A DNA stretch of 64,000 bases from positions 186,001 to 250,000 of the forward strand of contig NZ_VLNY01000001.1 in NCBI RefSeq assembly GCF_008297975.1, given 5' to 3'. This document shows positions 1-64,000 of this stretch, in pieces; positions within the stretch are counted from its first letter, which is position 1; every line of letters starts with the position of its first letter. Below the pieces are notes generated by a model, which searched no databases, was not told where the DNA came from, and was given only the letters and a program-made list of their open reading frames with translations. Source of the DNA: Antrihabitans cavernicola (GTDB lineage Bacteria > Actinomycetota > Actinomycetes > Mycobacteriales > Mycobacteriaceae). A program made the translations under genes and the position numbers.

Positions 1-936
1 CGCAACCAAGTGCATGGTGTGATTCGTGGAGCCACCCGTGGCGAGCAGAGCGACGCAGCCGTTGACGATCGCACGCTCGTCGATCATCTCGCCGATCGGA
101 GTGTAGTTGTCCCCCAACGCCGTCAGATTCGTGACGCGACGGCCGGCCTCGGCCGTGAGTGCCGTGCGGATCGGGGTCCCGGGGTTGACGAAGCTGGAGC
201 CTGGCAGGTGCAGACCCATCACCTCCATCAGCAACTGGTTGGAGTTGGCGGTGCCGAAGAACGTGCAGGTGCCGCTGCTGTGGTACGACTGCGCTTCCGC
301 GTCGAGCAGCTCCTCGCGGCCGATCTTGCCCTCGGCGTAAAGCTGTCGCACGCGCGCCTTCTCACCGTTGGGCAATCCGGACGACATCGGGCCTGCGGGT
401 ACGAATACCGTCGGCAGATGCCCGAAACTCAAGGCGCCGATCAGCATTCCGGGCACGATCTTGTCGCACACACCGAGCATCAGCGCGGCGTCGAACATGT
501 CGTGCGACAACGCGATCGCCGTCGACATCGCGATGACGTCGCGGCTGAACAACGACAACTGCATGCCGTCTCGGCCCTGGGTGATGCCGTCGCACATGGC
601 AGGCACACCCCCTGCGAACTGGGCGATGCCACCGGCCTCGATCACGGCCTGCTTCAGTTGTGCCGGAAAGGTTTCGAACGGTTTGTGTGCGGAGAGCATG
701 TCGTTGTATGCCGAGACGATCGCGACGTTCGGCTTGACCATGCCACGCAACGCCTTCTTGTCGGCGATGCCCGACGCGGCGAAACCGTGCGCCAGATTCG
801 CACAGGCGAGCCGGCCACGTGCTGGACCACGATCGCCCGCTGCCCGAATCCGAGCCAGGTAGGCGGTGCGCTCCGGTGCGCTGCGCTCGACGATTCGATC
901 GGTTACGTCGCGCAATGTCTGCTGAATGTCGTTCAT
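1..936 (-). CDS. edd: phosphogluconate dehydratase, N-terminal 312 residues (cut by window edge)
   Basis: Dehydrates 6-phosphogluconate to 2-keto-3-deoxy-6-phosphogluconate, the first committed Entner-Doudoroff step; cytoplasmic [4Fe-4S] enzyme of the IlvD/Edd family. The reading frame on the minus strand runs open from ATG at 936 to base 1. It shows the Edd hallmarks [45 protein letters not shown] and [10 protein letters not shown]; the cysteines in the last three are candidate cluster ligands. The Edd-type phosphosugar signature rather than the shorter IlvD spacing supports edd over ilvD. The start ATG overlaps the zwf stop as ATGA, so translation is coupled to zwf. The C-terminal half, and probably eda, lie outside the window; the truncation is a window artefact. 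Confidence 0.93.
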
Positions 937-2411
937 GGAGTTGCCCCTTCGTGCCAGGTACGGCCGTCGCGCTCGATGAGTGTGGTCGCATCGGTGGGAC
1001 CGTTTGTTCCTGCCGGGTAGCGGCGTGGGCCGCGTTCGGATTGCTGCCAGCCGACCAGAATCGGCTCGACCCATGCCCAGGCGGCTTCGACTTCGTCACG
1101 ACGCATGAACAGCGTCGGGTTGCCTTGGACGACGTCCATCAACAGCCGCTCGTATGCGTCGGGTGATGGCCGGTGAAATGCCTCGGTGTAGTTGAGATCC
1201 AACGAGACCGGACGCATTCGCGTTCCTGCAGGACCGGGTTCTTTCGCCGTCATGTGCAGCCGAATCCCCTCGTTGGGTTGCAGCTGAATGACGAGCTTGT
1301 TCGGTTCGTTGCTGCCCTCGCTGTCCGGAAACATCGGGTGCGGAACAGGTTTGAACTGGATAACGATTTCGGAGCTACGTCGCTCCATGCGCTTCCCGGT
1401 GCGGATGTAGAACGGCACACCTGCCCAGCGCCAGTTGCGCACGTCCGCCTTGATCGCCACGAAAGTCTCTGTGCGACTTGCCACATTCTCTGCGTCGTCC
1501 TTGTAGCCGAGCACCGCTCCACCCTCGGCGAGTCCGGCGGTGTACTGGCCTGCGACGGTGCTGTGCGCGACATCGTCGGGCGTCATCGGCTTCAATGCCT
1601 GTAGCACCTTGAGCTTTTCGTCGCGCACGGTCTCGCGACCGACGTAGGTCGGCGGTTCCATCGCGACCAGACACAGCACCTGCAGCAGGTGGTTCTGCAC
1701 CATGTCGCGAAGTGCGCCGGAATTGTCGTAGTACCCGCCGCGGGTACCGACCCCCAGCGATTCCGACACGGTGATCTGCACGTGATCGACCCAACTGGAG
1801 TTCCACAGCGGTTCCAGGAACGTGTTGGCGAAGCGAGTGACGAGCAGGTTCTGCACGCTCTCCTTGCCGAGGTAGTGGTCGATGCGGAAGATCTGCGACT
1901 CGTCGAACACAGCGCCGACGGCGTCGTTGATGGCGCGCGCCGACGCGAGATCGCGGCCGATCGGCTTCTCCAGCACCACGCGGGACTGATCGTCGACCAG
2001 GCCGTGTGTCGCGAGGTGAGTGCAGATCGGGCCGAACAGCGCGGGTGCGCAGGCAAGGTAGAAGACCCGGATCTTGCCGGGATCGGCGGGCAGTAGGTCG
2101 GTCAGCTCGGACCAGTCGTCGGCGTCGGCAAAGTCGATGCTCGCGTACTCGAGTCGAGCGAGAAAGCGGGCGACAATCGCGTCGTCGAGCGATGCGTCCG
2201 GTACGAATCGACCGAGCTCACCGCGGACCTTGTCGCGATAGCCGGCGATGTCGAGGCCGGCGCGGGAGGTGGCGATGATGCGCGAGGTCGCGGGTAGCTG
2301 GCCGTCACGATCTCGCAGGTAGAGGGCGGGAAGGAGCTTGCGGACGGCGAGATCGCCGGTTCCACCGAATACGACGAAGTCACAAGGGGCCACGGGTTTC
2401 GCGGTCGACAT
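933..2411 (-). CDS. zwf: glucose-6-phosphate 1-dehydrogenase
   Basis: Oxidises glucose-6-phosphate to 6-phosphogluconolactone with NADP+, feeding the oxidative pentose phosphate and Entner-Doudoroff routes. 492 aa, normal for the family. The Rossmann dinucleotide motif is [12 protein letters not shown] (about residues 15-26), the EKP substrate-site motif is at 148-150, and the active-site signature RIDHYLGKE with the catalytic His is at 176-184. The ATG at 2411 was chosen over upstream in-frame codons because a GGAGG ribosome site precedes it and the protein then begins directly before the Rossmann strand. First gene of a zwf-edd operon with a 4-base ATGA overlap, transcribed away from the ROK regulator. 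The pairing with edd suggests this isoform serves Entner-Doudoroff flux; that role is inferred from context. Confidence 0.96.
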
Positions 2412-2480
2412 GGGAGCCTCCTCTGTTGAAGTGAGTTCCATGACGGCAAGAGTAGGCAGACTTATGGTTGTTGGCAAGAC

Positions 2481-2510
2481 ATACTTACGCACTCAATATA
2501 CTTAAGTACG
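2481..2510. promoter_or_regulatory. AT-rich palindromic patch in the zwf/ROK divergent promoter
   Basis: The 139-bp gap between divergent zwf and the ROK gene has an AT-rich core unlike the surrounding GC-rich DNA. The perfect 10-bp palindrome TACTTAAGTA sits at 2499-2508, and ATACTTA occurs twice (2481-2487 and 2498-2504), 17 bp apart. This is a plausible operator for the adjacent ROK repressor, controlling both directions. No binding evidence exists; the assignment is inference from position and symmetry. Confidence 0.5.
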
Positions 2511-2550
2511 AAAGCTTCGGAGGTTGTCGACGACCCAGGAGGTTGGTTGA

Positions 2551-3741
2551 ATGGCAGATATGCGCACGTCACCGTCGTCTTCACCCCCGCCCACAGCGGG
2601 AGACGTCTTCGCGCTGATCCGTGACGGGAACGCCGATACTCGTGCGGAGGTCGGCCGCATCACCGGTCTCTCCCGGACTGCGATAGCCGCGCGCATCACC
2701 GCGTTGCAGTCGCTCGGTTTGGTATCCGAACGCGAGGAGGCGCCCTCCACCGGCGGTCGCCCGCCCGCGCGACTGCGCTTCGATGCCGATGCGGGAGTGG
2801 TGCTCGCGGTCGCCATAGGCCGGAGTCGTACCCAACTCGGCGTCTGCACGCTCGCCGGCGACGCGCTGGTGACGTCGGAGATCGATCAGGAGATCGGCAT
2901 CGGACCCGACGATCTGATGCCGGATGTCGCCAAGCGCCTCGATGCGCTGCTCCACGAGTTGGGCCGCGCACCGGCCGAGGTTCGCGGGGTCGGCCTGTGT
3001 ATTCCAGGAACCGTCGACATCGACCGCGGCTGCAGTCTGGATTCACCGATCATGAACGGCTGGGACGGAATTCCGCTCGCTCCGTATCTTGCCAAGCTGA
3101 CCGAGGCGCCGATCCTGCTGGACAACGATGCCAACGTGATCGTGCTGTCCGAGCGTCGTGGGCATCGCGAGCGATTCGACAACGTGTTGCTGATCAAGGC
3201 GTCGACGGGCCTCGGTGGCGGCATCGTCGCAGGCGGCACCCTACAGCGCGGTGCGCTGGGTGCGGCGGGCGAATTCGGGCACACCAAAACGCCTGCAGCC
3301 GTGGGGGTTCCCTGCCGGTGCGGCGATACCGGGTGTCTGGAAGCGATCGCGGGCGGGTGGGCGTTGGTGCGCGCGCTGCAGCAGCAGGGGCGCAGCGTCG
3401 GACACATCCGCGACGTGGTCGATCTGGCCCTCAGCGGAGATCCGGAGGCCAAGCGGTTGATCCGCGAAAGTGGCCGTCAGATCGGTGAGGTGCTGGCCGC
3501 CGCGATCAACCTGCTGAACCCTGACGCCCTGGTCATCGGCGGCGACATGGCCAAGGCGTACGACACCTTTGTCGCGGGTCTACGCGAGACGGTCTACGGC
3601 AATGCGACCGCCCTCGCTACCCGAGAGCTGCAGATTCTGCCGACCACCCACGGTGACCAGTCCGGCGTAATCGGTAGTGCAGCATTGGTTTTGGAGCAGG
3701 TACTGAGTGCACGAGCGATCGACCGAGCGCTACAGGGTTAG
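2551..3741 (+). CDS. ROK-family transcriptional regulator
   Basis: Sugar-responsive DNA-binding protein of the ROK (repressor/ORF/kinase) family, 396 aa. An N-terminal helix-turn-helix spans about residues 20-65 (RAEVGRITGLSRTAIAARI). The ROK sugar-kinase fold follows: GVGLCIPGTVDIDRG (about 146-160), DNDAN (191-195) carrying the catalytic-type Asp, KASTGLGGGIVAGG (216-229), and the zinc motif H244 plus CRCGDTGC with Cys 255, 257 and 262. The HTH marks it as a regulator rather than a free glucokinase, although the sugar-phosphorylating residues look intact. The ATG at 2551 has AGGAGG upstream. Divergent from zwf-edd, so it most likely controls Entner-Doudoroff genes; the effector sugar is unknown. 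Confidence 0.88.
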   Translation: MADMRTSPSSSPPPTAGDVFALIRDGNADTRAEVGRITGLSRTAIAARITALQSLGLVSEREEAPSTGGRPPARLRFDADAGVVLAVAIGRSRTQLGVCTLAGDALVTSEIDQEIGIGPDDLMPDVAKRLDALLHELGRAPAEVRGVGLCIPGTVDIDRGCSLDSPIMNGWDGIPLAPYLAKLTEAPILLDNDANVIVLSERRGHRERFDNVLLIKASTGLGGGIVAGGTLQRGALGAAGEFGHTKTPAAVGVPCRCGDTGCLEAIAGGWALVRALQQQGRSVGHIRDVVDLALSGDPEAKRLIRESGRQIGEVLAAAINLLNPDALVIGGDMAKAYDTFVAGLRETVYGNATALATRELQILPTTHGDQSGVIGSAALVLEQVLSARAIDRALQG

Positions 3742-3792
3742 CCGGTTCGCATTACTCAGCGGATTCATACATCGCGGATCTAGGATCGTTCG

Positions 3793-3987
3793 ATGAGGCT
3801 GGATCGCACGAGCAGACGAAGCGTATGTCTGCTGCTGTTCTACTTCGCCTGCGTCGGGGTCTTGTGGAGCGACAACGGATTCAGCGCGTTCATCACTGCG
3901 CTTCTCGCACTGGGCGTTGCCCTCACGGTGTGGGAGATCGCGAAATCGCGACGTCGCCCGAAAGTAGGGCGCGAACTATCTGGCTAG
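3793..3987 (+). CDS. small two-helix membrane protein, hypothetical
   Basis: 64-residue protein not assigned to a family. A short basic N-terminus is followed by two hydrophobic helices (roughly residues 11-25 and 29-48) separated by a WSDNGFS turn, and a basic Arg/Lys-rich tail, so both ends are probably cytoplasmic. No clear ribosome site precedes the ATG. Its last 12 bases overlap the convergent isochorismatase-like gene. The hydrophobic pattern and basic tail are the only support for it being real. Confidence 0.5.
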   Translation: MRLDRTSRRSVCLLLFYFACVGVLWSDNGFSAFITALLALGVALTVWEIAKSRRRPKVGRELSG

Positions 3988-4536
3988 CGCCCGCACCACG
4001 TCGGCAGTCGCCACGACCGTCGCGAACTCGCCATGCAGATTGGTGCAGGTCGCTCGGGTGAGCTCGTCGGCGGTCATGGTGGTGCCGTCGGGGCCGGTGC
4101 GATCGAAGGTGTAAGTCGCATCGGCGACGAACAAGACGTCGTAGCCGAGGTTGCCGCCGACCCGCGCCGTTGTCTCGCAACAGTGGTTGGTGGTGATGCC
4201 GCAGATCACCAGCTCGCTCAGCTTCCGCTGCTTCAGCCAGGCGTCGAGGTCGGGACTGCCGTGAAACGACGAGTTGACGGTCTTGGCGATCCGGAGCTGC
4301 GGCTCGGAATCGAGGTAGCTCTTCAGCTGATGGCCGGGATTGGCCGGATGCAGCGGGCTGTCCGGGTTGGCCGAATCGTGTTGGACGTAGATCCTGGACA
4401 AGCCCTCTGCGGCATAGGCTTTGTCGAGTGCCGCGATGTTCGCGTCGGCGTCGGGATTGTTGCGCGGCCCCCACCACGGATCGTCGAAACCCTGTTGGGC
4501 ATCGACGATCACAAGAGCTGATGCGCCGAGGTTCAT
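3976..4536 (-). CDS. isochorismatase-family cysteine hydrolase
   Basis: Cytoplasmic hydrolase of the isochorismatase-like superfamily (nicotinamidase/isochorismatase fold), 186 aa. The expected triad is visible: Asp12 in LVIVDAQQGF, a lysine near 85 (RIAKTVNSSF) and the nucleophilic Cys119 in ITTNHCCETTAR. The lack of fusion domains and of enterobactin-type neighbours argues against a true isochorismatase; substrate unknown. Its ATG overlaps the stop of the upstream alpha/beta hydrolase (ATGA), so the two form a translationally coupled operon and may act on the same amide or ester compound. That joint role is inference. Confidence 0.85.
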   Translation of the reverse strand: MNLGASALVIVDAQQGFDDPWWGPRNNPDADANIAALDKAYAAEGLSRIYVQHDSANPDSPLHPANPGHQLKSYLDSEPQLRIAKTVNSSFHGSPDLDAWLKQRKLSELVICGITTNHCCETTARVGGNLGYDVLFVADATYTFDRTGPDGTTMTADELTRATCTNLHGEFATVVATADVVRALAR

Positions 4537-5405
4537 GTTGTCGATCTTGCCAGCAAGAACTCACGGAGGGCTCGTACCACCTCGTCGGGGGCCTCCTCCG
4601 GCAGAAAGTGTCCGCCCGGCACTGCGCCGCCGCGGACGTCGTCGGCCCACTCCCCCCAGACAGCCAGCGGGTCGTACCACTTGCCGAGCGGCCCGTCAGC
4701 GCTCCACAGCACCAAGGTCGGGCACGCGATCTTCGGCAGTCCATGATCGGCGTCGTCGTGCTCGATGTCCACGGTCGCTGCGGCGCGATACTGCTGGCAG
4801 ATTGCGTGCACGCGCTGCGGGTCGGCGAACTGGCGGCGGTACACCTCACGCACGTCATCAGGAAACTCCGCGGCGCTGGACCAGTCGTCCAGCATGTAGT
4901 CGACGAAGGCCGACGGGTCGTTGGCGACCAGCCGTTCCGGCACCGGATAGGGCGCGGCGAGAAACGACCACACCCAGAAGCCGAGCGCAAAGGCCTTGTC
5001 CGCGTGGCGAAATGCATGTGCGGTCGGGACGATGTCGAGCACCGCGAGACTGGTGACGGCATCCGGATGATCCAATGCAAGCCGGTACGCACAGCGAGCG
5101 CCGCGGTCGTGGCCGACTACACCGAACCTGTCGAATCCCAACGCGGACATCATCTCTCGCTGATCGAGCGCAAGGGCGCGCATACTGTAGTCGGCATCGG
5201 CGGGCGCGCTGCTATCGCCGAAGCCTCGCAAGTCGGCCGCGATTACGGTGAAGTGCTCAGCTAGCTCGGACGCAATGCGATGCCACATCAGATGGGTTTC
5301 GGGGATGCCATGCAAGAGCAACAGGGGTGGTCCGTCGCCACCGCGTCGGCCATGAATGGTGGCGTTGGAGACCTCGACATCGAATTCGGTGAAGTTTTCG
5401 AACAT
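4533..5405 (-). CDS. alpha/beta hydrolase, haloacetate-dehalogenase-like
   Basis: 290-aa alpha/beta-hydrolase fold enzyme. The oxyanion-hole segment LHGIPETH is at about residues 31-38. The nucleophile elbow is GHDRGARCAYRLALDHP (98-114) with Asp100 as nucleophile, as in fluoroacetate and haloalkane dehalogenases and soluble epoxide hydrolases. The C-terminal catalytic His lies in GGHFLPEEAP. An Asp rather than Ser nucleophile excludes ordinary esterases. The ATG at 5405, preceded by GGAGAG, was preferred to an upstream in-frame ATG because it lies directly before the first strand. Coupled to the downstream isochorismatase-like gene by a 4-base overlap. Substrate not determinable from sequence. 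Confidence 0.85.
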   Translation of the reverse strand: MFENFTEFDVEVSNATIHGRRGGDGPPLLLLHGIPETHLMWHRIASELAEHFTVIAADLRGFGDSSAPADADYSMRALALDQREMMSALGFDRFGVVGHDRGARCAYRLALDHPDAVTSLAVLDIVPTAHAFRHADKAFALGFWVWSFLAAPYPVPERLVANDPSAFVDYMLDDWSSAAEFPDDVREVYRRQFADPQRVHAICQQYRAAATVDIEHDDADHGLPKIACPTLVLWSADGPLGKWYDPLAVWGEWADDVRGGAVPGGHFLPEEAPDEVVRALREFLLARSTT

Positions 5406-5432
5406 CTCTCCAGTGTGCCCATTGCCCACAAA

Positions 5433-5468
5433 AAAGCTCCCCACCTGCATCAACAGGTGGGGAGCTTT
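5433..5468 (-). terminator. intrinsic terminator at the left end of the mini-island
   Basis: A 15-bp perfect stem (AAAGCTCCCCACCTG, 5433-5447, pairing with 5454-5468) with a 6-nt loop; on the minus strand the stem is followed by a T run. It lies directly behind the partial tRNA-Ser copy and is most likely the original terminator of that tRNA, displaced when the element inserted. Confidence 0.75.
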
Positions 5469-5494
5469 GGCGGTGGCGGAGGGATTTGAACCCT
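5464..5494. repeat. attL-type copy of the tRNA-Ser(CGA) 3' end
   Basis: 31 bases identical to 7737-7767, which covers the 3' end, CCA and T-arm of the intact tRNA-Ser gene. Identity stops abruptly at 5495, inside what would be the tRNA, so this is a 3' fragment and not a second tRNA. Including the neighbouring terminator stem, a longer imperfect repeat covers 5433-5494 versus 7706-7767. Direct repeats of a tRNA 3' end are the usual footprint of tyrosine-recombinase integration. Confidence 0.88.
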
Positions 5495-5577
5495 TTCAGT
5501 AGTGCTGCTCAAGGCCTTAATCGGCGGTCTAGCTGCATAAACACATCACTGTAAGTCACGCGAGATTGCGGTGTTTC

Positions 5578-5605
5578 GTGGGCAAGTGTGGGCAAAATGT
5601 GGGCG
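5578..5605. repeat. TGTGGGCAAA-type repeats, possible integrase arm sites (left end)
   Basis: Between 5578 and 5605 near-copies of GTGGGCAAA occur in tandem (gtgggcaag, gtgggcaaa, gtgggcgga). Matching copies lie at the opposite end of the island (7650-7674, within the last codons of the integrase remnant). Short direct repeats just inside both att ends fit arm-type integrase-binding sites; this is inference. Confidence 0.45.
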
Positions 5606-5626
5606 GACCGCTTGTGCAGCTCGATA

Positions 5627-6805
5627 TCAAACAAGGAACTGCGTGACGTTCAGAACCTGTCTGCAGACAAAGAGCCGATTCTGTCTTTTGCCTGTGATCT
5701 CGACCAACAGTCCCTTGTCTACTAGTTTGGCAACGGCTTGGTTTGCCGTCTCGAATCCTTTTCCGGTCAAGATTCGGGCGGTCGGGACATCGAGGACTGG
5801 GTAACCAATAAGGAACTCGGCCAGGTGCAGAGCCGTCCCCTTGACCCCTTGGACTCGAAGGTCCTCAACGATTGAATCCCGAAGTATGAGAAGCTGCGTG
5901 ATCTTCTGAACTCCAGCACGCGCTTGGACATGCACTGCCTCGGCGAAGAACTCGATCCACGGGTCAAAGTCACCCGTCAGAGTGACATCTAAGAGACCTT
6001 GCTGATACACGTCGCGTCGCTGCTCAAGCCACGGAGCAAGGTTCAAGACCGGCCACCGCAGAACGCCATCCTGCATAAGTTGCAGGATGGCGATCAGACG
6101 ACCTAGGCGGCCGTTTCCATCTGCAAATGGATGCAGGGTCTCAAACTGATAGTGCGCCATAGCCATTCGCGCAACGATCATGAAATCGTCATCGCGATTG
6201 ACCCATTTTTCCCAGTCGCTCATACCTTGCACCAGTCGATCGTCTCCAGGGACTGGCACAAAACGCGCCTCTTCAATTGGCCGGTTCTTGGGTCCTATTG
6301 CAACCTGCCGTTGCCTGATGTCACCCGCATCGAAGCTATCGCCCTGCGTGCCCTTGACGATCGTTGCTTGTAGCCTTCCCGCCAGATTCCTACTAATCGG
6401 ATAGGTCTTGATCAGCTCGACAGCTTGGTCAGTAGCCGTTACGTAGTTTCGGATCTCTCGCTGCTCAACAGTCAGTTGCCGATCGTCGAGGAAGTCCGCT
6501 TCGAGCACGTCGTCGAAGCTGGCGTAGGTACCTTCAAGCGCCGACGTGCTGGCCGCTTCGCGGCGGACCGTGGGCCTTACAAGGATCTCTGGACGTGGAA
6601 GTTGCGACACAGCCTGGTCCAGACGTGCAACTTCCATCGCCGCCAGGCCAGCGATATTCGCAGCCCTCGCACCAAGTGTCGGACTTGCCGGAAGTGGCTG
6701 CGGGACGAACGCCCAATAAGACCAGCCCAGGCCAGTTCGAGGATCCGTTCCCGAGATTGGTACCAACTCACCAATAGGTGACTTCCGAAGCCCGTCTACA
6801 TCCAC
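5627..6805 (-). CDS. Fic-family protein (probable AMPylase) with C-terminal winged helix
   Basis: 392 aa. Fic enzymes transfer AMP (less often other nucleotide moieties) to hydroxyls of target proteins. The complete catalytic motif HPFADGNGRLGR is at about residues 225-236 with its catalytic His. An inhibitory-helix motif T-x-x-x-E-G (TSALEG, 87-92) upstream of the Fic core marks a class II, self-inhibited enzyme. A Fic N-terminal domain precedes it and a winged-helix-like region occupies about 335-392 (RILTGKGFETANQAVAKL). The GTG at 6805 is the only in-frame start before the conserved N-terminus; no Shine-Dalgarno is visible, so it may be leaderless. Sole intact cargo of the tRNA-Ser island. 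The HTH and paired palindromes upstream suggest autoregulation. A stand-alone toxin, signalling or defence role cannot be told apart from sequence. Confidence 0.93.
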   Translation of the reverse strand: MDVDGLRKSPIGELVPISGTDPRTGLGWSYWAFVPQPLPASPTLGARAANIAGLAAMEVARLDQAVSQLPRPEILVRPTVRREAASTSALEGTYASFDDVLEADFLDDRQLTVEQREIRNYVTATDQAVELIKTYPISRNLAGRLQATIVKGTQGDSFDAGDIRQRQVAIGPKNRPIEEARFVPVPGDDRLVQGMSDWEKWVNRDDDFMIVARMAMAHYQFETLHPFADGNGRLGRLIAILQLMQDGVLRWPVLNLAPWLEQRRDVYQQGLLDVTLTGDFDPWIEFFAEAVHVQARAGVQKITQLLILRDSIVEDLRVQGVKGTALHLAEFLIGYPVLDVPTARILTGKGFETANQAVAKLVDKGLLVEITGKRQNRLFVCRQVLNVTQFLV

Positions 6806-6822
6806 GATTCAAGTTTAGGCCA

Positions 6823-6925
6823 CAAAACCTGAACGTCGTGGCGGGCATTCAGGATCACCTGAGTGTTGCATGGAGGATTCCGGTAACACCCTCAAAACCT
6901 GAACTTACATATGTGTCATTCAGGA
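6823..6925. promoter_or_regulatory. twin inverted-repeat operators upstream of the Fic gene
   Basis: Two copies of the same arrangement lie in the Fic promoter: CAAAACCTGAAC followed 11 or 12 bp later by CATTCAGGA (6823-6834/6846-6854 and 6893-6904/6917-6925). Within each, CCTGAA and TTCAGG form an inverted repeat. The copies are 70 or 71 bp apart, about seven helical turns, suiting cooperative binding or looping. The Fic protein's own winged-helix domain is the obvious candidate ligand; unproven. Confidence 0.6.
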
Positions 6926-6956
6926 AACTGGGTAACGACAGACCTTCGCTTAAGCG

Positions 6957-7725
6957 GTTGTGATTCGCGCGTATGGCGTCCTTGCCGGGGTGCTCGACAG
7001 CGCTATGAAGGCCAAGCGGCTGGCCAAGAACCCGGTGCGGCTGGTTGAGAACCTGCCGAAAAGGTCGTCGAAGCGCCATGTTGTATCTGACGGCGGATGA
7101 CGTCCGGCGACTTGCTCACGAGTCGGGGCAGCATCGGGTGCTCGTGCTGGTGTTGTCCTACTGCGGTCTGCGGTGGGGCGAAGCGGTTGCATTACGGGTC
7201 GGCGATATCGAGTTTCTTCGACGGCGATTGGCGGTTGCCGACAACGCGGTGCAACTCGGTGTCGACCATGCAGTCGGCCAGACCAAGGGCAAGGCAGTGC
7301 GAGCGGTGCCGGTCCCCCAGTTCGTTCTCGATGAGCTTTCGAAGCAATGTCAGGGCCGCGACCGCAACGGTCTCGTGTTCGGCGACGGCGCTACCTACCT
7401 GCCTCGACCGAAGTCCGACGGCGGTTGGTTCGCGGGCGCGGTGAAGCGGGCCCAGGTGCAGCGGATCACGCCGCACGACCTTCGACACACCTGCGCAAGT
7501 CTCGCCGTATCCGCGGGCGTCAATGTCCTGGCGCTCGCGCGGATGCTCGGCCACACCGATCCAGCAGTGACGTTGCGCGTCTACGCAGACCTCTTCGACT
7601 CGGACCTGGATCGGGCAGCCGTCACGATAGATGACGCCTACTCGCCAGCAAATGTGGGCAAAGTGTGGGCAGATGAGACCCTACAGGCCGTCGAGAAGGC
7701 AACAAAAAGCCCCTCACCTGCGTGA
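6957..7725 (+). pseudogene. tyrosine recombinase (phage-type integrase), truncated and frameshifted
   Basis: The catalytic domain is recognisable: Arg in SYCGLRWGE, HDLRHTC (His and Arg), the LGHTD His and the Tyr of VYADLF are all present. The coding signal starts about 6957 in a different frame (RAYGVLAGVLDSAMKAKRLAKNP, read in two parts, a typical core-binding segment) and jumps frame near 7081-7083. Removing one T from catgttgtatctg restores the continuous sense KRHVYLTADDVRRLA. There is an in-frame stop at 6951 and no SAM-like N-terminal domain, so the gene is 5'-truncated as well. An ATG at 7078 could express the catalytic domain alone. It ends 15 bp from the tRNA-Ser 3' end, as expected for the island's own integrase. 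Confidence 0.82.
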
Positions 7726-7741
7726 ACAGGTGAAGGGCTTT
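7706..7741 (-). terminator. intrinsic terminator of tRNA-Ser(CGA)
   Basis: Stem 7706-7720/7727-7741 with a 6-nt loop and one mismatch, followed on the minus strand by a T run. It begins where the tRNA CCA ends. It is a diverged copy of the stem at 5433-5468, so the island seems to have brought its own terminator along with the replacement tRNA 3' end. Confidence 0.75.
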
Positions 7742-7767
7742 GGCGGTGGCGGAGGGATTTGAACCCT
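7737..7767. repeat. attR-type copy inside tRNA-Ser(CGA)
   Basis: Second copy of the 31-bp direct repeat, offset 2273 bp from the first. It covers the CCA, acceptor 3' strand and part of the T-arm of the functional tRNA gene, so integration kept the tRNA intact on this side. Confidence 0.88.
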
Positions 7768-7831
7768 CGGACGGGGGTTACCCGTCACACGCTTTCGAGG
7801 CGTGCTCCTTAGGCCGCTCGGACACGCCACC
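7741..7831 (-). tRNA. tRNA-Ser(CGA)
   Basis: 91-nt serine tRNA with the long variable arm of class II tRNAs. Acceptor stem GGTGGCG/CGCCACC, anticodon loop CTCGAAA giving anticodon CGA, T-loop GTTCAAATC, discriminator G and an encoded CCA. Serves as the integration site of the adjacent Fic mini-island. Confidence 0.96.
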
Positions 7832-7873
7832 GCCGGTGACTCTACCGGACACCGGCGGTAGCGTTAAATCCGG

Positions 7874-8071
7874 TCAGTTGCCGGTGAGCTTGTCCTTCAG
7901 GTCGCCGAGGGCATCCTTGGCCTTCTCGACGCCGTCCTTGATGGCGGAAGAAATCTGATCAGCTTTGCCTTCGCCTGCGAGTTCGTCGTTGCCGGTCAGG
8001 TTGCCGGCAGCTTCCTTCGCCTTTCCGCCGAAGTCCTCTGCTGCGTTCGAAGCCTTGTCAGCGATTCCCAT
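7874..8071 (-). CDS. CsbD-family stress protein
   Basis: 65-aa charged, probably helical protein starting MGIADKASNAAEDFGGKAKE and containing GNDELAGEGKADQ, the CsbD-like signature of small general-stress proteins whose biochemical role is unknown. The ATG at 8071 has a GGGAGG ribosome site; a longer upstream reading frame lacks one and would add non-family residues. Stand-alone gene between the tRNA and tadA. Confidence 0.85.
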   Translation of the reverse strand: MGIADKASNAAEDFGGKAKEAAGNLTGNDELAGEGKADQISSAIKDGVEKAKDALGDLKDKLTGN

Positions 8072-8204
8072 GATGTCCTCCCGTAAGAGTGTCGCCCCCG
8101 GCAAGAGCCGACGCGAGGCGCGTCATCGCGCCGACCACATCTTGCCTTGATCGGTTTGCACGCGTCCATCGAATGTCGGGTTGCGCTCGCCTCGATTCAA
8201 ACCG

Positions 8205-8654
8205 TTACCGTTGCGTACCGAAGAAGTTATCGAGCAGCAGAACGCATTCCGTTTCGAGAACACCCCCGCGGACCTGCGGCCGATGGTTGAGGCGACGGTC
8301 GCGTACCACGTCCCACAGCGACCCGACGGCACCGGTCTTCGGTTCCCACGCACCGAAGACGACTCGAGACACCCGCGCCAGGACCAATGCACCCGCACAC
8401 ATCGTGCACGGCTCCAGCGTCACCGCCAGCGTCGCGCCTTCGAGACGCCAACCATCGCCATGCACCTTGGCGGCAGCCCGCAACGCGAGAACCTCGGCGT
8501 GCGCCGTCGGGTCGCCGGACGCTTCACGGGCATTGGCGGCCCGCGCCAGCTCGTTTCCGTCGTCGTCGAACACGACGGCACCCACCGGAACGTCCGCAGG
8601 ATCTGCAGCGGCAGCGGCGGCGAGCGCCGCCCGCATCATGGACTGATCGTCCAC
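8205..8654 (-). CDS. tadA: tRNA adenosine(34) deaminase
   Basis: Deaminates the wobble adenosine of tRNA-Arg(ACG) to inosine; a tRNA-Arg(ACG) substrate gene lies at 29.9 kb. 149-aa cytidine-deaminase fold with zinc motifs HAE (residues 52-54; His ligand and proton-shuttling Glu) and PCTMC (82-86; two Cys ligands). The start is taken as GTG at 8654, four bases after the upstream gene's stop, giving MDDQSMMRAAL; the ATGs at 8639 and 8636 are alternatives. Second gene of an operon with the TadA-associated protein, the same order as Rv3753c-Rv3752c in M. tuberculosis (from memory). A free cytidine deaminase is less likely given the TadA-type PCTMCAGAL motif. Confidence 0.9.
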   Translation of the reverse strand: MDDQSMMRAALAAAAAADPADVPVGAVVFDDDGNELARAANAREASGDPTAHAEVLALRAAAKVHGDGWRLEGATLAVTLEPCTMCAGALVLARVSRVVFGAWEPKTGAVGSLWDVVRDRRLNHRPQVRGGVLETECVLLLDNFFGTQR

Positions 8655-8658
8655 TCGA

Positions 8659-9195
8659 TCAGCGAGGCAACTTGTCGAGCACGGCGGCAAACTCGTCCGC
8701 GAAGCCGAGTCGCTGCGCGATCATGCCCAGCTGCTCGTCCGGATACAGGTCGGTTTCGGCCACGATCACACTGAGCACCGGCTCCGGCAGACCGAGATCG
8801 GACAGCACGCCCAGGTCGCCTTCTTCCCACGGCTCGACGTCGTCGAGTTCGTCGGGATCGATATCCGGGATGTCGACGTTGATGGCATCGAGAATTTCTG
8901 CGGCGATGTCGTAGTCGATGGCCGCAGTGGCGTCGGAGAGCAGCAGCCGAGTACCGGATGGCGCAGGCCGCAGTACGACGAAGAATTCGTCGTCCACATC
9001 CAGCAGACCGAACACGGCGCCGGAACTTCGGAGCTCACGCAGCTCGGTTTCCGCCGTACTCAGGCTGGTCAGGGCAGCCGATGTCAACGGCGTGCACTTC
9101 CACTTCCCGTCCTCGTGAACAACCGCGATGCCGAATCCTTCGAGATCATCGAGTTCGTCCGAGGTCGCGCTGTTGGTGCTCGAACGCTGTGCCAT
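8659..9195 (-). CDS. tRNA adenosine deaminase-associated protein
   Basis: 178-aa actinobacterial protein conserved next to tadA, of unproven function; the name reflects gene context. It is strongly acidic, with DELDDLEGFGIAVV near the N-terminus and a run of Asp/Glu (DIDPDELDDVEPWEEGD) in the second half. The ATG at 9195 was chosen because the reading frame further upstream is only the reverse side of tyrA. Stop and the tadA GTG are four bases apart, so the pair is co-translated. Divergent from tyrA. Confidence 0.85.
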   Translation of the reverse strand: MAQRSSTNSATSDELDDLEGFGIAVVHEDGKWKCTPLTSAALTSLSTAETELRELRSSGAVFGLLDVDDEFFVVLRPAPSGTRLLLSDATAAIDYDIAAEILDAINVDIPDIDPDELDDVEPWEEGDLGVLSDLGLPEPVLSVIVAETDLYPDEQLGMIAQRLGFADEFAAVLDKLPR

Positions 9196-9288
9196 GCGGG
9201 CAACGGTAGTCCGCAAGGTTGGGTTTGTTGTACTCACCTGTGGATTCGATACGTCGACGTGCAGGTTCTCGACGACGGTCGGCGCGCG

Positions 9289-10254
9289 ATGTGCCAACCT
9301 GTTCTGGTGTCCGATCAACGCGAAACTTCGGTGTGTGTCCTTGGCCTCGGCCTGATCGGCGGCTCGGTTGTGCGTGCCGCGGCAGATGCGGGCAGGACCG
9401 TATGGGGCTACAACCGGTCGTCGAGTGCGGTTGTCGATGCGACCGCCGAAGGCTTCGACGCCGCCGACGACCTGCCCGCTGTGCTGCAACGGGCCCAGCG
9501 GGAGCACGCTCTGATCGTGATCGCGGTGCCGATGCCCGCCGTCGACTCGGTGTTGACGGCAATCACCGAACACGCACCCGACTGCGCCCTCACCGACGTG
9601 GTCAGCGTGAAGGCGGAGATGTTGTCGGCCGTCGAAAGGCATGGTCTCGCCGCCCGCTACGTGGGCGGACATCCGATGGCGGGAACGTCGGAATCGGGTT
9701 GGGCGGCATCTACCGCCGACCTGTTCCACGATGCGGTCTGGGTTGTCGGCACCGAAGCCGACGCCGATCCGATCGTCTGGTCGCAGGTGGCGCAGCTGGC
9801 GTTGGATTGCGGATCGGTGGTCATTCCGGCCGAGTCCGTAGAGCACGATCGCGCGGTCGCACGAATCTCGCACCTGCCGCACCTACTCGCCGAGGCGCTG
9901 GCCCTCTCCGGTGCGGCGGGCGGCGATTTGGCACTGACCTTGGCCGCCGGGTCGTTCCGCGACGGCACCCGCGTGGCAGGCACCGCACCCGACCTGGTCC
10001 GGGCAATGTGCGAAGCCAACTCGACGGCGTTGCTGATCGCGCTCGACGAGACGGTCGAGGTACTCAAAGCAGCCCGCATGGCATTGGCAGCGGCGGCGTC
10101 GACCGCCGACCTCGTGACCGCGGGCCACGCCGCCCACACCCGTTACACGCACCGGCAACGCTGGGACATCACCGACATCACTCCGGGCGATGACGGCTGG
10201 CAGGACGCGTTACGAAAGGCCGGCCGGCGGGGTGGTGCGCTCCGCGCACTGTGA
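9289..10254 (+). CDS. tyrA: prephenate dehydrogenase
   Basis: Converts prephenate to 4-hydroxyphenylpyruvate with NAD(P)+ in tyrosine biosynthesis. The N-terminal Rossmann motif is VCVLGLGLIGGS (about residues 15-26), and the prephenate-site motif GGHPMAGTSESGW is typical of TyrA. 321 aa from ATG 9289; a GTG at 9307 would give MSDQRETSVCVLG and is an equally good start, as neither has a strong ribosome site. No ACT or chorismate-mutase domain, so monofunctional. Divergent from the tadA pair. A C-terminal stem-loop overlaps the stop codon and probably terminates transcription. Confidence 0.92.
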   Translation: MCQPVLVSDQRETSVCVLGLGLIGGSVVRAAADAGRTVWGYNRSSSAVVDATAEGFDAADDLPAVLQRAQREHALIVIAVPMPAVDSVLTAITEHAPDCALTDVVSVKAEMLSAVERHGLAARYVGGHPMAGTSESGWAASTADLFHDAVWVVGTEADADPIVWSQVAQLALDCGSVVIPAESVEHDRAVARISHLPHLLAEALALSGAAGGDLALTLAAGSFRDGTRVAGTAPDLVRAMCEANSTALLIALDETVEVLKAARMALAAAASTADLVTAGHAAHTRYTHRQRWDITDITPGDDGWQDALRKAGRRGGALRAL

Positions 10255-10291
10255 GTGAAGTTGGGTGCCAGAGCACTGAATTTCACGCACG
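10249..10291. terminator. stem-loop after tyrA, member of a dispersed hairpin family
   Basis: An imperfect inverted repeat starting with GTGAGTGAAGTTGGGTGC, a four-base loop, then GCACTGAATTTCACGCAC. It overlaps the tyrA stop and lies 3' of the convergent gene at 10308, so it can serve as a bidirectional terminator. A sharper copy of the same sequence is at 56262-56309. Confidence 0.7.
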
Positions 10292-10307
10292 GGCGGCGAA
10301 GCCGCAG

Positions 10308-10919
10308 CTAAATACGCTCGGCCAAGCCTGGGTAGCTGATGACGAAGCCGTCGTGATCGACCTGAATCGATGAGCTCGAGACCGGCGACAGCACATGGAT
10401 GCCGTCGCCGCCGCTGCTGTAGGTGAGGCTGGCGTCGTACACCGCGAGATCGGGCAGGTTCACGTAGACGACCGGAACCTGGACGTCGTCCGCGGCGTTC
10501 TGCAGCGACAGCCGCCGGATCGGCAGCGTGTTGAAGAACGGGCTGAGCACCACGTCAACGTCGAGCGCGCCCGCGTACGTCGAGCGCACCGGCGTCGTGC
10601 CGTTCTCGACCAGCCAGTTGCCCTCGGCATCCCGGGTGATCGAGCACTGACGTTCGCCGCCCGCGACGCTGCTCCGTAGCGAGAGCCGACGCGTCACGCC
10701 GCTCTCGTCGGTGACGAGGTCGTAGGACGCGCTGAACGCCGGGTGCTCACTGCATGCGCCGCCGATGATTCGGCCCGCGGCCTTGATTCGATTGCCAGCG
10801 AGCTGGACACGCACTGACTCCATGCGAGGGGCAGTGAGCGCCCGCCACGTCAGCACAGCCGGCCAGGTGGACACAGAACCGGCGGCGGGCTGAGCGGCCC
10901 CGGGAGCTGGGTTGGTCAC
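10308..10919 (-). CDS. putative glycolipid-binding protein (DUF1089-like)
   Basis: 203 aa resembling the putative glycolipid-binding family (PF06475/DUF1089), recognised from VLTWRALTAPRMESVRV, an aromatic- and strand-rich body, and the end motif YPGLAERI. No signal peptide or transmembrane segment, so probably cytoplasmic. GTG start at 10919 directly after AGGAAGG; the conserved WRAL region begins only about 25 residues in, so a later start is unlikely. Convergent with tyrA. Family function is poorly known and the ligand is a guess from the family name. Confidence 0.7.
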   Translation of the reverse strand: MTNPAPGAAQPAAGSVSTWPAVLTWRALTAPRMESVRVQLAGNRIKAAGRIIGGACSEHPAFSASYDLVTDESGVTRRLSLRSSVAGGERQCSITRDAEGNWLVENGTTPVRSTYAGALDVDVVLSPFFNTLPIRRLSLQNAADDVQVPVVYVNLPDLAVYDASLTYSSGGDGIHVLSPVSSSSIQVDHDGFVISYPGLAERI

Positions 10920-10992
10920 CTTCCTACGGTAATAGACGAAGCCCTCGAGAGCACCAGCGGTAGCAAGATCAATTCCGTGGCGGCGGCGGGAG

Positions 10993-12852
10993 CTAAACCA
11001 ACGACTCCCGCCACGTGGTGTGCAGGCGCGCGAACCGTCCTGCGCCAGCGATGAGTTCGGCAGGAGCGCCGTCCTCGACGATCTGCCCTATCTCCATCAC
11101 CAGCACGCGGTCCGCAATCGCCACAGTCGAGAGTCGGTGCGCGATGATCACCGCCGTCCTGCCTTCCAAGATCGTTTCCAACGCCGCTTGCACGAGCCGC
11201 TCACCCGGGATGTCCAGGCTCGATGTGGCCTCGTCGAGCACGATCACCGCCGGCGACGCCAAGAAGACCCGCGCAAAGGCAACCAGCTGCCGTTGCCCGG
11301 CAGACAGCCTGCCGCCCCGCTTGCGAACGTCGGTGTCGAAGCCGTCGGGCAGCGCTGCAACGAAGTCGTAGAGCCCCACCGCTCGGGCGGCGTCGACTAC
11401 CTCGGCGTCGGTGGCGTCGGGCCTACCGAGCCGGATGTTGTCGGCTACCGAGCCGGAGAACAGATACGACTCCTGCGTGACCATCACCACGTTCCGACGC
11501 AAGTCCGAATCGGACAATTCGCGCAGGTCGATGCCATCCAACGTCACCGAGCCGCCCGACGGGTCGTAGAAGCGGGTCAGCAGTTTCGCGAGCGTCGATT
11601 TACCCGCGCCGGTCGCGCCCACCAATGCGATCACCTGGCCCGCGGGCACATCGAGGGTGAACGACGGCAGCACCGGATGCGACGCGTCGTCGTAGTACGA
11701 GAACCACGCATCGTCGAGTCGCAGCTCGCCACGCGCCCGGCCCAGCGGCCGCGGATTCGACGGTTCGGCGACGGTCGGCTGTTCCTCGAGCACACCGGAA
11801 ATCTTCTCCAGCGCGGCAGCCGCCGACTGGTAGGCGTTGAACACCTGCGCCAACTCGTCGAGCGGGCCGTAGAACCGCCGCAGATACAGCAGGTAGGCGG
11901 CGAGCACTCCGATCTCTGTGTGCCCGTTCATCACTCGCCAACCGCCGAACACCAGGATCACCGCAATACTGATGTTGCCGATGATCCGCACCAGCCCCAC
12001 ATATGTCGCCATGCCACGCAGGGCATCGGCGTTGGCCGCGCGATACTCCGAATCCTCCAGTGCCAGAATCGAATCGTTGCGAGCTTCCCGACGGAACGAC
12101 TGGACAGCCCGGATGCCGCCCATCGATTCGACGAAGTGCACGACGACTTTCGCGATGGCACCGCGGGTTCGCCGATAGCCAGCACGCTGGCGCCGTTGCG
12201 CCCATCGGGTGATGATCACCAGCGGAACGAACCCGGCCAGAACGACCAGCGCCAGCGGAATGTCCAAGTACAACAGAATGATTGCGATGCTGGCCACGGA
12301 CAGCACAGCGCTCATCGCATCGTTGAGCGCACTCTCCAGCAGTCCTTCGAGCGACTCCAGATCGCTCGTCAATCGCGAGATGATCCGACCCGACGTGTAC
12401 CGCTCGTGAAACGACACACTCAGCTGCTGAACGTGATCGAACACGCGGACCCGCAGATCGAACAGGATGCTCTGACTGAGCCGCCCCGACACACGAAGGA
12501 ACACGATCGTGGTGAGCGCACCGAGCAGTGCAGCACCGATGAACCCACCGACCGCCAGATTCAACGGCGACCAGTCCCCCGACTGCGCGGATTTCACGCC
12601 GACATCCAGCGCGTAGGCGACGAACAGCGGGCCTGCGATCATCGCCAGGTTGTCGATCACGATGATCGCGACCGCAGCCGATGCCCACCGTCGATACGGA
12701 CGAATCAACGACGCCAACAGCCGCCGTGACCGACCCACCAGGACCAGGTTGCCGGTGGCGGTGATGTCCTTGTCTTCGTTGGCAACTCCCCGCCAGTTGT
12801 CTTCTGCATTGTCTGTCTGCGGTGGTTGGGTTGTGGTCGTCGTGTCAGTCAT
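10993..12852 (-). CDS. ABC exporter subunit, transmembrane-ATPase fusion (canonical ATP site)
   Basis: 619-aa half-transporter: six-helix membrane domain (about residues 45-340) then nucleotide-binding domain (about 365-610). Walker A GATGAGKST, signature LSAGQRQL and Walker B VIVLDEATSSLD with the catalytic Glu present. The signature has Ala where the usual form is LSGGQ. Encoded immediately after, and overlapping by 8 bases, the partner half-transporter at 12845-14659; the two form a heterodimeric exporter of the Rv1272c/Rv1273c type. Exports a lipid or drug-like substrate; identity not deducible. Confidence 0.9.
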   Translation of the reverse strand: MTDTTTTTQPPQTDNAEDNWRGVANEDKDITATGNLVLVGRSRRLLASLIRPYRRWASAAVAIIVIDNLAMIAGPLFVAYALDVGVKSAQSGDWSPLNLAVGGFIGAALLGALTTIVFLRVSGRLSQSILFDLRVRVFDHVQQLSVSFHERYTSGRIISRLTSDLESLEGLLESALNDAMSAVLSVASIAIILLYLDIPLALVVLAGFVPLVIITRWAQRRQRAGYRRTRGAIAKVVVHFVESMGGIRAVQSFRREARNDSILALEDSEYRAANADALRGMATYVGLVRIIGNISIAVILVFGGWRVMNGHTEIGVLAAYLLYLRRFYGPLDELAQVFNAYQSAAAALEKISGVLEEQPTVAEPSNPRPLGRARGELRLDDAWFSYYDDASHPVLPSFTLDVPAGQVIALVGATGAGKSTLAKLLTRFYDPSGGSVTLDGIDLRELSDSDLRRNVVMVTQESYLFSGSVADNIRLGRPDATDAEVVDAARAVGLYDFVAALPDGFDTDVRKRGGRLSAGQRQLVAFARVFLASPAVIVLDEATSSLDIPGERLVQAALETILEGRTAVIIAHRLSTVAIADRVLVMEIGQIVEDGAPAELIAGAGRFARLHTTWRESLV

Positions 12853-14659
12853 CGGTGGAGCCCATCAGGTGCCGGTAGCGATCGGAGGTGTGCAACAGCT
12901 GCTCGTGCGTGCCCTGCGCGACGATTCGCCCGTCGTGCAGCAGGGCGACGCGGTCGGCAAGGGCAGCGGTCGACGGTCGGTGCGCGACGAGCAGCGTGGT
13001 CGAATGCCGCAGGACCCGACGCAGTGCCGCTTGGACCTGCTCCTCGGTGTCGACGTCGAGCGCGGACAACGGATCGTCGAGCACCAGAATCCGCGGCTGA
13101 GCCAACACAGCGCGTGCCAAGGCCAGTCGCTGACGCTGGCCACCGGAGAGACTCAGCCCCTGCTCGCCGATGCGGCTGTCGAGTCCCCACGGCAGGTCGT
13201 CGACGAACTCGCTCGCGCGCGCAACATCAAGTGCCGCGCGAACTTCCGCATCGGTTGCGCCCGGGCTGCCGAGTGCGACGTTCTCGCGCACGCTCGCCGA
13301 GAACAGCACCGGCTCCTCGAACGCGACGGAGACGATCGTGCGCAGCTCGGCGAGCCGCATCGACCGAATGTCGATGCCATCGATGGTGATCGCACCGGCC
13401 GACACGTCGTAGAGTCGTGGCACCAGGTTGAGCAGCGCAGTTTTCCCGCTGCCCGTCGCACCGACAAGGGCGACGGTCTCACCGGGCGCCACCATCAGCT
13501 CGATGTCACTCACCTGAGCGCGTTCGGCACCCGGGAAGGTGAAGGCGACGTGGTCGAAATGCAGCTTGCCGCTGAGCTTTTCCGGTAGCTCGACCGGATC
13601 GGCAGGCTCGCGAATGTCGACAGGTGCGTCGATGATCTCCCAGTACCGATCGGCCGCCGTCCGAGCATTGTTGAGCTCGGCGAGCAGGTAGCCGAACGCC
13701 TCGACAGGCCACTGCAGAAACGTCGCAAGCGTAATCCCCGCGACGACGGCACCGAGGGTCATCGTGCCGTTCACGACCGCGTGCACCCCCACACCCAGCA
13801 TCAGGCCCAGCGAGATCGGCGGCAATCCCACCATGGCGGCCCACAGTGTCGCGCCGTACCGAACCTTCAGCAGCTCAGTCGTTTTCAGGTCGCGCGATTG
13901 GCGAGTGAACAGCGCACCGAGATGGGCGCTGCGCCCGAACGCCTTCAGTACTCGAATGCCCTGCACCGATTCTTCGACGGTCGTCGCGACATCGCCTGCC
14001 TGGTCCTGTGCCCGGCGCGCGACGACACGGTACAGCCGTTCGAACCGAATGCAGATGAACAGCAACGGAATTGCGGTGATCAACTGAATCAGACCGAACT
14101 GCCAGTTCACGGCGATCAGCACAGCGAAGCCCGCGATCACGGTGACGCTGTTGATCACCAGAAACGGCGCTGCGAACGCGATGAACCGGCGCAGCGTCGA
14201 CATGTCCGTGATTGCGCGCGAGAGCAATTGGCCGGAATCCCAGCCGTCGTGCACACCGACCGACAGCGACTGCAACTTCGCGAACAGCTTGGCCCGCATG
14301 GTGATTTCGAATGTGCTCGACGGGTGCGCGACCAGATAACGTCGACCCCACACCCCCGCCGCATCGAGCGCGCCCAACGCGAGAACCAACAGTGCGGGCC
14401 ACCAGATGCCCGCAAAGTTGCCGTCGGCGATGGGACCGTCGATGATCCGCTGCGTCACCAGCGGAATGACGATCCCGGTCAAAGTCGCGAGCACGGAGAG
14501 TGCGATCGAGCCGAAGAGAGCGACTCGAAACGGCTTGATGTACGGCCAGAATCGCACGAGCGGGTTGCTCGATTTCAGGTTCGCCGATGCCCGGGCCTGC
14601 GTCTGCTGCGAGTCCTGCAGTTCCAGGTCCGGCGTCAGAACTTCCGCCGATACCGACAC
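12845..14659 (-). CDS. ABC exporter subunit, transmembrane-ATPase fusion (degenerate ATP site)
   Basis: 604-aa partner half-transporter: membrane domain about residues 35-345 and nucleotide-binding domain about 355-600. Walker A GATGSGKTA, signature LSGGQRQR and Walker B ILVLDDPLSALD, in which Asp replaces the catalytic Glu. In heterodimeric exporters this substitution marks the non-hydrolysing site, so the pair has one canonical and one degenerate composite site. GTG start at 14659 with GGGGAG upstream. First gene of the two-gene operon; its stop lies inside the start of the downstream subunit. Confidence 0.9.
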   Translation of the reverse strand: MSVSAEVLTPDLELQDSQQTQARASANLKSSNPLVRFWPYIKPFRVALFGSIALSVLATLTGIVIPLVTQRIIDGPIADGNFAGIWWPALLVLALGALDAAGVWGRRYLVAHPSSTFEITMRAKLFAKLQSLSVGVHDGWDSGQLLSRAITDMSTLRRFIAFAAPFLVINSVTVIAGFAVLIAVNWQFGLIQLITAIPLLFICIRFERLYRVVARRAQDQAGDVATTVEESVQGIRVLKAFGRSAHLGALFTRQSRDLKTTELLKVRYGATLWAAMVGLPPISLGLMLGVGVHAVVNGTMTLGAVVAGITLATFLQWPVEAFGYLLAELNNARTAADRYWEIIDAPVDIREPADPVELPEKLSGKLHFDHVAFTFPGAERAQVSDIELMVAPGETVALVGATGSGKTALLNLVPRLYDVSAGAITIDGIDIRSMRLAELRTIVSVAFEEPVLFSASVRENVALGSPGATDAEVRAALDVARASEFVDDLPWGLDSRIGEQGLSLSGGQRQRLALARAVLAQPRILVLDDPLSALDVDTEEQVQAALRRVLRHSTTLLVAHRPSTAALADRVALLHDGRIVAQGTHEQLLHTSDRYRHLMGSTDD

Positions 14660-14850
14660 GATCTCCCCTTACGTCCGGTGTGAATGCTCCCACCGGGATC
14701 CGACAGAGCCAACCGATTTTCCGGCGCTCGCATTCCCGTCCCACCGACAATGCAACCTGAAGTGCCATTGAGGTCAAGCAGAGTCGTCTGCGTCGGTCAC
14801 CGATCCTGTCGGCGCTCTCGAGTACGGTTCTTGCAGTAACCGAAGATCGG

Positions 14851-14880
14851 GAAGGGCCGGGAAAGGCCGGGAAAGGCCGG
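14851..14880 (+). repeat. three 10-bp tandem repeats in the methyltransferase leader
   Basis: Three head-to-tail copies of GAARGGCCGG (the second and third identical) end 11 bp before the dcm GTG start. The GGAAGG right after them supplies the ribosome site. Each unit carries GGCC and CCGG, classic cytosine-methylation contexts, so methylation-dependent control is possible but unproven. Confidence 0.7.
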
Positions 14881-14891
14881 GGAAGGACACT

Positions 14892-16055
14892 GTGTCGTCA
14901 GGCGGGAGCATGGTCGGGCTGTTCGCCGGCATCGGCGGGCTGGAACTCGGCCTCGGCGAGCACGGGTGGGACACCCAGCTGCTGTGCGAGATCGACGACG
15001 GCGCGCAAGCCGTGCTGTCGGCCCGCTTCGGTGACGTTCCGCTGCACTCGGATGTCACCAAATTGCGCGCAATCCCGTCCGGCATCGATCTGGTCGCCGC
15101 TGGTTTCCCGTGCCAGGACCTGTCGCAGGCCGGTCGTACCGCAGGCATCACCGGCGATCGATCCGGCCTGGTCGACGAGGTCTTTCGGCTGGTCAAGCGC
15201 CGCAAAGGACCACGCTGGCTGCTGATCGAGAACGTGCCGTTCATGCTGCAGCTCGGTCGCGGCGCGGCGATGCGCCACATCACTGACGCACTCGAAGACC
15301 TCGGCTACACCTGGGCCTATCGCGTGGTCGACGCCCGAGCATTCGGGCTGCCGCAGCGTCGTCAGCGTGTGCTGATGTTGGCATCGCGCACCGAGGATCC
15401 GCGCGAAGTGCTGTTTCCGCAGGACGCCGGACCGATGGAGATCGGCAACGCCGCGACCGACCCGTGCGGCTTCTACTGGACCGAAGGCGTCCGCGGTCTC
15501 GGTTGGGCGGTCAACGCCGTTCCGACGCTAAAGGGTGGGTCGACGATCGGGATCGCCAGCCCGCCCGCCGTGCGGATGCCATCGGGTGAGCTGGTGACGC
15601 CGGGCATCGCAGATGTCGAACGGCTGCAGGGTTTCGATCCCGATTGGACCGCACCTGCGACCGACGCCCTCGGCGTCCGAGCCGGGCATCGCTGGAAGCT
15701 GGTCGGCAATGCGGTGAGCGTCCGGATGGCGTCGTGGGTCGGCGAACGTCTCGCGAACCCGACGCCCTACTCCCCCGATGGCGAATCACTGTTGCTGCAC
15801 AGCCAGCGCTGGCCGACGGCCGCGTGGGGCCGCGATCGCATTTCGTACCAGGTCCCGGTCTCGACCTGGCCGGCGCACGAACCGTACGAAGATCTCGATG
15901 GGTTTCTCGACGACCCGCGCTTGTTGTCTGCTCGCGCAACGGCGGGCTTCCTGCGTCGTACCCGGATGGGCAACCTGCGCTTTCCGCCCGGCTTCATCGA
16001 CGACGTCGAAACCCACCTCGACCGCATGGGCGGCTTTCCCGAGGTTGCTGCGTGA
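14892..16055 (+). CDS. dcm: DNA (cytosine-5) methyltransferase
   Basis: 387-aa C5-methyltransferase using S-adenosylmethionine. Motifs in order: I FAGIGG (11-16), IV GFPCQ with catalytic Cys74 (71-75), VI ENV (113-115), VIII QRRQR (155-159), IX ERLQGF (243-248), X GNAVS (272-276). The target-recognition region between VIII and IX is short, while about 110 residues follow motif X, an unusual C-terminal extension that may take part in recognition. GTG start 14892 with GGAAGG upstream. First gene of a cassette with a putative restriction endonuclease and vsr. Recognition sequence not predictable here. Confidence 0.92.
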   Translation: MSSGGSMVGLFAGIGGLELGLGEHGWDTQLLCEIDDGAQAVLSARFGDVPLHSDVTKLRAIPSGIDLVAAGFPCQDLSQAGRTAGITGDRSGLVDEVFRLVKRRKGPRWLLIENVPFMLQLGRGAAMRHITDALEDLGYTWAYRVVDARAFGLPQRRQRVLMLASRTEDPREVLFPQDAGPMEIGNAATDPCGFYWTEGVRGLGWAVNAVPTLKGGSTIGIASPPAVRMPSGELVTPGIADVERLQGFDPDWTAPATDALGVRAGHRWKLVGNAVSVRMASWVGERLANPTPYSPDGESLLLHSQRWPTAAWGRDRISYQVPVSTWPAHEPYEDLDGFLDDPRLLSARATAGFLRRTRMGNLRFPPGFIDDVETHLDRMGGFPEVAA

Positions 16056-16067
16056 CCGAGCCGTGTC

Positions 16068-16910
16068 ATGGCGAGCAGTGTCATGACTGAGGCGCTGTTC
16101 GACGCACCGGTTGCGTTACCACTCGCAAAAGCGTTGCGGCTCAGCGGAAGCAAGCCACCCGCAGACAGCGATCGCGGCGAGAAGAAGAACTACGCGCAAC
16201 GCTTGTCCAATCAGCTCGCTCAGACCCTGGCGGATGCGCTCCGACCGAACTACCCGGACATCACTCCGACCGCGAGCGGCGCGGGCCAGGAAGCCACCGT
16301 CGATGTGGCGAAGGGCCGAAAACGACTGGACGTCAAAGCCGTTGACCCCACACTCGGCCTGATCCTGTGCGTGTCGATCAAGACCTACAGCTTCCAGGAC
16401 TACAGTCCCACGTCCGGCAAGTTGGGGCGCTGGACCAAGAACATCGTCCGCAACGACCACGAATTGCGTGGCGAGGCAATGGTTCTGCACCAGCGTCAGC
16501 CATACAGTGTGCTGGTCGCGGTGATGTTCGAGCCCTACGCGACCTGCGACGACGGCGATCCGAGCAAGTCAAGCGATGTGGGCAAGTCGTCGTTCGCCCA
16601 TCACGTCACCACCCTCTCCAAGCGCTCCGGGCGCGGTAAACGACCCGTCATGGGCAGCACCGAGAAGCTCTGGGTGGACCTGGGCGCGGAAGACACCCGC
16701 TACGACCTGTTCGAAAAGGTCTACATCGGGCTTTACGAGCCGGACGGCGCCGTGCGATTTTTCGACGTCGACGAGGCTCCCCCGCGCAACGGCAGACCCG
16801 CCGAGGCGCAGACGTTGTCGTTCGACGATTTCACCGCCGCCGTCCATGCCGAGGTGGAGCGGCGCAATCGCTTCGCCCCCACCTGGTCGGAGCCAGATGG
16901 TGAAGACTGA
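16068..16910 (+). CDS. putative type II restriction endonuclease
   Basis: 280 aa, 12 bp behind the methyltransferase and 5 bp before vsr. No family recognised with certainty. A possible nuclease core is the stretch around residues 85-120, where RKRLDVKAVD is followed by LILCVSIKTYSF, reminiscent of PD-(D/E)XK enzymes with the acidic residue of the ExK replaced by Ser. Basic helices (GRWTKNIVRNDHELRGEA) follow. Position between a cytosine methylase and Vsr is the main reason for the call. ATG at 16068 is used; ATG 16083 (MTEALFDAP) is an alternative, neither with a good ribosome site. It could instead be an accessory protein of the cassette. Confidence 0.65.
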   Translation: MASSVMTEALFDAPVALPLAKALRLSGSKPPADSDRGEKKNYAQRLSNQLAQTLADALRPNYPDITPTASGAGQEATVDVAKGRKRLDVKAVDPTLGLILCVSIKTYSFQDYSPTSGKLGRWTKNIVRNDHELRGEAMVLHQRQPYSVLVAVMFEPYATCDDGDPSKSSDVGKSSFAHHVTTLSKRSGRGKRPVMGSTEKLWVDLGAEDTRYDLFEKVYIGLYEPDGAVRFFDVDEAPPRNGRPAEAQTLSFDDFTAAVHAEVERRNRFAPTWSEPDGED

Positions 16911-16915
16911 GAACC

Positions 16916-17341
16916 ATGGCGGCAAAGATCGAGGGCGGCGCGCCTGCGACGGATCCGGTGACGAGTGCGCGACTGAGCAAGCAACGGCGCAGGGACACCG
17001 CGCCGGAGATGGCGTTGCGCAAGGAACTGCATCGTCGCGGCGCGCGGTTCTTCGTCGACCGCGCGCCAGTCCCCGGGCTGCGCCGTCGGGCCGATCTGGT
17101 GTTTCCGCGTCGTCGAATCGCGGTGTACGTCGACGGTTGTTTTTGGCACAGCTGCCCGGAGCACGCGACCCATCCGAAGAACAATGCGCAGTGGTGGGCG
17201 GACAAGCTCGCAGCCAATGTCGCCCGCGATCGCGATACCGACGATCGCCTGAAATCGGAAGGTTGGCAGGTGATTCGCGTGTGGGAGCACGAGGCTGCCG
17301 GCCACGCGGCGGACACGGTGGAAGCGGCACTGCGCGACTGA
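16916..17341 (+). CDS. vsr: very short patch repair endonuclease
   Basis: Nicks DNA 5' of T in T:G mismatches arising from deamination of methylated cytosine. 141 aa, the family size. Vsr hallmarks: RRRDTAPEMALRKELHRRG at the N-terminus, RADLVFPRRRIAVYVDGCFWHSC (read in two parts; metal-binding Asp and zinc Cys), then CPEHATHP and NAQWWADKLAANVARD. Last gene of the restriction-modification cassette; its presence supports genuine cytosine methylation by the upstream enzyme, since Vsr is carried to counter the mutagenic by-product. Confidence 0.94.
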   Translation: MAAKIEGGAPATDPVTSARLSKQRRRDTAPEMALRKELHRRGARFFVDRAPVPGLRRRADLVFPRRRIAVYVDGCFWHSCPEHATHPKNNAQWWADKLAANVARDRDTDDRLKSEGWQVIRVWEHEAAGHAADTVEAALRD

Positions 17342-17381
17342 CGATTACGCTGGCTGCGGTGACGATGCTGTCGAGGAACGC

Positions 17382-18050
17382 ATGAGCAAGAGTGCGCGCG
17401 CGGTATTGGCAGTGGCGATCGCGGTCGCAGGAATCGCGTACTCGTCGTGGTTGCTGGAGTTCGTGCTACACACCGGCCTCGATCCCACCAATTCGTTCCT
17501 CAGCGAACTCGACGCCGTCGGCCAGCCGTATCGTGAGGTCTTCTCGTACGCGGACACTCTGACCGGCACGTTGGCGGTGCTCGCATCGATCGTCGGAATC
17601 GTTTTCTTACCTCGCCGCCCGCTGATCACGACGGGCTGGATCGCGCTGCTGATTTTCGGCGCGTCCACCATCGCCGACGCACGCCTGCCGATCACCTGCA
17701 TCCCGACGCCGGTGCACCCGTGTGGGGGGACGCCGAGCGGACTGTTTCCGCAACTGCACCACATTCATGCACTGACCAGCACCATCGCTGTGTTCGCGAT
17801 CTTCACAGCGATGATCGCGTTCAGCTGGGCCGCCTACCGTTATCGCGCGTGGCCGGTGTTGCGCGTCGTCGGACTCGCGATGCTGGTCATCTGCGCGGTG
17901 ACCACGGCGTGGATGTTGATCGCCGACAACCTGCCGGGCGATTACGCGCTCGGCGTCGCGCAACGTGTGCAGGTCGGCACGATGTCGTTGTGGATCGTGA
18001 CGCTCGGCATCGCCGTCTGGCGAACGCCGACGTCAGCGCGCCTGCGGTAG
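17382..18050 (+). CDS. DUF998-family integral membrane protein
   Basis: 222 aa with six predicted membrane helices and the DUF998 pattern: first helix, then HTGLDPTNSFLSELDAVGQPYR in the first loop (read in two parts), FRASTIADA-like segment FGASTIADARLP, and HHIHALTSTIAVF before helix four. Two Cys in ITCIPTPVHPCGG lie in the extracytoplasmic loop and may pair. GAGGAA precedes the ATG. Convergent with xthA, overlapping by 18 bases. Function unknown. Confidence 0.78.
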   Translation: MSKSARAVLAVAIAVAGIAYSSWLLEFVLHTGLDPTNSFLSELDAVGQPYREVFSYADTLTGTLAVLASIVGIVFLPRRPLITTGWIALLIFGASTIADARLPITCIPTPVHPCGGTPSGLFPQLHHIHALTSTIAVFAIFTAMIAFSWAAYRYRAWPVLRVVGLAMLVICAVTTAWMLIADNLPGDYALGVAQRVQVGTMSLWIVTLGIAVWRTPTSARLR

Positions 18051-18896
18051 TTTCGCCGCCCCACGCTTGGCTGCGGGAGCCGACGGCGGCGGCACCATCG
18101 GCCCGATGTCACCGTCGGGTGCCTCGTCAAAATCGACCATGACCGGCGCATGATCGCTGGGACCCTTGCCCTTTCGCGCCAATCGGTCGATCCAGGCCGC
18201 CTGCACGCGGTCGGGCAGTCCGCCGCCGGCGAGCACCAGGTCTATGCGCATCCCGAGATTCTTGTGGAACATGCCAGCGCGGTAGTCCCAGTAGCTGAAG
18301 ACCGTGTCGTCGGGCCATCGGTCGCGGACCACGTCGTGCAAGCCGAGTGCCTGGAGATCGGCGAGGGCCTTGCGTTCGGGCGGCGTCACGTGTGTTTGGC
18401 CGACGTAGGCATCGGGATCGAACAGATCGGCGTCGGTGGGTGCGATATTCATGTCACCGCAGACCAGGACGTCCTTCGGCCCGGATTCGACGACGCCGCG
18501 CAGCACCTCGAGCCACTCCAATTTGTAGCGGTAATGGTCGGAATCGGGTTCGCGACCGTTCGGCACGTAAAGCGAGTGGATGCGGACACCGCCGCACGTT
18601 GCGGCCACCGCGCGGGCCTCGGCGTGCGGGAACCCAGGTGCGCCCGGCAGTTCGGCGACGACATCCTCGAGTCCGATTCTGGACAGAATCGCGACGCCGT
18701 TCCACTGCACCTCACCGTTGAGCGCAACCTCGTAGCCGCGGTCCGCGAGTTCGAGACCGAGCAGGTCGGCGAACGCGTCGTCGGACATCTTGGTTTCCTG
18801 CAGGCACACGACGTCAGGTCGTCGCTGGTCGAGCCACGGCAACAGCCGCGGGACTCGTTGCTTCACCGAATTCACGTTCCAGGTAGCTACTCGCAC
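18033..18896 (-). CDS. xth: exodeoxyribonuclease III
   Basis: AP endonuclease/3'-5' exonuclease of base-excision repair, EEP fold. 287 aa. N7 in ATWNVNS, metal Glu34 in CLQETK, LYVPNG, CGDMNIAPTDAD and C-terminal SDHAPVMVDF motifs all present. The start is placed at GTG 18896 (MRVATWNVNS), the family N-terminus; TTG at 18905 would add three residues. No ribosome site precedes either, so a leaderless message is possible. The C-terminal 25 residues beyond SDHAP are Pro/Ala-rich and atypical. Confidence 0.92.
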   Translation of the reverse strand: MRVATWNVNSVKQRVPRLLPWLDQRRPDVVCLQETKMSDDAFADLLGLELADRGYEVALNGEVQWNGVAILSRIGLEDVVAELPGAPGFPHAEARAVAATCGGVRIHSLYVPNGREPDSDHYRYKLEWLEVLRGVVESGPKDVLVCGDMNIAPTDADLFDPDAYVGQTHVTPPERKALADLQALGLHDVVRDRWPDDTVFSYWDYRAGMFHKNLGMRIDLVLAGGGLPDRVQAAWIDRLARKGKGPSDHAPVMVDFDEAPDGDIGPMVPPPSAPAAKRGAAKLPQAR

Positions 18897-18919
18897 ACCG
18901 ATCAACGGTAGTCAGCCGC

Positions 18920-18989
18920 CGCGGTGATCACGAGCAAAGGGTGGCAGATTTCGCGATTTCGTCGACCCGTTGTTCGGTGTGGTGAGGCT
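18920..18989. repeat. left 70-bp direct repeat flanking an orphan gene
   Basis: 70 bp matching 20540-20609 with one mismatch (18961 G versus 20581 A). Copies are offset by 1620 bp and bound a single gene. It contains the palindrome TGATCA and a doubled GATTTCG element, but no obvious integrase site. Confidence 0.92.
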
Positions 18990-19068
18990 TAGCCCGTTCG
19001 AATCGAGACCTCACAAAGCAGAACTTCGGTATTCTCGGTGGCTATGGAATCCACGATGCGCAGAAAGA

Positions 19069-20517
19069 ATGATTCGGCCGTCTGACCCCGCGGATATCGC
19101 GCGGACGGTGACAGAACTTTTCGCTCCGCAACTACTGACACTTCGCGAAGTCATCGACAGTCACGTTCGTACACGCAGCCACTCGAACCTCGACGACATT
19201 CGCTGGCCGCGCAGCACCTTCGAGATCGAGGGTTCGGCAATCACGATTCCTTCGGTCAATGTTGCCGCAAATCACGGCTTTCAAGAGGCCGGCGATGTGG
19301 GCTCCTTCGCGCCAGACGTTCACCCGCTATGTTTCCGAGTGCACGTGCACGGCTACTCGGATGCGTTTGCCGACCTGCGCGCTGCCGGAAGTCAGCGAAT
19401 ACCGTTACCCCGCAATGAGAGCGAAGGATGGGCTCGCGCCGTCCTCGGTAGCGAATGGGCTGACTACGCATACTGCTTAGCTGTTGTCGAAACGAACCCT
19501 CGCTTGAAACACCTACCGAGAAATGACGTCTACGTTGTGTTCGTCGACGCTACTGGGACCCCTGTCCTCGCACCCGACAACACTCGGTGGAATGCACTCA
19601 CATTCGATCGGGTTGAGCCGCACAAACTTGCCCCGGCGCCATCGAACACGTCGTTGATTGCTGAACTCGTTCGATCAGGTCCGTTCGTAGATTCCACCGA
19701 GATACGCGATCCGCGTACAGATCCCGACGGCGGATGGCGGGTCGACGTCGTAGGCGACCCTCGAACCCTACTGAATGACGTGGCCCGTGAAACCTTCGAT
19801 CGCGCGTGCCGTTCACTGCGTATCCGTGGCGCAGTCACGAGCCGATTTCGGCCCGTGCGCATCGAACTGAAGAGCTGTCTGGTTCGGGTGTATTTCGAAT
19901 GGGCCCGCAATCCCAACCTGTTTGCGCTGACGTTTACTTTGCCGACGTCGACCGACGATTTCAGAGGTCCTGCTGTAGACAGCCCGGAAGGATTCGTCTC
20001 GACGCTTCTACTCGACTGGATGGAAGAGTTGGAGACCGGACTTGCAGTGCGTGGCAGGAGAACTCGACTCGACGGCGTCCTCCACATTTCGAGTGAACCC
20101 CCAACTGAGACAACCCGGAGCGCCTACTACGTCAGCAATGTCCCGCTCCACGAAACATCAGGCAGCTGGCTCGAACGGGAAGGCCTCAATACGGACGGCG
20201 CAGTGGCCGCGAAGAACGATGGAACGCTCGCCGGCTGGCTTCAGGCGTACGAGAACAACATTCACGGTCGACCGTACGTTGGGCACGCAGCAGCCTGGTG
20301 GACAACTCCCAGCATTGCCAACTTCGACGTTCTCCAGACTGTCGCGGGCACTCCGGATAGCGTGAGCGGCCAACTGATCCGTCAGATGACGCACACACTC
20401 GCAAATGCTGGCGCACACGAGGTTCACACCAGGTTCACCCATTCTGCGTTCGCCGAACTCGGATACGTGAGCGACGCGAGTTCCGGCCTTTGGCTCGATG
20501 TCACGACAATGCCCTGA
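19069..20517 (+). CDS. orphan protein of unknown family, 482 aa
   Basis: No family recognised. ATG at 19069 (MIRPSDPADIARTV) is used; in-frame codons upstream lie in or beside the repeat. No signal peptide or membrane helix. Features seen: a mixed alpha/beta N-terminal half with DVHPLCFRVHVHGYSDAF (about 98-115), EWADYAYCLAVVETN, and NDVYVVFVDATGTPV; a middle part with FDRACRSLRIRGAVTSRF; a C-terminal third with YYVSNVPLHETSGSWLEREG, GHAAAWWTTPS and GQLIRQMTHTLANAGAHEVHTRFTHSAF. Codon choice is more A/T-rich than the flanks. Sole gene between 70-bp direct repeats, so probably acquired. No nuclease, NTPase or methyltransferase motif was found. Confidence 0.8.
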   Translation: MIRPSDPADIARTVTELFAPQLLTLREVIDSHVRTRSHSNLDDIRWPRSTFEIEGSAITIPSVNVAANHGFQEAGDVGSFAPDVHPLCFRVHVHGYSDAFADLRAAGSQRIPLPRNESEGWARAVLGSEWADYAYCLAVVETNPRLKHLPRNDVYVVFVDATGTPVLAPDNTRWNALTFDRVEPHKLAPAPSNTSLIAELVRSGPFVDSTEIRDPRTDPDGGWRVDVVGDPRTLLNDVARETFDRACRSLRIRGAVTSRFRPVRIELKSCLVRVYFEWARNPNLFALTFTLPTSTDDFRGPAVDSPEGFVSTLLLDWMEELETGLAVRGRRTRLDGVLHISSEPPTETTRSAYYVSNVPLHETSGSWLEREGLNTDGAVAAKNDGTLAGWLQAYENNIHGRPYVGHAAAWWTTPSIANFDVLQTVAGTPDSVSGQLIRQMTHTLANAGAHEVHTRFTHSAFAELGYVSDASSGLWLDVTTMP

Positions 20518-20539
20518 CATCGATGAGCAGCACCGTTGA

Positions 20540-20609
20540 CGCGGTGATCACGAGCAAAGGGTGGCAGATTTCGCGATTTCATCGACCCGTTGTTCGGTGT
20601 GGTGAGGCT
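20540..20609. repeat. right 70-bp direct repeat flanking an orphan gene
   Basis: Second copy, 69 of 70 positions identical to 18920-18989. Its last two bases are the end of the stop codon (TAG on the minus strand, 20608-20610) of the neighbouring gene; the left copy does not preserve a stop there. Confidence 0.92.
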
Positions 20610-21231
20610 AGACGCCACGTACCGCGCCGTCCCATCGCCAGCTTTCACGATGTAGGCGGTCGGCGAGGTCGACGCGCCCTGTCGCCCACAACAGCGACTG
20701 CCACGGATCGTCGCCCACGTCGACATCGGGGAACAAGCGAACCAGCACGGCTGCACAGAGTTCAGGCGACGGCGACCAGACGGTATCGGTGTCCACCGTC
20801 AGGTCGTGCATGTGCACCAACACTTCGACTATGCCCATGGCGGCGAACCCTGTTCGATCCGACGCACCCCATACATGATGTGCGCGAGCGGAATCCGCGG
20901 TCCGATCGACGACGCCTGCCAGCATCGACCCGGTCGACCGCAAGACCTGCATCGCGCCATCGACGCCGGCGTCGTCGGCAATGTGGATCGTCTCGTTGGG
21001 TGCGTCGGCTCGCACACGGCTCAGCAGAAACGGAACGTAGGTCGTGATACCTGGGGCACCAAGTTGCGCCGCGTAGCCGAAGAGGTCGTCGGCCATGTGG
21101 CCCAACAACTCCCACCGCGTCCACTCAAGCGATCCAGCGACTGCAGACCAGTCGAGATCGGCACCGCTCAGCGTGACTATCGCGGATTCGACGACTGCGT
21201 CTATCTCTGCTGCTCCAATCGGTTGCGTCAT
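20608..21231 (-). CDS. DinB/maleylpyruvate-isomerase-like four-helix protein
   Basis: 207 aa resembling the mycothiol-dependent maleylpyruvate isomerase N-terminal/DinB-2 superfamily (TIGR03083-like): an N-terminal helix, WTRWELLGHMADDLFGYA carrying a conserved metal-type His, and a later MGIVEVLVHMHDLTVD motif with two His. Such proteins bind a divalent metal through three His and may use mycothiol. ATG at 21231 overlaps the stop of the upstream WYL regulator (ATGA), so the two are co-translated. Enzymatic role unknown. Confidence 0.7.
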   Translation of the reverse strand: MTQPIGAAEIDAVVESAIVTLSGADLDWSAVAGSLEWTRWELLGHMADDLFGYAAQLGAPGITTYVPFLLSRVRADAPNETIHIADDAGVDGAMQVLRSTGSMLAGVVDRTADSARAHHVWGASDRTGFAAMGIVEVLVHMHDLTVDTDTVWSPSPELCAAVLVRLFPDVDVGDDPWQSLLWATGRVDLADRLHRESWRWDGAVRGV

Positions 21232-22184
21232 GCCTGCCATTGTCGCCCTGCCGCGCCGTAGCGCATCGCAAGGTCTGCGAAAGCTGTTCGCAGTTCGGCA
21301 GGTTCGACGCCGGCGATGTCGGCGTCGAACCTGCCGAATGATGCCGCCAGCGCAGGCCAAGACCACGAACCGACAAGCACGCGGCAGCGATCGGGACCGA
21401 GAGCCTCCACAGTTCCGTCACCGACGAATTGCGTTGCCACGTCGGCGCCGATGTCGAGCACGGCCTGTCCGCGACACGGCCATTCGCTTGTCGATCCGTC
21501 GGTTCCGCGAAAGCGTCCGGCCAGGAACGTCGCGACGTCGCCGCCCGGCAACTCGCGCGGATCGAATCGCGGACCGGTCGGGATCCGCGGGGTGATCCGG
21601 TCGGCCCGGAACACTCGCCAGTCCGCTCGATCGATGTCCCACGAAATCAGGTACCACCGCCCACTCTGCGTGACCAGGTAATGCGGTTGGACTCGACGCG
21701 GTTCGGAAGCGTTGCCGTAATCGAAGCGCAGCTCCTCGTGATTGCGGACGACGGAGCTCAGGGTCGTCAGCACGTCGTGTAGGACCTCGGTGTCGGACCG
21801 ACGAACTGCTGTGAACCGCACTCCATCGATCCGATTGCGCAATCGGGCAGGCATGACCTGCCGAATCGTGTTCAGTGCGCGCGTTGCTCCTTCCTCGATA
21901 CCGGCGCCCGCAGTGACCGCTACCTGCAGCGCAATAGCGAGTGCAACGGCTTGCTCGTCGTCGAACAGCAACGGCGGCATGTCTTTCCCCGCCTCCAGGC
22001 GATAGCCACCGTCCGGGCCCTTGATCGCGGCAATCGGATATCCCAGCTCACGGAGCCGGTCGACATCGCGACGCACCGTGCGGTGGCTGACATCGAGGCG
22101 CTCCGCCAGCAACAGCCCTGGCCAATCTCGTTGCACCTGCAGCAGAGATAACAACGCCAGCAGCCGCGCGGAAGTTTTTTGCAT
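21228..22184 (-). CDS. HTH-WYL domain transcriptional regulator
   Basis: 318 aa. An N-terminal DeoR-type helix-turn-helix (MQKTSARLLALLSLLQ, then LAERLDVSHRTVRRDVDRLRELG) is followed by a linker with GGYRLEAG, a WYL ligand domain around 130-220 (RRVQPHYLVTQSGRWYLISW) and a C-terminal extension. WYL domains sense nucleic-acid fragments or small ligands. The ATG at 22184 puts the HTH at the very N-terminus; no ribosome site. An operator-like palindrome starts one base upstream. Divergent from the VOC gene, which it probably represses, and coupled to the DinB-like gene. Confidence 0.88.
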   Translation of the reverse strand: MQKTSARLLALLSLLQVQRDWPGLLLAERLDVSHRTVRRDVDRLRELGYPIAAIKGPDGGYRLEAGKDMPPLLFDDEQAVALAIALQVAVTAGAGIEEGATRALNTIRQVMPARLRNRIDGVRFTAVRRSDTEVLHDVLTTLSSVVRNHEELRFDYGNASEPRRVQPHYLVTQSGRWYLISWDIDRADWRVFRADRITPRIPTGPRFDPRELPGGDVATFLAGRFRGTDGSTSEWPCRGQAVLDIGADVATQFVGDGTVEALGPDRCRVLVGSWSWPALAASFGRFDADIAGVEPAELRTAFADLAMRYGAAGRQWQA

Positions 22185-22205
22185 ATTTCTGATGCTGCCA
22201 GAAAT
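22185..22205. promoter_or_regulatory. operator-like palindrome between WYL regulator and VOC gene
   Basis: Perfect 7-bp inverted repeat ATTTCTG, a 7-bp spacer, then CAGAAAT, directly upstream of the WYL gene's ATG and 68 bp before the VOC gene. Position and symmetry suggest the binding site of the WYL regulator, controlling itself and the VOC gene. Inference. Confidence 0.6.
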
Positions 22206-22272
22206 AGCGGACACATCCTGTCCTCTTCTGATGCGAAAGTTCTTTCAAGACCCCAACAACCAAGGAGACACC

Positions 22273-22698
22273 ATGAGCATCGCGACCGTCACCCACATCA
22301 ACCTGCGCGGCGAAGCACGAGCGGCGCTGGAGTTCTACCAGTCCGTGTTCGGCGGCAACTTGGTTGCACTCACCTACAGAGACGCGAACGCGGTACAGAA
22401 TCCCGACGAGGCCGACCACATCATGTGGGGCGAGGTGACCTCGCCAGAGGGGTTCCAGATCATGGCGTTCGACGTGCCGTCGTCGAGGGAATGGGACCAG
22501 GGCAAGGAGTCGTACTTCGTCTCCGTTCGCGGCAAGGATGCCGACGAGGTCACGCGCTACTGGGAAGGACTGAGCGCGCAGGCCACGATCAAGCAGCCGC
22601 TCGGGCCTGCGGCGTGGGGCCCGCTCTACGGCATGTTGACCGATCAGTTCGGCGTCACCTGGGTGCTCGATGTGACGGCAGAATACTCACCTGCGTAG
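22273..22698 (+). CDS. VOC-superfamily protein (PhnB-like)
   Basis: 141-aa vicinal-oxygen-chelate fold protein of the PhnB/glyoxalase-like type: opening THINLRGEARAALEFYQSVFGG (in two parts), HIMWGEVTSPEGFQIMAFDV, and closing WGPLYGMLTDQFGVTWVLDV. PhnB-like proteins often lack the full metal site and their role is unknown; no enzymatic activity can be assigned. Strong AAGGAG precedes the ATG. Divergent from the WYL regulator, with their shared operator candidate in between. Confidence 0.88.
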   Translation: MSIATVTHINLRGEARAALEFYQSVFGGNLVALTYRDANAVQNPDEADHIMWGEVTSPEGFQIMAFDVPSSREWDQGKESYFVSVRGKDADEVTRYWEGLSAQATIKQPLGPAAWGPLYGMLTDQFGVTWVLDVTAEYSPA

Positions 22699-22726
22699 CG
22701 GCATTCCGTGCGACATACTCCGAAGC

Positions 22727-23119
22727 ATGAGTGAGCGCATCAACATCTCGTCCGGCGTCGAATACGAGGCCACCGTCGGGTACTCGCGCGCGGTACGAGT
22801 CGGTCAGATCGTCGCGGTCGCAGGTACGACGGCGGTGGAGCCGGACGGGTCGGCGGTCGGTGACGACGACATCGGCGAGCAGACGCGCGAGGTGCTGCGC
22901 CGCATCGCGAACGCATTGGAGCAGGCGGGCGCGACATTGACCGACGTAGTGCGCACCCGCATCTTCGTCACCGACATCAGTCGCAGCGCAGAGGTCGGCG
23001 ACGTGCACGGCCAGGTGTTCGGCGACATCCGGCCTGCGGCGTCGATGGTCGAGGTCTCCGCGCTGATCGCGCCGGCACTGCTGGTCGAAATCGAAGCGGA
23101 CGCAGTGATTTCGGGCTGA
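22727..23119 (+). CDS. RidA/YjgF-family protein
   Basis: 130 aa. RidA-type enamine/imine deaminases remove reactive intermediates made by PLP enzymes. Visible: GYSRAVRVGQIVAVAGTTAV, QTREVLRRIANALEQAGATL, DVVRTRIFVTDI (the Arg that binds the substrate carboxylate) and RPAASMVEVSALIAPALLVEIEA (in two parts). The pattern PAASMVEVSAL without the deaminase NPPARS/E pattern suggests a Rid subfamily rather than canonical RidA. 28 bp after the VOC gene, probably one operon. Confidence 0.87.
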   Translation: MSERINISSGVEYEATVGYSRAVRVGQIVAVAGTTAVEPDGSAVGDDDIGEQTREVLRRIANALEQAGATLTDVVRTRIFVTDISRSAEVGDVHGQVFGDIRPAASMVEVSALIAPALLVEIEADAVISG

Positions 23120-23524
23120 CTACCAGGCCAGCACGCGCACCGGCGTCAAGGCGATCACCGTGCTGTAGTCGGCCGCGAAACCCGGCACCGTGGTTTTCAG
23201 CTCGTCGGTGATCGCAGTTCGATACTTCGCGTCGTAGGCGATAGATACGTCGTGCGGGATCGCGTCGAACACCCACGCGGTGGCATCGACGCTCAACACA
23301 TGACCGCTGTGCGACGTGTCGAGATGGAATGCGACTCGCTGGTTGGCAGCGATGTTCGAGACCTTACCCGCTTTGGGCTGGCTGCGAATCCACACGGTTC
23401 CGTCGATGTAAAGAAACCAGACAGGTGATGCCTGCGGTTGTTCGCCTTTAGTCGTTGTGAGCCAAGCAATCTGGTCGGAATCGAGCTGGTCGTGCAGAAA
23501 ATCGGGAAACGTCGTTGTCGGCAT
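23120..23524 (-). CDS. PPOX-class F420-dependent oxidoreductase
   Basis: 134-aa split-barrel flavin/F420-binding protein. Recognised from DSDQIAWLTTTKGEQPQASPVWFLYIDG (in parts), IRSQPKAGKVSNIAANQRVAFHLD and the C-terminal PVRVLAW, typical of the actinobacterial TIGR03667 type that binds F420 or heme breakdown products. ATG 23524 begins just before the conserved barrel; the longer frame lacks support. Convergent with ridA, ending at its stop codon boundary. Confidence 0.82.
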   Translation of the reverse strand: MPTTTFPDFLHDQLDSDQIAWLTTTKGEQPQASPVWFLYIDGTVWIRSQPKAGKVSNIAANQRVAFHLDTSHSGHVLSVDATAWVFDAIPHDVSIAYDAKYRTAITDELKTTVPGFAADYSTVIALTPVRVLAW

Positions 23525-23591
23525 TTCTCGCACCCCTCGGGACGTGTCAGTAGCTAATTTCCCCAACACCGGCCGTCCGCGAAATGTTCCG

Positions 23592-25046
23592 CTACGCGCT
23601 CGAGGATCGCGCCGTCATTGCCGACGGGACGCCATCATTCACTGCCGCCTTGTCCTGACCCGCCGTCAAGCCGAGTGCAGTCACGGCGGCGGCAAGACCC
23701 ACCGCGGCGATCACCCACCAGGCGAGAACGAAGTGATCGTGCACACCCGCGTAATCGGCTGAGCTGGAAGCAGATCCAAGTATCGCGACCAGCACGCTGA
23801 TGCCGAGAACGGTGCCGATCTGGCGACTCATGTTCACGATCGCACTTCCGGTCGCACCGCGGTCGACAGGGAGCTCGGCGGTCGCGGTCGAGAGGATGGT
23901 GGGCAACGCAAGACCGACACCGACTCCCGCGACCAGCCAACCCGGCAGATATGCGGTCGCGTAGGCAGGCTCCGCCGCAACCGTGGACGCGACCAGCACC
24001 GTCCCGAGCGCCGTGAACACGCACCCGGCAGCGGCTATCAGACCGGCACCCACCTTGGCGGACAACCGTTGCGCCACATAGGAGAAGACCGGAACCAGGG
24101 TGGGACCCGGAGCGATCGCCAGGCCCGCCTTCGATGCCGAGTACCCCCAGACCTCCTGCAGCCACAGAATATTGCAGAGCAGACCCGCTGCGAACGCCGC
24201 GCTGAACAGCAAGCCCGACGCATTGGCCCAGGCGAATGTTCGCACTCGCAGCAGCGCAGGATCGATCAACGGCGAGGCATGTTGTGCGATGTTCAGCCAA
24301 AACCCAGCCAGCGCAACAGCTGCCACGACGAACGACGCGATCACTCCGTCGCTGGACCAGCCCCAATCCGGGCCCTCGACCAGTGCGAGCGCCAAGGCTC
24401 CGATACCGACGGTCAGCACGACAGCGCCCACCAGATCGAGTTCACCGGGCGCTTTGGCGTCGAGCGAGTCGGGCACGAATCGCAGCGCAAGCACGATCAG
24501 CGCGATACCGATGGGGATGTTGATGATGAAGACCCAGCGCCACGACAACTCGACCAGCAGACCACCGACGACGGGGCCGAGCGCAGCAGCCGCCGCGCCG
24601 AGCGCTGCCCAGATCCGCACGGAAGCAGTGCGTTTGGCGGCAGGGACAGCGCTGATCAGCAAACCGAGACTGGTCGGGGTCAATGCCGCTGCGCCCACTG
24701 CCTGCACCAGGCGGAAGCCGACCAGCATCCACAGCCCGGTGCTGGCGGCGGCTCCGATGCTCGCGACTGTGAACAGCACCAGACCGAGCAGAAAGCCACG
24801 CTTGCGTCCCACCCGATCGGCCCAGCGTCCCAGCGGAATCAGCAGTGCGGCGTAGACGATCGCGTAGGCATTGAGGATCCAGCTGAGGTTGCCGATCGAA
24901 TGGCCGGGGAACGCACGCCCGATGTCCTGGAAGGCAACATTGACGACGAAGAGGTCGAGGCTCGCGAGGAAGGGTGCCCCGGCCAGGACGGTGAGCAGCA
25001 TGCCGAGTCGAGGTGATGCGTCGACCCGCTGGCTTGTTGTTTGCAT
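23592..25046 (-). CDS. MFS transporter, DHA2 (14-helix) efflux type
   Basis: 484-aa drug:H+ antiporter of the EmrB/QacA-related DHA2 family. Helix 1 contains SLDLFVVNVAFQDI (motif D1, here with L for the usual I/T), motif A is GRWADRVGRKRGFL in loop 2-3, and motif C is ALGPVVGGLLVELSWRW in helix 5. About fourteen hydrophobic helices. ATG at 25046 chosen because an earlier in-frame TTG lies inside a long hairpin. That hairpin (25056-25095) ends 9 bp upstream and should affect expression. Substrate unknown. Confidence 0.87.
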   Translation of the reverse strand: MQTTSQRVDASPRLGMLLTVLAGAPFLASLDLFVVNVAFQDIGRAFPGHSIGNLSWILNAYAIVYAALLIPLGRWADRVGRKRGFLLGLVLFTVASIGAAASTGLWMLVGFRLVQAVGAAALTPTSLGLLISAVPAAKRTASVRIWAALGAAAAALGPVVGGLLVELSWRWVFIINIPIGIALIVLALRFVPDSLDAKAPGELDLVGAVVLTVGIGALALALVEGPDWGWSSDGVIASFVVAAVALAGFWLNIAQHASPLIDPALLRVRTFAWANASGLLFSAAFAAGLLCNILWLQEVWGYSASKAGLAIAPGPTLVPVFSYVAQRLSAKVGAGLIAAAGCVFTALGTVLVASTVAAEPAYATAYLPGWLVAGVGVGLALPTILSTATAELPVDRGATGSAIVNMSRQIGTVLGISVLVAILGSASSSADYAGVHDHFVLAWWVIAAVGLAAAVTALGLTAGQDKAAVNDGVPSAMTARSSSA

Positions 25047-25055
25047 AGCCAGACG

Positions 25056-25095
25056 GTAGAACGCTGACTTGCTTTTGTGCAAGTCAGCGTTCTAC
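25056..25095. promoter_or_regulatory. 17-bp perfect inverted repeat between two MFS genes
   Basis: GTAGAACGCTGACTTGC (25056-25072), a 6-nt loop, and its exact complement at 25079-25095. It lies 11 bp after the stop of the upstream MFS gene and 9 bp before the ATG of the next one, both on the minus strand. It could be an I-shaped terminator without U tract for the first gene, a repressor operator for the second, or both. Confidence 0.7.
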
Positions 25096-25106
25096 GTCGG
25101 GTCAGA

Positions 25107-26681
25107 TCAGACGGTGACGAGTTCTTCCTGCTCCGACTCGATATCGATCGTCCGTCGTAGCGGGCGGTTCGGGATCAGGACGACCGCGACCAGGGTGACC
25201 AGCGCAACGAAGCCTGCGACCAGGAAGATCCGGCCGGTCGCATCACCGTAGGCGGCACGGATGACCATCTGCACCGGCTCGGGCAGCGACATCAAATCGA
25301 GGCTGGCGCCACCGCCCGACTTGCTCGGATCGATACCCATCTCGGCAAACCCGTCGGCAGAGAGAGTGCCGACGCGGCTGGCGAGGATCGAGCCGAGCAC
25401 CGAGACGCCGATCGCGCCGCCGAAGGTACGGAAGAAGGCGACCGAACTGGATGCGGCACCGATGTTGTGCACGCTCACGGTGTTCTGCACGGCGAGCACC
25501 AGGTTCTGCATCAGCATGCCGGTACCGAGGCCGACGATCGTGATGAAGACGCCGACGGTCCAGAGGCTGGTGGTGTGGTCGATCGTGCCGAGCAACGCAA
25601 AGCCACCGACCAACAGGATCGCGCCGGTGATGATGAACGGCTTCCACTGACCGAAGCGGGTGATCAGCTGACCCGAGCCGACCGACGAGACCAACATGCC
25701 GACGACCAACGGAATCGACAGCAGCCCAGCGTCTGTCGGCGTGAAGCCGCGAGCGGTCTGGAAGTACTGACCGAGGAACGTCGTCGCACCGAACAGGCCG
25801 ACTCCCACCGCGATGGACGCGATGATCGCAAGGCCGGTGGTGCGCTCCGTGACGATCTTCAGCGGGATGATCGGCGATTTCGCCTTCGACTCGACCCAGA
25901 TCGTCGCGGCCAGCAGGACCAGACCGATGCCTACGTAGAGCGCCGATTCGCCGGAGATCCAGTCGTAGTAGCCGGCCTTGCCCGCGAACGACACCCAGAT
26001 CAGCAGAACGGAGACACCCGCGGTCAGAAGTCCTGCGCCCAACCAGTCGATGGATACGTTCTCCTTGCGATCGGTCTCGATGTGCAGCGTCTTCTGCAGC
26101 AGCCCCAGCGCGATGACGGCGAGCGGGACGCAGACGAAGAAGCACCAGCGCCAACCAAGCGGACTGTCGACGATGACGCCACCCAGGATCGGACCACCCG
26201 ACATCGACACGGCCATAACGGCACCCATGTAGCCGGAGTAGCGTCCGCGCTCACGTGGCGCGACGATACTGCCGATAATGGCGACCACCAACGCGGTCAG
26301 ACCGCCCATGCCTACGCCCTGAATAACGCGGGCCGCCAACAGTATCGGCACATTGTGCGCGAAACCAGCTACCGCAGAGCCGATCACGAAGATGACGATC
26401 GCAGACTGGACCAGCACCTTCTTGTTGAACAGGTCGGCCAGTTTGCCCCAGATCGGCGTCGACGCGGCGTTCGCCAGCAGGGCGGCGGTGATGACCCACG
26501 TGTATGCGGTCTGCGAACCCTTGAGATCGCCGATGATGGTCGGCAACGCGGTCGCGACGATGGTGGTGCTCAGCAGTGCGGTGAACAGCGCTGCGAGCAG
26601 GCCGATCAACGCCTCGAGGATTTCCCGGTGAGTCATGGCGCCGGATTCGGTAGGCCTGCTCTCCAGTGTTGTTGTTGACAT
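25107..26681 (-). CDS. MFS transporter, DHA2 (EmrB/QacA) multidrug efflux
   Basis: 524 aa, 14 hydrophobic helices. Motif D1 is ALLSTTIVATALPTI, motif A GKLADLFNKKVLV, motif B ARVIQGVGMGGL and motif C MSGGPILGGVIVDSPLGWRW (helix 5). ATG 26681 with GGGAGA. It follows the MarR gene by 19 bp on the same strand, so the two are one operon and the pump is presumably derepressed by the MarR ligand. The acidic C-terminal tail (IESEQEELV) is cytoplasmic. Confidence 0.92.
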   Translation of the reverse strand: MSTTTLESRPTESGAMTHREILEALIGLLAALFTALLSTTIVATALPTIIGDLKGSQTAYTWVITAALLANAASTPIWGKLADLFNKKVLVQSAIVIFVIGSAVAGFAHNVPILLAARVIQGVGMGGLTALVVAIIGSIVAPRERGRYSGYMGAVMAVSMSGGPILGGVIVDSPLGWRWCFFVCVPLAVIALGLLQKTLHIETDRKENVSIDWLGAGLLTAGVSVLLIWVSFAGKAGYYDWISGESALYVGIGLVLLAATIWVESKAKSPIIPLKIVTERTTGLAIIASIAVGVGLFGATTFLGQYFQTARGFTPTDAGLLSIPLVVGMLVSSVGSGQLITRFGQWKPFIITGAILLVGGFALLGTIDHTTSLWTVGVFITIVGLGTGMLMQNLVLAVQNTVSVHNIGAASSSVAFFRTFGGAIGVSVLGSILASRVGTLSADGFAEMGIDPSKSGGGASLDLMSLPEPVQMVIRAAYGDATGRIFLVAGFVALVTLVAVVLIPNRPLRRTIDIESEQEELVTV

Positions 26682-26700
26682 CGGTTGTCTCCCAATATGA

Positions 26701-27168
26701 TTAAGCGTGAACCTGCATGGCGTGCTGCCGGCTGGCGTGGTCGAACATCGTGTTTTTCAATTTGCGGACGGACTCGAGTGCGGACTGCGCATCCGTCTCG
26801 TCCCATTCCGCCAAGGTCTCGCGCAACCGAGCAGATCGAACTTCCTTGGAGCGCAGGAGCAAAGCCTTGCCCGCGTCCGTGACGTGAACCAGCGAGGCTC
26901 GTCCGTCGCACGGATCGGCGTGCCTGCCGATGTAACCGGCATCCACCAGATCGGAGATCTGACGACTGAGCGACGACGGCGTGATGCACAGCTCCGTGGC
27001 CAACTCGTTCTGCCTGCACTCGCCGCGAGCAGCAAGAACGACGAGTACGCCGACCAGTGCTTGCGGAAGCGGATCGGTATGGCTGGCGACTATGGCCAAC
27101 CGCAAGGCACGGCCGAAGAGAAACAATTCGTCGACCAGCTCGTGAGCGGTGTCAGGCTGTACGGCCAC
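26701..27168 (-). CDS. MarR-family transcriptional regulator of the efflux operon
   Basis: 155-aa winged-helix dimer. Recognition helix region CRQNELATELCITPSSLSRQISDLVDAG and wing ADPCDGRASLVHVTDAG (DxR motif). The GTG at 27168 preceded by GAGGAGG fits better than the ATG of the longer frame, which lies inside the palindrome region. First gene of the marR-MFS operon; palindrome 27184-27214 is the probable autoregulatory site. Confidence 0.9.
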   Translation of the reverse strand: MAVQPDTAHELVDELFLFGRALRLAIVASHTDPLPQALVGVLVVLAARGECRQNELATELCITPSSLSRQISDLVDAGYIGRHADPCDGRASLVHVTDAGKALLLRSKEVRSARLRETLAEWDETDAQSALESVRKLKNTMFDHASRQHAMQVHA

Positions 27169-27183
27169 GACGCCTCCTCGGTA

Positions 27184-27214
27184 ATAGATAGTTGCAGAAC
27201 ACAACAGTATCTAT
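27184..27214. promoter_or_regulatory. MarR operator candidate
   Basis: Imperfect inverted repeat ATAGATA-GTTG (27184-27194) with CAAC-AG-TATCTAT (27202-27214), 16 bp before the MarR start. Its AT-rich half-sites stand out in GC-rich DNA. Likely bound by the MarR protein encoded next to it. Confidence 0.6.
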
Positions 27215-27362
27215 AATTACCTGAGGTAAGCAAATATTCCGATACGTCTACTACGTCACATTTATGAGTTCCGCGTAAATGGAGCGAACGTCACCTAAGC
27301 TCCGTCTGACGATGTCAAGGTCACCTTCGGTCCGTCGATGCAGAGACCAACGTGCCATCGCA

Positions 27363-28502
27363 TTACAACCGCTTGATTGCCCGCATCGCCTTGACCAGCG
27401 GTTTCGTCGATGCCAACCCGCGACGCAGACTCGGCTGCAGAGACGAAACGTCCAGCGGCACGAAGTAGCGCATACCGCGATCACGCCACTCTGCGACCTG
27501 GTCGACCACCGATTCCGGTGTTCCCATGATTGCGCCGGACCGCAGCAACGACGTCGGCACCGTTTCGACATGTCGCAGCACGGTGGCCTCGTCGAGTGTC
27601 TGCGGCAGGAAGTCCTGGGCGCCAGCGAAGTCGTCTCCCAACGGGTGCCGCACGCCGTGCGCTGACCAGTCCGTCGCGGGCAGCGCAAGTGCCATCGCCT
27701 TCGCGGCGACGCCGTCGAGAATCTCGTCGACGGCATCCTCGCTTCGCGCGACGACAATCGGCAGGTTCAGCGCAGGAACGATGGTCGACGGGTCGCGACC
27801 GGCATCCGAGGCCGCAGCTCGAACCAGCTCCAGCTTCCTTTCGTATTCGACCGGGTCGCGGATGAACGCGGGGTACCAGCCATCGGCGTAGCGGCCTGTC
27901 GCACGTAGCATCCGCGGGCCGTGTGACGCGACCCAGATCGGCGGACGTGTCCCCTTGTACGGCGGAAGGTCGAACACGGCGTCGCGCAGAGGGAAGAATT
28001 CGGATTCCCGATTCACCGGCGCGCCACCCGAATTCCACAGCGCACGAACGGTTGCCAACGCATCGACGAATCGCGCGACCGGACGTGACCAGTCGACGCC
28101 GTAGGGCTCGTTGTTCTCACGTTCGCCCACGCCGATTCCGAGGATGGCGCGACCGCGGCTCAAGTGATGCAACGTCATCGCTGCCTGCGCGGTCACCGCG
28201 GGATGCCGCCGTCCGGCATCGGTGACGGAAACTCCCAATAGCAAGCGCGACAACCTGTTCCGAGCAGCCAGGTACCCGAGTTCGGTCCACGGTTCGTAGC
28301 ATGCGTGCGCTCTCGGTGCGATTCGCGACACCCCGACATAGCGCGGAACGAAGATCGACTGCGGGATCACGTTGATCAAATGGTCAGGCGTCCACAGCGA
28401 TTCGGCTCCGATCAGCGCGGCGAGCGTCCGACTGTTCCGCATCAGCAGGTCTGGTGAGAATCGGGTGTGCATGCCGAAGTCGACCAAACCGGTTCGGATC
28501 AT
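27363..28502 (-). CDS. LLM-class flavin/F420-dependent oxidoreductase
   Basis: 379-aa luciferase-like TIM barrel. Signatures: AALIGAESLWTPDHLI, ARNRLSRLLLGVSVTDAGRRHP, GRAILGIGVGERENNEPYGVD and ATGRYADGWYPAF. The family includes F420-dependent dehydrogenases and FMN monooxygenases; the cofactor cannot be decided, though the host lineage makes F420 likely. ATG at 28502 overlaps the WS/DGAT stop (ATGA). The longer frame running upstream is the reverse side of the WS/DGAT gene. Functional link with lipid storage is inference. Confidence 0.88.
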   Translation of the reverse strand: MIRTGLVDFGMHTRFSPDLLMRNSRTLAALIGAESLWTPDHLINVIPQSIFVPRYVGVSRIAPRAHACYEPWTELGYLAARNRLSRLLLGVSVTDAGRRHPAVTAQAAMTLHHLSRGRAILGIGVGERENNEPYGVDWSRPVARFVDALATVRALWNSGGAPVNRESEFFPLRDAVFDLPPYKGTRPPIWVASHGPRMLRATGRYADGWYPAFIRDPVEYERKLELVRAAASDAGRDPSTIVPALNLPIVVARSEDAVDEILDGVAAKAMALALPATDWSAHGVRHPLGDDFAGAQDFLPQTLDEATVLRHVETVPTSLLRSGAIMGTPESVVDQVAEWRDRGMRYFVPLDVSSLQPSLRRGLASTKPLVKAMRAIKRL

Positions 28503-29815
28503 CGTTCGAGATCCTGCAGTGCCCGCTCGTAGTGGTCGATGAACCGCTGCGTGTCGGGAATGGTCGTGACGACTCCGAAGTCCACCGAGCGCGCGGTATT
28601 CGACAACGCGATGTTGAGATCCAAGCCCTTGGTCACCAAGCCGATCGGATGCACTTCGACCAGAGCGGCACCGTTGAAATACAACTGGTCGCGAGACGAC
28701 GGAACATTCGACACCACGGTCGTGAACCTGCGTGGCCGACCGGTGCGTCGCGGCCCGAAGAAGCGGTTGTAATAGATCGGCGACATGTTCGCCGCCGACC
28801 ACGCCAACGCCGACCGCGCGTCGATCGACCGAAACAGCGCTTTGCCACTGTTCGTCGAGGCGTTGACAATTCGCAACCGTTCGAACGGATCGCGTCGATC
28901 CGTACCCAGATCGGCGACGATCGCACCAACGGCGTTGCCGCCGTCGCCTGCTTCGTCGACAGTGCGGGTTGCCATCGGGATCATCGCCTTCAGGCTGGCC
29001 TCCGGCAGCGCACCGCGACCGATCAGGTACGACCGCAACGCACCGCCACACGCCGCGACGAGGACGTCGTTGATCGACACGTCTCCGACACTGCGCCGGA
29101 TCGCATCGAGTCGCTCGAATTCCCATGAGCAGACGGTGGTCTGGTGTGCGCTGCCGGTCACGCCGGCCCCGACGATCGGATGGGGGTAGGGCATGACCAA
29201 CGATTCGTCGCGACGCGCCGCAGCCCGGATGACGCCTGCGTCCCGACCGAACGCGCGCAGTGGGTGCCGTGGTCCCGCGGCGCTCGGTTTCGCAAAGCCC
29301 GTCGCCGAGCGCGGCGTGTTCCACATGGCCACACAGTCGTCGGCGGTGGGATCGGTCGACAGGCAATCTCGAACGAGTCGCACGAACCCGATGCCGTCGA
29401 CCAGCGAGTGGTGGATTTTGAGGTTGATCGCAAATCGCCGCCCGGCCATACCGTCGACAATGTCGGCCTCCCACAGCGGCCGAGACCGATCGAGCCGCCG
29501 CGCGCGGGAACGGACGATCACGGTGAGCAGCTCGTCGCGTCCGCCAGGTTGGGGCAGCGTCACGAAACGCAGATGGTGCTCGATATCCGGCTTGGCGACC
29601 GAGTCCCAGGCCGGCCTGCCCCGCATGCGACGGACCACTCGCCGGAAAACCGGGTGATAGTCCTCGTTCGCCAGGATGCGTTCGAAGACCTCGCGAACAT
29701 AGTTCTCACCCGCTGTTGCGGGAATGTCGAACACCATGAGAACGGAGAAATGAGTCGGGTTCGCATCGTTTTCGCCGACGAGAAACGCCGCGTCGAGGGC
29801 AGCGATTTTCTCCAC
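28499..29815 (-). CDS. wax ester synthase/diacylglycerol acyltransferase (WS/DGAT)
   Basis: Makes triacylglycerol or wax esters from acyl-CoA with diacylglycerol or alcohol. 438 aa. Catalytic HHSLVDG (HHxxxDG) is in the N-terminal half (about residues 130-136); the second family motif is NVLVAACGGALR (as INDVLVAACGGALR), and NVPSSRDQLYFNGA follows. The first residues MEKIAALDAAFL are the family N-terminus, so GTG 29815 is used; TATGCT seven bases upstream is a good -10 for a leaderless message. Coupled by ATGA to the LLM oxidoreductase. Confidence 0.92.
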   Translation of the reverse strand: MEKIAALDAAFLVGENDANPTHFSVLMVFDIPATAGENYVREVFERILANEDYHPVFRRVVRRMRGRPAWDSVAKPDIEHHLRFVTLPQPGGRDELLTVIVRSRARRLDRSRPLWEADIVDGMAGRRFAINLKIHHSLVDGIGFVRLVRDCLSTDPTADDCVAMWNTPRSATGFAKPSAAGPRHPLRAFGRDAGVIRAAARRDESLVMPYPHPIVGAGVTGSAHQTTVCSWEFERLDAIRRSVGDVSINDVLVAACGGALRSYLIGRGALPEASLKAMIPMATRTVDEAGDGGNAVGAIVADLGTDRRDPFERLRIVNASTNSGKALFRSIDARSALAWSAANMSPIYYNRFFGPRRTGRPRRFTTVVSNVPSSRDQLYFNGAALVEVHPIGLVTKGLDLNIALSNTARSVDFGVVTTIPDTQRFIDHYERALQDLER

Positions 29816-29860
29816 GCCGTGAGCATAACGGGCTCGATCCACGCTGCCCCGAAAAGAAAA

Positions 29861-29896
29861 CATCCCCCACCTGCACCGAAGTGCCTGTGGGGGATG
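29861..29896 (-). terminator. intrinsic terminator of tRNA-Arg(ACG)
   Basis: Stem CATCCCCCAC/GTGGGGGATG (29861-29870/29887-29896) with an inner GCAC/GTGC pairing, followed on the minus strand by a T-rich stretch. Lies 10 bp behind the tRNA-Arg 3' end. Confidence 0.8.
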
Positions 29897-29906
29897 AATT
29901 TCTCTG

Positions 29907-29979
29907 TGCGCCCGAAGGGATTCGAACCCCTAACCTCCTGATCCGTAGTCAGGTGCTCTATCCGTTGAGCTACGGGCGC
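29907..29979 (-). tRNA. tRNA-Arg(ACG)
   Basis: 73-nt tRNA. Acceptor stem GCGCCCG/CGGGCGC, anticodon loop CTACGGA giving ACG, T-loop GTTCGAATC, no encoded CCA. Its A34 is the substrate of TadA encoded at 8.2 kb. Confidence 0.95.
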
Positions 29980-30033
29980 ATGTGTTGCAAGAAACACCGT
30001 ATTCAGTTGTTACCGGAAAACTTCTCCCGGGTC

Positions 30034-30123
30034 TGGCGGAGGCGAGAGGATTTGAACCTCCGGACCCGGTGAAGGGTCAAGTCATTAGCAGTGACTCCCA
30101 TTCGGCCGCTCTGGCACGCCTCC
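30034..30123 (-). tRNA. tRNA-Ser(GCU)
   Basis: 90-nt class II tRNA with long variable arm. Acceptor stem GGAGGCG/CGCCTCC, anticodon loop CTGCTAA giving GCU, T-loop GTTCAAATC and encoded GCCA. Precedes tRNA-Arg(ACG) on the same strand, 54 bp apart. Confidence 0.95.
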
Positions 30124-30212
30124 TGAGTTTCTCTCTCGAGAGGGCCGTCCTTTCGAACCGCCGAGGGCAAAGATTACACAGCCGCGCAGCGCTAAGCAAA
30201 ACCGGTATCGAC

Positions 30213-30905
30213 TCAGCGCAGATTGCTGTCGAACCAATCGAAGATGCGGGTCTGCGCGTCGACGAGAACATCGTCACTCGAGTCGGCGGTCGGCTCGTCC
30301 GCGCGGTGCCCGACGCCCGCATAGCTCACGACGTTCGTCGCGACGGGTGCCTTCGCGACGGCGTCACGCAACTGCTCGACCTGCTCGGGCGGCGATTCCG
30401 CATCACCCTCGCCGTAGAGGCCGAGCCACGGCGCTTGCAATTGTTCGGCAGCATCGACCAGCGCGGGGACGTCCGCGGTCAGCGGCTCGACGATTCCACG
30501 GGCGGCAATGCTGACGGCGGCGCCGATCGGTCGCGACGTGGCAACCAGAAAGGCGGCGCTACCGGCATCGTCGAAACCGAGCGCTCCGACGCAGTCGGCG
30601 AACACTCCCCTGGCGGTCAGCCAGTCGAACGACGCATCGAAGTTCGCGAACAGACTGCCCCCGAACACCTGCGCGTCCGACGACCGATCGAACAGATGCG
30701 GTGCCACCGCAATCCAGCCCTCGGCCGAAAGCGATCGCATCAGGGCCAGCAGCGAATCGGTGAACTCACTCGATCGGTGCAGCACCACAATGCCGCCGCG
30801 TGCATTTCCCTCCGGCTCGATGGCGGTGACCGGAACGGTCGCGCCATCGGCGGTTTTGCCTTCCTTCGCGCGCAACGGCGCGGCATCTTCGAAGAATCCC
30901 GACAT
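30213..30905 (-). CDS. dienelactone-hydrolase-family protein lacking the Cys nucleophile
   Basis: 230-aa alpha/beta-hydrolase of dienelactone-hydrolase type: GGIVVLHRSSEFTDSLLALM, AVAPHLFDRSS, GALGFDDAGSAAFLVAT, GLYGEGDAESPPEQ and the C-terminal GVGHRADEPTADSSDD. Active DLH has G-F-C-x-G-G at the elbow; here the position reads GFDDAGS, so the Cys is absent, while the Asp and His of the triad remain. It may be non-catalytic or use another chemistry. ATG 30905 puts the start at MSGFFEDAAP. Divergent from hisC. Confidence 0.8.
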   Translation of the reverse strand: MSGFFEDAAPLRAKEGKTADGATVPVTAIEPEGNARGGIVVLHRSSEFTDSLLALMRSLSAEGWIAVAPHLFDRSSDAQVFGGSLFANFDASFDWLTARGVFADCVGALGFDDAGSAAFLVATSRPIGAAVSIAARGIVEPLTADVPALVDAAEQLQAPWLGLYGEGDAESPPEQVEQLRDAVAKAPVATNVVSYAGVGHRADEPTADSSDDVLVDAQTRIFDWFDSNLR

Positions 30906-30955
30906 GGAACCAGGGTAGGTCGGCTCCGGTTCCACCGCATCGCCATACTTGGACG

Positions 30956-32032
30956 GTGACTGCGCGCATCCGCGAGGACCTCGAATCGATTCCGCCCTAC
31001 GTTCCCGGGCGCAATTTTCCGGGCGCGATCAAGCTGGCCAGCAACGAGACCACGCTGGGTCCGCTGCCCAGTGTCAGCAAGGCGATCGCGGAAGCCGTCG
31101 AATCGGCGAATCGTTATCCGGACAACGGGTCGGTGGAACTGGTCACCGCCCTCGCCGACTCGCTCGGTGTCGCACCGGAGAACGTCGCGGCAGGCTGCGG
31201 CAGTGTCGCGATCTGCCAGGAGTTGGTCGCCATCACCTGCGTGCCCGGCGACGAGGTGCTCTACGCGTGGCGCGCCTTCGAGGCCTATCCGGTCGTCACG
31301 AAGGTTGCGGGTGCCACCGAGGTGACCGTTCCACTCGACGCCGACCATGTCCACGATCTCGACGCCATTGCCGCCGCGATCACCCCGCGCACCCGCCTGA
31401 TATTTGTCTGCAACCCCAACAATCCAACCGGAACCGCTGTCGGCCGACGCGCACTGGAGCGGTTTCTGGATTCGGTGCCCGCGGAGATACTGGTGGTGCT
31501 CGACGAGGCGTACCTCGAGTACGTTCGCATTCCCGTGGAGGATCGAGCCGACGGCGTCGAACTCGGCCGCAGCAGGCCCAATGTCGTTGTCCTGCGGACT
31601 TTCTCGAAGGCCTATGGTCTCGCGGGCCTGCGCGTCGGCTACGCCGTCGGCGACCCGGAGATCATCAGGTCGCTCAGCAAGGTGCACGTCCCGTTCAGCG
31701 TCAGCCGAGTTGCCCAGGCGGCGGCGATCGCGTCGTTGGAAGCGCAGGCGGAGTTACTCGACCGCACCGACGCCGTTGTCGCCGAGCGCAATCGAGTGCG
31801 CACCGCACTGCTCGATGCCGGCTACCTCGTCGCCGAATCCGAGGCCAATTTCGTATGGTTGCCGCTGGGCGATCGAGCCGTTCCCTTCGCGACGCTGCTG
31901 GCGCAATCGGACGTTCTGGTGCGACCGTTTGCGGGTGACGGTGTGCGCGTCACAATCGGCGATCCCCACGAAAACGACGCATTTCTCACTCTCGCAACAA
32001 AACCGGATGCACTGGCGGCTTTCTCCGGCTAA
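30956..32032 (+). CDS. hisC: histidinol-phosphate/aromatic aminotransferase
   Basis: 358-aa class I/II PLP aminotransferase. LASNETTLGPLP at the N-terminus, NPNNPTGTAV, DEAYLEYV and the PLP lysine in LRTFSKAYGLAGLRVGYA. In Corynebacteriales this locus (Rv3772 type) encodes a HisC paralogue acting as aromatic or phenylalanine aminotransferase (Pat); which substrate it prefers cannot be read from sequence. Its product would complement TyrA. GTG 30956 with CATACT-type -10 eight bases upstream fits a leaderless start. Confidence 0.9.
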   Translation: MTARIREDLESIPPYVPGRNFPGAIKLASNETTLGPLPSVSKAIAEAVESANRYPDNGSVELVTALADSLGVAPENVAAGCGSVAICQELVAITCVPGDEVLYAWRAFEAYPVVTKVAGATEVTVPLDADHVHDLDAIAAAITPRTRLIFVCNPNNPTGTAVGRRALERFLDSVPAEILVVLDEAYLEYVRIPVEDRADGVELGRSRPNVVVLRTFSKAYGLAGLRVGYAVGDPEIIRSLSKVHVPFSVSRVAQAAAIASLEAQAELLDRTDAVVAERNRVRTALLDAGYLVAESEANFVWLPLGDRAVPFATLLAQSDVLVRPFAGDGVRVTIGDPHENDAFLTLATKPDALAAFSG

Positions 32033-32134
32033 ACAAACCGCTAGCGTTGCTTCGAAACGAAAATGTAACCATTAAGTAGGGCGCATTCACCACCCCGATT
32101 GGCAGACTGTGACGGTCAGCCGAAGGGGGTTCGA

Positions 32135-33817
32135 GTGCCGAAGCACGCCGCTGCTTGTGCGGTCGCCGTGCTCGTCGCAACACTCGCCGCGTGCACGCTG
32201 TTCACGGGTGGTGTTGCGGCAGCACAGAATCCAGACGTTCTCGCGGTTCGGCTGCTTGCCTTCAACGATCTGCACGGCACCCTCGCGCCACCGCAGGGAA
32301 GTGCGGGCGAAGTGGTCGGCGCAGACGGCTCGGCCATCGCGGCAGGCGGTGCAGCCTACTTGGCTGCCTATGTCGATCAATTGCGAAGCCAGGCATCGAA
32401 TTCGTTGCTTTATTCGGTGGGTGACAACTGGGGCGCGTCGCCATTGGAGTCGTCACTGTTTCATGACGAGCCCACCGTCGATCTACTCAACTCGATGGGC
32501 GTCGCGGCATCAGGAATCGGCAATCACGAGTTGGACGCCGGCTTTGCCGAATTTCAGCGCATGCAACGCGGCGGGTGCAATCCGGTCGATGGCTGCCTTT
32601 TCACCGACACCTTTTCCGGCGCCCGCTTTCCCATGCTCGCCGCAAATCTGACGTTCGCGAACGGTGTTCCGGCCACGCTGCCGTTCAACGTCAATTACGT
32701 CGACGGCATCCCCATCGGTGTGATCGGCGTACTTCCGGAGAACTCGCCGAAGATCATCGCCGCGGGCCGCACGGCAGGTCTCGCATTCGGCGACGAACTC
32801 CAGGCGATCGACCGCACCGCCGACCTGCTCGACTTCTTCGGCGTCAAAGCCATCACGGTGTTGCTGCACCGTGGCGACGACTCGTCGCCCGGCTCGCCCG
32901 ACGACTGCAACCTCACCACCAACTCCGCCCGTCGGATCGCACAACTCGCCAGCCCCAAGGTGGACGTCGTATTCTCTGCGGCGGGCAACAATCAGTACAA
33001 CTGTCGCGTCGACGACCCACTCGGCAACCCGCGGGTGTTCATGCAGGGCGCATCGAACGGAAGGGTCCTCTCCGTCGTCGACCTCGGCATCGACCGCAGT
33101 ACGCGCGATGTCCTGAGAGATCGGACCAACTCGTTCAATCAGATCGTCGGCCGCAACATCGCACCCGATCCCGCGGCGAAAGCGATAGTGGACCGCGCAA
33201 GCGCCAAGGCCGCGGCGGTGTCGAAGCGCGTCGTCGGCTCGACTGCGGATCAGGTGGTGCGCCAAGCCGCCCCCAGTGGTGAATCGCCCCTCGGCAATCT
33301 GATCGCGGACGCCCAACTCGCCGCGTCGGCTCCAGTGGGTGCCCAACTGGCGCTGACTAACGCAGGCGGCATCCGCGCCGACCTCGGGTCCGGAACCATC
33401 AGCTACGGCGACATCCACAATGTCCAACCGTTCGACAATTCCATTCGCGTGGTGTCGATGACCGGCGCCCAGATCGACGACGCGTTGGAGCAACAATTCC
33501 AGCAGCGCGACGACGGAACAGCGTTGCGCGACGTCCTCGCGCCGTCGGCGAACGTGTCCTACGAGCTGCACAGCGCAGCCCATCCGGGAACTCGGATCGT
33601 GAATCTGTCCATCGATGGCCGACCGGTCGTTCGCGACGCTGTCTACCGGGTCGCAGTCAACGAGTTCCTGGCAGGCGGCGGGGACGGCTTCGCAGCGTTC
33701 CGTAGCGCGCGCGACAGCGTCGACGTCGGTAAGGATGCCGATCTACTCGCCGCATATCTCGGCGCGCGCGGCCCCGTCGTCGCACCCGCGACCAACCGCA
33801 TCAAGGCGGCAGGTTAG
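32135..33817 (+). CDS. secreted 5'-nucleotidase/2',3'-cyclic phosphodiesterase
   Basis: 560-aa bimetal phosphoesterase. N-terminal secretion signal with a lipobox-like LAAC (about residue 20), so it may be a lipoprotein. Metallophosphatase domain: LLAFNDLHGTL (D-x-H), SVGDNWG, GIGNHELDAG and VLLHRGDD. The C-terminal nucleotidase domain contains NLIADAQLAA, LTNAGGIRADL and YGDIHNVQPFDN, which bind the nucleoside. Acts outside the membrane to release phosphate and nucleosides. GTG 32135 has AAGGGGGT upstream. Overlaps the convergent esterase gene by 4 bases. Confidence 0.92.
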   Translation: MPKHAAACAVAVLVATLAACTLFTGGVAAAQNPDVLAVRLLAFNDLHGTLAPPQGSAGEVVGADGSAIAAGGAAYLAAYVDQLRSQASNSLLYSVGDNWGASPLESSLFHDEPTVDLLNSMGVAASGIGNHELDAGFAEFQRMQRGGCNPVDGCLFTDTFSGARFPMLAANLTFANGVPATLPFNVNYVDGIPIGVIGVLPENSPKIIAAGRTAGLAFGDELQAIDRTADLLDFFGVKAITVLLHRGDDSSPGSPDDCNLTTNSARRIAQLASPKVDVVFSAAGNNQYNCRVDDPLGNPRVFMQGASNGRVLSVVDLGIDRSTRDVLRDRTNSFNQIVGRNIAPDPAAKAIVDRASAKAAAVSKRVVGSTADQVVRQAAPSGESPLGNLIADAQLAASAPVGAQLALTNAGGIRADLGSGTISYGDIHNVQPFDNSIRVVSMTGAQIDDALEQQFQQRDDGTALRDVLAPSANVSYELHSAAHPGTRIVNLSIDGRPVVRDAVYRVAVNEFLAGGGDGFAAFRSARDSVDVGKDADLLAAYLGARGPVVAPATNRIKAAG

Positions 33818-34830
33818 GCGCCGAGCGCGCCACCGATCGTCGGCCATGACGACACAAGATCGTCGGTCCAGTAGGGCCACGAATGCGTGCCCGTCTGCTG
33901 GAAATCGAACGTGGCCGGGATCCCCAAACTGCCCAATGCGCCGGCAAGCTGATGTGTGCACGCGTTGGTGATCGCTTCGAGGGGACCGCCGATCAGCGCA
34001 GACGGCAGTAGGTCGGGGTTGGCCGGAATCTCGTGGCGCCCGGGTAGACCGCTGCCGGCGGAGACGTATATTGCCTTGCCGCGCAACGCAGCTGCGTGTA
34101 AAACGACGTCGTGCGCCGCCCAGTCCGGATCGTCCTGCGCGCCGAACATGTTGTCCGCGTCGCCACCGAAACTCGCGATGACGGCACGTATCTGGGCTTG
34201 ACCGAAATCGTCTGCAGCCGTGTAGCACCCGCTGAACGACGCGACGGCGCGATAGACCTGCGGCGCCCGCACGGCCAGCATCATCGCGGCCTCCGCACCC
34301 ATCGACAGCCCGACGATCGCGTTGCTGCCGTTGCCGTCGAATCGGCCGTCGATCAGTGGTGGCAGCTCCTTGGTCAGGAAGGTCTCCCACTTGTAGTGCC
34401 CCAATGTGGGATCGGTCTTCTGCCAGTCCGTGTAGTAGCTCGCGGTCCCACCGACGGTGAGGACGGCGTTGACGTCCTTGTCGTCGAAGAACTGCACGGC
34501 GTTGCCCAATGTGGTCCAGTGGCTGCCGGTGTTGTCGGCGCTACGACCGTCGAGCAGATACACCGTCGGGCGTGGCTTGGCGGTGTCCCGCGGCAGCAGC
34601 AACTGCACCTCGACGACGGAACCCATCGCGGGCGAGTCGACGAACACGCGCAGCCAACGATCGGTGATCTTCTCGATGTGATCGATCGTCGCGGTTCGTC
34701 CGACACTGCCTGTCGGTGCGGCACTCGCTGGCGCCGACGCGATGAAGGGAATCATCCCGAACAGCAGCAGCGCCGCGGTGCTAGTCGCCCAGCGACGCAG
34801 CAACGGTCGGCCAGGAGACATGCAGGGCAT
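33814..34830 (-). CDS. secreted antigen-85-type esterase (mycolyltransferase-like), copy 1
   Basis: 338 aa with a signal peptide ending SAPASAAP. Antigen-85 fold signatures: SPAMGSVVEVQLLLP, YYTDWQKTDP, YKWETFLTKELPPLID, nucleophile GLSMGAEAA, and catalytic His in GTHSWPYW. Mycolyltransferases move mycolates between trehalose and the cell wall. Two start codons (34830, 34821) both lie inside the 3' end of the upstream paralogue, an overlap of 41-50 bp. Product of tandem duplication with 34781-35761. Could be a simple esterase. Confidence 0.9.
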   Translation of the reverse strand: MPCMSPGRPLLRRWATSTAALLLFGMIPFIASAPASAAPTGSVGRTATIDHIEKITDRWLRVFVDSPAMGSVVEVQLLLPRDTAKPRPTVYLLDGRSADNTGSHWTTLGNAVQFFDDKDVNAVLTVGGTASYYTDWQKTDPTLGHYKWETFLTKELPPLIDGRFDGNGSNAIVGLSMGAEAAMMLAVRAPQVYRAVASFSGCYTAADDFGQAQIRAVIASFGGDADNMFGAQDDPDWAAHDVVLHAAALRGKAIYVSAGSGLPGRHEIPANPDLLPSALIGGPLEAITNACTHQLAGALGSLGIPATFDFQQTGTHSWPYWTDDLVSSWPTIGGALGA

Positions 34831-35761
34831 CTTGCCAGTATGGCCACGAGTGAGTGCCGTATGGCCGGAAGTTGAATCGTGCCGGGATCTTCAGTTGCGC
34901 GAGCCGCTGCTGGAATTGCACCGTGCAGGTACGCGCGGCCGCTTCCAGCGGACCGCCCTGGATCACGGCGGTACCGGTATCGGCGCCGGGCAGCAGCTCG
35001 TACGGACCGGGCAGGCCGTTGCCGACGTCGAGGTAGATGCTCTTGCCGCGCAGCTTCTCGGCGTTGGTGGACGGGTCGTGGCTGACCCAGTCCGGGTTGT
35101 CGTCGGGTCCCCACATGTTGTCCGCGTTGCCACCACGAGAGGCGACGGTCGCGCGGATCGCCGACTTGGCATTCGGGTCCGTCGAGCTGGGACAGGCCGA
35201 GTAGGCGGCGACGCCGCGATACAGATCGGGGTGGCGAGTGATCAGGGCGAGAGCACTCTGACCGCCCATCGACAGTCCGCCGATCGAGTTCACACCGTTG
35301 CCGTCGAGGTCGCCGTCGATGATCGGCGGCAGTTCCTTGGTGAGAAAGGTTTCCCACTTGTTGACACCGAGAATCGGGTCGGGTTTCTGCCAGTCCGTGT
35401 AATAGCTACCCGTGCCGCCGACGGGCAGCACAACGTTGACGTTCTTGTTCTGGAAGAAGCGAACGATGTCCGTCTTCTTGGTCCAGGTGCTCTCGTCGGT
35501 GCCCGATTCGACGCCGTCGAGCAGGTAGAACGACGGCCGAGGACTGTTGTTCGCAGGGTGCAGCACCTGCACCTGAACGGTACGACCCATCGCGGGTGAA
35601 TCGACGAAGACCGCCGACCGCGTCGGCGACAGCGCGTCGATGTGGGCAACGTGTACCGAGGTGGGTGCGAGCGGAGGCGGCGGCGCGGCGACTGCGGCAC
35701 CGGTGCCTGCCCATGCCAATGGCAGGACAACGCCGAGCACCGCAAAAAACCGCCTACGCAT
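34781..35761 (-). CDS. secreted antigen-85-type esterase (mycolyltransferase-like), copy 2
   Basis: 326 aa with signal peptide (MRRRFFAVLGVVLPLAWAGT, cleavage near AVAAP). SPAMGRTVQVQVLHP, YYTDWQKPDP, KWETFLTKELPPIID, nucleophile GLSMGGQSA, and GTHSWPYWQDALHVSW with the catalytic His. ATG 35761 with GAGGGG upstream; the longer frame upstream is unsupported. Paired with copy 1, which starts inside its 3' end. Smaller than Mtb Ag85A/B/C and nearer to corynebacterial and rhodococcal Cmt-like enzymes by appearance. Confidence 0.92.
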   Translation of the reverse strand: MRRRFFAVLGVVLPLAWAGTGAAVAAPPPPLAPTSVHVAHIDALSPTRSAVFVDSPAMGRTVQVQVLHPANNSPRPSFYLLDGVESGTDESTWTKKTDIVRFFQNKNVNVVLPVGGTGSYYTDWQKPDPILGVNKWETFLTKELPPIIDGDLDGNGVNSIGGLSMGGQSALALITRHPDLYRGVAAYSACPSSTDPNAKSAIRATVASRGGNADNMWGPDDNPDWVSHDPSTNAEKLRGKSIYLDVGNGLPGPYELLPGADTGTAVIQGGPLEAAARTCTVQFQQRLAQLKIPARFNFRPYGTHSWPYWQDALHVSWPTVAASLGD

Positions 35762-35884
35762 GAAGCCCCTCACCGCGTCGTCAAGTCGTCGAATAGCACG
35801 ACGACTCGTCTTGCCGCCGGGACCAAGGTAGCGCACCGAACTCGAGCGATACCTGTGAGACTGCTGATGCGCAAGAATAAAAGC

Positions 35885-36781
35885 ATGGAACTTGGATTCG
35901 GATTACCGGTATCCGGCTCGTGGGCGACGCCGCGCAATATCCGGGCAATCGCCACCCGCGCCGACGAGCTCGGATACGCCACCCTGTGGACGTTTCAGCG
36001 GCTGCTGGTTGCCGAAGCGGTGCCGTTGGGTCCGCAGTATGCGAGCGTCCTCGACCCGATCGCCGCACTCGGATTCGCGGCAGCCGTCACCGATCGAATC
36101 CGCCTCGGCACCGCCGTCTTCAACATGCCGTTCTCGTCCCCCGCGCTGCTCGGCAAGCAGTTGGCCACCGTCGACGTGTTGTCGAACGGCCGCCTGGATG
36201 CCGGCCTGGGACTCGGCTGGTCGGAAGATGAATTCGTCGCCGTCGGCTCCGACTACGCGCAGCGCGGCCAACGGGCCGAAGACTTCGTTGCCTGTTTGAA
36301 GCAGGTGTGGGGTGCGGATCCCGTCGAGTACGACGGTCCGTTCTATCGAGTCCCGAAATCGAGTGTGCTGCCGAAGCCGGTGCAGAGCGCTCCCCCGATC
36401 CTGCTCGGCGGTGCCGCGCCGGCAGCGCTGGATCGGGTCGGGCGAATCGCGGACGGCTGGATCAGCAGCAGCCGGACCGACTTGGCGGCGATCGGCGAAG
36501 CGGTGACGCGGATCAAGTCGTCGGCGCGGGACGCCGGTCGCGATCCCGAATCGTTGTCGTATGTCTGCCGCGGTGTGGTGGTCGTCGGGGAGCGGAAGGG
36601 ACCGCTGTCCGGGTCGTTCGACGAGATCCGCGGCGACCTGCACGAGCTTGCCGAGCAAGGCCTTACCGAGACATTCCTCGACCTGAACTTCGATCCGGCG
36701 ATCGGCAATCCGAATGCCGACCCGGCCGAGTCCGTTCGTCGCGCCAACGAACTGCTGGACGAGTTCGCGTCAGGACTGTGA
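35885..36781 (+). CDS. LLM-class F420-dependent oxidoreductase
   Basis: 298-aa luciferase-like monooxygenase fold: MELGFGLPVSGSWATPRNIR, ADELGYATLWTFQRLL, ITDRIRLGTAVFN-type VTDRIRLGTAV, GRLDAGLGLGWSEDEF, PPILLGGAAPAALDRVGRIADGW (in parts). The N-terminus LGFGLPVSGSWAT resembles F420-dependent TIGR03619-like members. Leader lacks a clear ribosome site. Convergent, 12-bp overlap, with the alpha/beta hydrolase gene. Substrate unknown. Confidence 0.88.
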   Translation: MELGFGLPVSGSWATPRNIRAIATRADELGYATLWTFQRLLVAEAVPLGPQYASVLDPIAALGFAAAVTDRIRLGTAVFNMPFSSPALLGKQLATVDVLSNGRLDAGLGLGWSEDEFVAVGSDYAQRGQRAEDFVACLKQVWGADPVEYDGPFYRVPKSSVLPKPVQSAPPILLGGAAPAALDRVGRIADGWISSSRTDLAAIGEAVTRIKSSARDAGRDPESLSYVCRGVVVVGERKGPLSGSFDEIRGDLHELAEQGLTETFLDLNFDPAIGNPNADPAESVRRANELLDEFASGL

Positions 36782-37669
36782 TGTCAGGACACGGTCGGCC
36801 AGTTCAGCGACGAATCGCGCGATCTCAGCAGGTTTTTCCTCCGCCATGAAGTGACCGGCGTCGATCGACTGGTACGTCAGGTCTGGCGCCCACGCACGCC
36901 AGAGTGCCGCGGCGTCGAAGCCCAACTGCGAACCCCAGTCCTGCGAGATCACTCCCACCGGCATGGAGAGTTGCCGTCCGGCGGCGCGGTCCTCACGATC
37001 CATGTCGAGATCGATACCCGCGGTGGCGCGATAGTCGGCGACGATCGAGTCGATCGCATCGACCGAGCTGTCGACGTAGTGCTGCCGCACCTCGGAAGTA
37101 AAGGTCGCGCCTGTGGGATCCCACGCGTCGAGGAACGAGAGGAAGAACTCCTCGCCGACCGCCTCGATCATCTTCTCCGGCAAGCCCACCGGTTGTGCCA
37201 TGAGATAGAGGTGCCAGGCCACCTTCGCGTCGACGCCGCGTAGGACGTCCCAAGTATCAAGCGTAGGAAGCACATCCAGGATCCCGAGGTACTCCACGAC
37301 GTTCGGATGATCGAGACCTGCGCGAACTCCGACCAGCGCACCACGGTCATGGCCGATCAAACCGAAGTGGTCGTGACCGAGAGCCGCAGCGACCGCGACG
37401 ACGTCGCGTGCCATGGTTCGCTTCGAATAGGTCGATGGGCCGTTCTCGGCGGGTTTGGCGCTTTGTCCGTACCCGCGCAAATCGGGAACGATGACGGTAT
37501 GCCTGTCGGCAAGGTCCTCGGCAACCGTCCGCCACATGTAGTGCGTCTGCGGGAATCCGTGGAGCAGGACGACGGCTGGGCCGTTGCCGGCGACGGCTAT
37601 GTTCAATTCGACGCCCGCGTCACCTCCAATCGTCTTGTAGTCGAACCCTTCGATGGTCAACGGACTCAT
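36770..37669 (-). CDS. alpha/beta hydrolase, haloacetate-dehalogenase-like (second in window)
   Basis: 299 aa. Oxyanion segment LLHGFPQTHYMW, nucleophile Asp108 in GHDRGALVGVRAGLDHP, acid/His region ending SIDAGHFMAEEKP. The Asp nucleophile with RGALV pattern is that of fluoroacetate dehalogenase-type enzymes. AGGAAA precedes the ATG. Coupled to the upstream TetR by an ATGA overlap, so it is a regulator-enzyme operon and presumably induced by its substrate. Similar in type but not adjacent to the hydrolase at 4.5 kb. Confidence 0.87.
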   Translation of the reverse strand: MSPLTIEGFDYKTIGGDAGVELNIAVAGNGPAVVLLHGFPQTHYMWRTVAEDLADRHTVIVPDLRGYGQSAKPAENGPSTYSKRTMARDVVAVAAALGHDHFGLIGHDRGALVGVRAGLDHPNVVEYLGILDVLPTLDTWDVLRGVDAKVAWHLYLMAQPVGLPEKMIEAVGEEFFLSFLDAWDPTGATFTSEVRQHYVDSSVDAIDSIVADYRATAGIDLDMDREDRAAGRQLSMPVGVISQDWGSQLGFDAAALWRAWAPDLTYQSIDAGHFMAEEKPAEIARFVAELADRVLTSQS

Positions 37670-38322
37670 GGCGTTTCCTTAGTTCGATGAGTGGGACAAC
37701 CGGAGAAGATGCCGGCTGGAAGGTCTGTGTGACCAGGGGCAGTCAGTGCGGGGATCAGGACCGCATCGACGAGCGATTCGAGGTAGACGTCGTCCAGTTG
37801 CAACCCGTTCATCCGTCGAAGGAGAATGGTCGCGCCCGCGACCTCCTCGAACGCAAACGGGTTCACGTCCTCGCTCACTTCGCCACGTCCGATCGCGGCA
37901 GCAACCACCGAGTCGGGAAGTCGTGCGCCGGTCGGGCCGACTGATCGCTCGATCTCGTTGCATAGCTCAGGATCCTCGAGCCCGGCTTGCAGCAATAGGA
38001 ACGCGGTCTGACTGTCGGCGGCGGTCATCGACTCTCTCAACCGCCGACAAAGCGCGAGTAGATCTCCACGCAAGCTGCCTGTGTCGATCTCGGCGGGGCC
38101 TTCTCGACTCGCAGGCCCTGCCTTCAGCGCCGCAATCACCATGTCGCGCTTGGAGTTCCAGCGCCGATAGAGCGTGGCTTTGGACGCACTGGCTCGACGC
38201 GCAACTTCCTCGAAGCTGACTCCGTCGTAGCCGGCTTCGGCGAGCAGCGTGTTCACGACGTCCAAGATTGCGGCTTCACGACGATCGTCGCGCGGACGAC
38301 CGCCCAGGTTTGGATACGCCAC
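37666..38322 (-). CDS. TetR-family regulator of the hydrolase operon
   Basis: 218 aa. The HTH is at GGRPRDDRREAAILDVVNTL ... VSFEEVARRASASKATLYRRWNSK (residues about 7-60). The GTG at 38322 (MAYPNLGGRP) is used because the long frame upstream lies under the divergent phoD gene. C-terminal ligand domain has no Tet-specific signature. ATGA overlap with the hydrolase. A palindrome abuts its start. Confidence 0.88.
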   Translation of the reverse strand: MAYPNLGGRPRDDRREAAILDVVNTLLAEAGYDGVSFEEVARRASASKATLYRRWNSKRDMVIAALKAGPASREGPAEIDTGSLRGDLLALCRRLRESMTAADSQTAFLLLQAGLEDPELCNEIERSVGPTGARLPDSVVAAAIGRGEVSEDVNPFAFEEVAGATILLRRMNGLQLDDVYLESLVDAVLIPALTAPGHTDLPAGIFSGCPTHRTKETP

Positions 38323-38337
38323 GTTCCGTACCGTAAC
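38323..38337. promoter_or_regulatory. TetR operator candidate
   Basis: GTTCCGTACCGTAAC, a partly symmetric 15-mer (GTTxCG ... CGxAAC) directly before the TetR GTG. The phoD start lies 73 bp further on the other side. Predicted to be bound by the TetR; inference. Confidence 0.5.
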
Positions 38338-38410
38338 ATAGTCAATGGCCCTCGTTTGGTTTTCACCCGCCGTTCGGGTTGCCGTGGCTCGCCTCGGCGA
38401 GGCTCGCGGG

Positions 38411-39973
38411 ATGGACAGATTCGTACTCGATCGCCGCACCCTGCTCCGCTCGTCGCTGCTGATTCCGGTTGCGGGTGCGCTCGCAGCGTGCGGTTCGGAC
38501 GCGTCGCCCACTCTGGCGCGCAACCGCCCCCGACTGACGCACGGAATTTCCAGCGGCGACCCACGACCCGACGGCGCACTGGTCTGGGCGCGCTCCGATA
38601 CGCCCGCGAAGATGATCGTCGAAACGTCGGCAACGGAGTCGTTCACGAATCCACGTCGGATCGAGGGACCGATGCTCACACCGGATTCCGACGGCACCGG
38701 ACGGATTCGCGTCACCGGGCTGGAATCGGGGCAGACCGTGCACTATCGGGTCACCCTGGAGGGCGACGACGGAGCCACCTCGGAGCCCGCGACCGGAATC
38801 TTCCGCACCGCGCCGACCGCCGCGGACGGCGTTCGCTTCGTCTGGTCCGGCGACGTCGTCGGGCAGGGTTGGGGTATCAACGAATCGATCGGCGGCATGG
38901 CGATCTTCGGTGCGATGGCCGATCGTATGCCGAACTTCTTCATCCATTCCGGCGACGCCATCTACGCCGACAATCCAGTGCCCGCGACACAGCAGCAGAA
39001 CGACGGCGGCACCTACCGATCGGTGACCGCGGCAGCCAAAGACCACGTCGCGCAGGATCTGGGCAGCTTCCGTGGCAGCTACGCCTACAACCTGACCGAC
39101 ACGAACTACCTACGATTCAATTCCCAAGTCCCACAACTGATCCAGTGGGATGACCACGAAGTTCTGAACAATTGGTTTCCCGGCGAATCGTTGGCCGGGC
39201 AGAACCGCAAGGGCTACACCGAGACCGACGTGAACAAGCTCGCCGCCATGGCCAACCAGGCGTGGCGCGAGTGGCAGCCCGTGCAACCGGGCGAAGCGGT
39301 CGACGGTCGGGTGTATCGCAAGGTGTCGTACGGTCCACTGCTCGACGTGTTCATCCTCGACATGCGCAGCTACAAGGATCCGAATCCGCAGGCCTGGGCG
39401 GAATCCGACGACGCCGGAATTCTCGGCGCCGCGCAGACGCAGTGGTTGATCGATGGCTTGAAGTCGTCCACGGCAACGTGGAAGGTGGTCGCGAACGACC
39501 TGCCGATCAGCATCGTCGTTCCGGACGCAAACACCAACCCACCGTCGGGTCCTCCGTCGATGGAGGCGGTCGCGCAGGGCGACAACGGGCGACCGCTCGG
39601 GCGGGAGATCGCGTTCTCGCGGATTCTGTCCGGGACTCGCGACGTCCGCAACGTCGTCTTCCTCACCGCCGACGTGCACTACACCGCTGCCATCTCCTAC
39701 CACCCGGACCGGGCAGGGTTCGCCGACTTCGCGCCGTTCTGGGAGTTCGTCTCCGGACCGCTCAATGCGGGATCGTTTCCGCAGAGTCCGTTGGACGGCA
39801 CGTTCGGCGCGCAGTACGAATTCGTGCACGCCCCGGACAAGCCGAACGCATCACCGGCGGAGGGCTTTCAGCATTTCGGTGAGGTAGAGATCGACAAGGA
39901 TTCCCGCGCGCTCACCGTCAACCTGCGCGACGCGAAGGGTGCGAGCCTCTACTCCAAAACCCTCACGGTTTGA
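38411..39973 (+). CDS. PhoD-family alkaline phosphatase/phosphodiesterase
   Basis: 520 aa. A twin-arginine signal (LDRRTLLRSSLLIPVAGALAAC) ends with a lipobox-like LAAC, so a Tat-exported lipoprotein. PhoD domain: FVWSGDVVGQGWG, IHSGDAIYADNP, PQLIQWDDHEVLNNW and the C-terminal FLTADVHYTAAISY metal-ligand motif. Liberates phosphate from extracellular esters; Ca/Fe metallophosphatase in this family. ATG 38411. Pairs functionally with the 5'-nucleotidase at 32 kb in phosphate scavenging (inference). Confidence 0.93.
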   Translation: MDRFVLDRRTLLRSSLLIPVAGALAACGSDASPTLARNRPRLTHGISSGDPRPDGALVWARSDTPAKMIVETSATESFTNPRRIEGPMLTPDSDGTGRIRVTGLESGQTVHYRVTLEGDDGATSEPATGIFRTAPTAADGVRFVWSGDVVGQGWGINESIGGMAIFGAMADRMPNFFIHSGDAIYADNPVPATQQQNDGGTYRSVTAAAKDHVAQDLGSFRGSYAYNLTDTNYLRFNSQVPQLIQWDDHEVLNNWFPGESLAGQNRKGYTETDVNKLAAMANQAWREWQPVQPGEAVDGRVYRKVSYGPLLDVFILDMRSYKDPNPQAWAESDDAGILGAAQTQWLIDGLKSSTATWKVVANDLPISIVVPDANTNPPSGPPSMEAVAQGDNGRPLGREIAFSRILSGTRDVRNVVFLTADVHYTAAISYHPDRAGFADFAPFWEFVSGPLNAGSFPQSPLDGTFGAQYEFVHAPDKPNASPAEGFQHFGEVEIDKDSRALTVNLRDAKGASLYSKTLTV

Positions 39974-40697
39974 TCGCTCGGTAGGAGTGCGTCACGTACG
40001 GCATGACGATCGGGCTCTGGCCTGTGACGTCCGGATCGTTGGCGAGTAGATCGGCGATCTCGGCGAGGATTCTTTCCCGGTCCTGCTCCTCGGCGGTGAT
40101 CACGTAACTGCGCGACGCGGCCATCGCGACGATGTCGTCGGCGGTCATCTGCCGCTGCCACTCGACCCGGTTTTCCTCGACCGACTCGAACGGTGCCGAC
40201 ACCGTCGGACCACCTTCGGCGATCAGGATCTCGGCAGCGCTGCCGTGCATGATTTCGGTGAGCCGGTGCACCCACGGCACCGACTCGTCGCGGATGTTCC
40301 AGATCAGGCCGAGCGTGCCGCCGGGTTTCAGGACTCGCGCGACCTCGCGCGACGCGGCGTCCGGATCGACCCAGTGCCACGCCTGCCCGAAGACGACGGC
40401 GTCGACGGAGGCATCGGGCAACGGGATCTGCTCGCCGGTCCCGTGCAGGGTGCGGACGGTCGGATACTGCTTCGCCAACGAGGCCAGCATCTCGGTGTCG
40501 GGGTCGACGGCGATGACGTCGCGGTCTGGTTGCAGCATGCTCGCGGTCAGCTTGCCGGTGCCCGCGCCGACGTCGGCGATGGTGGTTGCGGTGGCCGGAA
40601 CGAGCCAGTCGACGGCGGCCTGCGGGTAGCTGGGTCGGCCGCGGTTGTAATTGTCGGTTTCGCGGCCGAACGAGGTCGCCATGTCGTCTCGAGTCAT
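39963..40697 (-). CDS. class I SAM-dependent methyltransferase
   Basis: 244 aa. N-terminus FGRETDNYNRGRPSYP, motif I IADVGAGTGKLTASM, post-I IAVDPDTEML, and HWVDPDAASREVARVLKPGGTLG, a UbiE/Mtase_11-type small-molecule methyltransferase. GGAG lies upstream of ATG 40697 inside the Ag85-like gene's end, and the stop of that gene is 3 bp away, so they are one operon. Convergent, 11-bp overlap, with phoD. Substrate unknown. Confidence 0.87.
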   Translation of the reverse strand: MTRDDMATSFGRETDNYNRGRPSYPQAAVDWLVPATATTIADVGAGTGKLTASMLQPDRDVIAVDPDTEMLASLAKQYPTVRTLHGTGEQIPLPDASVDAVVFGQAWHWVDPDAASREVARVLKPGGTLGLIWNIRDESVPWVHRLTEIMHGSAAEILIAEGGPTVSAPFESVEENRVEWQRQMTADDIVAMAASRSYVITAEEQDRERILAEIADLLANDPDVTGQSPIVMPYVTHSYRAIKP

Positions 40698-40700
40698 TGC

Positions 40701-41642
40701 CTACGCTCCGATCGCCGGGCCGATCGTCGGCCACGAGTCATGCAATGCATCCTGCCAGTACGGCCAGGAGTGGATGCCGCTCGGACGGTAGGCGAATCGC
40801 GCGGGGATGCCGAGTGTGCGCAGGCGCTGCTCGAACGCGATGGTGCACACGTTCACCATCGCCTCGACGGGCGCGCCGGAGAAGATGCGGGCGGGAAGTT
40901 CGGCGTCGAGATTCAGGTCGTGCGGTCCGAGGAGTCCGGTACCGGTGGAGAGGTAGATCGCCTTGCCGCGGAGCCGGTCGGCGTTGATGGCCGAATCGTG
41001 ATCGGCCCAGTCGGGGCTGCCGGGCAAGCCCCACATGTTGATCGGGTTGGCGCCACGGAGCGCGATGGAGAACATGGTGGCTGCGGCGGAGAGGGTGGCG
41101 TCGGGGCATGCGCTGTAGCCGGCGACGGCGCGATAGAGCCACGGGTTGCGGGTGACGAGCGTGAAGGCGGCGTTGCCACCCATCGAGAGGCCACCGACAG
41201 CGTTGACGCCGTTGCCGCCGAACTGGCCGTCGATGATCGGCGGCAGTTCGCGGGTGAGGAAGGTTTCCCATTTGTAGTTGCCGAGTCGTGGATCCGGTCG
41301 CTCCCAGTCCGTGTAGTAACTGGCGAGGCCGCCGACGGGAAGGACCACGTTGACGTTCTTGTTAGCGAAGAAGTTGACGGCGTCCGTCGCGACTGTCCAG
41401 ATGCTTTCCTGATCGCCCGGGACCAGTCCGTCTAGCAGGTAGTAGCTGGGCCGTGATCCTCCACCGGCGGGATGCAGAATCTGCACCTGCACCCGGTGTC
41501 CCATCGCGGGCGAGTCAATGAAAAGTGCTGTGCGCGTTGGGGTGAGGTTGACAACATTCGCAACCCGAGCTTCGGCATCGGCCGGGCCAGCGCCGAGAAG
41601 GGCCAGCAGTAGCACTGTGACGATCAGCAGTCCCCGACGCAC
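40701..41642 (-). CDS. secreted antigen-85-type esterase (mycolyltransferase-like), copy 3
   Basis: 313 aa with signal peptide (MRRGLLIVTVLLLALLGAGP). Same signatures as the 34-35 kb pair: SPAMGHRVQVQILHP, YYTDWERPDPRLGNYKWETFL (in two parts), nucleophile Ser153 in GLSMGGNAA, and GIHSWPYWQDALHDSW. GTG 41642 with GAGGAGGG. First gene of an operon with the methyltransferase. Third paralogue in 8 kb. Confidence 0.92.
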   Translation of the reverse strand: MRRGLLIVTVLLLALLGAGPADAEARVANVVNLTPTRTALFIDSPAMGHRVQVQILHPAGGGSRPSYYLLDGLVPGDQESIWTVATDAVNFFANKNVNVVLPVGGLASYYTDWERPDPRLGNYKWETFLTRELPPIIDGQFGGNGVNAVGGLSMGGNAAFTLVTRNPWLYRAVAGYSACPDATLSAAATMFSIALRGANPINMWGLPGSPDWADHDSAINADRLRGKAIYLSTGTGLLGPHDLNLDAELPARIFSGAPVEAMVNVCTIAFEQRLRTLGIPARFAYRPSGIHSWPYWQDALHDSWPTIGPAIGA

Positions 41643-41770
41643 GTTGCCCTCCTCGATGCGGAGTTCTCAACGTAGCTCGATCGTTGCCCATAAATCGGAG
41701 GTAACAGGTAGCAATTGCAGAACGATCCTGTATCGACTCTTCCTCCACCACATTTCTCAGGGGCCAACCA

Positions 41771-42073
41771 ATGATGCGTTCAGCACGTCGACTATGTATC
41801 GGAATTCTCGCCGCCTCCGGAGTTCTGCTCGCCGTGCCGAGCATGGCCAACGCAGACCCGGTCACCGATTTTCTGTGCAGCAGCGGTTCGGCACAGTTCT
41901 GCCCGGCACCATTGGCCCCTGCACCCGAAGGTGGTGCCGGTGAGGGCTACAAGAACTGCACCGAGGCATGGAACGCAGGCGTAGCACCGATCTACCGCGG
42001 CCAGGCGGGCTATTCGCCGCATCTCGACAGCGACAACGACGGTGTTGCATGTGAGAAGGATCCGCGGCGGTAG
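41771..42073 (+). CDS. secreted Excalibur-domain protein
   Basis: 100 aa. Signal peptide with cleavage near SMANADP, then a Pro/Ala linker and a C-terminal Excalibur calcium-binding domain: YKNCTEAWNAGVAPIYRGQAGY, then HLDSDNDGVACEKDP (DxDxDG calcium loop plus paired Cys). Excalibur domains bind Ca2+ at the cell surface; role in this organism unknown. Second Cys pair FLCSSGSAQFC is outside the domain. Confidence 0.88.
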   Translation: MMRSARRLCIGILAASGVLLAVPSMANADPVTDFLCSSGSAQFCPAPLAPAPEGGAGEGYKNCTEAWNAGVAPIYRGQAGYSPHLDSDNDGVACEKDPRR

Positions 42074-42148
42074 CTCTTCGGTGAGTGGGCTCTGGTGGCG
42101 GTGCTACTCGACGTTTGCCGCCCTCATAGCCCGTTCACCGTCACAGCT

Positions 42149-42236
42149 TGGCGGAAGCGGAGGGATTTGAACCCCCGGTCGTTCTCACGACGCTCGCTTT
42201 CAAGGCGAGTGCATTCGGCCGCTCTGCCACGCTTCC
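42149..42236 (-). tRNA. tRNA-Ser(UGA)
   Basis: 88-nt class II tRNA. Acceptor stem GGAAGCG/CGCTTCC, anticodon loop CTTGAAA giving UGA, T-loop GTTCAAATC and encoded GCCA. Third serine tRNA in the window; no island is seen at this one. Confidence 0.95.
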
Positions 42237-42278
42237 GTGACGAATACTATCGGGTCGCTTGTCGACCCCTGAAAAATG

Positions 42279-42395
42279 GTCGAGCCCCGGCTACCGCACC
42301 GCTCGCGCACCCCGGTTCCGACCCACGCACCCCGGATGGGGAGTGCGTGGGCTGGAACTCGAGTGTGTGAGGCGGCTTGGTAGCCGGGGCTCGAC
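42279..42395 (-). terminator. 117-nt near-perfect hairpin behind the LGFP gene
   Basis: Outer arms GTCGAGCCCCGGCTACC (42279-42295) and its exact complement (42379-42395). Inside, CTCGCGCAC/GTGTGTGAG, GTTCC/GGAAC, and CCCACGCAC/GTGCGTGGG pair in order with a GGAT tip. Starts 12 bp after the LGFP stop on the minus strand and is followed by a T-rich run, so it can terminate that gene; its size and multi-tier pairing are unusual for a terminator, so a structured RNA element is possible. Confidence 0.8.
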
Positions 42396-42407
42396 TCTCG
42401 TTCTTCC

Positions 42408-45400
42408 CTAGCCGCGCTGCAGAGGCAGGCGACGTGCCCTGATGCGATCGGCTGCAAGAGCAACCAAGGCACCAGCACTGAGCGACGACGCGATGTGCGG
42501 CAGGCTCGATGCGATTACCGAACCCTGCTCATCGATCGTTGCTCCACCACGACGCAGAAGCAGCAAGCTCGGGCCGGTATCGCCGCCGATCAGATCGTCG
42601 ACGTAGCTGAGCTCGCCGGTGATCAGAGTGCGGCCATCCGCCTTCGCCTTCGCAAGTACCTGCTCGTTGTTGCCGCCGCGCAGGTTTGCATCGTGCACAT
42701 GGATCGCGTCGTAGCCGGCATCGCGGAGCAAGCCCGCGACCTTGGGGCTGAGGTTCTCGTCCACCAAGAAACTCTGTCCGGCAACAGCACCCGACGCCGT
42801 CGAAGTAATCACTTCGGCATACGTCGTGTTGATCTCGTCGGTTCCGCCGAGACCGTCGAACAGCGACTCGAGCTTGCTGTCCGTACCCACGACCTTCTTG
42901 TTGACCCACGCCGGCGGATTGCCACCACCAGCAGTGGCACCTGCAGCGCCCGAGGGAGCGGTAGCAGCTGCACCCGACGAAGACGCGGCACCGGAATCAG
43001 CAGTCGCACTGCTGGAACCGCCGTCGAACGCACCAGTTGCCTTGGCGCCCAACCCTGCTGCTCCGGCGACACCGGCGGCAGCAGCACCACCGAGAGCACC
43101 CTTCTTCCAGTCGACACCACCGTCGTCGGAAGACGACGCCGTTGCCGAAGTCGACGCGGTATCCGGTGACGTACCCGGCGCTGCACCCTCGGCGGGAGCC
43201 GAACCGGTCCCGATCGGAGTACCGGTGACGGCAGGAGCACCAGCCGAATCAGCACTACCTGTGTCACTGCTACCAGAGGTAGCGCCCGACACATCCGCAG
43301 CACCCTCGGCCGGAGCCGACCCTGTGCCGACCGGCGTACCGGTCACCGCAGGAGCACCAGCCGAATCGGAATCAGCATCCTTGTCGAACGCACCAGTTGC
43401 CTTGGCGCCCAACCCTGCTGCTCCGGCGACACCGGCGGCAGCAGCACCGCCGAGAGCGCCCTTCTTCCAGTCGATTCCGCCGTCGTCGGACGATTTCGCC
43501 TCTGGCGCAGCCGAATCCGTCAACTCGTGGCGACCCGACACGCCGGACGTGGAACCGGTGTCCGGAGTATCGACCTTCGGCACATCCGCCGACGGTGCGT
43601 CCGCCTTCGGGATGTCGGCCTTCGGCAGGTCGCTCGAGGCGCCTACGTCGGCAGTGCCGCTCGCTCCAGTCGCGCCAACGCCGGCGCTGCCGGCGGCGGA
43701 CCCGCCGGTAGCGCCACCGTCAAAATCCAGGCGACCACCGTCCGTGCCCTTCTCGTCCGGACCGTCGAGTTCGTGCTTGCCGGCATCCTTGACATCGTCG
43801 GCGCTCGGGCCGGTCAGCTTCGACCGGTCCGGACCGTCGGCATCGACATCGGGCTTGTCGGAATCGCGATCGAACGCGCCCTTGATCTTTCCGCCGAGTC
43901 CGGCCGCACCGGCAACGCCTGCAGCCCCTGCTGCGGCGACGCCGCCTAGTGCGCCCTTCTTCCAGTCGAAGCCGCCGTCACCTTCCGGTGCCTTGGCCTC
44001 GGGGGCCTTGACGTCGGGTGTGTCGATGTTCGGTGTATCCACCTTCGGGGCATTGACATCGGGAGCACCCAGGTCGCCGAACCCGTGCCGTCCACCGGAC
44101 AGATCCGGCTTGTCGACCTCGGGAGCCTTGACATCCGGCGTCTTCACGTCCGGAGCGTCGACGTCACGATCGAACGCGCCCTTGGCTTTTGCGCCGAGTC
44201 CGGCCGCACCGGCAACGCCTGCTGCCGCAGCGCCACCGATGGCACCCTTCTTCAGATCGAAGCCGCCTTCCGGCTTCTTCACCTCGGGAGCCTTGATGTC
44301 GGGACGCTTGACCTCAGGGGTCTTGATGTCGGGACGTTTGATCTCGGGAGCCTTGACGTTGGGCGCCTTGACATCCGGACCGTTGAGACGCGGGCCGCTA
44401 CCGGTCGGACGCGAACCACCGCGACCGCGCAGGAACTTCCAGAGTGCCCAGAGCAGACCGATGACCACCAGCGCGATGATGAGCGGCAGGAGCCACTTCC
44501 ACACCGAGCTGCCGTTGTCGTCGTTGTCGTTCGAGCTGGTTGCCGTTGTCGGAGTGGCAGCTTCGGTGCCACCCGTGGCAGCACCCGGCTTCGGGAGCGC
44601 GAACGAGCCGTCCGCCAACTTGGTGCCACCGTCCGGGTAGGCGATGGTGCCGTCGGCCAACTTGATGGAGCCGTCGGGCTGCTGCACAGCACCCTCGGGC
44701 AGCGGGTTGAACGTGCCATCCGCCTTGCGCACCAGTCCGTTGGCGTACTGCAGCGATCCGTCTGGAAGACGCGTCGCGCCCTCGGGCAGCACTACCGATC
44801 CGTCGGCCAGCTTCAGCGAACCGTCGGCGAGAACGATGGTTCCGTCGGGCAGCTTGTAGGTGCCGTCGGGCTGCTTGACCGCACCGTCGGGCAGCGCGCC
44901 ACCTTCAGCGTTCGGAATCTGCACATTGGCGAGCTGGCTCGCGAGTTCCGGTGGGACAGTGACGAACCCACCGGCCTGGCTCCAACGAACCTCGGCCGTG
45001 CCGTTGGCACCGCTGAACTTCTGGACGTACTCACCGTTGGCCTCGGTCTGTGCTGCGGTGGGGCCGCCGAGTGCGCCGCCCGGTCCACCGAGCTGCTTGT
45101 ACGCAGCAAGGAGCGGTCCACGAACGGGCCATGCACCGTTCTCGGGAGTCCAGTAGATCGCCGCACCGCCGGGTGCAGAGAACTCACTGACACGGCCGCC
45201 ACCGGGGGCGTCCGACTCGTCATTGGTCGGGAACCCGAAATCACCTGTGGGTCCGCCCAATTCGCGGTATTTGTCGAGAATGATGCCGTAGGTGACGTGC
45301 GCACCCGTCGGCTCCGAGTAGTAGATGACACCGCCGTCGTAGTTGCGACTCGCGCCGCTACCTGCGGGGGTAACTTCACCGGCGGGGTTTCCGAGCGGAG

Positions 45401-45623
45401 TCGATGCCCCGCCGAAGTCGGTGTACTTCTTGTTGATTGCGTCTGCCGCCGGCGACTGCGTATGGACCGGGACCGGTCCGTTGTGCAGAAGAGGCGATGC
45501 GGAAACCGGGGACGCAAGTAGAAGCGCGGCGCCGACTGTGGCGACACTGCCGACTACGATCCGATTTGCCAGCATCGATCGTCGCTGGTCGCGCGGAACG
45601 CGTTTGGCGAGTTGATTGGACAT
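42408..45623 (-). CDS. LGFP-repeat envelope protein with transmembrane helix and C-terminal PIN-like (DUF5615-like) domain
   Basis: 1071 aa. Signal peptide (about 1-43). Three or four LGFP repeats (about 64-215; KYRELGGPTGDFGFPTND) as in wall-anchored mycolyltransferases and amidases. Then about 15 copies of a PDGxxxLADGS hairpin repeat (243-345), linker, TM helix (375-396). The cytoplasmic side holds P-D/E-V-K repeats (417-451), four copies of a KKGALGGAAAAGVAGAAGLG block (458-485, 555-585, 719-747, 839-867) in a disordered acidic/Ala-Gly region, and a terminal domain (about 905-1071) with FLVDENLSP, GYDAIHVHDANLRGGNNEQV and DGRTLITGELSY, resembling DUF5615 PIN-like toxins. AAGGAG upstream. 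Function of the fusion unknown. Confidence 0.9.
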   Translation of the reverse strand: MSNQLAKRVPRDQRRSMLANRIVVGSVATVGAALLLASPVSASPLLHNGPVPVHTQSPAADAINKKYTDFGGASTPLGNPAGEVTPAGSGASRNYDGGVIYYSEPTGAHVTYGIILDKYRELGGPTGDFGFPTNDESDAPGGGRVSEFSAPGGAAIYWTPENGAWPVRGPLLAAYKQLGGPGGALGGPTAAQTEANGEYVQKFSGANGTAEVRWSQAGGFVTVPPELASQLANVQIPNAEGGALPDGAVKQPDGTYKLPDGTIVLADGSLKLADGSVVLPEGATRLPDGSLQYANGLVRKADGTFNPLPEGAVQQPDGSIKLADGTIAYPDGGTKLADGSFALPKPGAATGGTEAATPTTATSSNDNDDNGSSVWKWLLPLIIALVVIGLLWALWKFLRGRGGSRPTGSGPRLNGPDVKAPNVKAPEIKRPDIKTPEVKRPDIKAPEVKKPEGGFDLKKGAIGGAAAAGVAGAAGLGAKAKGAFDRDVDAPDVKTPDVKAPEVDKPDLSGGRHGFGDLGAPDVNAPKVDTPNIDTPDVKAPEAKAPEGDGGFDWKKGALGGVAAAGAAGVAGAAGLGGKIKGAFDRDSDKPDVDADGPDRSKLTGPSADDVKDAGKHELDGPDEKGTDGGRLDFDGGATGGSAAGSAGVGATGASGTADVGASSDLPKADIPKADAPSADVPKVDTPDTGSTSGVSGRHELTDSAAPEAKSSDDGGIDWKKGALGGAAAAGVAGAAGLGAKATGAFDKDADSDSAGAPAVTGTPVGTGSAPAEGAADVSGATSGSSDTGSADSAGAPAVTGTPIGTGSAPAEGAAPGTSPDTASTSATASSSDDGGVDWKKGALGGAAAAGVAGAAGLGAKATGAFDGGSSSATADSGAASSSGAAATAPSGAAGATAGGGNPPAWVNKKVVGTDSKLESLFDGLGGTDEINTTYAEVITSTASGAVAGQSFLVDENLSPKVAGLLRDAGYDAIHVHDANLRGGNNEQVLAKAKADGRTLITGELSYVDDLIGGDTGPSLLLLRRGGATIDEQGSVIASSLPHIASSLSAGALVALAADRIRARRLPLQRG
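43023..43474. repeat. 92-bp direct repeats within the LGFP gene
   Basis: 43023-43114 and 43383-43474 match at 90 of 92 positions, offset exactly 360 bp, hence in frame. They encode two of the four GALGGAAAAGVAGAAGLGAK blocks. Recombination between them would delete 120 codons without changing frame. Confidence 0.9.
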
Positions 45624-45877
45624 AACGGCACTAACTCCTTTGGTGATTTACCGCTCGAAGGAATAGGCGTCTGATGACATGTTGGTTACACCTGTGACCA
45701 CGCGCCAGTAAAGCACGCGAGACCAACCGTGACTAGAGATTCGCGTGAAAGTTGACATTGCGACCAGATGGTTATTAACCAGGGCCGGCAGAACTGTTGC
45801 GCTGTAGTGACGTGCCGCGCGCTGACCTCAGGTTTCACGGCCGGCAGGGCGTCTCAGGACACGATGCCGAAAGGTAA
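45624..45877. other. intergenic region upstream of the LGFP gene
   Basis: 254 bp without a credible gene. It contains an inverted repeat GGTTACA-CC-TGTGACC (45684-45699) about 60 bp before the LGFP start, a possible regulator site for the LGFP promoter. Nothing else stands out. Confidence 0.5.
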
Positions 45878-46381
45878 CTATTCGGACTCGGTGCGCGAAA
45901 TGGTTGCGTCGACCTTCTCGAAGACCTCTGCGACTGCGGACAATTGCGCAGCATCGGCGAGGTCGACGAAGTTGCGGCGCACGCTCTCCACATGCGTCGG
46001 CGCGGCCTCCTCCAGGCGACGCCGACCTTCTGGTGTGAGGTTCGCGAGCACACCTCGACCGTCGTCGACGCAGTTGCTGCGCTCGACCATTCCCTGTGCT
46101 TCCATGCGACGAATCTGATGCGTCAACCTGCTACGCGACGACAGCACGCCGTCGGCCAGATCGCTCATTCGCAGTGAGCTGTCGGCAGATTCGGACAAGA
46201 GCACCAGAATGCGGTACTCGGCGAGCGACATGTCGTGGTTGGCCTGCAGGTCGCGGCTGAGGTAGTCGGCAAGTCGCTGACTGCCGTCCATGTATGCACG
46301 CCACGCACGCTGTTCCTTCGCGGTCAACCACCGCGGCTGCGCCGTCGGTTCAGCGGACGATTCTGGGTGCACACAACACAT
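45878..46381 (-). CDS. MarR-family transcriptional regulator
   Basis: 167 aa. Winged helix around SLRMSDLADGVLSSRSRLTHQIRRME (about 90-115) and wing CVDDGRGVLANLTPEG. The start is uncertain: ATG 46381 (MCCVHPESS) or GTG 46372; TAGGAT overlaps ATG 46381 and lies seven bases before the GTG, which would suit a leaderless GTG start. Divergent from the quinone oxidoreductase at 46446, the likely target in redox or quinone response. Homologous in type to, but separate from, the marR at 26.7 kb. Confidence 0.87.
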   Translation of the reverse strand: MCCVHPESSAEPTAQPRWLTAKEQRAWRAYMDGSQRLADYLSRDLQANHDMSLAEYRILVLLSESADSSLRMSDLADGVLSSRSRLTHQIRRMEAQGMVERSNCVDDGRGVLANLTPEGRRRLEEAAPTHVESVRRNFVDLADAAQLSAVAEVFEKVDATISRTESE

Positions 46382-46445
46382 CCTATTCTTTGCACGTGCG
46401 CACCGCGGCGGGCACGTCCGACGTGACCGACTAGCGTTCGAAGAC

Positions 46446-47435
46446 ATGTACGCGATCACCATGAAGAACTTCGGCGACCCCGACGTCATGAGCTGGAGCG
46501 TCGCACCGGACCCGCAACTCGGACAGGGTCAGGTGCGCATCGACGTGGTCGCTACCGCGGTCAACCGCGCCGACCTGATGCAGCGCCAAGGCTTCTATCC
46601 GCCGCCGCCCGGTGCCAGCGAGATCCTCGGCCTCGAATGTTCCGGCTACATCGCCGAAGTCGGTGCGGGCGTCGTGGATTGGAAGCCCGGCGATCGAGTG
46701 TGCGCGTTGCTCGCCGGCGGGGGCTATGCCGAAGAGGTGGTGGTGCCCGCGACCCAACTGTTGCCGGTGCCTGAGCGCCTCGATCTCCATGCTGCCGCAG
46801 CACTTCCCGAGGTTGCGTGCACGGTGTGGTCGAACTTGGTGATGACGGCGGGCATGCATTCCGGGCAGTTGTTGTTGGTGCACGGTGGCGCCAGCGGAAT
46901 CGGAACGCATGCCATTCAGGTCGCCGTCGCACGCGGTGTCACCGTCGCCGTCACCGCGGGGTCCCAACACAAGCTCGCCATGTGCAAGGAACTCGGTGCG
47001 ACCACACTGATCGACTACAAGAACGAGGACTTCGTCGACGTCGTTCGCTCCATCGACGGCAGCGCGGGCGCGGACATCATCCTCGACAACATGGGCGCAA
47101 AGTACCTCGGTCGCAACATCGATGCGCTGGCACCCGACGGACAGCTGATCGTCATCGGCATGCAAGGCGGCACCACCGGCGACCTCGAGATCGGCAAGCT
47201 GATGAGCAAGCGCGGCACCGTCCATGCGGCGGGACTGCGTGGTCGCCCGGAGACAGGACGATCGAGCAAAGCAGACATCGTCGCGGCTGTCACCAAAGAT
47301 CTCTGGCCGCTGGTCACCGACGGCACCGTGCAACCGATCGTGGCTGCGGAACTTCCGATTGCCGAGGCAGCAGAGGCGCATCGCATGCTCGACTCCCCCG
47401 ATGTGATCGGCAAAGTTGTTCTGCGAGTGCGTTAG
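46446..47435 (+). CDS. NAD(P)H-quinone oxidoreductase (MDR superfamily)
   Basis: 329-aa zinc-free medium-chain dehydrogenase/reductase, quinone oxidoreductase class (PIG3-type). NRADLMQRQGFYPPPPGASEILGLE (in two parts), GDRVCALLAGGGYAEEV, LPEVACTVWSNL, nucleotide-binding LVHGGASGIGTHAIQVA. Reduces quinones with NADPH in the cytosol. The corresponding M. tuberculosis locus is Rv3777. ATG chosen because the frame further upstream is the reverse of the MarR gene. Divergent from marR, tail-to-tail with the class V aminotransferase-like gene. Confidence 0.9.
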   Translation: MYAITMKNFGDPDVMSWSVAPDPQLGQGQVRIDVVATAVNRADLMQRQGFYPPPPGASEILGLECSGYIAEVGAGVVDWKPGDRVCALLAGGGYAEEVVVPATQLLPVPERLDLHAAAALPEVACTVWSNLVMTAGMHSGQLLLVHGGASGIGTHAIQVAVARGVTVAVTAGSQHKLAMCKELGATTLIDYKNEDFVDVVRSIDGSAGADIILDNMGAKYLGRNIDALAPDGQLIVIGMQGGTTGDLEIGKLMSKRGTVHAAGLRGRPETGRSSKADIVAAVTKDLWPLVTDGTVQPIVAAELPIAEAAEAHRMLDSPDVIGKVVLRVR

Positions 47436-48635
47436 TCAGACTGCAGCGAGGACACGCGCGAGCTGATCGATCTCGTATTTCGTTGTGTACGGGGCCAATC
47501 CGATGGTGACCGCGCCGCCTTCGTCGTTCACACCGAGCGCGTCGAGCAACCTGCTGCCACCGTGACTGCCGCTGAGCGTGCCGATTCGGTTGTCGGCGAG
47601 ATGCGCAGAAACCTTCTCCGCGTTGACACCTGCGACCGTGAAGCTGAGTGTGGGAATGCGCGTGGTCGGTCGGCCGATCAATGTCACCTTCGGCAACGAC
47701 CGCAACGTACGCAGCAGATGCTCGAACAGCTGATCCTGGTAACCCTGCAACGAGCTGATCGACGTTTCCAGTCGCTGCCTGCGGGTACCCGTCGCCGACT
47801 CGTCGAGGCCGGCGAGAAAGTCGATGGATGTGGTGAGGCCCGCGAGCATCGCGTATTGATGACCGCCGACCTCGAGGCGTTCCGCCCCTTTGGAATACGG
47901 GTTGAGCGACATCGCCGGAATGCGATCCAGCAGTTCGGGATCGCGAAAGGCCAACGCGCCCACCTGCGGTCCGCCCCACGACGGACCGCTCAACGCGACT
48001 ACGTCGGCTCCGAGTTGATCGATGTCGAGGTGCGCGTACGGCGCGGCACCGATCGCGTCGACCACCAACAGGCCGCCCACCTCGTGCACACGATCGGCGG
48101 CGACGCGAACGTCTGGCGCCGAGCCGACGATCGGTGATGCCGCCGTCAACGCGACCAGCCGCGCTGTCGGTCCGATCAGCTCTTCGAACTGCCAGCTGGG
48201 GAGCTCGCAGGTATCGATCTCCACCTCGGCCCACCGCACATGCGCGCCGTACCGATTCGCGATCCGCAACCACGGGGCGACGTTGGCCTCGTCGTCGAGA
48301 CGCGAGAGCACGATTCCGGTGCCGAGTCCCAGTCGCGAGCTGAGCGACTCCGCCAGCCAGGCCAACAGCAAGGCTCGATCAGGACCGAGAACAACGCCGG
48401 CCGGATCGCCACCCACCAGATCAGCGACGGCTTCACGAGCGTTCTGCAGAATCTCCGCGCTGCGTTTGGCAGCGGCGTGGCGACCGGTGTGATTGAACGA
48501 CGACGTGCGAAATCCAGTCGACACCGATCGCGAAACGGCGTCCGGAATCTGCATCCCCGCCTGCGGATCCAGATGGATCCAACCATCGCCGAGCGAGGGT
48601 ATGTGCCCACGCACCCGTGCGACGTCGTAACTCAT
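47436..48635 (-). CDS. class V aminotransferase-fold protein without the PLP lysine
   Basis: 399 aa resembling SufS/NifS-type class V enzymes: DGWIHLDPQAGMQIPDAV, SSFNHTGRHAAAKRSAEIL, DPAGVVLGPDRALLL, VVDAIGAAPYAHLDI. At the usual lysine site (SGHKLYGP in cysteine desulfurases) this protein has SGPSWGGPQVGALAF, Lys replaced by Ser. So it probably cannot form the Schiff base and is not an ordinary desulfurase. M. tuberculosis Rv3778c occupies the same position. ATG 48635. It may be a PLP-fold protein with other function. Convergent with the quinone oxidoreductase, with no gap between the stops. Confidence 0.82.
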   Translation of the reverse strand: MSYDVARVRGHIPSLGDGWIHLDPQAGMQIPDAVSRSVSTGFRTSSFNHTGRHAAAKRSAEILQNAREAVADLVGGDPAGVVLGPDRALLLAWLAESLSSRLGLGTGIVLSRLDDEANVAPWLRIANRYGAHVRWAEVEIDTCELPSWQFEELIGPTARLVALTAASPIVGSAPDVRVAADRVHEVGGLLVVDAIGAAPYAHLDIDQLGADVVALSGPSWGGPQVGALAFRDPELLDRIPAMSLNPYSKGAERLEVGGHQYAMLAGLTTSIDFLAGLDESATGTRRQRLETSISSLQGYQDQLFEHLLRTLRSLPKVTLIGRPTTRIPTLSFTVAGVNAEKVSAHLADNRIGTLSGSHGGSRLLDALGVNDEGGAVTIGLAPYTTKYEIDQLARVLAAV

Positions 48636-48784
48636 TCCCGACACTCTAAATGGTCCCTCGGTAGGCCTGTGACACAGATCCCTTTCAAATGTCACCCGTA
48701 AGAGGGGTAACTCGGCCCCCCAGCGACCAAGGATATGCCGCCCCTGCCTTAGCGCAATTCGTAACTACCCGACAAGATGGAGTA

Positions 48785-49351
48785 ATGACGCAATCGGACA
48801 ACGAACAGGTCGTAGTGGTGGGGCCGGACGGTCAGCCGGTGTCGATGACTGCCGCGCAGGCCGCCGTCTCCCAGGTCGCGCAGGCCCGCGGCGACGACGG
48901 TTCCGACGAGAGCCTCGCCGACATGGTGGAACAGCCCGCCAAGGTGATGCGCATCGGCACGATGATCAAGCAGCTGCTCGAAGAGGTGCGTGCCGCTCCG
49001 CTCGACGAGGCGAGTCGGGCTCGGCTCAGGGAAATCCACAAGTCGTCGATTCGCGAGCTGGAGCAGGGCCTCGCCCCGGAGCTGCGCGACGAGTTGGAGC
49101 GCCTCGCGCTGCCCTTCAACGACGACGACGTGCCCTCCGACGGTGAGCTTCGTATCGCGCAGGCACAGTTGGTCGGCTGGTTGGAAGGGTTGTTCCACGG
49201 CATTCAGACCGCGCTGTTCGCGCAGCAGATGGCGGCGCGCGCGCAGCTGGAGCAGATGCGTCAGGGCGCGTTGCCCCCAGGCCTGCACGACGCCGATCCG
49301 CGAGGTCACGGCGGCCAGTCACCGAGCGGCGGCACTGGGCAGTACCTGTAA
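48785..49351 (+). CDS. bpa: bacterial proteasome activator Bpa/PafE
   Basis: 188 aa. ATP-independent ring activator of the 20S proteasome; the C-terminal GQYL inserts between alpha subunits to open the gate. Central helix bundle DMVEQPAKVMRIGTMIKQLL, IHKSSIRELEQGLAPELR and LVGWLEGLFHGIQTALFAQQ match Rv3780. A genome with this gene should contain prcBA and the Pup system. ATG 48785; frame upstream is unsupported. Followed after 17 bp by the galactan exporter operon, a synteny shared with M. tuberculosis. Confidence 0.93.
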   Translation: MTQSDNEQVVVVGPDGQPVSMTAAQAAVSQVAQARGDDGSDESLADMVEQPAKVMRIGTMIKQLLEEVRAAPLDEASRARLREIHKSSIRELEQGLAPELRDELERLALPFNDDDVPSDGELRIAQAQLVGWLEGLFHGIQTALFAQQMAARAQLEQMRQGALPPGLHDADPRGHGGQSPSGGTGQYL

Positions 49352-49368
49352 CGGTAGGCTCGACCCTC

Positions 49369-50235
49369 GTGTCAGCCCCAGCCCCGGAAGTCGAGCAATC
49401 GGCACTGCCCGTGTCCGACTCGCAGACTTATCGTCGCGCGTTCAAAGATCTGCGCGAGGGCCTGAGTCAGCGGGAACTGTGGCTGTCGCTGGGGTGGCAG
49501 GACATCAAGCAGCGTTATCGCCGTTCGGTGCTCGGCCCGTTCTGGATCACCATCGCCACCGGAATCCAGGCGTCGGCGATCGGCCTGCTGTATTCGGTGC
49601 TGCTGGATCAGCCGTTGCGCGAGCAGTTGCCGCACGTCACGGTGGGTCTGATCGTCTGGGGTTTGATCCAGGCGAGCATCATCGAAGGCTCCGAGGTGTT
49701 CATCGCCAACGAGGGCCTGATCAAGCAACTCCCGTCGGCCCTGAGCGTGCACGTATATCGCCTGGTCTGGCGGCAGATCCTCTTCTTCGCGCACAACCTG
49801 TTGATCTACGTGATCGTCTTCTTCGCGTTCTCCATCTGGCGGGACGTGCACTGGACGATCATCTTCGCGATCCCCGCGTTCGTGCTGCTCGTGCTCAACG
49901 CGATGTGGGTGTCGATCGTGTTCGGCATCTTCGCCACCCGCTACCGCGATATCGCGCCGATCCTCAACAGCATGACGCTGATGCTGTTCGTGCTGACCCC
50001 GGTCATGTGGAGCACCAAGGCGCTGGAGAACCAGGGCGGTCAGGTCGCCGATCGGGCGAGGATCGTCGAGATCGTTCCGACGTTCCATTTCCTCGAGATC
50101 GTGCGTGCGCCCCTGCTCGGCGAAGATCAGCACGCGTATCACTGGTACATCGTCGGCGCGTTCACCGTCGTGGGATGGATCGTCGCCATCTTCGCGCTCA
50201 AGAAATATCGGGCGCGCGTGCCCTACTGGGTTTAG
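49369..50235 (+). CDS. wzm: galactan ABC exporter, permease subunit (Wzm)
   Basis: 288-aa ABC-2 permease with six helices; N-terminal YRRAFKDLREGLSQRELWLSLGWQDIKQRYRRSVLGPFW (in parts), typical Wzm signature, and C-terminal LKKYRARVPYWV. Flips the lipid-linked galactan of arabinogalactan across the membrane with Wzt; equivalent of Rv3783. GTG 49369. First gene of wzm-wzt-glfT1. Confidence 0.92.
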   Translation: MSAPAPEVEQSALPVSDSQTYRRAFKDLREGLSQRELWLSLGWQDIKQRYRRSVLGPFWITIATGIQASAIGLLYSVLLDQPLREQLPHVTVGLIVWGLIQASIIEGSEVFIANEGLIKQLPSALSVHVYRLVWRQILFFAHNLLIYVIVFFAFSIWRDVHWTIIFAIPAFVLLVLNAMWVSIVFGIFATRYRDIAPILNSMTLMLFVLTPVMWSTKALENQGGQVADRARIVEIVPTFHFLEIVRAPLLGEDQHAYHWYIVGAFTVVGWIVAIFALKKYRARVPYWV

Positions 50236-50261
50236 GGGGCAACAGTGTTTTGGGAGCAACA

Positions 50262-51086
50262 GTGACTGAGCACGTCGGTATCGACACCCACGACGCGTGG
50301 GTGGAATTTCCCATCTTCGACGCCAAGACTCGTTCGCTGAAGAAGGCGTTCCTCGGCAAGGCGGGCGGTGCGATCGGACGCAACACCTCCGACGTCGTCG
50401 TCGTCGAAGCGCTGCGCGACATCACCTTGTCGCTGAAGGAAGGCGACCGCATCGGGCTGGTCGGGCACAACGGCGCAGGCAAGTCGACGCTGCTGCGACT
50501 GCTCGCCGGCATCTACGAGCCGTCGCGGGGTAGTGCCCAGATTCGCGGCCGGGTGGCCCCGGTGTTCGACCTGGGCGTCGGCATGGACCCCGAGATCTCC
50601 GGCTACGAGAACATCATCATCCGCGGGCTCTTCCTCGGCCAGACGCGCAAGGAAATGCTCTCCAAGATCGACGAGATCGCCGACTTCACCGAGCTCGGCG
50701 ACTACCTCGAGATGCCGCTGCGCACGTACTCGACGGGTATGCGCGTTCGCCTCGCGATGGGCGTGGTCACCAGCATCGACCCCGAGATCCTGCTGCTCGA
50801 CGAGGGCATCGGCGCCGTCGACGCCGAGTTCATGAAGAAGGCGCGTAAACGCCTCGAAGCGCTGGTAAAGCGCTCCGGCATCCTGGTGTTCGCCAGCCAC
50901 TCCAACGAATTCCTCGCTCAGCTCTGCGATACCGCGATGTGGATCGATCACGGCACCGTGCGTATGCATGGCGGGATCGAAGAGGTGGTCGGCGCCTACG
51001 AGGGACCCGAAGCCGCCGAACACGTCGCCCGCACCATCCGCGAACTCGAAGCAGAGAACGAACGCGAGAAGGCCGCAGGCGCGTGA
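50262..51086 (+). CDS. wzt: galactan ABC exporter, ATPase subunit (Wzt)
   Basis: 274 aa. N-terminal HVGIDTHDAWVEFPIFDAKTRSLKK, Walker A GHNGAGKST, signature YSTGMRVR, Walker B ILLLDEGIGAVD, switch His SHSNEF. No C-terminal O-antigen-binding domain, as in Rv3781-type transporters. The GTG with GGGAG at 50262 is used; the much longer open frame upstream is the antisense/alternate frame of wzm and bpa. GTGA overlap with glfT1 couples export ATPase to the initiating transferase. Confidence 0.92.
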   Translation: MTEHVGIDTHDAWVEFPIFDAKTRSLKKAFLGKAGGAIGRNTSDVVVVEALRDITLSLKEGDRIGLVGHNGAGKSTLLRLLAGIYEPSRGSAQIRGRVAPVFDLGVGMDPEISGYENIIIRGLFLGQTRKEMLSKIDEIADFTELGDYLEMPLRTYSTGMRVRLAMGVVTSIDPEILLLDEGIGAVDAEFMKKARKRLEALVKRSGILVFASHSNEFLAQLCDTAMWIDHGTVRMHGGIEEVVGAYEGPEAAEHVARTIRELEAENEREKAAGA

Positions 51087-51991
51087 AGGTCGTTGCCGTC
51101 GTCGTCACCCACAAGCGACGCGAGCTGCTCGCCGAGTCACTGAAAGCCGTTGCGGGTCAATCGCGTCCGATCGATCACCTGGTGGTGGTTGACAACGCGA
51201 ACGAGGCCGACGTTCGGGCGCTGGTCGAGGCGCAGCCGGGCGAGCTGACCTATCTGGGTTCGGCGCACAATCTGGGCGGCGCAGGCGGTTTCGCGCTCGG
51301 GATGCTCTATGCGCTTTCGCTCGGCGCTGACTGGGTGTGGCTGGCCGACGACGACGGCCGACCTGAGGGCCCGGACGTTCTGGAAAAGTTGATCGCCTGC
51401 GCCGACAAGCACGGTCTCGCGGAAGTGTCCCCCGTCGTCTGCGACATCGCCGAACCCGATCGCCTTGCGTTCCCGTTGCGTCGCGGCGTGGTGTGGCGAC
51501 GACTGCGATCGGAGTTGGGCGACACCGGCGCTGCAACTGACAACGAGGCCGACGATCTGCTGCCCGGCATCGCGTCATTGTTCAACGGCGCCTTGATCTC
51601 TGCTGCCGCGATCGATGCGGTAGGCGTTCCGGACCTTCGGCTTTTCGTGCGCGGCGACGAGGTGGAGATCCACCGCCGACTGGTGCGCTCCGGCCTTCCG
51701 TTCGGGACCTGTCTGCAGACGGCCTATCTGCATCCGAACGGTGCCGACGAGTTCAAGCCGATCCTCGGTGGCCGCATGCACACGCAGTATCCCGACGACG
51801 CGAACAAGCGCTACTTCACCTACCGCAACCGCGGGTATCTGATGTCGCAGCCCGGCATGCGAAAGCTGTTGCCGCAAGAGTGGATTCGGTTCGGCTGGTA
51901 CTTCCTCGTCACCACGCGCGATCCGGCGGGCCTGCGAGAGTGGCTGCGGCTGCGCAAGCTCGGCAGGCAGGAAAAGTTCAGCCGACCGTAA
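51083..51991 (+). CDS. glfT1: galactofuranosyltransferase GlfT1
   Basis: 302-aa GT2 enzyme that adds the first two galactofuranose units to the rhamnose-GlcNAc lipid linker. GT-A core: VVVTHKRRELLAESL, VDNANEAD, AHNLGGAGGFALGM, metal motif LADDDG, FVRGDEVEIHRRLVR. Equivalent to Rv3782. GTG overlaps the wzt stop (GTGA). Ends overlapping by 14 bp with the convergent sigma factor gene. Confidence 0.92.
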   Translation: MKVVAVVVTHKRRELLAESLKAVAGQSRPIDHLVVVDNANEADVRALVEAQPGELTYLGSAHNLGGAGGFALGMLYALSLGADWVWLADDDGRPEGPDVLEKLIACADKHGLAEVSPVVCDIAEPDRLAFPLRRGVVWRRLRSELGDTGAATDNEADDLLPGIASLFNGALISAAAIDAVGVPDLRLFVRGDEVEIHRRLVRSGLPFGTCLQTAYLHPNGADEFKPILGGRMHTQYPDDANKRYFTYRNRGYLMSQPGMRKLLPQEWIRFGWYFLVTTRDPAGLREWLRLRKLGRQEKFSRP

Positions 51992-52631
51992 CCAGCTCAC
52001 CTTCGAGTTGGTGCCGCATCCTGTGTAGCCCTTCACGAATACGCGACTTTGCCGTGGGTACCGGAATATCGAGCGCTGCAGCGGTTTCGCGGTAGGTGAG
52101 GCGGTCGATGTAGGCGAGCACGATGGCCTCGCGCTCCAGGTCGGTCAGACAATCCAGGCACGCGACCACTCGGTGATTCGACATCTCCGCGAGCACCTCA
52201 GCGGCAACGTCGTCATCGAAACACCGACGCATCGACAACAGCGAGTTCCGCTGGTCGCGCGCTGTACGTGACTGTTCCGATCGCACTCGGTCGATGGCGC
52301 GGCGATGCGCGATGGTGATCATCCAGGCCAGCGGACTACCGCAACGCGCGTCGAAGCTGGCGGCTTTGCTCCAGACCTCGACAAACACCTCCTGCGTCAC
52401 GTCTTCGGCATAGCCGCGGTCGCACAACACCCGCATGGTCATGCCGAAGATCCGTGCCGCAGTCGCGGTGTACAGCTCGGTGAAGGCGAGGTGGTCGTGG
52501 TGGCCGACACGGTCGAGAACAGCGCAGAGACGTTGCGATTCCGTGGGTGGAACGTTCCCCGATATGCATCGCAATCCTGCTGCTCGGCTGACCACAACTG
52601 CTCTGTCCGCCCATTCTGGCACGAACTGCAT
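51978..52631 (-). CDS. ECF sigma factor (SigK-like)
   Basis: 217 aa. Region 2: AFTELYTATAARIFGMTMRVL, GYAEDVTQEVFVEVW, SPLAWMITIAHRRAIDRVRS; region 4: LTDLEREAIVLAYIDRLTYR and AAALDIPVPTAKSRIREGLH. The EDVTQEVFVEVW form is close to mycobacterial SigK. ATG 52631 with GGAAACG is a tentative start; roughly 35 residues precede region 2, longer than usual. No anti-sigma factor gene (RskA-type) is adjacent, only an aldehyde dehydrogenase on the same strand upstream. Confidence 0.86.
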   Translation of the reverse strand: MQFVPEWADRAVVVSRAAGLRCISGNVPPTESQRLCAVLDRVGHHDHLAFTELYTATAARIFGMTMRVLCDRGYAEDVTQEVFVEVWSKAASFDARCGSPLAWMITIAHRRAIDRVRSEQSRTARDQRNSLLSMRRCFDDDVAAEVLAEMSNHRVVACLDCLTDLEREAIVLAYIDRLTYRETAAALDIPVPTAKSRIREGLHRMRHQLEGELVTVG

Positions 52632-52717
52632 CGTTTCCGCATCGAATTGCGCTTCGCGCAGGTGAGCGTTTAGTTGGTCTCCACACCCACAAAGCGCGCA
52701 CCTGCGGCGAAGCGGCA

Positions 52718-54094
52718 CTACACCTTGCTGACCCGCACCAGCTTCTTGTTGACGAATTCGTCCATGCCCCACGAGCCGAGTTCGCGGCCGAAGCCTGAGC
52801 GCTTGACGCCTCCGAACGGTAAGCCGGGCAGCGTGGTGCCGTGCTCGTTGACGAACGCCATTCCGACGTCCAGCTGATCGGCAACATCGCGAGCGGACAA
52901 GAGATCGCCGCTCCACACCGAGCCGCTGAGCCCGAACGCCGACGAATTCGCCAGTGTGACAGCCTCTTCCGCGGAGGCCACCTTGTACACCACGGCGACG
53001 GGGCCGAACAGTTCTTCCTCGTACGCCCGCATCTCCGGCGTGACGTCGGTGAGCAACGTCGGCTCGACGAACGCTCCTGGCCCATCCACCGCATTGCCAC
53101 CGGTCAACACCGTGGCGCCCTTGTCGATCGCGTTGGCGACCTGCTCCATGAGCGAATCGAGTGCGGTTTGCGACGACAGCGGACCCAACTTGGTCTCCGG
53201 ATCGAGCGGATCGCCGGGCGTGGTCGCGGCAAAGGCGGCGGTGAGTTGCGGCACGAACTCGTCGTAGACGTCGGCCAGCACGATGATGCGTTTCGCGCCG
53301 TTGCACGCCTGACCCGTGTTCGAGAGCCGACCCCGAGCCGCCGCCTTGACGGTGGCGTCGAGGTTGTGGTTGTCGAGGACGATGAACGGGTCGGAGCCGC
53401 CCAGTTCGAGCACCACCTTCTTCAGGTTCTTTCCTGCGGTCGCGCCGACACTCGCGCCGGCCTTCTCACTGCCCGTCAACGAGACGCCGTGGACGCGCGG
53501 GTCGGCAATCATGTCCGCGATCTGGTCGGTGTCGGCGAAGACGTTGATGTACGCATCCTTGGGCAGCCCGGCCTGCTGGAATATCTCCTCGATCAACAGG
53601 GCCGACTGCGGACAGCTGCCCGCATGCTTGAGCAGAATCGTGTTGCCCAGCATCAGGTTCGGCGCCGCGAATCGTGCCACCTGGTAGTACGGGAAGTTCC
53701 ACGGCATCACCCCGATCAACGGCCCGACCGGACGTTTGTGCACCAACGATTCCTCGGCAGGCGGCACATCCAGAACCTCGTCGGCGAGCAGCGCCGGACC
53801 GTTTTCGGCGTACCAGGCGAAGATCGCCGTCGTGATCTGCACCTCCTGGTGCGACTGCTTGATCGGCTTGCCCATCTCCACCGAGATCGACGTCGCGAGT
53901 TCGTCGGCACGCTCCTTGTAGAGGTCTGCCGTCTTCGCGAGGATGCGCGCGCGCTCGTCAGGCTCGGTGGTTCGCCACGATTCGAACCCGGACTGTGCGC
54001 GTGCCAGCGCCGATTCGACGCCGGCCTGGTCGAGCGTGGGAAATTCCTGCCCGGCTTCGCCAGTAGCAGGATTGACAGTCTTGTACGAAGTCAT
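52718..54094 (-). CDS. NAD(P)-dependent aldehyde dehydrogenase, succinate-semialdehyde type
   Basis: 458 aa. Catalytic Glu in VLELGGSDPFIVL, nucleophilic Cys in NTGQACNGAKRIIV, cofactor segment MPWNFPYYQV and C-terminal GLPFGGVKRSGFGRELG. The last motif and length match the SSADH/GabD-like clade (YneI type) oxidising succinate semialdehyde to succinate, but substrate is not certain. Start ATG 54094 (MTSYKTVNPATGE). Separate transcription unit upstream of the sigma factor on the same strand. Confidence 0.9.
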   Translation of the reverse strand: MTSYKTVNPATGEAGQEFPTLDQAGVESALARAQSGFESWRTTEPDERARILAKTADLYKERADELATSISVEMGKPIKQSHQEVQITTAIFAWYAENGPALLADEVLDVPPAEESLVHKRPVGPLIGVMPWNFPYYQVARFAAPNLMLGNTILLKHAGSCPQSALLIEEIFQQAGLPKDAYINVFADTDQIADMIADPRVHGVSLTGSEKAGASVGATAGKNLKKVVLELGGSDPFIVLDNHNLDATVKAAARGRLSNTGQACNGAKRIIVLADVYDEFVPQLTAAFAATTPGDPLDPETKLGPLSSQTALDSLMEQVANAIDKGATVLTGGNAVDGPGAFVEPTLLTDVTPEMRAYEEELFGPVAVVYKVASAEEAVTLANSSAFGLSGSVWSGDLLSARDVADQLDVGMAFVNEHGTTLPGLPFGGVKRSGFGRELGSWGMDEFVNKKLVRVSKV

Positions 54095-54216
54095 ATCTTC
54101 AGGGTTACCCGGCACCCAGCGGTCACAAACAGCGCTGCTGTAAGAAAAATCGGTTGAACAGCCTGCGCTGCGATGCGACGCTTGGTTTCAACCCTCGTCG
54201 AAGGAGGTGGATTTCG

Positions 54217-54321
54217 ATGGATGTCACCGTGCTGGCTCTCTCGTGCCCATACTCGCCTCGACGAAGGACATCACACCGATGGTTCACCCTCTCGATCGCT
54301 ACGGCTGGAACGACTCCGTAG
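54217..54321 (+). CDS. 34-residue leader peptide overlapping rsgA
   Basis: ATG 54217 preceded at ideal spacing by AAGGAGG, the strongest ribosome site in this gap. Reads MDVTVLALSCPYSPRRR... and stops at 54319-54321, 43 bp inside rsgA in another frame. Translation of this upstream ORF could couple to or attenuate rsgA. No conservation evidence; equally it may be a mis-sited strong ribosome site. Confidence 0.4.
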   Translation: MDVTVLALSCPYSPRRRTSHRWFTLSIATAGTTP

Positions 54322-55295
54322 CAACCAGCTTTGCGTCATATCCAGACACTCCTGCACGGATCGTCCGCGTCGACAAAGGCCAATGCGACGCAGCCACTTC
54401 CGGTGGCGTCGTTCGTGCTCGGACAGCGGATCGACAACTCTGCACCGGCGACTGGGTGACCGTCGCCGATCGGGGTGACGCGCCGACAGTGATCGATCTA
54501 CTCCCGCGTACAACCGCGATTCGACGATCGTCGTCGCCGCGCTCGGAAGCCCAGATGCTTGCGGCCAACGTCGACACCGTTCTGGTCACCACCGCGTTGG
54601 ACGGCGACGTCGACCTCGCCAGAATCGAGCGGCTGCTGGCACTCGCCTGGGAAAGCGGTGCGCAACCGGTCATCGCTTTGACCAAAGCCGATGCGGCTCA
54701 GCACGTTCTCGATCGGATAGCTCGTGTTCAGACAATTGCGCCCGGCGTCTCCGTGCTGGCAGTCAGCGCGACGACGGGCGACGGCATCGACATCCTGATC
54801 GCCGTCCTGAGCGGAACCGTCGCGTTGATCGGACCGTCCGGCGCCGGTAAGTCGACGTTGGCCAACACGCTGCTCGGCAAAGAGTTGCTCGCTACCAACG
54901 CCGTTCGCAGTGTCGACGGGAAGGGGCGCCACACGACCGTGCATCGCGAACTGCTGCCGTTGCCGTTCGGCGGAGCACTGATCGACACTCCCGGGCTGCG
55001 CGGGGTCGGACTGTGGGACGCCGCGCACGGCATAGAGAAGGTGTTCGCAGACGTGGACACCTTGGCGCACCAGTGCCGATTCGACGACTGTCACCACGTT
55101 GCGGAACCCGGCTGCGCGGTCTTGGCCGCCGTCGAATCCGGCACGTTGGAGCAACGCAGGCTCGACAGTTACCGCAAGCTGCTGCGCGAGAACGACTGGG
55201 TGGCAGCCAGATCCGACGCGCGCCTGCGCAGCGAGCGCACCCGTGTGGTGAAGTCGAAATCGCGTGAACTGCGGCGGATGTACAAGAGCAGGTAG
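54279..55295 (+). CDS. rsgA: ribosome small subunit-dependent GTPase A
   Basis: 338-aa circularly permuted GTPase that assists 30S maturation. N-terminal OB fold, then G4 TKAD, G5 VSATTGDG, G1 GPSGAGKST, G3 DTPG in the permuted order, and a C-terminal zinc knuckle CRFDDCHHVAEPGC. ATG 54279 with GAAGGA about nine bases upstream; GTG 54207 is an in-frame alternative. Follows a short overlapping upstream ORF. Confidence 0.93.
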   Translation: MVHPLDRYGWNDSVATSFASYPDTPARIVRVDKGQCDAATSGGVVRARTADRQLCTGDWVTVADRGDAPTVIDLLPRTTAIRRSSSPRSEAQMLAANVDTVLVTTALDGDVDLARIERLLALAWESGAQPVIALTKADAAQHVLDRIARVQTIAPGVSVLAVSATTGDGIDILIAVLSGTVALIGPSGAGKSTLANTLLGKELLATNAVRSVDGKGRHTTVHRELLPLPFGGALIDTPGLRGVGLWDAAHGIEKVFADVDTLAHQCRFDDCHHVAEPGCAVLAAVESGTLEQRRLDSYRKLLRENDWVAARSDARLRSERTRVVKSKSRELRRMYKSR

Positions 55296-55397
55296 CGCTG
55301 CACAGAAATTACCTGTGACCGCCGGCCCCCCGTACCTCGTCGGGGTGCATAGTTGTACGCGGCAGTTAGGTTGCCCACCCACAACGAAGGAGTTGCG

Positions 55398-56249
55398 ATG
55401 GCAGACGCCAAGCCCCTGGCAGGTAAGACCCTCATCATGTCCGGCGGCAGCCGCGGTATCGGGCTGGCCATTGCGCTGCTAGCCGCCAAGGACGGTGCCA
55501 ACGTCACGCTGATCGCGAAGACGGACACGCCGAACCCGAAGCTGCCGGGCACCATTCACACGGCCGCGGCAGAGATCGAGGAGGCCGGCGGTCAGGTGCT
55601 GGCGTTCGTCGGCGATGTGCGTAGTGACGAGTCTGTTGCCGAAGCCGTCAAGCAGACCGTGGAGAAGTTCGGCGGCATCGACCTGGTGGTCAACAACGCG
55701 AGCGCGATCGACCTCTCGCCCACCGATTCGATTTCGATGAAGAAGTACGACCTGATGCAGGACATCAACGCCCGCGGCAGCTTCCTGCTGTCCAAGACCA
55801 GCATTCCCGCGTTGCGCGAGTCGGCGAAGGCGGGCCGCAACCCGCACATCCTGACGCTGTCGCCGCCGCTGAACCTCAACCCGAAGTGGGCCGGTTCGTC
55901 GCTGGGCTACACCATCGCCAAGTACGGCATGAGCCTCACCACGCTGGGTCTCGCCGAGGAGCTCAAGGGCGACGGCATCGGCGTCAACTCGCTGTGGCCG
56001 CGCACCACCATCGCTACGGCTGCCGTGAAGAACCTGCTGGGTGGCGATTCGATGGTCGCCGCATCACGGACACCCGACATCTACGCCGACGCCGCCTACG
56101 CCGTCCTCACGTCGGATCCGAAGGCGAACACCGGCAACTTCTACATCGACGACGAGGTTCTCGCCGCCAACGGCGTCACCGATCTCGACAAGTACCGGGT
56201 AGTCCCGGGCGACGGCGAGCTTCAGTTGGACCTGTTCCTCGACAAGTAA
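55398..56249 (+). CDS. short-chain dehydrogenase (HSDL2-like SDR)
   Basis: 283 aa. Classical SDR: cofactor motif SGGSRGIGLAIA (about residues 16-27), NNASAI, and the active-site segment SPPLNLNPKWAGSSLGYTIAKYGM, in which the YxxxK Tyr/Lys are present. The LxLSPPL and the WPRTTIATAAV segment match hydroxysteroid-dehydrogenase-like 2 and related bacterial enzymes. GAAGGAG precedes ATG 55398. Followed by a strong terminator hairpin. Substrate not known. Confidence 0.88.
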   Translation: MADAKPLAGKTLIMSGGSRGIGLAIALLAAKDGANVTLIAKTDTPNPKLPGTIHTAAAEIEEAGGQVLAFVGDVRSDESVAEAVKQTVEKFGGIDLVVNNASAIDLSPTDSISMKKYDLMQDINARGSFLLSKTSIPALRESAKAGRNPHILTLSPPLNLNPKWAGSSLGYTIAKYGMSLTTLGLAEELKGDGIGVNSLWPRTTIATAAVKNLLGGDSMVAASRTPDIYADAAYAVLTSDPKANTGNFYIDDEVLAANGVTDLDKYRVVPGDGELQLDLFLDK

Positions 56250-56261
56250 AGGCGCTTCGCG

Positions 56262-56309
56262 CCCTGTGAGTGAAATTCGGTGCTCTGGCACCGAATTTCA
56301 CTCACAGGG
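56262..56309. terminator. 22-bp perfect hairpin between SDR and mug (dispersed family)
   Basis: Stem including GTGAGTGAAATTCGGTGC, loop TCTG, and the exact complement. It lies between two convergent genes and overlaps the mug stop, a bidirectional terminator. Same core as the stem at 10249-10291. Confidence 0.85.
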
Positions 56310-56922
56310 GCTTGCCCACATCGATCCCTGCCGCCACTGCCACCTCGCGGTAGGCGGCTGCCAGATCGGCGAGCGAGGCGTGCGCATTCAGCCCGCTCGG
56401 GTTCGGAACCACCCACAGCTCCGCGCCACCGAAGCTCTCCGGCTGTTTTCCCACTGTCGCCTTCGGCCTGAGAAATCCGGCTCGGTACGCGGTGATCCCC
56501 AGGATCGCCACCACCTTCGGCTGCAGCGTCCGCACGCGTTGCTCCAACGCTCGCGCACCGTCGACAAGTTCGGCCGTGCTCAGCTCGTCCGCCCTCGCGG
56601 TGGCGCGGCGCACGATGTTCGTGATGCCGATGCCGCGGGCGCGGAGGTGCTCGACATCGGCAGGATCGAACCCGTCCGCCGCATCGATCACCCTGTCGAT
56701 GATTCCCGCTCGGTACAGCGCCGGATAGAACCGATTGCCACGACGACCGAAGTGACTCTGTACCGCGACCGTCAGCAAACCCGGGTTGATGCCGACGATC
56801 AGCAGTCGCACATCCGGACCGATCAGGTCAGGCAACGTCTTGCCGCGAAAGCTCTCCAGTTGGGCCCGAGTGAATCCCACCCCAGCACTGTAGGGCCCCG
56901 CACTGTAGGACGCCGCCCTCAC
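56302..56922 (-). CDS. mug: G/U mismatch-specific DNA glycosylase
   Basis: 206 aa, MUG branch of the uracil-DNA glycosylase fold. Motif 1 LLIVGINPGLL (catalytic Asn), motif 2 VVPNPSGLNAH. Removes U or thymine opposite G. GTG 56922 overlaps the upstream stop (GTGA); GTG 56880 would remove 14 low-complexity residues (YSAGPYSAG) and is an alternative. Last gene of glfT2-GT-C-mug. Confidence 0.88.
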   Translation of the reverse strand: MRAASYSAGPYSAGVGFTRAQLESFRGKTLPDLIGPDVRLLIVGINPGLLTVAVQSHFGRRGNRFYPALYRAGIIDRVIDAADGFDPADVEHLRARGIGITNIVRRATARADELSTAELVDGARALEQRVRTLQPKVVAILGITAYRAGFLRPKATVGKQPESFGGAELWVVPNPSGLNAHASLADLAAAYREVAVAAGIDVGKPL

Positions 56923-58406
56923 GAGCGGCGTAGCCGCACCACCTGCGAGACGTTGAATTGGTGCGATTCATCGACGGTGAAGCCGAGCGTTACCAGCTCG
57001 TGGTAGTCCTTCGAGTCCTCGAAGTGGTACGGCGGCAGATGCCACACCTCGTTGCTGGTGTGACGGATGGTTGCCGGTTCCGATCGCTCCACATCGCCGA
57101 CGTACCAGAGCACCGAGCAGCTGCCGAGCTTGTCCGCGACCGCCGCGATCGGTAGCTGCTCGTCCCACAGCCACCCCAACGCCACCGCCGACTTGCCCTT
57201 ACCCGGATCCTGTAAGCCCGCGAAGGCCGACGGCGCGATGTTCTCCGCTACGCGCGCCGATGTGGGCGTGAACGCCGACTTCTCCGCGAACAGAACGCAG
57301 TCGCCTGGATGCGCGTTGTCGGCCATGTAGTCGGCGACCGCGCTGTAGTCCATTCCGCTCGGCTTGGCGTAAGGCGTGCGCTGGGCCAGATACGCGCCGA
57401 CGGACGGTGCAACGACGGCGACGATCAACGCGACCGTCCCCAACCGATTGTGCCCGACTGCGGCGATGGCGCCGCCCACCAGCAATGCCACCGCGGGTGC
57501 GGTGAAGGTTACGTAGCGATCGAGGTACATCGGTTCCGCCGCAAGGGAATACGCCACCAACAGCACAATCGGCAGCACCGCCCACGGCACGGCGACGGCC
57601 AGCAGTTCCGACGTCCGATACGACCTGCTCGCGATCAGCCCGTATACGACGATCACCGCTGCCAGCACTGCGGCGCCCGCTGTCCCGACGAACCACGGAT
57701 ACACCAACACGGTGCGCAGGACCGTCGCGTTCATCGCCGGAATCCACCCGACCTGACCGGACTGTTCGTTCATTTCGAGAATCGCGGGCAAGGCCAGCAG
57801 ACCACCCACAACCGCGGCGCCTGCGAAGGGCAGCAACGCGCGTCGGCGCAGCACCAGCACGGTCAGGGCATGAGCGCACACCAGCGTCGCCAGGTCCATG
57901 AACACCACGATCGCCGCGGCGACACCCACCGCGTACAGCACCCACCAGAACCACCGGCCGCGCCGAAGTGCCACCAGCAGCACCACCGTCAACCACACCG
58001 CAACCGCCGCGGTCAGCGCATACCCGCGCGCTTCGACGGCTGCCCACGTCAAGCGCGGCAAGACTGCACAGATCAACCCCGACAACACAGCGGCTCGACG
58101 GTCGGCGACCAGCTCGGCCAGCACCACCACACCGGCTACGGCGACGCCGACGGCAATCGCACTCGGCAGCCGGGCACTGAACTCCGACGCCCCGAACAGC
58201 CGAAACCAGAAGTGCATCGACAGGTAGTAGACGCCGTGCACCGCGTCCTGATGGGCCAGCAACCGTGCCAGGTCCGGCAGCGACCGCTGCGACACGTACA
58301 CGGTGGCGGCCTCGTCGTACCAGAACGACGGCCGCCAGGAGAACGCTGCACCCAGTACCGCGGCCAATACCCCCAGCCCAGCGGCAATTCCCCCGGACGC
58401 TCTCAC
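56919..58406 (-). CDS. multi-pass membrane glycosyltransferase (GT-C/PMT-like)
   Basis: 495 aa, about ten helices. GT-C pattern: first-loop acid motif SFWYDEAATVYVSQ, typical of polyprenyl-phosphate-sugar-using transferases and dolichyl-type mannosyltransferases; extracytoplasmic C-terminal domain (about 390-495). GTG overlaps the glfT2 stop (GTGA). Co-expressed with glfT2, so it may glycosylate the cell wall or lipoglycans; donor and acceptor unknown. In M. tuberculosis glfT2 is followed by other genes, so this pairing is lineage-specific (from memory). Confidence 0.85.
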   Translation of the reverse strand: MRASGGIAAGLGVLAAVLGAAFSWRPSFWYDEAATVYVSQRSLPDLARLLAHQDAVHGVYYLSMHFWFRLFGASEFSARLPSAIAVGVAVAGVVVLAELVADRRAAVLSGLICAVLPRLTWAAVEARGYALTAAVAVWLTVVLLVALRRGRWFWWVLYAVGVAAAIVVFMDLATLVCAHALTVLVLRRRALLPFAGAAVVGGLLALPAILEMNEQSGQVGWIPAMNATVLRTVLVYPWFVGTAGAAVLAAVIVVYGLIASRSYRTSELLAVAVPWAVLPIVLLVAYSLAAEPMYLDRYVTFTAPAVALLVGGAIAAVGHNRLGTVALIVAVVAPSVGAYLAQRTPYAKPSGMDYSAVADYMADNAHPGDCVLFAEKSAFTPTSARVAENIAPSAFAGLQDPGKGKSAVALGWLWDEQLPIAAVADKLGSCSVLWYVGDVERSEPATIRHTSNEVWHLPPYHFEDSKDYHELVTLGFTVDESHQFNVSQVVRLRRS

Positions 58407-60298
58407 TCTCGCGGAACGCCGTACAACCGTTCCCAGTTCTCCCGACTGGTCAACGTGGGCAAGGCATCGCGGTAGCGCTGCTGAACACCGGGCGCCTCCT
58501 TGCGGAAACGACGCAGCAGCTTGGCCGCATCGACCAGCAGCGCACGCGCTTTCGCCTTGTCGCGCTGTCGAATTCGAACACCCGACTGCGACGCATCGGT
58601 GACGACCACATGATCGAAGTTGGAGATGTGCCACCAATGCGCGTCCTCGCGCGTGACACCGGTCAAACCGTGCTGCGTACGACCGAACCACTGATCGACC
58701 GCACGCTTGGCGAGGATCGTCTTCATCATCGACGGCTCACCGCTGGCCCGACGCGTACTCAATGCCGCGGAGCTGACCGGAGCCGTCGACGCCGGATGCT
58801 TGACGGTCTCCGGGTAGTCGGCGCGGCCCTTGCGGATGGCAGCCATCGCCTTGATCCCGCCGTCCTGCAACGTCTCCGGCCCTTCCAGGAAGTCTTCGAT
58901 GCCCTTCAACGTGGTGTAGGCCAAGCCGTACTGCATGGCAACAAGGTGTTCCGAGATGTGCCGGAAGAACATGCGCGACAACGCCTTCGCGTCCAGTTCA
59001 CTGTGCAGCGCGCCGACGATCAACGAGTTGCGGGTGCTGAAGTAGCGCGCCCAGTCGTCGAAGTCCTTCCAGTAGAAGTCCGCGTGCCACACTGCGGCAT
59101 TCGGCAGGGTGACGGTGACGAAACCGGCTTCGCGAGCGCGGATTCCGTATTCCACGTCGTCCCACTGGAAGAAGATCGGAATGGGCAGCCCGATCTTGGC
59201 GACGACTTCTGCAGGGATCAGGCAGGTCCACCACGCGTTGTACCCGGCGTCCACCCGGCGCTCCTGCTGCTTGCGCAGCATGCTGGTGTTACGCAACGCC
59301 TTTGCGACCTTCTGGCCGTGCTGCAGCGTTCCGATGTGCACTTCTTCGGCACCGACGTTGAGGTAGTCGGGGTTGAGCAGGAACAGCATCTGCGCGCCCA
59401 CCAGCGTGGGCTCCACGGTCATGTTCGCAAAAGCGTTGAGCCGCAACACAGTTTCCGGCTCGCACAGAATGTCGTCGTCCATCAAGATCACGTCGGCGTG
59501 CTCGTTGACGGCACTCACCTCGTACAGACCCCGTGTGAATCCGCCTGCACCACCGAGATTCGGCTGGCGGAGATACCGAAGCTTGTCGCCCAGCTTGGCC
59601 GACGTCTCCTTGTACAGATCGCGATCCTGCACCAGGTCCGTGCCCTGATCCACTACATACACGGCGTCGATGGTCGCGACCACCGTGGGATCGGACGCGA
59701 GCGCGGCGATGGTGAGGTTGCAGTCGTCGGCGCGATTGAAGGTGCAGATGGCGATCGCGACCGGCCGGATCTGCTCCGGCGCCGCAACCGTCCACTCGAC
59801 GTCGCTGATGCCGAGTTCGCCACCGATGGCGTCGAATTCGAGCCACAACGCGCCGCCGTCGACGTACATGTCGAGCTGGGCATCGATGGTGAACGTGCCC
59901 GACTTGTCGGCGTGCACGCTGTCGACGATCCGACGATGACCTGCGATGTCGGATGCCAACATCCGCATGCGCGCCTTCTTGCCCACCTTCAGATGCACCG
60001 ACACCCGCACCTCGGTCGCCGTGGTCCACCGCTGCCAGTAGCTGGCCGCGAACCGACCGAAGTAGGTGTTGGTGTGAGCGTGCGCGCCTTTCTCCAACTG
60101 CATCGTCAGCCGCTCGCGGTGCGCGTTGCCTTTGACGACGGCATACAGATCGTCGTTGATGCGCCGCGCGGGGCCGATGAACAGACCGCGGGCCACCACC
60201 AACCGGTCCGGCGCCCGATGCTCCGCCAGCAGGGTGCTCGGAGCCGCCTGCTCCGCGGCGGTCGCGGCGTTGGATGCCGGCTGATCCATGAGGTTCAT
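58403..60298 (-). CDS. glfT2: galactofuranosyltransferase GlfT2 (galactan polymerase)
   Basis: 631 aa, near the mycobacterial 637. Polymerises the alternating beta-1,5/1,6 galactofuran chain. N-terminal beta-sandwich, then GT-A: IAICTFNRADDCNLTIAALA, metal triad LMDDDILCEPE, NLGGAGGFTRGLYE, IPIFFQWDDVEYGIRAREAG, HADFYWKDFDDWARYFSTRN, and a helical C-terminus (WERLYGVPRE). ATG 60298 with AAGGAT upstream; ATG 60289 is an alternative. Heads a three-gene, GTGA-coupled operon. glfT1 sits 7 kb away on the plus strand. Confidence 0.94.
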   Translation of the reverse strand: MNLMDQPASNAATAAEQAAPSTLLAEHRAPDRLVVARGLFIGPARRINDDLYAVVKGNAHRERLTMQLEKGAHAHTNTYFGRFAASYWQRWTTATEVRVSVHLKVGKKARMRMLASDIAGHRRIVDSVHADKSGTFTIDAQLDMYVDGGALWLEFDAIGGELGISDVEWTVAAPEQIRPVAIAICTFNRADDCNLTIAALASDPTVVATIDAVYVVDQGTDLVQDRDLYKETSAKLGDKLRYLRQPNLGGAGGFTRGLYEVSAVNEHADVILMDDDILCEPETVLRLNAFANMTVEPTLVGAQMLFLLNPDYLNVGAEEVHIGTLQHGQKVAKALRNTSMLRKQQERRVDAGYNAWWTCLIPAEVVAKIGLPIPIFFQWDDVEYGIRAREAGFVTVTLPNAAVWHADFYWKDFDDWARYFSTRNSLIVGALHSELDAKALSRMFFRHISEHLVAMQYGLAYTTLKGIEDFLEGPETLQDGGIKAMAAIRKGRADYPETVKHPASTAPVSSAALSTRRASGEPSMMKTILAKRAVDQWFGRTQHGLTGVTREDAHWWHISNFDHVVVTDASQSGVRIRQRDKAKARALLVDAAKLLRRFRKEAPGVQQRYRDALPTLTSRENWERLYGVPRE

Positions 60299-60382
60299 AT
60301 CCTTCGCTCGAAGGCGACCCGAGGGCGCAGGTCGCGGCTTCGGCGAGGATATCAACCGGTCACAAATTTGCCGGTGCAGTAA

Positions 60383-60628
60383 TCAGCAGGCGAGCTCTGT
60401 CGATTCGGCATTGAGGTCGTTCACTTGCTGTTTCAGGGTCGCGACTTCTTGCGGATCGGTGCTCGTCTTCTCGCGCGCCTTGAGGTCCGCGATCTGCGAC
60501 GGAATCGCTGCGCATGCCCCCGGTGTATCGGTGTGCGATTCGGCGGCTTGCGACATCGGCGCCGCGCCGAGCGCGATCGCGGCCACGGCCACAGCGGGAA
60601 ACAGGAGTTTGGCAACAGTCTTGATCAT
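60383..60628 (-). CDS. small secreted disulfide-hairpin protein A
   Basis: 81 aa. Signal peptide to about MSQAAESH, then an amphipathic Ser/Asp/Glu/Lys helical hairpin (PSQIADLKAREKTS...VATLKQQVNDLNAESTELAC) flanked by Cys near 39 and C-terminal Cys81. AAGGAG upstream. Paralogue of the gene at 60761; unknown function. Confidence 0.78.
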   Translation of the reverse strand: MIKTVAKLLFPAVAVAAIALGAAPMSQAAESHTDTPGACAAIPSQIADLKAREKTSTDPQEVATLKQQVNDLNAESTELAC

Positions 60629-60760
60629 GGTGATTCTCCTTCGTCACCATCCAGTACACCCTGCTTCGGCGCGGTCGGCCACCACGGAATTTCATTACGC
60701 CACTAGGGTTTTCCTTTAGACAGGAACTTCCGAGGCGATTCACACCGGAACGTTATCCGG

Positions 60761-61021
60761 CTAGCTGTCGCATCCTGTATTGGCAGCTTGCTGAGCCAAC
60801 TGGTCCGCTTGATTCTGCAGCCGATTCGCCTTCTGCGCCGTGTCCGCCCGCTGGGAGCGAGCCGTCAACTCGGCGATCTGGCCCGCGAGATACTGACATT
60901 GGCCTTGCGAGGCACTGTTGTTCGGAAATTGCGGCGCGGCCTGCGCAACCGATCCACCGCCGAGAGAAAATAGTGAGCACGCCACAACGGCAAGTGCCGC
61001 ACCGGCAACTGTTCGCAACAT
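60761..61021 (-). CDS. small secreted disulfide-hairpin protein B
   Basis: 86 aa. Signal peptide to about VAQAAP, then CQYLAGQIAELTARSQRADT and NRLQNQADQLAQQAANTGC: same Cys-helix-helix-Cys layout as protein A, with AGQIAEL aligned to PSQIADL. AAAGGA upstream. Tandem duplicate; likely periplasm/cell wall. Confidence 0.78.
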   Translation of the reverse strand: MLRTVAGAALAVVACSLFSLGGGSVAQAAPQFPNNSASQGQCQYLAGQIAELTARSQRADTAQKANRLQNQADQLAQQAANTGCDS

Positions 61022-61154
61022 GAGTGCAGGTCCTTTCCCCTATACAGCCAGGTTACGTCGATTCCGGCATAGTGCGAGGCGCAAGCTAAGGTCACATGTC
61101 GTTACCAAATGCAAGCGTTGCCCACGCTAGCCTTGCCACGCAAAAGGAAGCTTT

Positions 61155-63389
61155 GTGATCTCCACGCGTCACACCTCTACGCGCACCCAGCGCTGGGCGT
61201 GGGGCGCAGCGGTCGCCGCGGTCGTCTGCATCGGATTCGGCGCGTTGCTGCTGCACGATCACCGCTACTTCTACCTCGACGATTCCGAGTCGGGCGCTGT
61301 GGGCAACTGGATCCAGCTCGGCCATATCTTGAGGTCAGGGCACTTTCCGTCCCTCGTGCTCGACCAGTGGATGTCCGGAAACTACCCAGTCGAGGGGCAG
61401 GGCGGGCTGTGGAATCCAGTCCAGATGCTGATCAACTTCATCGCCCCCTCGGTCGACGACATGGCCCTGCTGGCCGCAGGCGTCAAGCTGTTCTTCTCGA
61501 TAGTGCTGGGCTGGGGCATCTTCCGGGTCGCCAACGAATACGGCGCGCATCCGGCATGGGCGGCCGTGGCCGGCGCGAGCGCGCCGTTCGCCGGATTCAC
61601 TCTCTACTTCGAGCAGACGTCGTGGGTGACGTCGCTGATCGGGGCAGCATGGGTGATCCAGGGCTGGGCAAGCGGCATCCGATATGCGCGCGGCAAGTCG
61701 GGCCCGATTCCCATGTTTGTCTTTCTCTACCTCGCGATCAGCGTCGGCTACGTCCACGCCGCCCTGATGGCCGGGGTGGTCACCGCCTGTCTGATGGTCG
61801 GCGAGGGCGTGTACTCCGGCAAATGGCTGCCGTCGCTTCGGGTGGCCACCGTCGGCGCAGCCGCAGCTGCCGCGGGCGCGATCACCTTCCTTCCCGGCGT
61901 GCTCACCTCCGCGGTGACGTGGCGAACCGGCGCCGACGGCGTCTACAACGACAACTTCCTCACCGCACCGTGGTCCGAGACCATCACCGCCTCCATCCCG
62001 ACGTCGGTCACCAGCATCGAATCCTGGTCCGGCGAAACGACCGTCGCCCCGATCACCTACATCGCCTGGTTCGCCGTTCCCGCACTTGCGTTCGTGGCCT
62101 GGAAGTCGATCGGGCCTGCGATGCGCGAACTGACGGCTCCACTCGCCGTCCTGGTCTGCGTCTTGCTGTTCACCGCGGGGCCCAGCGACATCGGCCAGAT
62201 CCGATGGCCTGCGCGAGTCCTGCCCTTCGTCGCGCTGGCGGCCTTGATCCTGATCGCCGTGGTGGTCAGCCGATTCGGCACGCTGAGACCCCTCAAACCG
62301 CGGCTGCTGGCGGCCGGACTGATCATCGTGGTGCTGGTCTTGCGCGCCGGATCGTCCGGTCCACAGTTCATGGGCAGACATCTGGTGGCGGGGCTCGCGA
62401 TGGTCGCCGCCGGAGTGGTGGCGTTGTACTTCGCCAAGCGGTTCGGCGCCGCGGGCATCGCCGGGGTGCTGCTGATCTCGATCGTGCCCGTCGCGCTCTA
62501 TCAGGTGAGCACCTACACGCCCGTCTTGATCAATTGGCAGCTCCCACAAAGTCAATCGGCAGCCAAGGCCGGTTTCCCCGACTATCAGGGCACCACTCTG
62601 CAGCTGGGCGATCGCAGCCTGATCCGGATGGGCCCGCACAGCCGAGAAATCCCTTGGCAATCGCAGGTGTACGGCAACTACGCCAAAGATCTGAACCTCA
62701 GTTACGCCAACGCCTACACGCCCGTCGGTCATCAGGCGTTCGGGACGCTGCTGTGTATGGGCTTCGACGGATCCACCTGCAAGGACGCCTACAAACGGGC
62801 CTTCACGGTCGACCGCTACACCGGTCGGACATTCGTCGATCTGATGCAGGTCGATCGCGTGGTTCTGCAGAAGAAGCAGTACCCCTTCGCGGATCGCAAG
62901 CCTGCGCCGCTGGGCTGGAAGTGGGTGACGCCGCCGCTGGAGGCCGGCAAGTTCACCTATGTTCTCGAGCGGGTCGACGGCCCGGTGTCGGGCAAGGGCA
63001 ATCGCATCGCGACGACGGTCAACGCGCAGGCGACGCCGATCTCCTCCGACGCCAACCACGAGCACGCGACAGTCAGCTCGCCGACCGGTGGCAGCGTAGT
63101 CTTCTCCCGGCTGGCGTGGCCGGGCTACACAGCGACCCTGAATGGCAAACCGCTGACCACGAAGGGCCTCGGCGACACCTTCCTCTACGTCGACCTGCCA
63201 CCCGGAACTCGCGATGCCGACCTGGCGATCACGTTCCGGCCGCCGGGCCAGCGCATCGGCCTGGCCGGGATCGCCGCCGGTCTTGTCGTGGTGGCGGCAC
63301 TGACGGTGATCGACTTCCGGCAGCGTCGACGAACCCGTCGAACACCCGAGTCGGCTCCCGCTCCGGTGCCGACCGAGCCGATAGGCTGA
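61155..63389 (+). CDS. large multi-pass membrane protein, YfhO/GT-C-like
   Basis: 744 aa. About 12 helices; first loop YFYLDDSESGAVGNW carries an acidic DD motif as in GT-C transferases, then PVEGQGGLWNPVQML. A C-terminal soluble extracytoplasmic region (about 440-700) ends in a last helix. Overall like YfhO-family membrane glycosyltransferase-type proteins. GTG 61155 with AAGGAAG. Six bp before a GT2 gene, so they probably act together: cytosolic GT2 makes a lipid-linked sugar, this protein transfers it outside. Confidence 0.75.
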   Translation: MISTRHTSTRTQRWAWGAAVAAVVCIGFGALLLHDHRYFYLDDSESGAVGNWIQLGHILRSGHFPSLVLDQWMSGNYPVEGQGGLWNPVQMLINFIAPSVDDMALLAAGVKLFFSIVLGWGIFRVANEYGAHPAWAAVAGASAPFAGFTLYFEQTSWVTSLIGAAWVIQGWASGIRYARGKSGPIPMFVFLYLAISVGYVHAALMAGVVTACLMVGEGVYSGKWLPSLRVATVGAAAAAAGAITFLPGVLTSAVTWRTGADGVYNDNFLTAPWSETITASIPTSVTSIESWSGETTVAPITYIAWFAVPALAFVAWKSIGPAMRELTAPLAVLVCVLLFTAGPSDIGQIRWPARVLPFVALAALILIAVVVSRFGTLRPLKPRLLAAGLIIVVLVLRAGSSGPQFMGRHLVAGLAMVAAGVVALYFAKRFGAAGIAGVLLISIVPVALYQVSTYTPVLINWQLPQSQSAAKAGFPDYQGTTLQLGDRSLIRMGPHSREIPWQSQVYGNYAKDLNLSYANAYTPVGHQAFGTLLCMGFDGSTCKDAYKRAFTVDRYTGRTFVDLMQVDRVVLQKKQYPFADRKPAPLGWKWVTPPLEAGKFTYVLERVDGPVSGKGNRIATTVNAQATPISSDANHEHATVSSPTGGSVVFSRLAWPGYTATLNGKPLTTKGLGDTFLYVDLPPGTRDADLAITFRPPGQRIGLAGIAAGLVVVAALTVIDFRQRRRTRRTPESAPAPVPTEPIG

Positions 63390-63395
63390 CCTGTT

Positions 63396-64000
63396 GTGAC
63401 GGCCCCAGCAACGCACGCGCCTGCGCATCGCATCTCCGTGGTGATTCCGGTCTACCAGGGCGAGCGGACGCTGGGCTCTCTCGTCGCCGAACTGGAACCG
63501 CTGACCCAGGCGCGGTCCACGCCGGGTGGCCGTCGCATGGTGGTCGAAGAAGTGCTGTTGGTCTTCGACCACGGTCCGGACGGTTCGGCCGACGTCATCC
63601 GAGCGCTCGCCCGCGAACACACGTTCATTCGGCCGATCTGGCTCAGCCGTAACTTCGGGCAGCATCCCGCGACGCTGGCAGGAATGGCGTCGAGCGGCGG
63701 TGAATGGATCGTGACGATGGACGAGGACGGTCAGCACGATCCGGCCGCGATCGGCGGACTGCTCGACACCGCGTTGGACGAACAAGCCACCGTCGTCTAC
63801 GCCCGTCCGACCAATCCGGCACCGCACGGAGCGCTGCGTAATTCGGCGTCCAAGACATCGAAGTGGTTTCTGGCCAAGGCACTTTCCGGCGGCGAGTCGA
63901 CGAAGTTCCAGAGCTACCGCCTGGTTCTCGGCGAGGTCGGCCGATCCCTTGCCGCGTATGCCGGATCGGAGGCGTACCTCGATGTCGCCCTCGGCTGGAT
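63396..64000 (+). CDS. GT2 glycosyltransferase, DPM-like (cut by window edge)
   Basis: 201 residues seen. GT-A fold: ISVVIPVYQGERTLGSLVAE, LLVFDHGPDGSADVI, LSRNFGQHPATLAGMASS, metal motif VTMDEDGQHDP. Pattern ...SRNFGQ...MDxDGQHxP is that of polyprenyl-phosphate-sugar synthases (DPM1/ArnC-type). Starts with GTG six bases after the membrane protein gene. Sequence continues beyond the window. Confidence 0.85.
   Translation, partial: MTAPATHAPAHRISVVIPVYQGERTLGSLVAELEPLTQARSTPGGRRMVVEEVLLVFDHGPDGSADVIRALAREHTFIRPIWLSRNFGQHPATLAGMASSGGEWIVTMDEDGQHDPAAIGGLLDTALDEQATVVYARPTNPAPHGALRNSASKTSKWFLAKALSGGESTKFQSYRLVLGEVGRSLAAYAGSEAYLDVALGW

Follow-up and report, generated by a model that had tools for sequence, protein, structure and literature searches.

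An undescribed, apparently roaming actinobacterial gene family and its conserved, probably leaderless mini-ORF, beside a dispersed palindrome in Antrihabitans cavernicola

Genes, repeats and encoded protein at the locus

The window (the whole stretch of DNA that was analysed, 64,000 nt of the Antrihabitans cavernicola contig NZ_VLNY01000001.1) contains a main ORF bounded by two copies of a repeat and preceded by a short ORF that overlaps its start (Table 1). The main frame stays open upstream into the left repeat, as far as a TTG at 18970, which would give a protein of 515 aa; the start listed in the table was favoured by comparison with family members. The G + C content of third codon positions (GC3) was 0.636 for the main ORF, and the 515-aa version (0.624) had the lowest value of 23 mechanically picked ORFs in the 8–31 kb part of the window, followed by 0.644 and 0.649. 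An earlier reading of the sequence only had described the gene as less GC-rich at third positions, and for this region the value is indeed low.

Table 1. Coordinates of the features at the locus, in window positions.
Feature	Position	Strand	Basis
Dispersed palindromic repeat, left copy, with the variant right arm	18920–18989	.	69/70 to right copy; covariance-model family; 16-copy alignment
Predicted −10 box (TATTCT), 8 nt upstream of the mini-ORF start	19030–19035	+	TANNNT spacing in homologues
Predicted leaderless mini-ORF, MESTMRRKNDSAV plus stop, overlapping the main start in another frame	19044–19085	+	Homologue comparison; all-frame scan
Main ORF, 482-aa protein P0001, undescribed accessory family	19069–20517	+	ORF; 44/401 genomes; dN/dS 0.20–0.33 in five pairs
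Predicted C-terminal GNAT-like domain (residues 334–482)	20068–20514	+	AF2 pLDDT 66, pTM 0.61; Foldseek PDB
Dispersed palindromic repeat, right copy; its end falls in the next gene's stop codon	20540–20609	.	69/70 to left copy

The repeats were as the sequence-only reading had described them: 70 nt each, in direct orientation, identical at 69 of 70 positions and offset by 1620 bp, with one long ORF between them that had no Pfam match, and no recombinase. Similarity was lost abruptly at both ends. The right repeat ends at 20609, inside a CTA (reverse stop) at 20608–20610, and thus within a gene's stop codon as claimed; this "DinB-like" neighbour had no Pfam match at E ≤ 0.01. The pair is not a product of chance, since the longest exact repeats in ten first-order Markov shuffles of the window reached just 15–18 nt. 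Additional repeats, some of them longer than the 70-nt pair, were also present in the window. Beside the locus, positions 14892–17341 encode a cytosine methylase, a 280-aa protein without a Pfam match and a Vsr endonuclease; this is likely a restriction-modification unit, in which the 280-aa protein is possibly the endonuclease.

Searches of profile libraries agreed that the protein has no recognised family. P0001 matched no Pfam or NCBIfam family at E ≤ 10, a PDB sequence search gave only matches at E 0.67 or worse, and no PADLOC defence-protein family was found for P0001 and 14 family members. When these 14 members were searched against Pfam at E ≤ 1, DUF5953 was obtained for two (best 0.0019), MlrA_C for one (0.13), and nothing else. 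Whole-protein AlphaFold modelling with three alignment rows was poor (pLDDT 39.6). Residues 334–482 were modelled separately by AF2 with one homologue (Table 1), and the model was compared to the PDB with Foldseek: among the best 50 of 558 matches, 49 were read as GNAT-fold by title (E 0.039–0.34, none < 0.001), some of these entries presumably having that fold judging by the entry name, and the title of entry 1wk4 does not state a fold. A fold like that of GNAT acetyltransferases is predicted, with modest confidence, for the C-terminal third. The CoA pyrophosphate-binding loop of GNAT proteins has the form Q/R-x-x-G-x-G/A, and inspection of the 14-member alignment (A1) by eye showed that this loop is not conserved. 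The likeness of P0001 to GNAT acetyltransferases lies in the predicted C-terminal fold, and the differences in the missing Pfam GNAT match, the missing conserved CoA loop and about 330 extra N-terminal residues. Shorter relatives match either the first half only or the second half only, so P0001 seems modular. No partner gene points to its function; the 482-aa product would most likely be cytoplasmic and protective against a small molecule or toxin.

Distribution of the gene and selection on it

Matches to the main gene (E ≤ 0.001) were found in 44 of the 401 genomes of the host's taxonomic family, its own included; many of them were partial, and a row spanning at least 430 residues was obtained in 16 of the 401. 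The order-wide draw gave matches in 8 of 397 genomes, partly the same ones as in the family-level set. Eleven plasmid records matched, four of which covered at least 80% of the query. Three of these four were examined: two are typed as conjugative and one as non-mobilizable, with annotated integrases 2–4 kb from the gene. Viral origin was considered and rejected, as no relative was confirmed in the viral contig collection (viral_contigs) and the phage records held none.

The neighbourhoods of the gene differ. Across 20 loci and the window, the most widely shared gene families were F1 (five loci) and F2 (four loci), and the rest were shared by at most three loci, mostly from close relatives. 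F2, which is recombinase-like by our reading, adjoins the main gene in loci L073 and L074.

Several relatives of the gene are broken by stops or frame changes. Five gene pairs had dN/dS values of 0.20–0.33 (one pair using the part before the break in G241), and the pair formed by the window gene and its Prescottella relative had 0.15 with dS saturated; six pairs of neighbour genes gave 0.08–0.22. Positive selection on the main gene was rejected, since dN/dS was below 1 in all six of its pairs. The dN/dS values, the broken copies, and the patchy and plasmid distribution together suggest that the gene is functional in its carriers, expendable and mobile. Movement between genomes had been proposed from the sequence; it fits the occurrence in 44 of 401 genomes, the differing contexts, the Rhodococcus plasmids and the variable site in genus g6 described below.

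Flanking repeats and history of the site

A gene bounded by repeats requires a genome-wide count of the repeat before it is called an element. The host genome comprises 5.66 Mb in 41 contigs, and a DNA search with the repeat returned 22 rows from it. A covariance model (R1) built from 16 copies returned 43 rows, which, merged by hand, placed the repeat at 24 places and in both orientations. The alignment of the 16 copies (A3) shows an imperfect palindrome with a left arm around GTGATCACGAGCAA and a right arm around TTGCTCGTGATCA, or around TTGTTCGGTGTC as in the window copies. Four copies of the full palindrome folded far better than their shuffles (z −6.8 to −10.1), and the two window copies, on either strand, no better than theirs (z −0.8 to +0.9). 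The window pair is two near-identical copies of this dispersed palindrome.

The covariance model matched in 9 of 61 genomes, the own one included, with 40 rows in G001, 37 in G021, 21 in G028, 3 in G002, and one each in G007, G011, G024 and G401. In G001, a congener, the copies occur in clusters. A species-specific repeat was considered, as a DNA search of three congeners with the 70-mer gave nothing, but was rejected on the covariance-model rows in G001 and G002. Rfam had no match within window positions 15000–25000, and a narrow literature search found no paper on the palindrome. Intergenic palindromes of the REP/BIME type are dispersed palindromic hairpins. The window repeat shares this nature and its family is clustered in one congener; unlike REP/BIME with RAYT, it has a unit of about 70 nt and a genome without a Y1_Tnp transposase match. 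A RAYT origin was rejected on that count, the same search being positive in 5 of 14 control genomes.

The sequence-only reading had taken the repeats for the possible ends of an undescribed single-gene element. In such an element, the 70-bp copies would be attachment-type ends that arose when it integrated at the 3′ terminus of the adjacent gene, and the recombinase would be encoded elsewhere. The 69/70 identity, the sharp ends, the single gene enclosed, and the fact that the other genomic copies are at most 95% identical over at least 60 nt would fit such an element. The reading did not survive the genome-wide count: the palindrome lies at 24 places in both orientations and is also found in relatives, which makes it the common genomic repeat that was named beforehand as evidence to the contrary, being abundant in the own genome, a congener and two other genera. 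None of 16 homologue loci had a near-identical flanking pair. A direct-repeat scan of these loci gave a repeat family in three: weaker repeats flanking the gene in L083 (81 nt, 77%) and L076 (28 nt, 93%), and one in L072 that sits on one side. The L083 repeats (G119) are at 6766–6846 and 9197–9277, and the L076 repeats (G061) at 7120–7147 and 10747–10774. Furthermore, no recombinase lies inside, the repeat had no match in plasmids and the core pattern none in viral contigs. We regard a single-gene element as very improbable; the 70-bp repeats have the appearance of common dispersed palindromes and not of mobile-element ends.

At the window site, three congeners kept xth at 78–82% identity and lacked the other surrounding window genes; the "DinB-like" neighbour was in none of the three, and the main gene was represented by just a 69-residue match, in G003. 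Genus g6 has a site defined by the flank genes F6 and F7, F7 being present in 37 of 37 genomes, at which 30 loci were compared. F6 and F7 were adjacent in all 16 of the more distant members with a locus (L186–L201). Fourteen close members have an F7 that is 92–100% identical. The family gene or a remnant of it lies between F6 and F7 in four of them (G139, G200, G241 and G234), and G248 has a 249-bp gap without the family gene, which it carries elsewhere. In the other nine, other genes were found at the site: a 238-aa ORF in G318, a 262-aa ORF in G313, and other ORFs beside F7 in seven, for four of which (G262, G323, G190 and G280) the stretch compared stops short of F6. In close relatives, the intergenic site beside F7 (L202–L210) holds the family gene, the 238- or 262-aa ORF, or a 480-aa ORF with neighbours, and is an apparent hot spot.

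A palindrome different in sequence from that of the window is present at the g6 site in 7 of 20 loci (exact 19-mer). It occurs at gene-bearing, empty and other-cargo alleles alike and so is a feature of the site rather than of the gene; we infer the same for the window palindrome, which would have been in place before the gene arrived.

A related account is capture by homologous recombination, in which the gene came to lie beside or between resident palindromes and recombination or gene conversion made the flanking copies alike. This would suit a dispersed palindrome family and the finding that in another genus the same gene sits right behind an unrelated palindrome, which is also at an empty site and at sites with other genes. 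However, no donor or empty allele was found at the window site. Nowhere else among the 24 genomic places do two complete copies with the same orientation lie just a few kb apart (contig C40 has a half copy next to a whole one), and strong upstream hairpins were present in 3 of 16 loci, all from one genus. We consider such a capture possible, though somewhat doubtful.

Some further observations concern the palindrome copies of the own genome. At L021 (near 673–695) and L023 (near 750–774), the same IS-like, transposase-bearing sequence, which we take to be IS30-like, abuts or interrupts the loop at nearly the same place; the L021 transposase ORF had HTH_38 and HTH_32 Pfam matches. This suggests an IS that targets the palindrome. 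An upstream flank of > 100 bp is common to six copies (L010, L011, L013, L014, L015 and L021), and in both loci tested (L013 and L015) a distance of 83 bp separates the palindrome from the start of a divergent DUF222 gene; the palindrome and this repeated gene family may travel together. At L009 (694–4069), inverted copies bracket a weakly matching MTES_1575/DUF559 REase-like gene and a 506-aa protein without a Pfam match.

The mini-ORF and its proposed role in translation

When the DNA upstream of homologues was aligned, conservation was largely confined to the 22 nt or so that precede the main start. There, a mini-ORF runs out of frame through the main ATG, within AAG-A-ATG, and ends soon after. 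It was detected at 17 of 21 reference starts (18 of 22 with the window), in six rows (five distinct) of 26 distant loci, several of which lack the N-terminus, and at three of four plasmid loci (two identical), being absent from L214. The three plasmid homologues that carry it are from Rhodococcus, and their main starts are as annotated in the records. A literature search with three peptide strings and the accessions of one homologue and one neighbour found no paper.

For these counts, main starts were anchored on E-R/S-M where present, the reference starts were scanned in one frame, and only peptides with an R-K type core were kept from the distant loci. The collected set had 25 rows after duplicates were dropped, with 20 distinct peptides. 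A −10 box was found in 23 rows and had no match in two. R-R-K was encoded in 20 (codons 4–8), CGA or AGA before AAG in 25, and GAAAG was present in 24. The length was 10–14 codons in 24 of 25, and the stop fell inside the main ORF in all 25, at +11 to +17 in 24 and at +26 in one. CGA and AGA make up 18.6% and 15.1% of the Arg codons in nearby genes (together, in each case). The presence of R-K and the frame in 25 of 25 rows follow partly from the anchoring, the one-frame scan and the R-K filter, so a rescan was done in all frames and with no peptide filter. It covered 60 nt upstream of 24 close homologue starts (the 22 and two plasmid loci), in which an ATG or GTG with TANNNT 5–9 nt before it was sought. 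Matches were found in 20 of 24 rows; all 21 matches fell in the mini-ORF frame, the other two frames having none, and an R-K peptide was encoded in each of the 20 rows. The mini-ORF was missing at four starts (L078, L081 at 3540, L085, and L084 at 8837), and the distance from the RTG to the main start varied between 19, 22 and 25 nt. In the first set, all 18 rows had TANNNT 6–8 nt upstream of the mini-ORF start, against 1.9% of control positions. No p-value is given for the conservation because the homologue rows are related and not independent. The core pattern occurs at 15 places in the own genome, of which only the one at the main gene has such a mini-ORF.

Other explanations of these features were considered. 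A programmed frameshift from the mini-ORF into the main gene was rejected by reasoning, as slipping by −1 on A-AAG would not reach the main frame and no +1-prone re-pairing was noted. An N-terminal extension of the main protein was rejected by eye on an in-frame TGA six codons before the main start in MLT-type rows, and a Shine-Dalgarno role of GAAAG for the main ORF was rejected by reasoning, its distance of 1 nt from the start being too short. The conserved DNA might instead be a promoter or regulator-binding site, with the mini-ORF an untranslated coincidence. GAAAG is retained in 24 of 25 rows, even at an Arg third position where another base would give the same peptide, and could indeed be a nucleotide rather than a peptide signal. 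Against this, the RTG is at the expected transcription start and in the same frame in all 20 rows that have one, despite the varying distance, the stop is kept, and the Arg codons of R-R-K rows vary synonymously (CGC/CGT, CGA/AGA). We consider a mere binding site quite unlikely.

Because the −10 box sits just before the mini-ORF start, the mRNA is predicted to be leaderless, beginning at the mini-ORF AUG. In mycobacteria, where leaderless small ORFs are common, an RTG at the transcript start has been reported to be both necessary and sufficient for leaderless initiation, and leaderless transcripts with a small ORF overlapping the next gene form a described class (Shell et al. 2015, PMC4633059). 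In Corynebacterium glutamicum, an engineered leaderless fore-cistron drives a second cistron; as outlined for that construct it has an SD motif, which the present genes seem to lack (PMC10367133). Following these two precedents, we propose that ribosomes would load on the 5′ AUG and translate the mini-ORF peptide, and that termination-reinitiation would then give translation of the main ORF. The rate would be set or sensed as ribosomes cross the rare Arg codon and the R-R-K core.

As far as the overlapping class is set out in Shell et al. (PMC4633059), the mini-ORF shares with it an RTG at the (here predicted) transcript start, a length of 5–50 codons and an out-of-frame stop in the downstream ORF. 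It differs in its conservation, with peptide core, codon choice and geometry maintained throughout an accessory family whether chromosomal or plasmid-borne, in that its stop is 11–17 nt inside the main ORF in 24 of 25 rows and not an RTGA "coupled" overlap, and in not being cysteine-rich. Like the macrolide- or ketolide-arrested leader peptides with Arg/Lys-x-Arg/Lys, in the description available (PMC8298421), it is a short leader with R-R-K at codons 4–8 in 20 of 25 rows, and unlike them it lacks the motif in five.

Our preferred explanation of the locus joins three parts. The main ORF would be a horizontally circulating accessory gene for a GNAT-like protective protein, of an undescribed actinobacterial family with relatives in Prescottella and Rhodococcus among others; its translation would be coupled to a leaderless mini-ORF; and the repeats would not be mobility ends. 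On this explanation as a whole our confidence is evenly divided. The tiny overlapping peptide gene may control translation of the main gene, by coupling and possibly by nascent-peptide sensing. In a more specific version, the mini-ORF would sense the nascent peptide or the state of the ribosome: the basic R-R-K over a rare Arg codon on a leaderless mRNA would switch on the mobile protective protein in response to disturbances of translation such as those caused by ribosome-targeting antibiotics or an attack on tRNA. We think this version unlikely; were it true, the locus would amount to a one-gene module for resistance or immunity that roams and does its own sensing. The main start here would lie under the stalled ribosome. 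In classical erm attenuators, in contrast, the main start is not known to be so placed.

There is nothing unusual in the flagged repeat boundary, in contrast to the gene and its leader; the interest of the locus rests on the conserved, probably leaderless mini-ORF. On sequence comparison, the family is undescribed and appears to roam, and most close members start behind the same overlapping mini-ORF. What stands out here is that peptide core, codon choice, promoter spacing and gene overlap are conserved as a set, on chromosomes and plasmids alike, in a gene of such patchy occurrence. The family offers a compact natural system for studying how a leaderless mRNA without an evident Shine-Dalgarno sequence delivers ribosomes to a second, overlapping start, and for asking whether the mini-ORF peptide senses something; it also adds an unnamed protein family to the list of mobile cargo. 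Elsewhere in the own genome, at L105, a 32-codon out-of-frame ORF precedes a 501-aa ORF.
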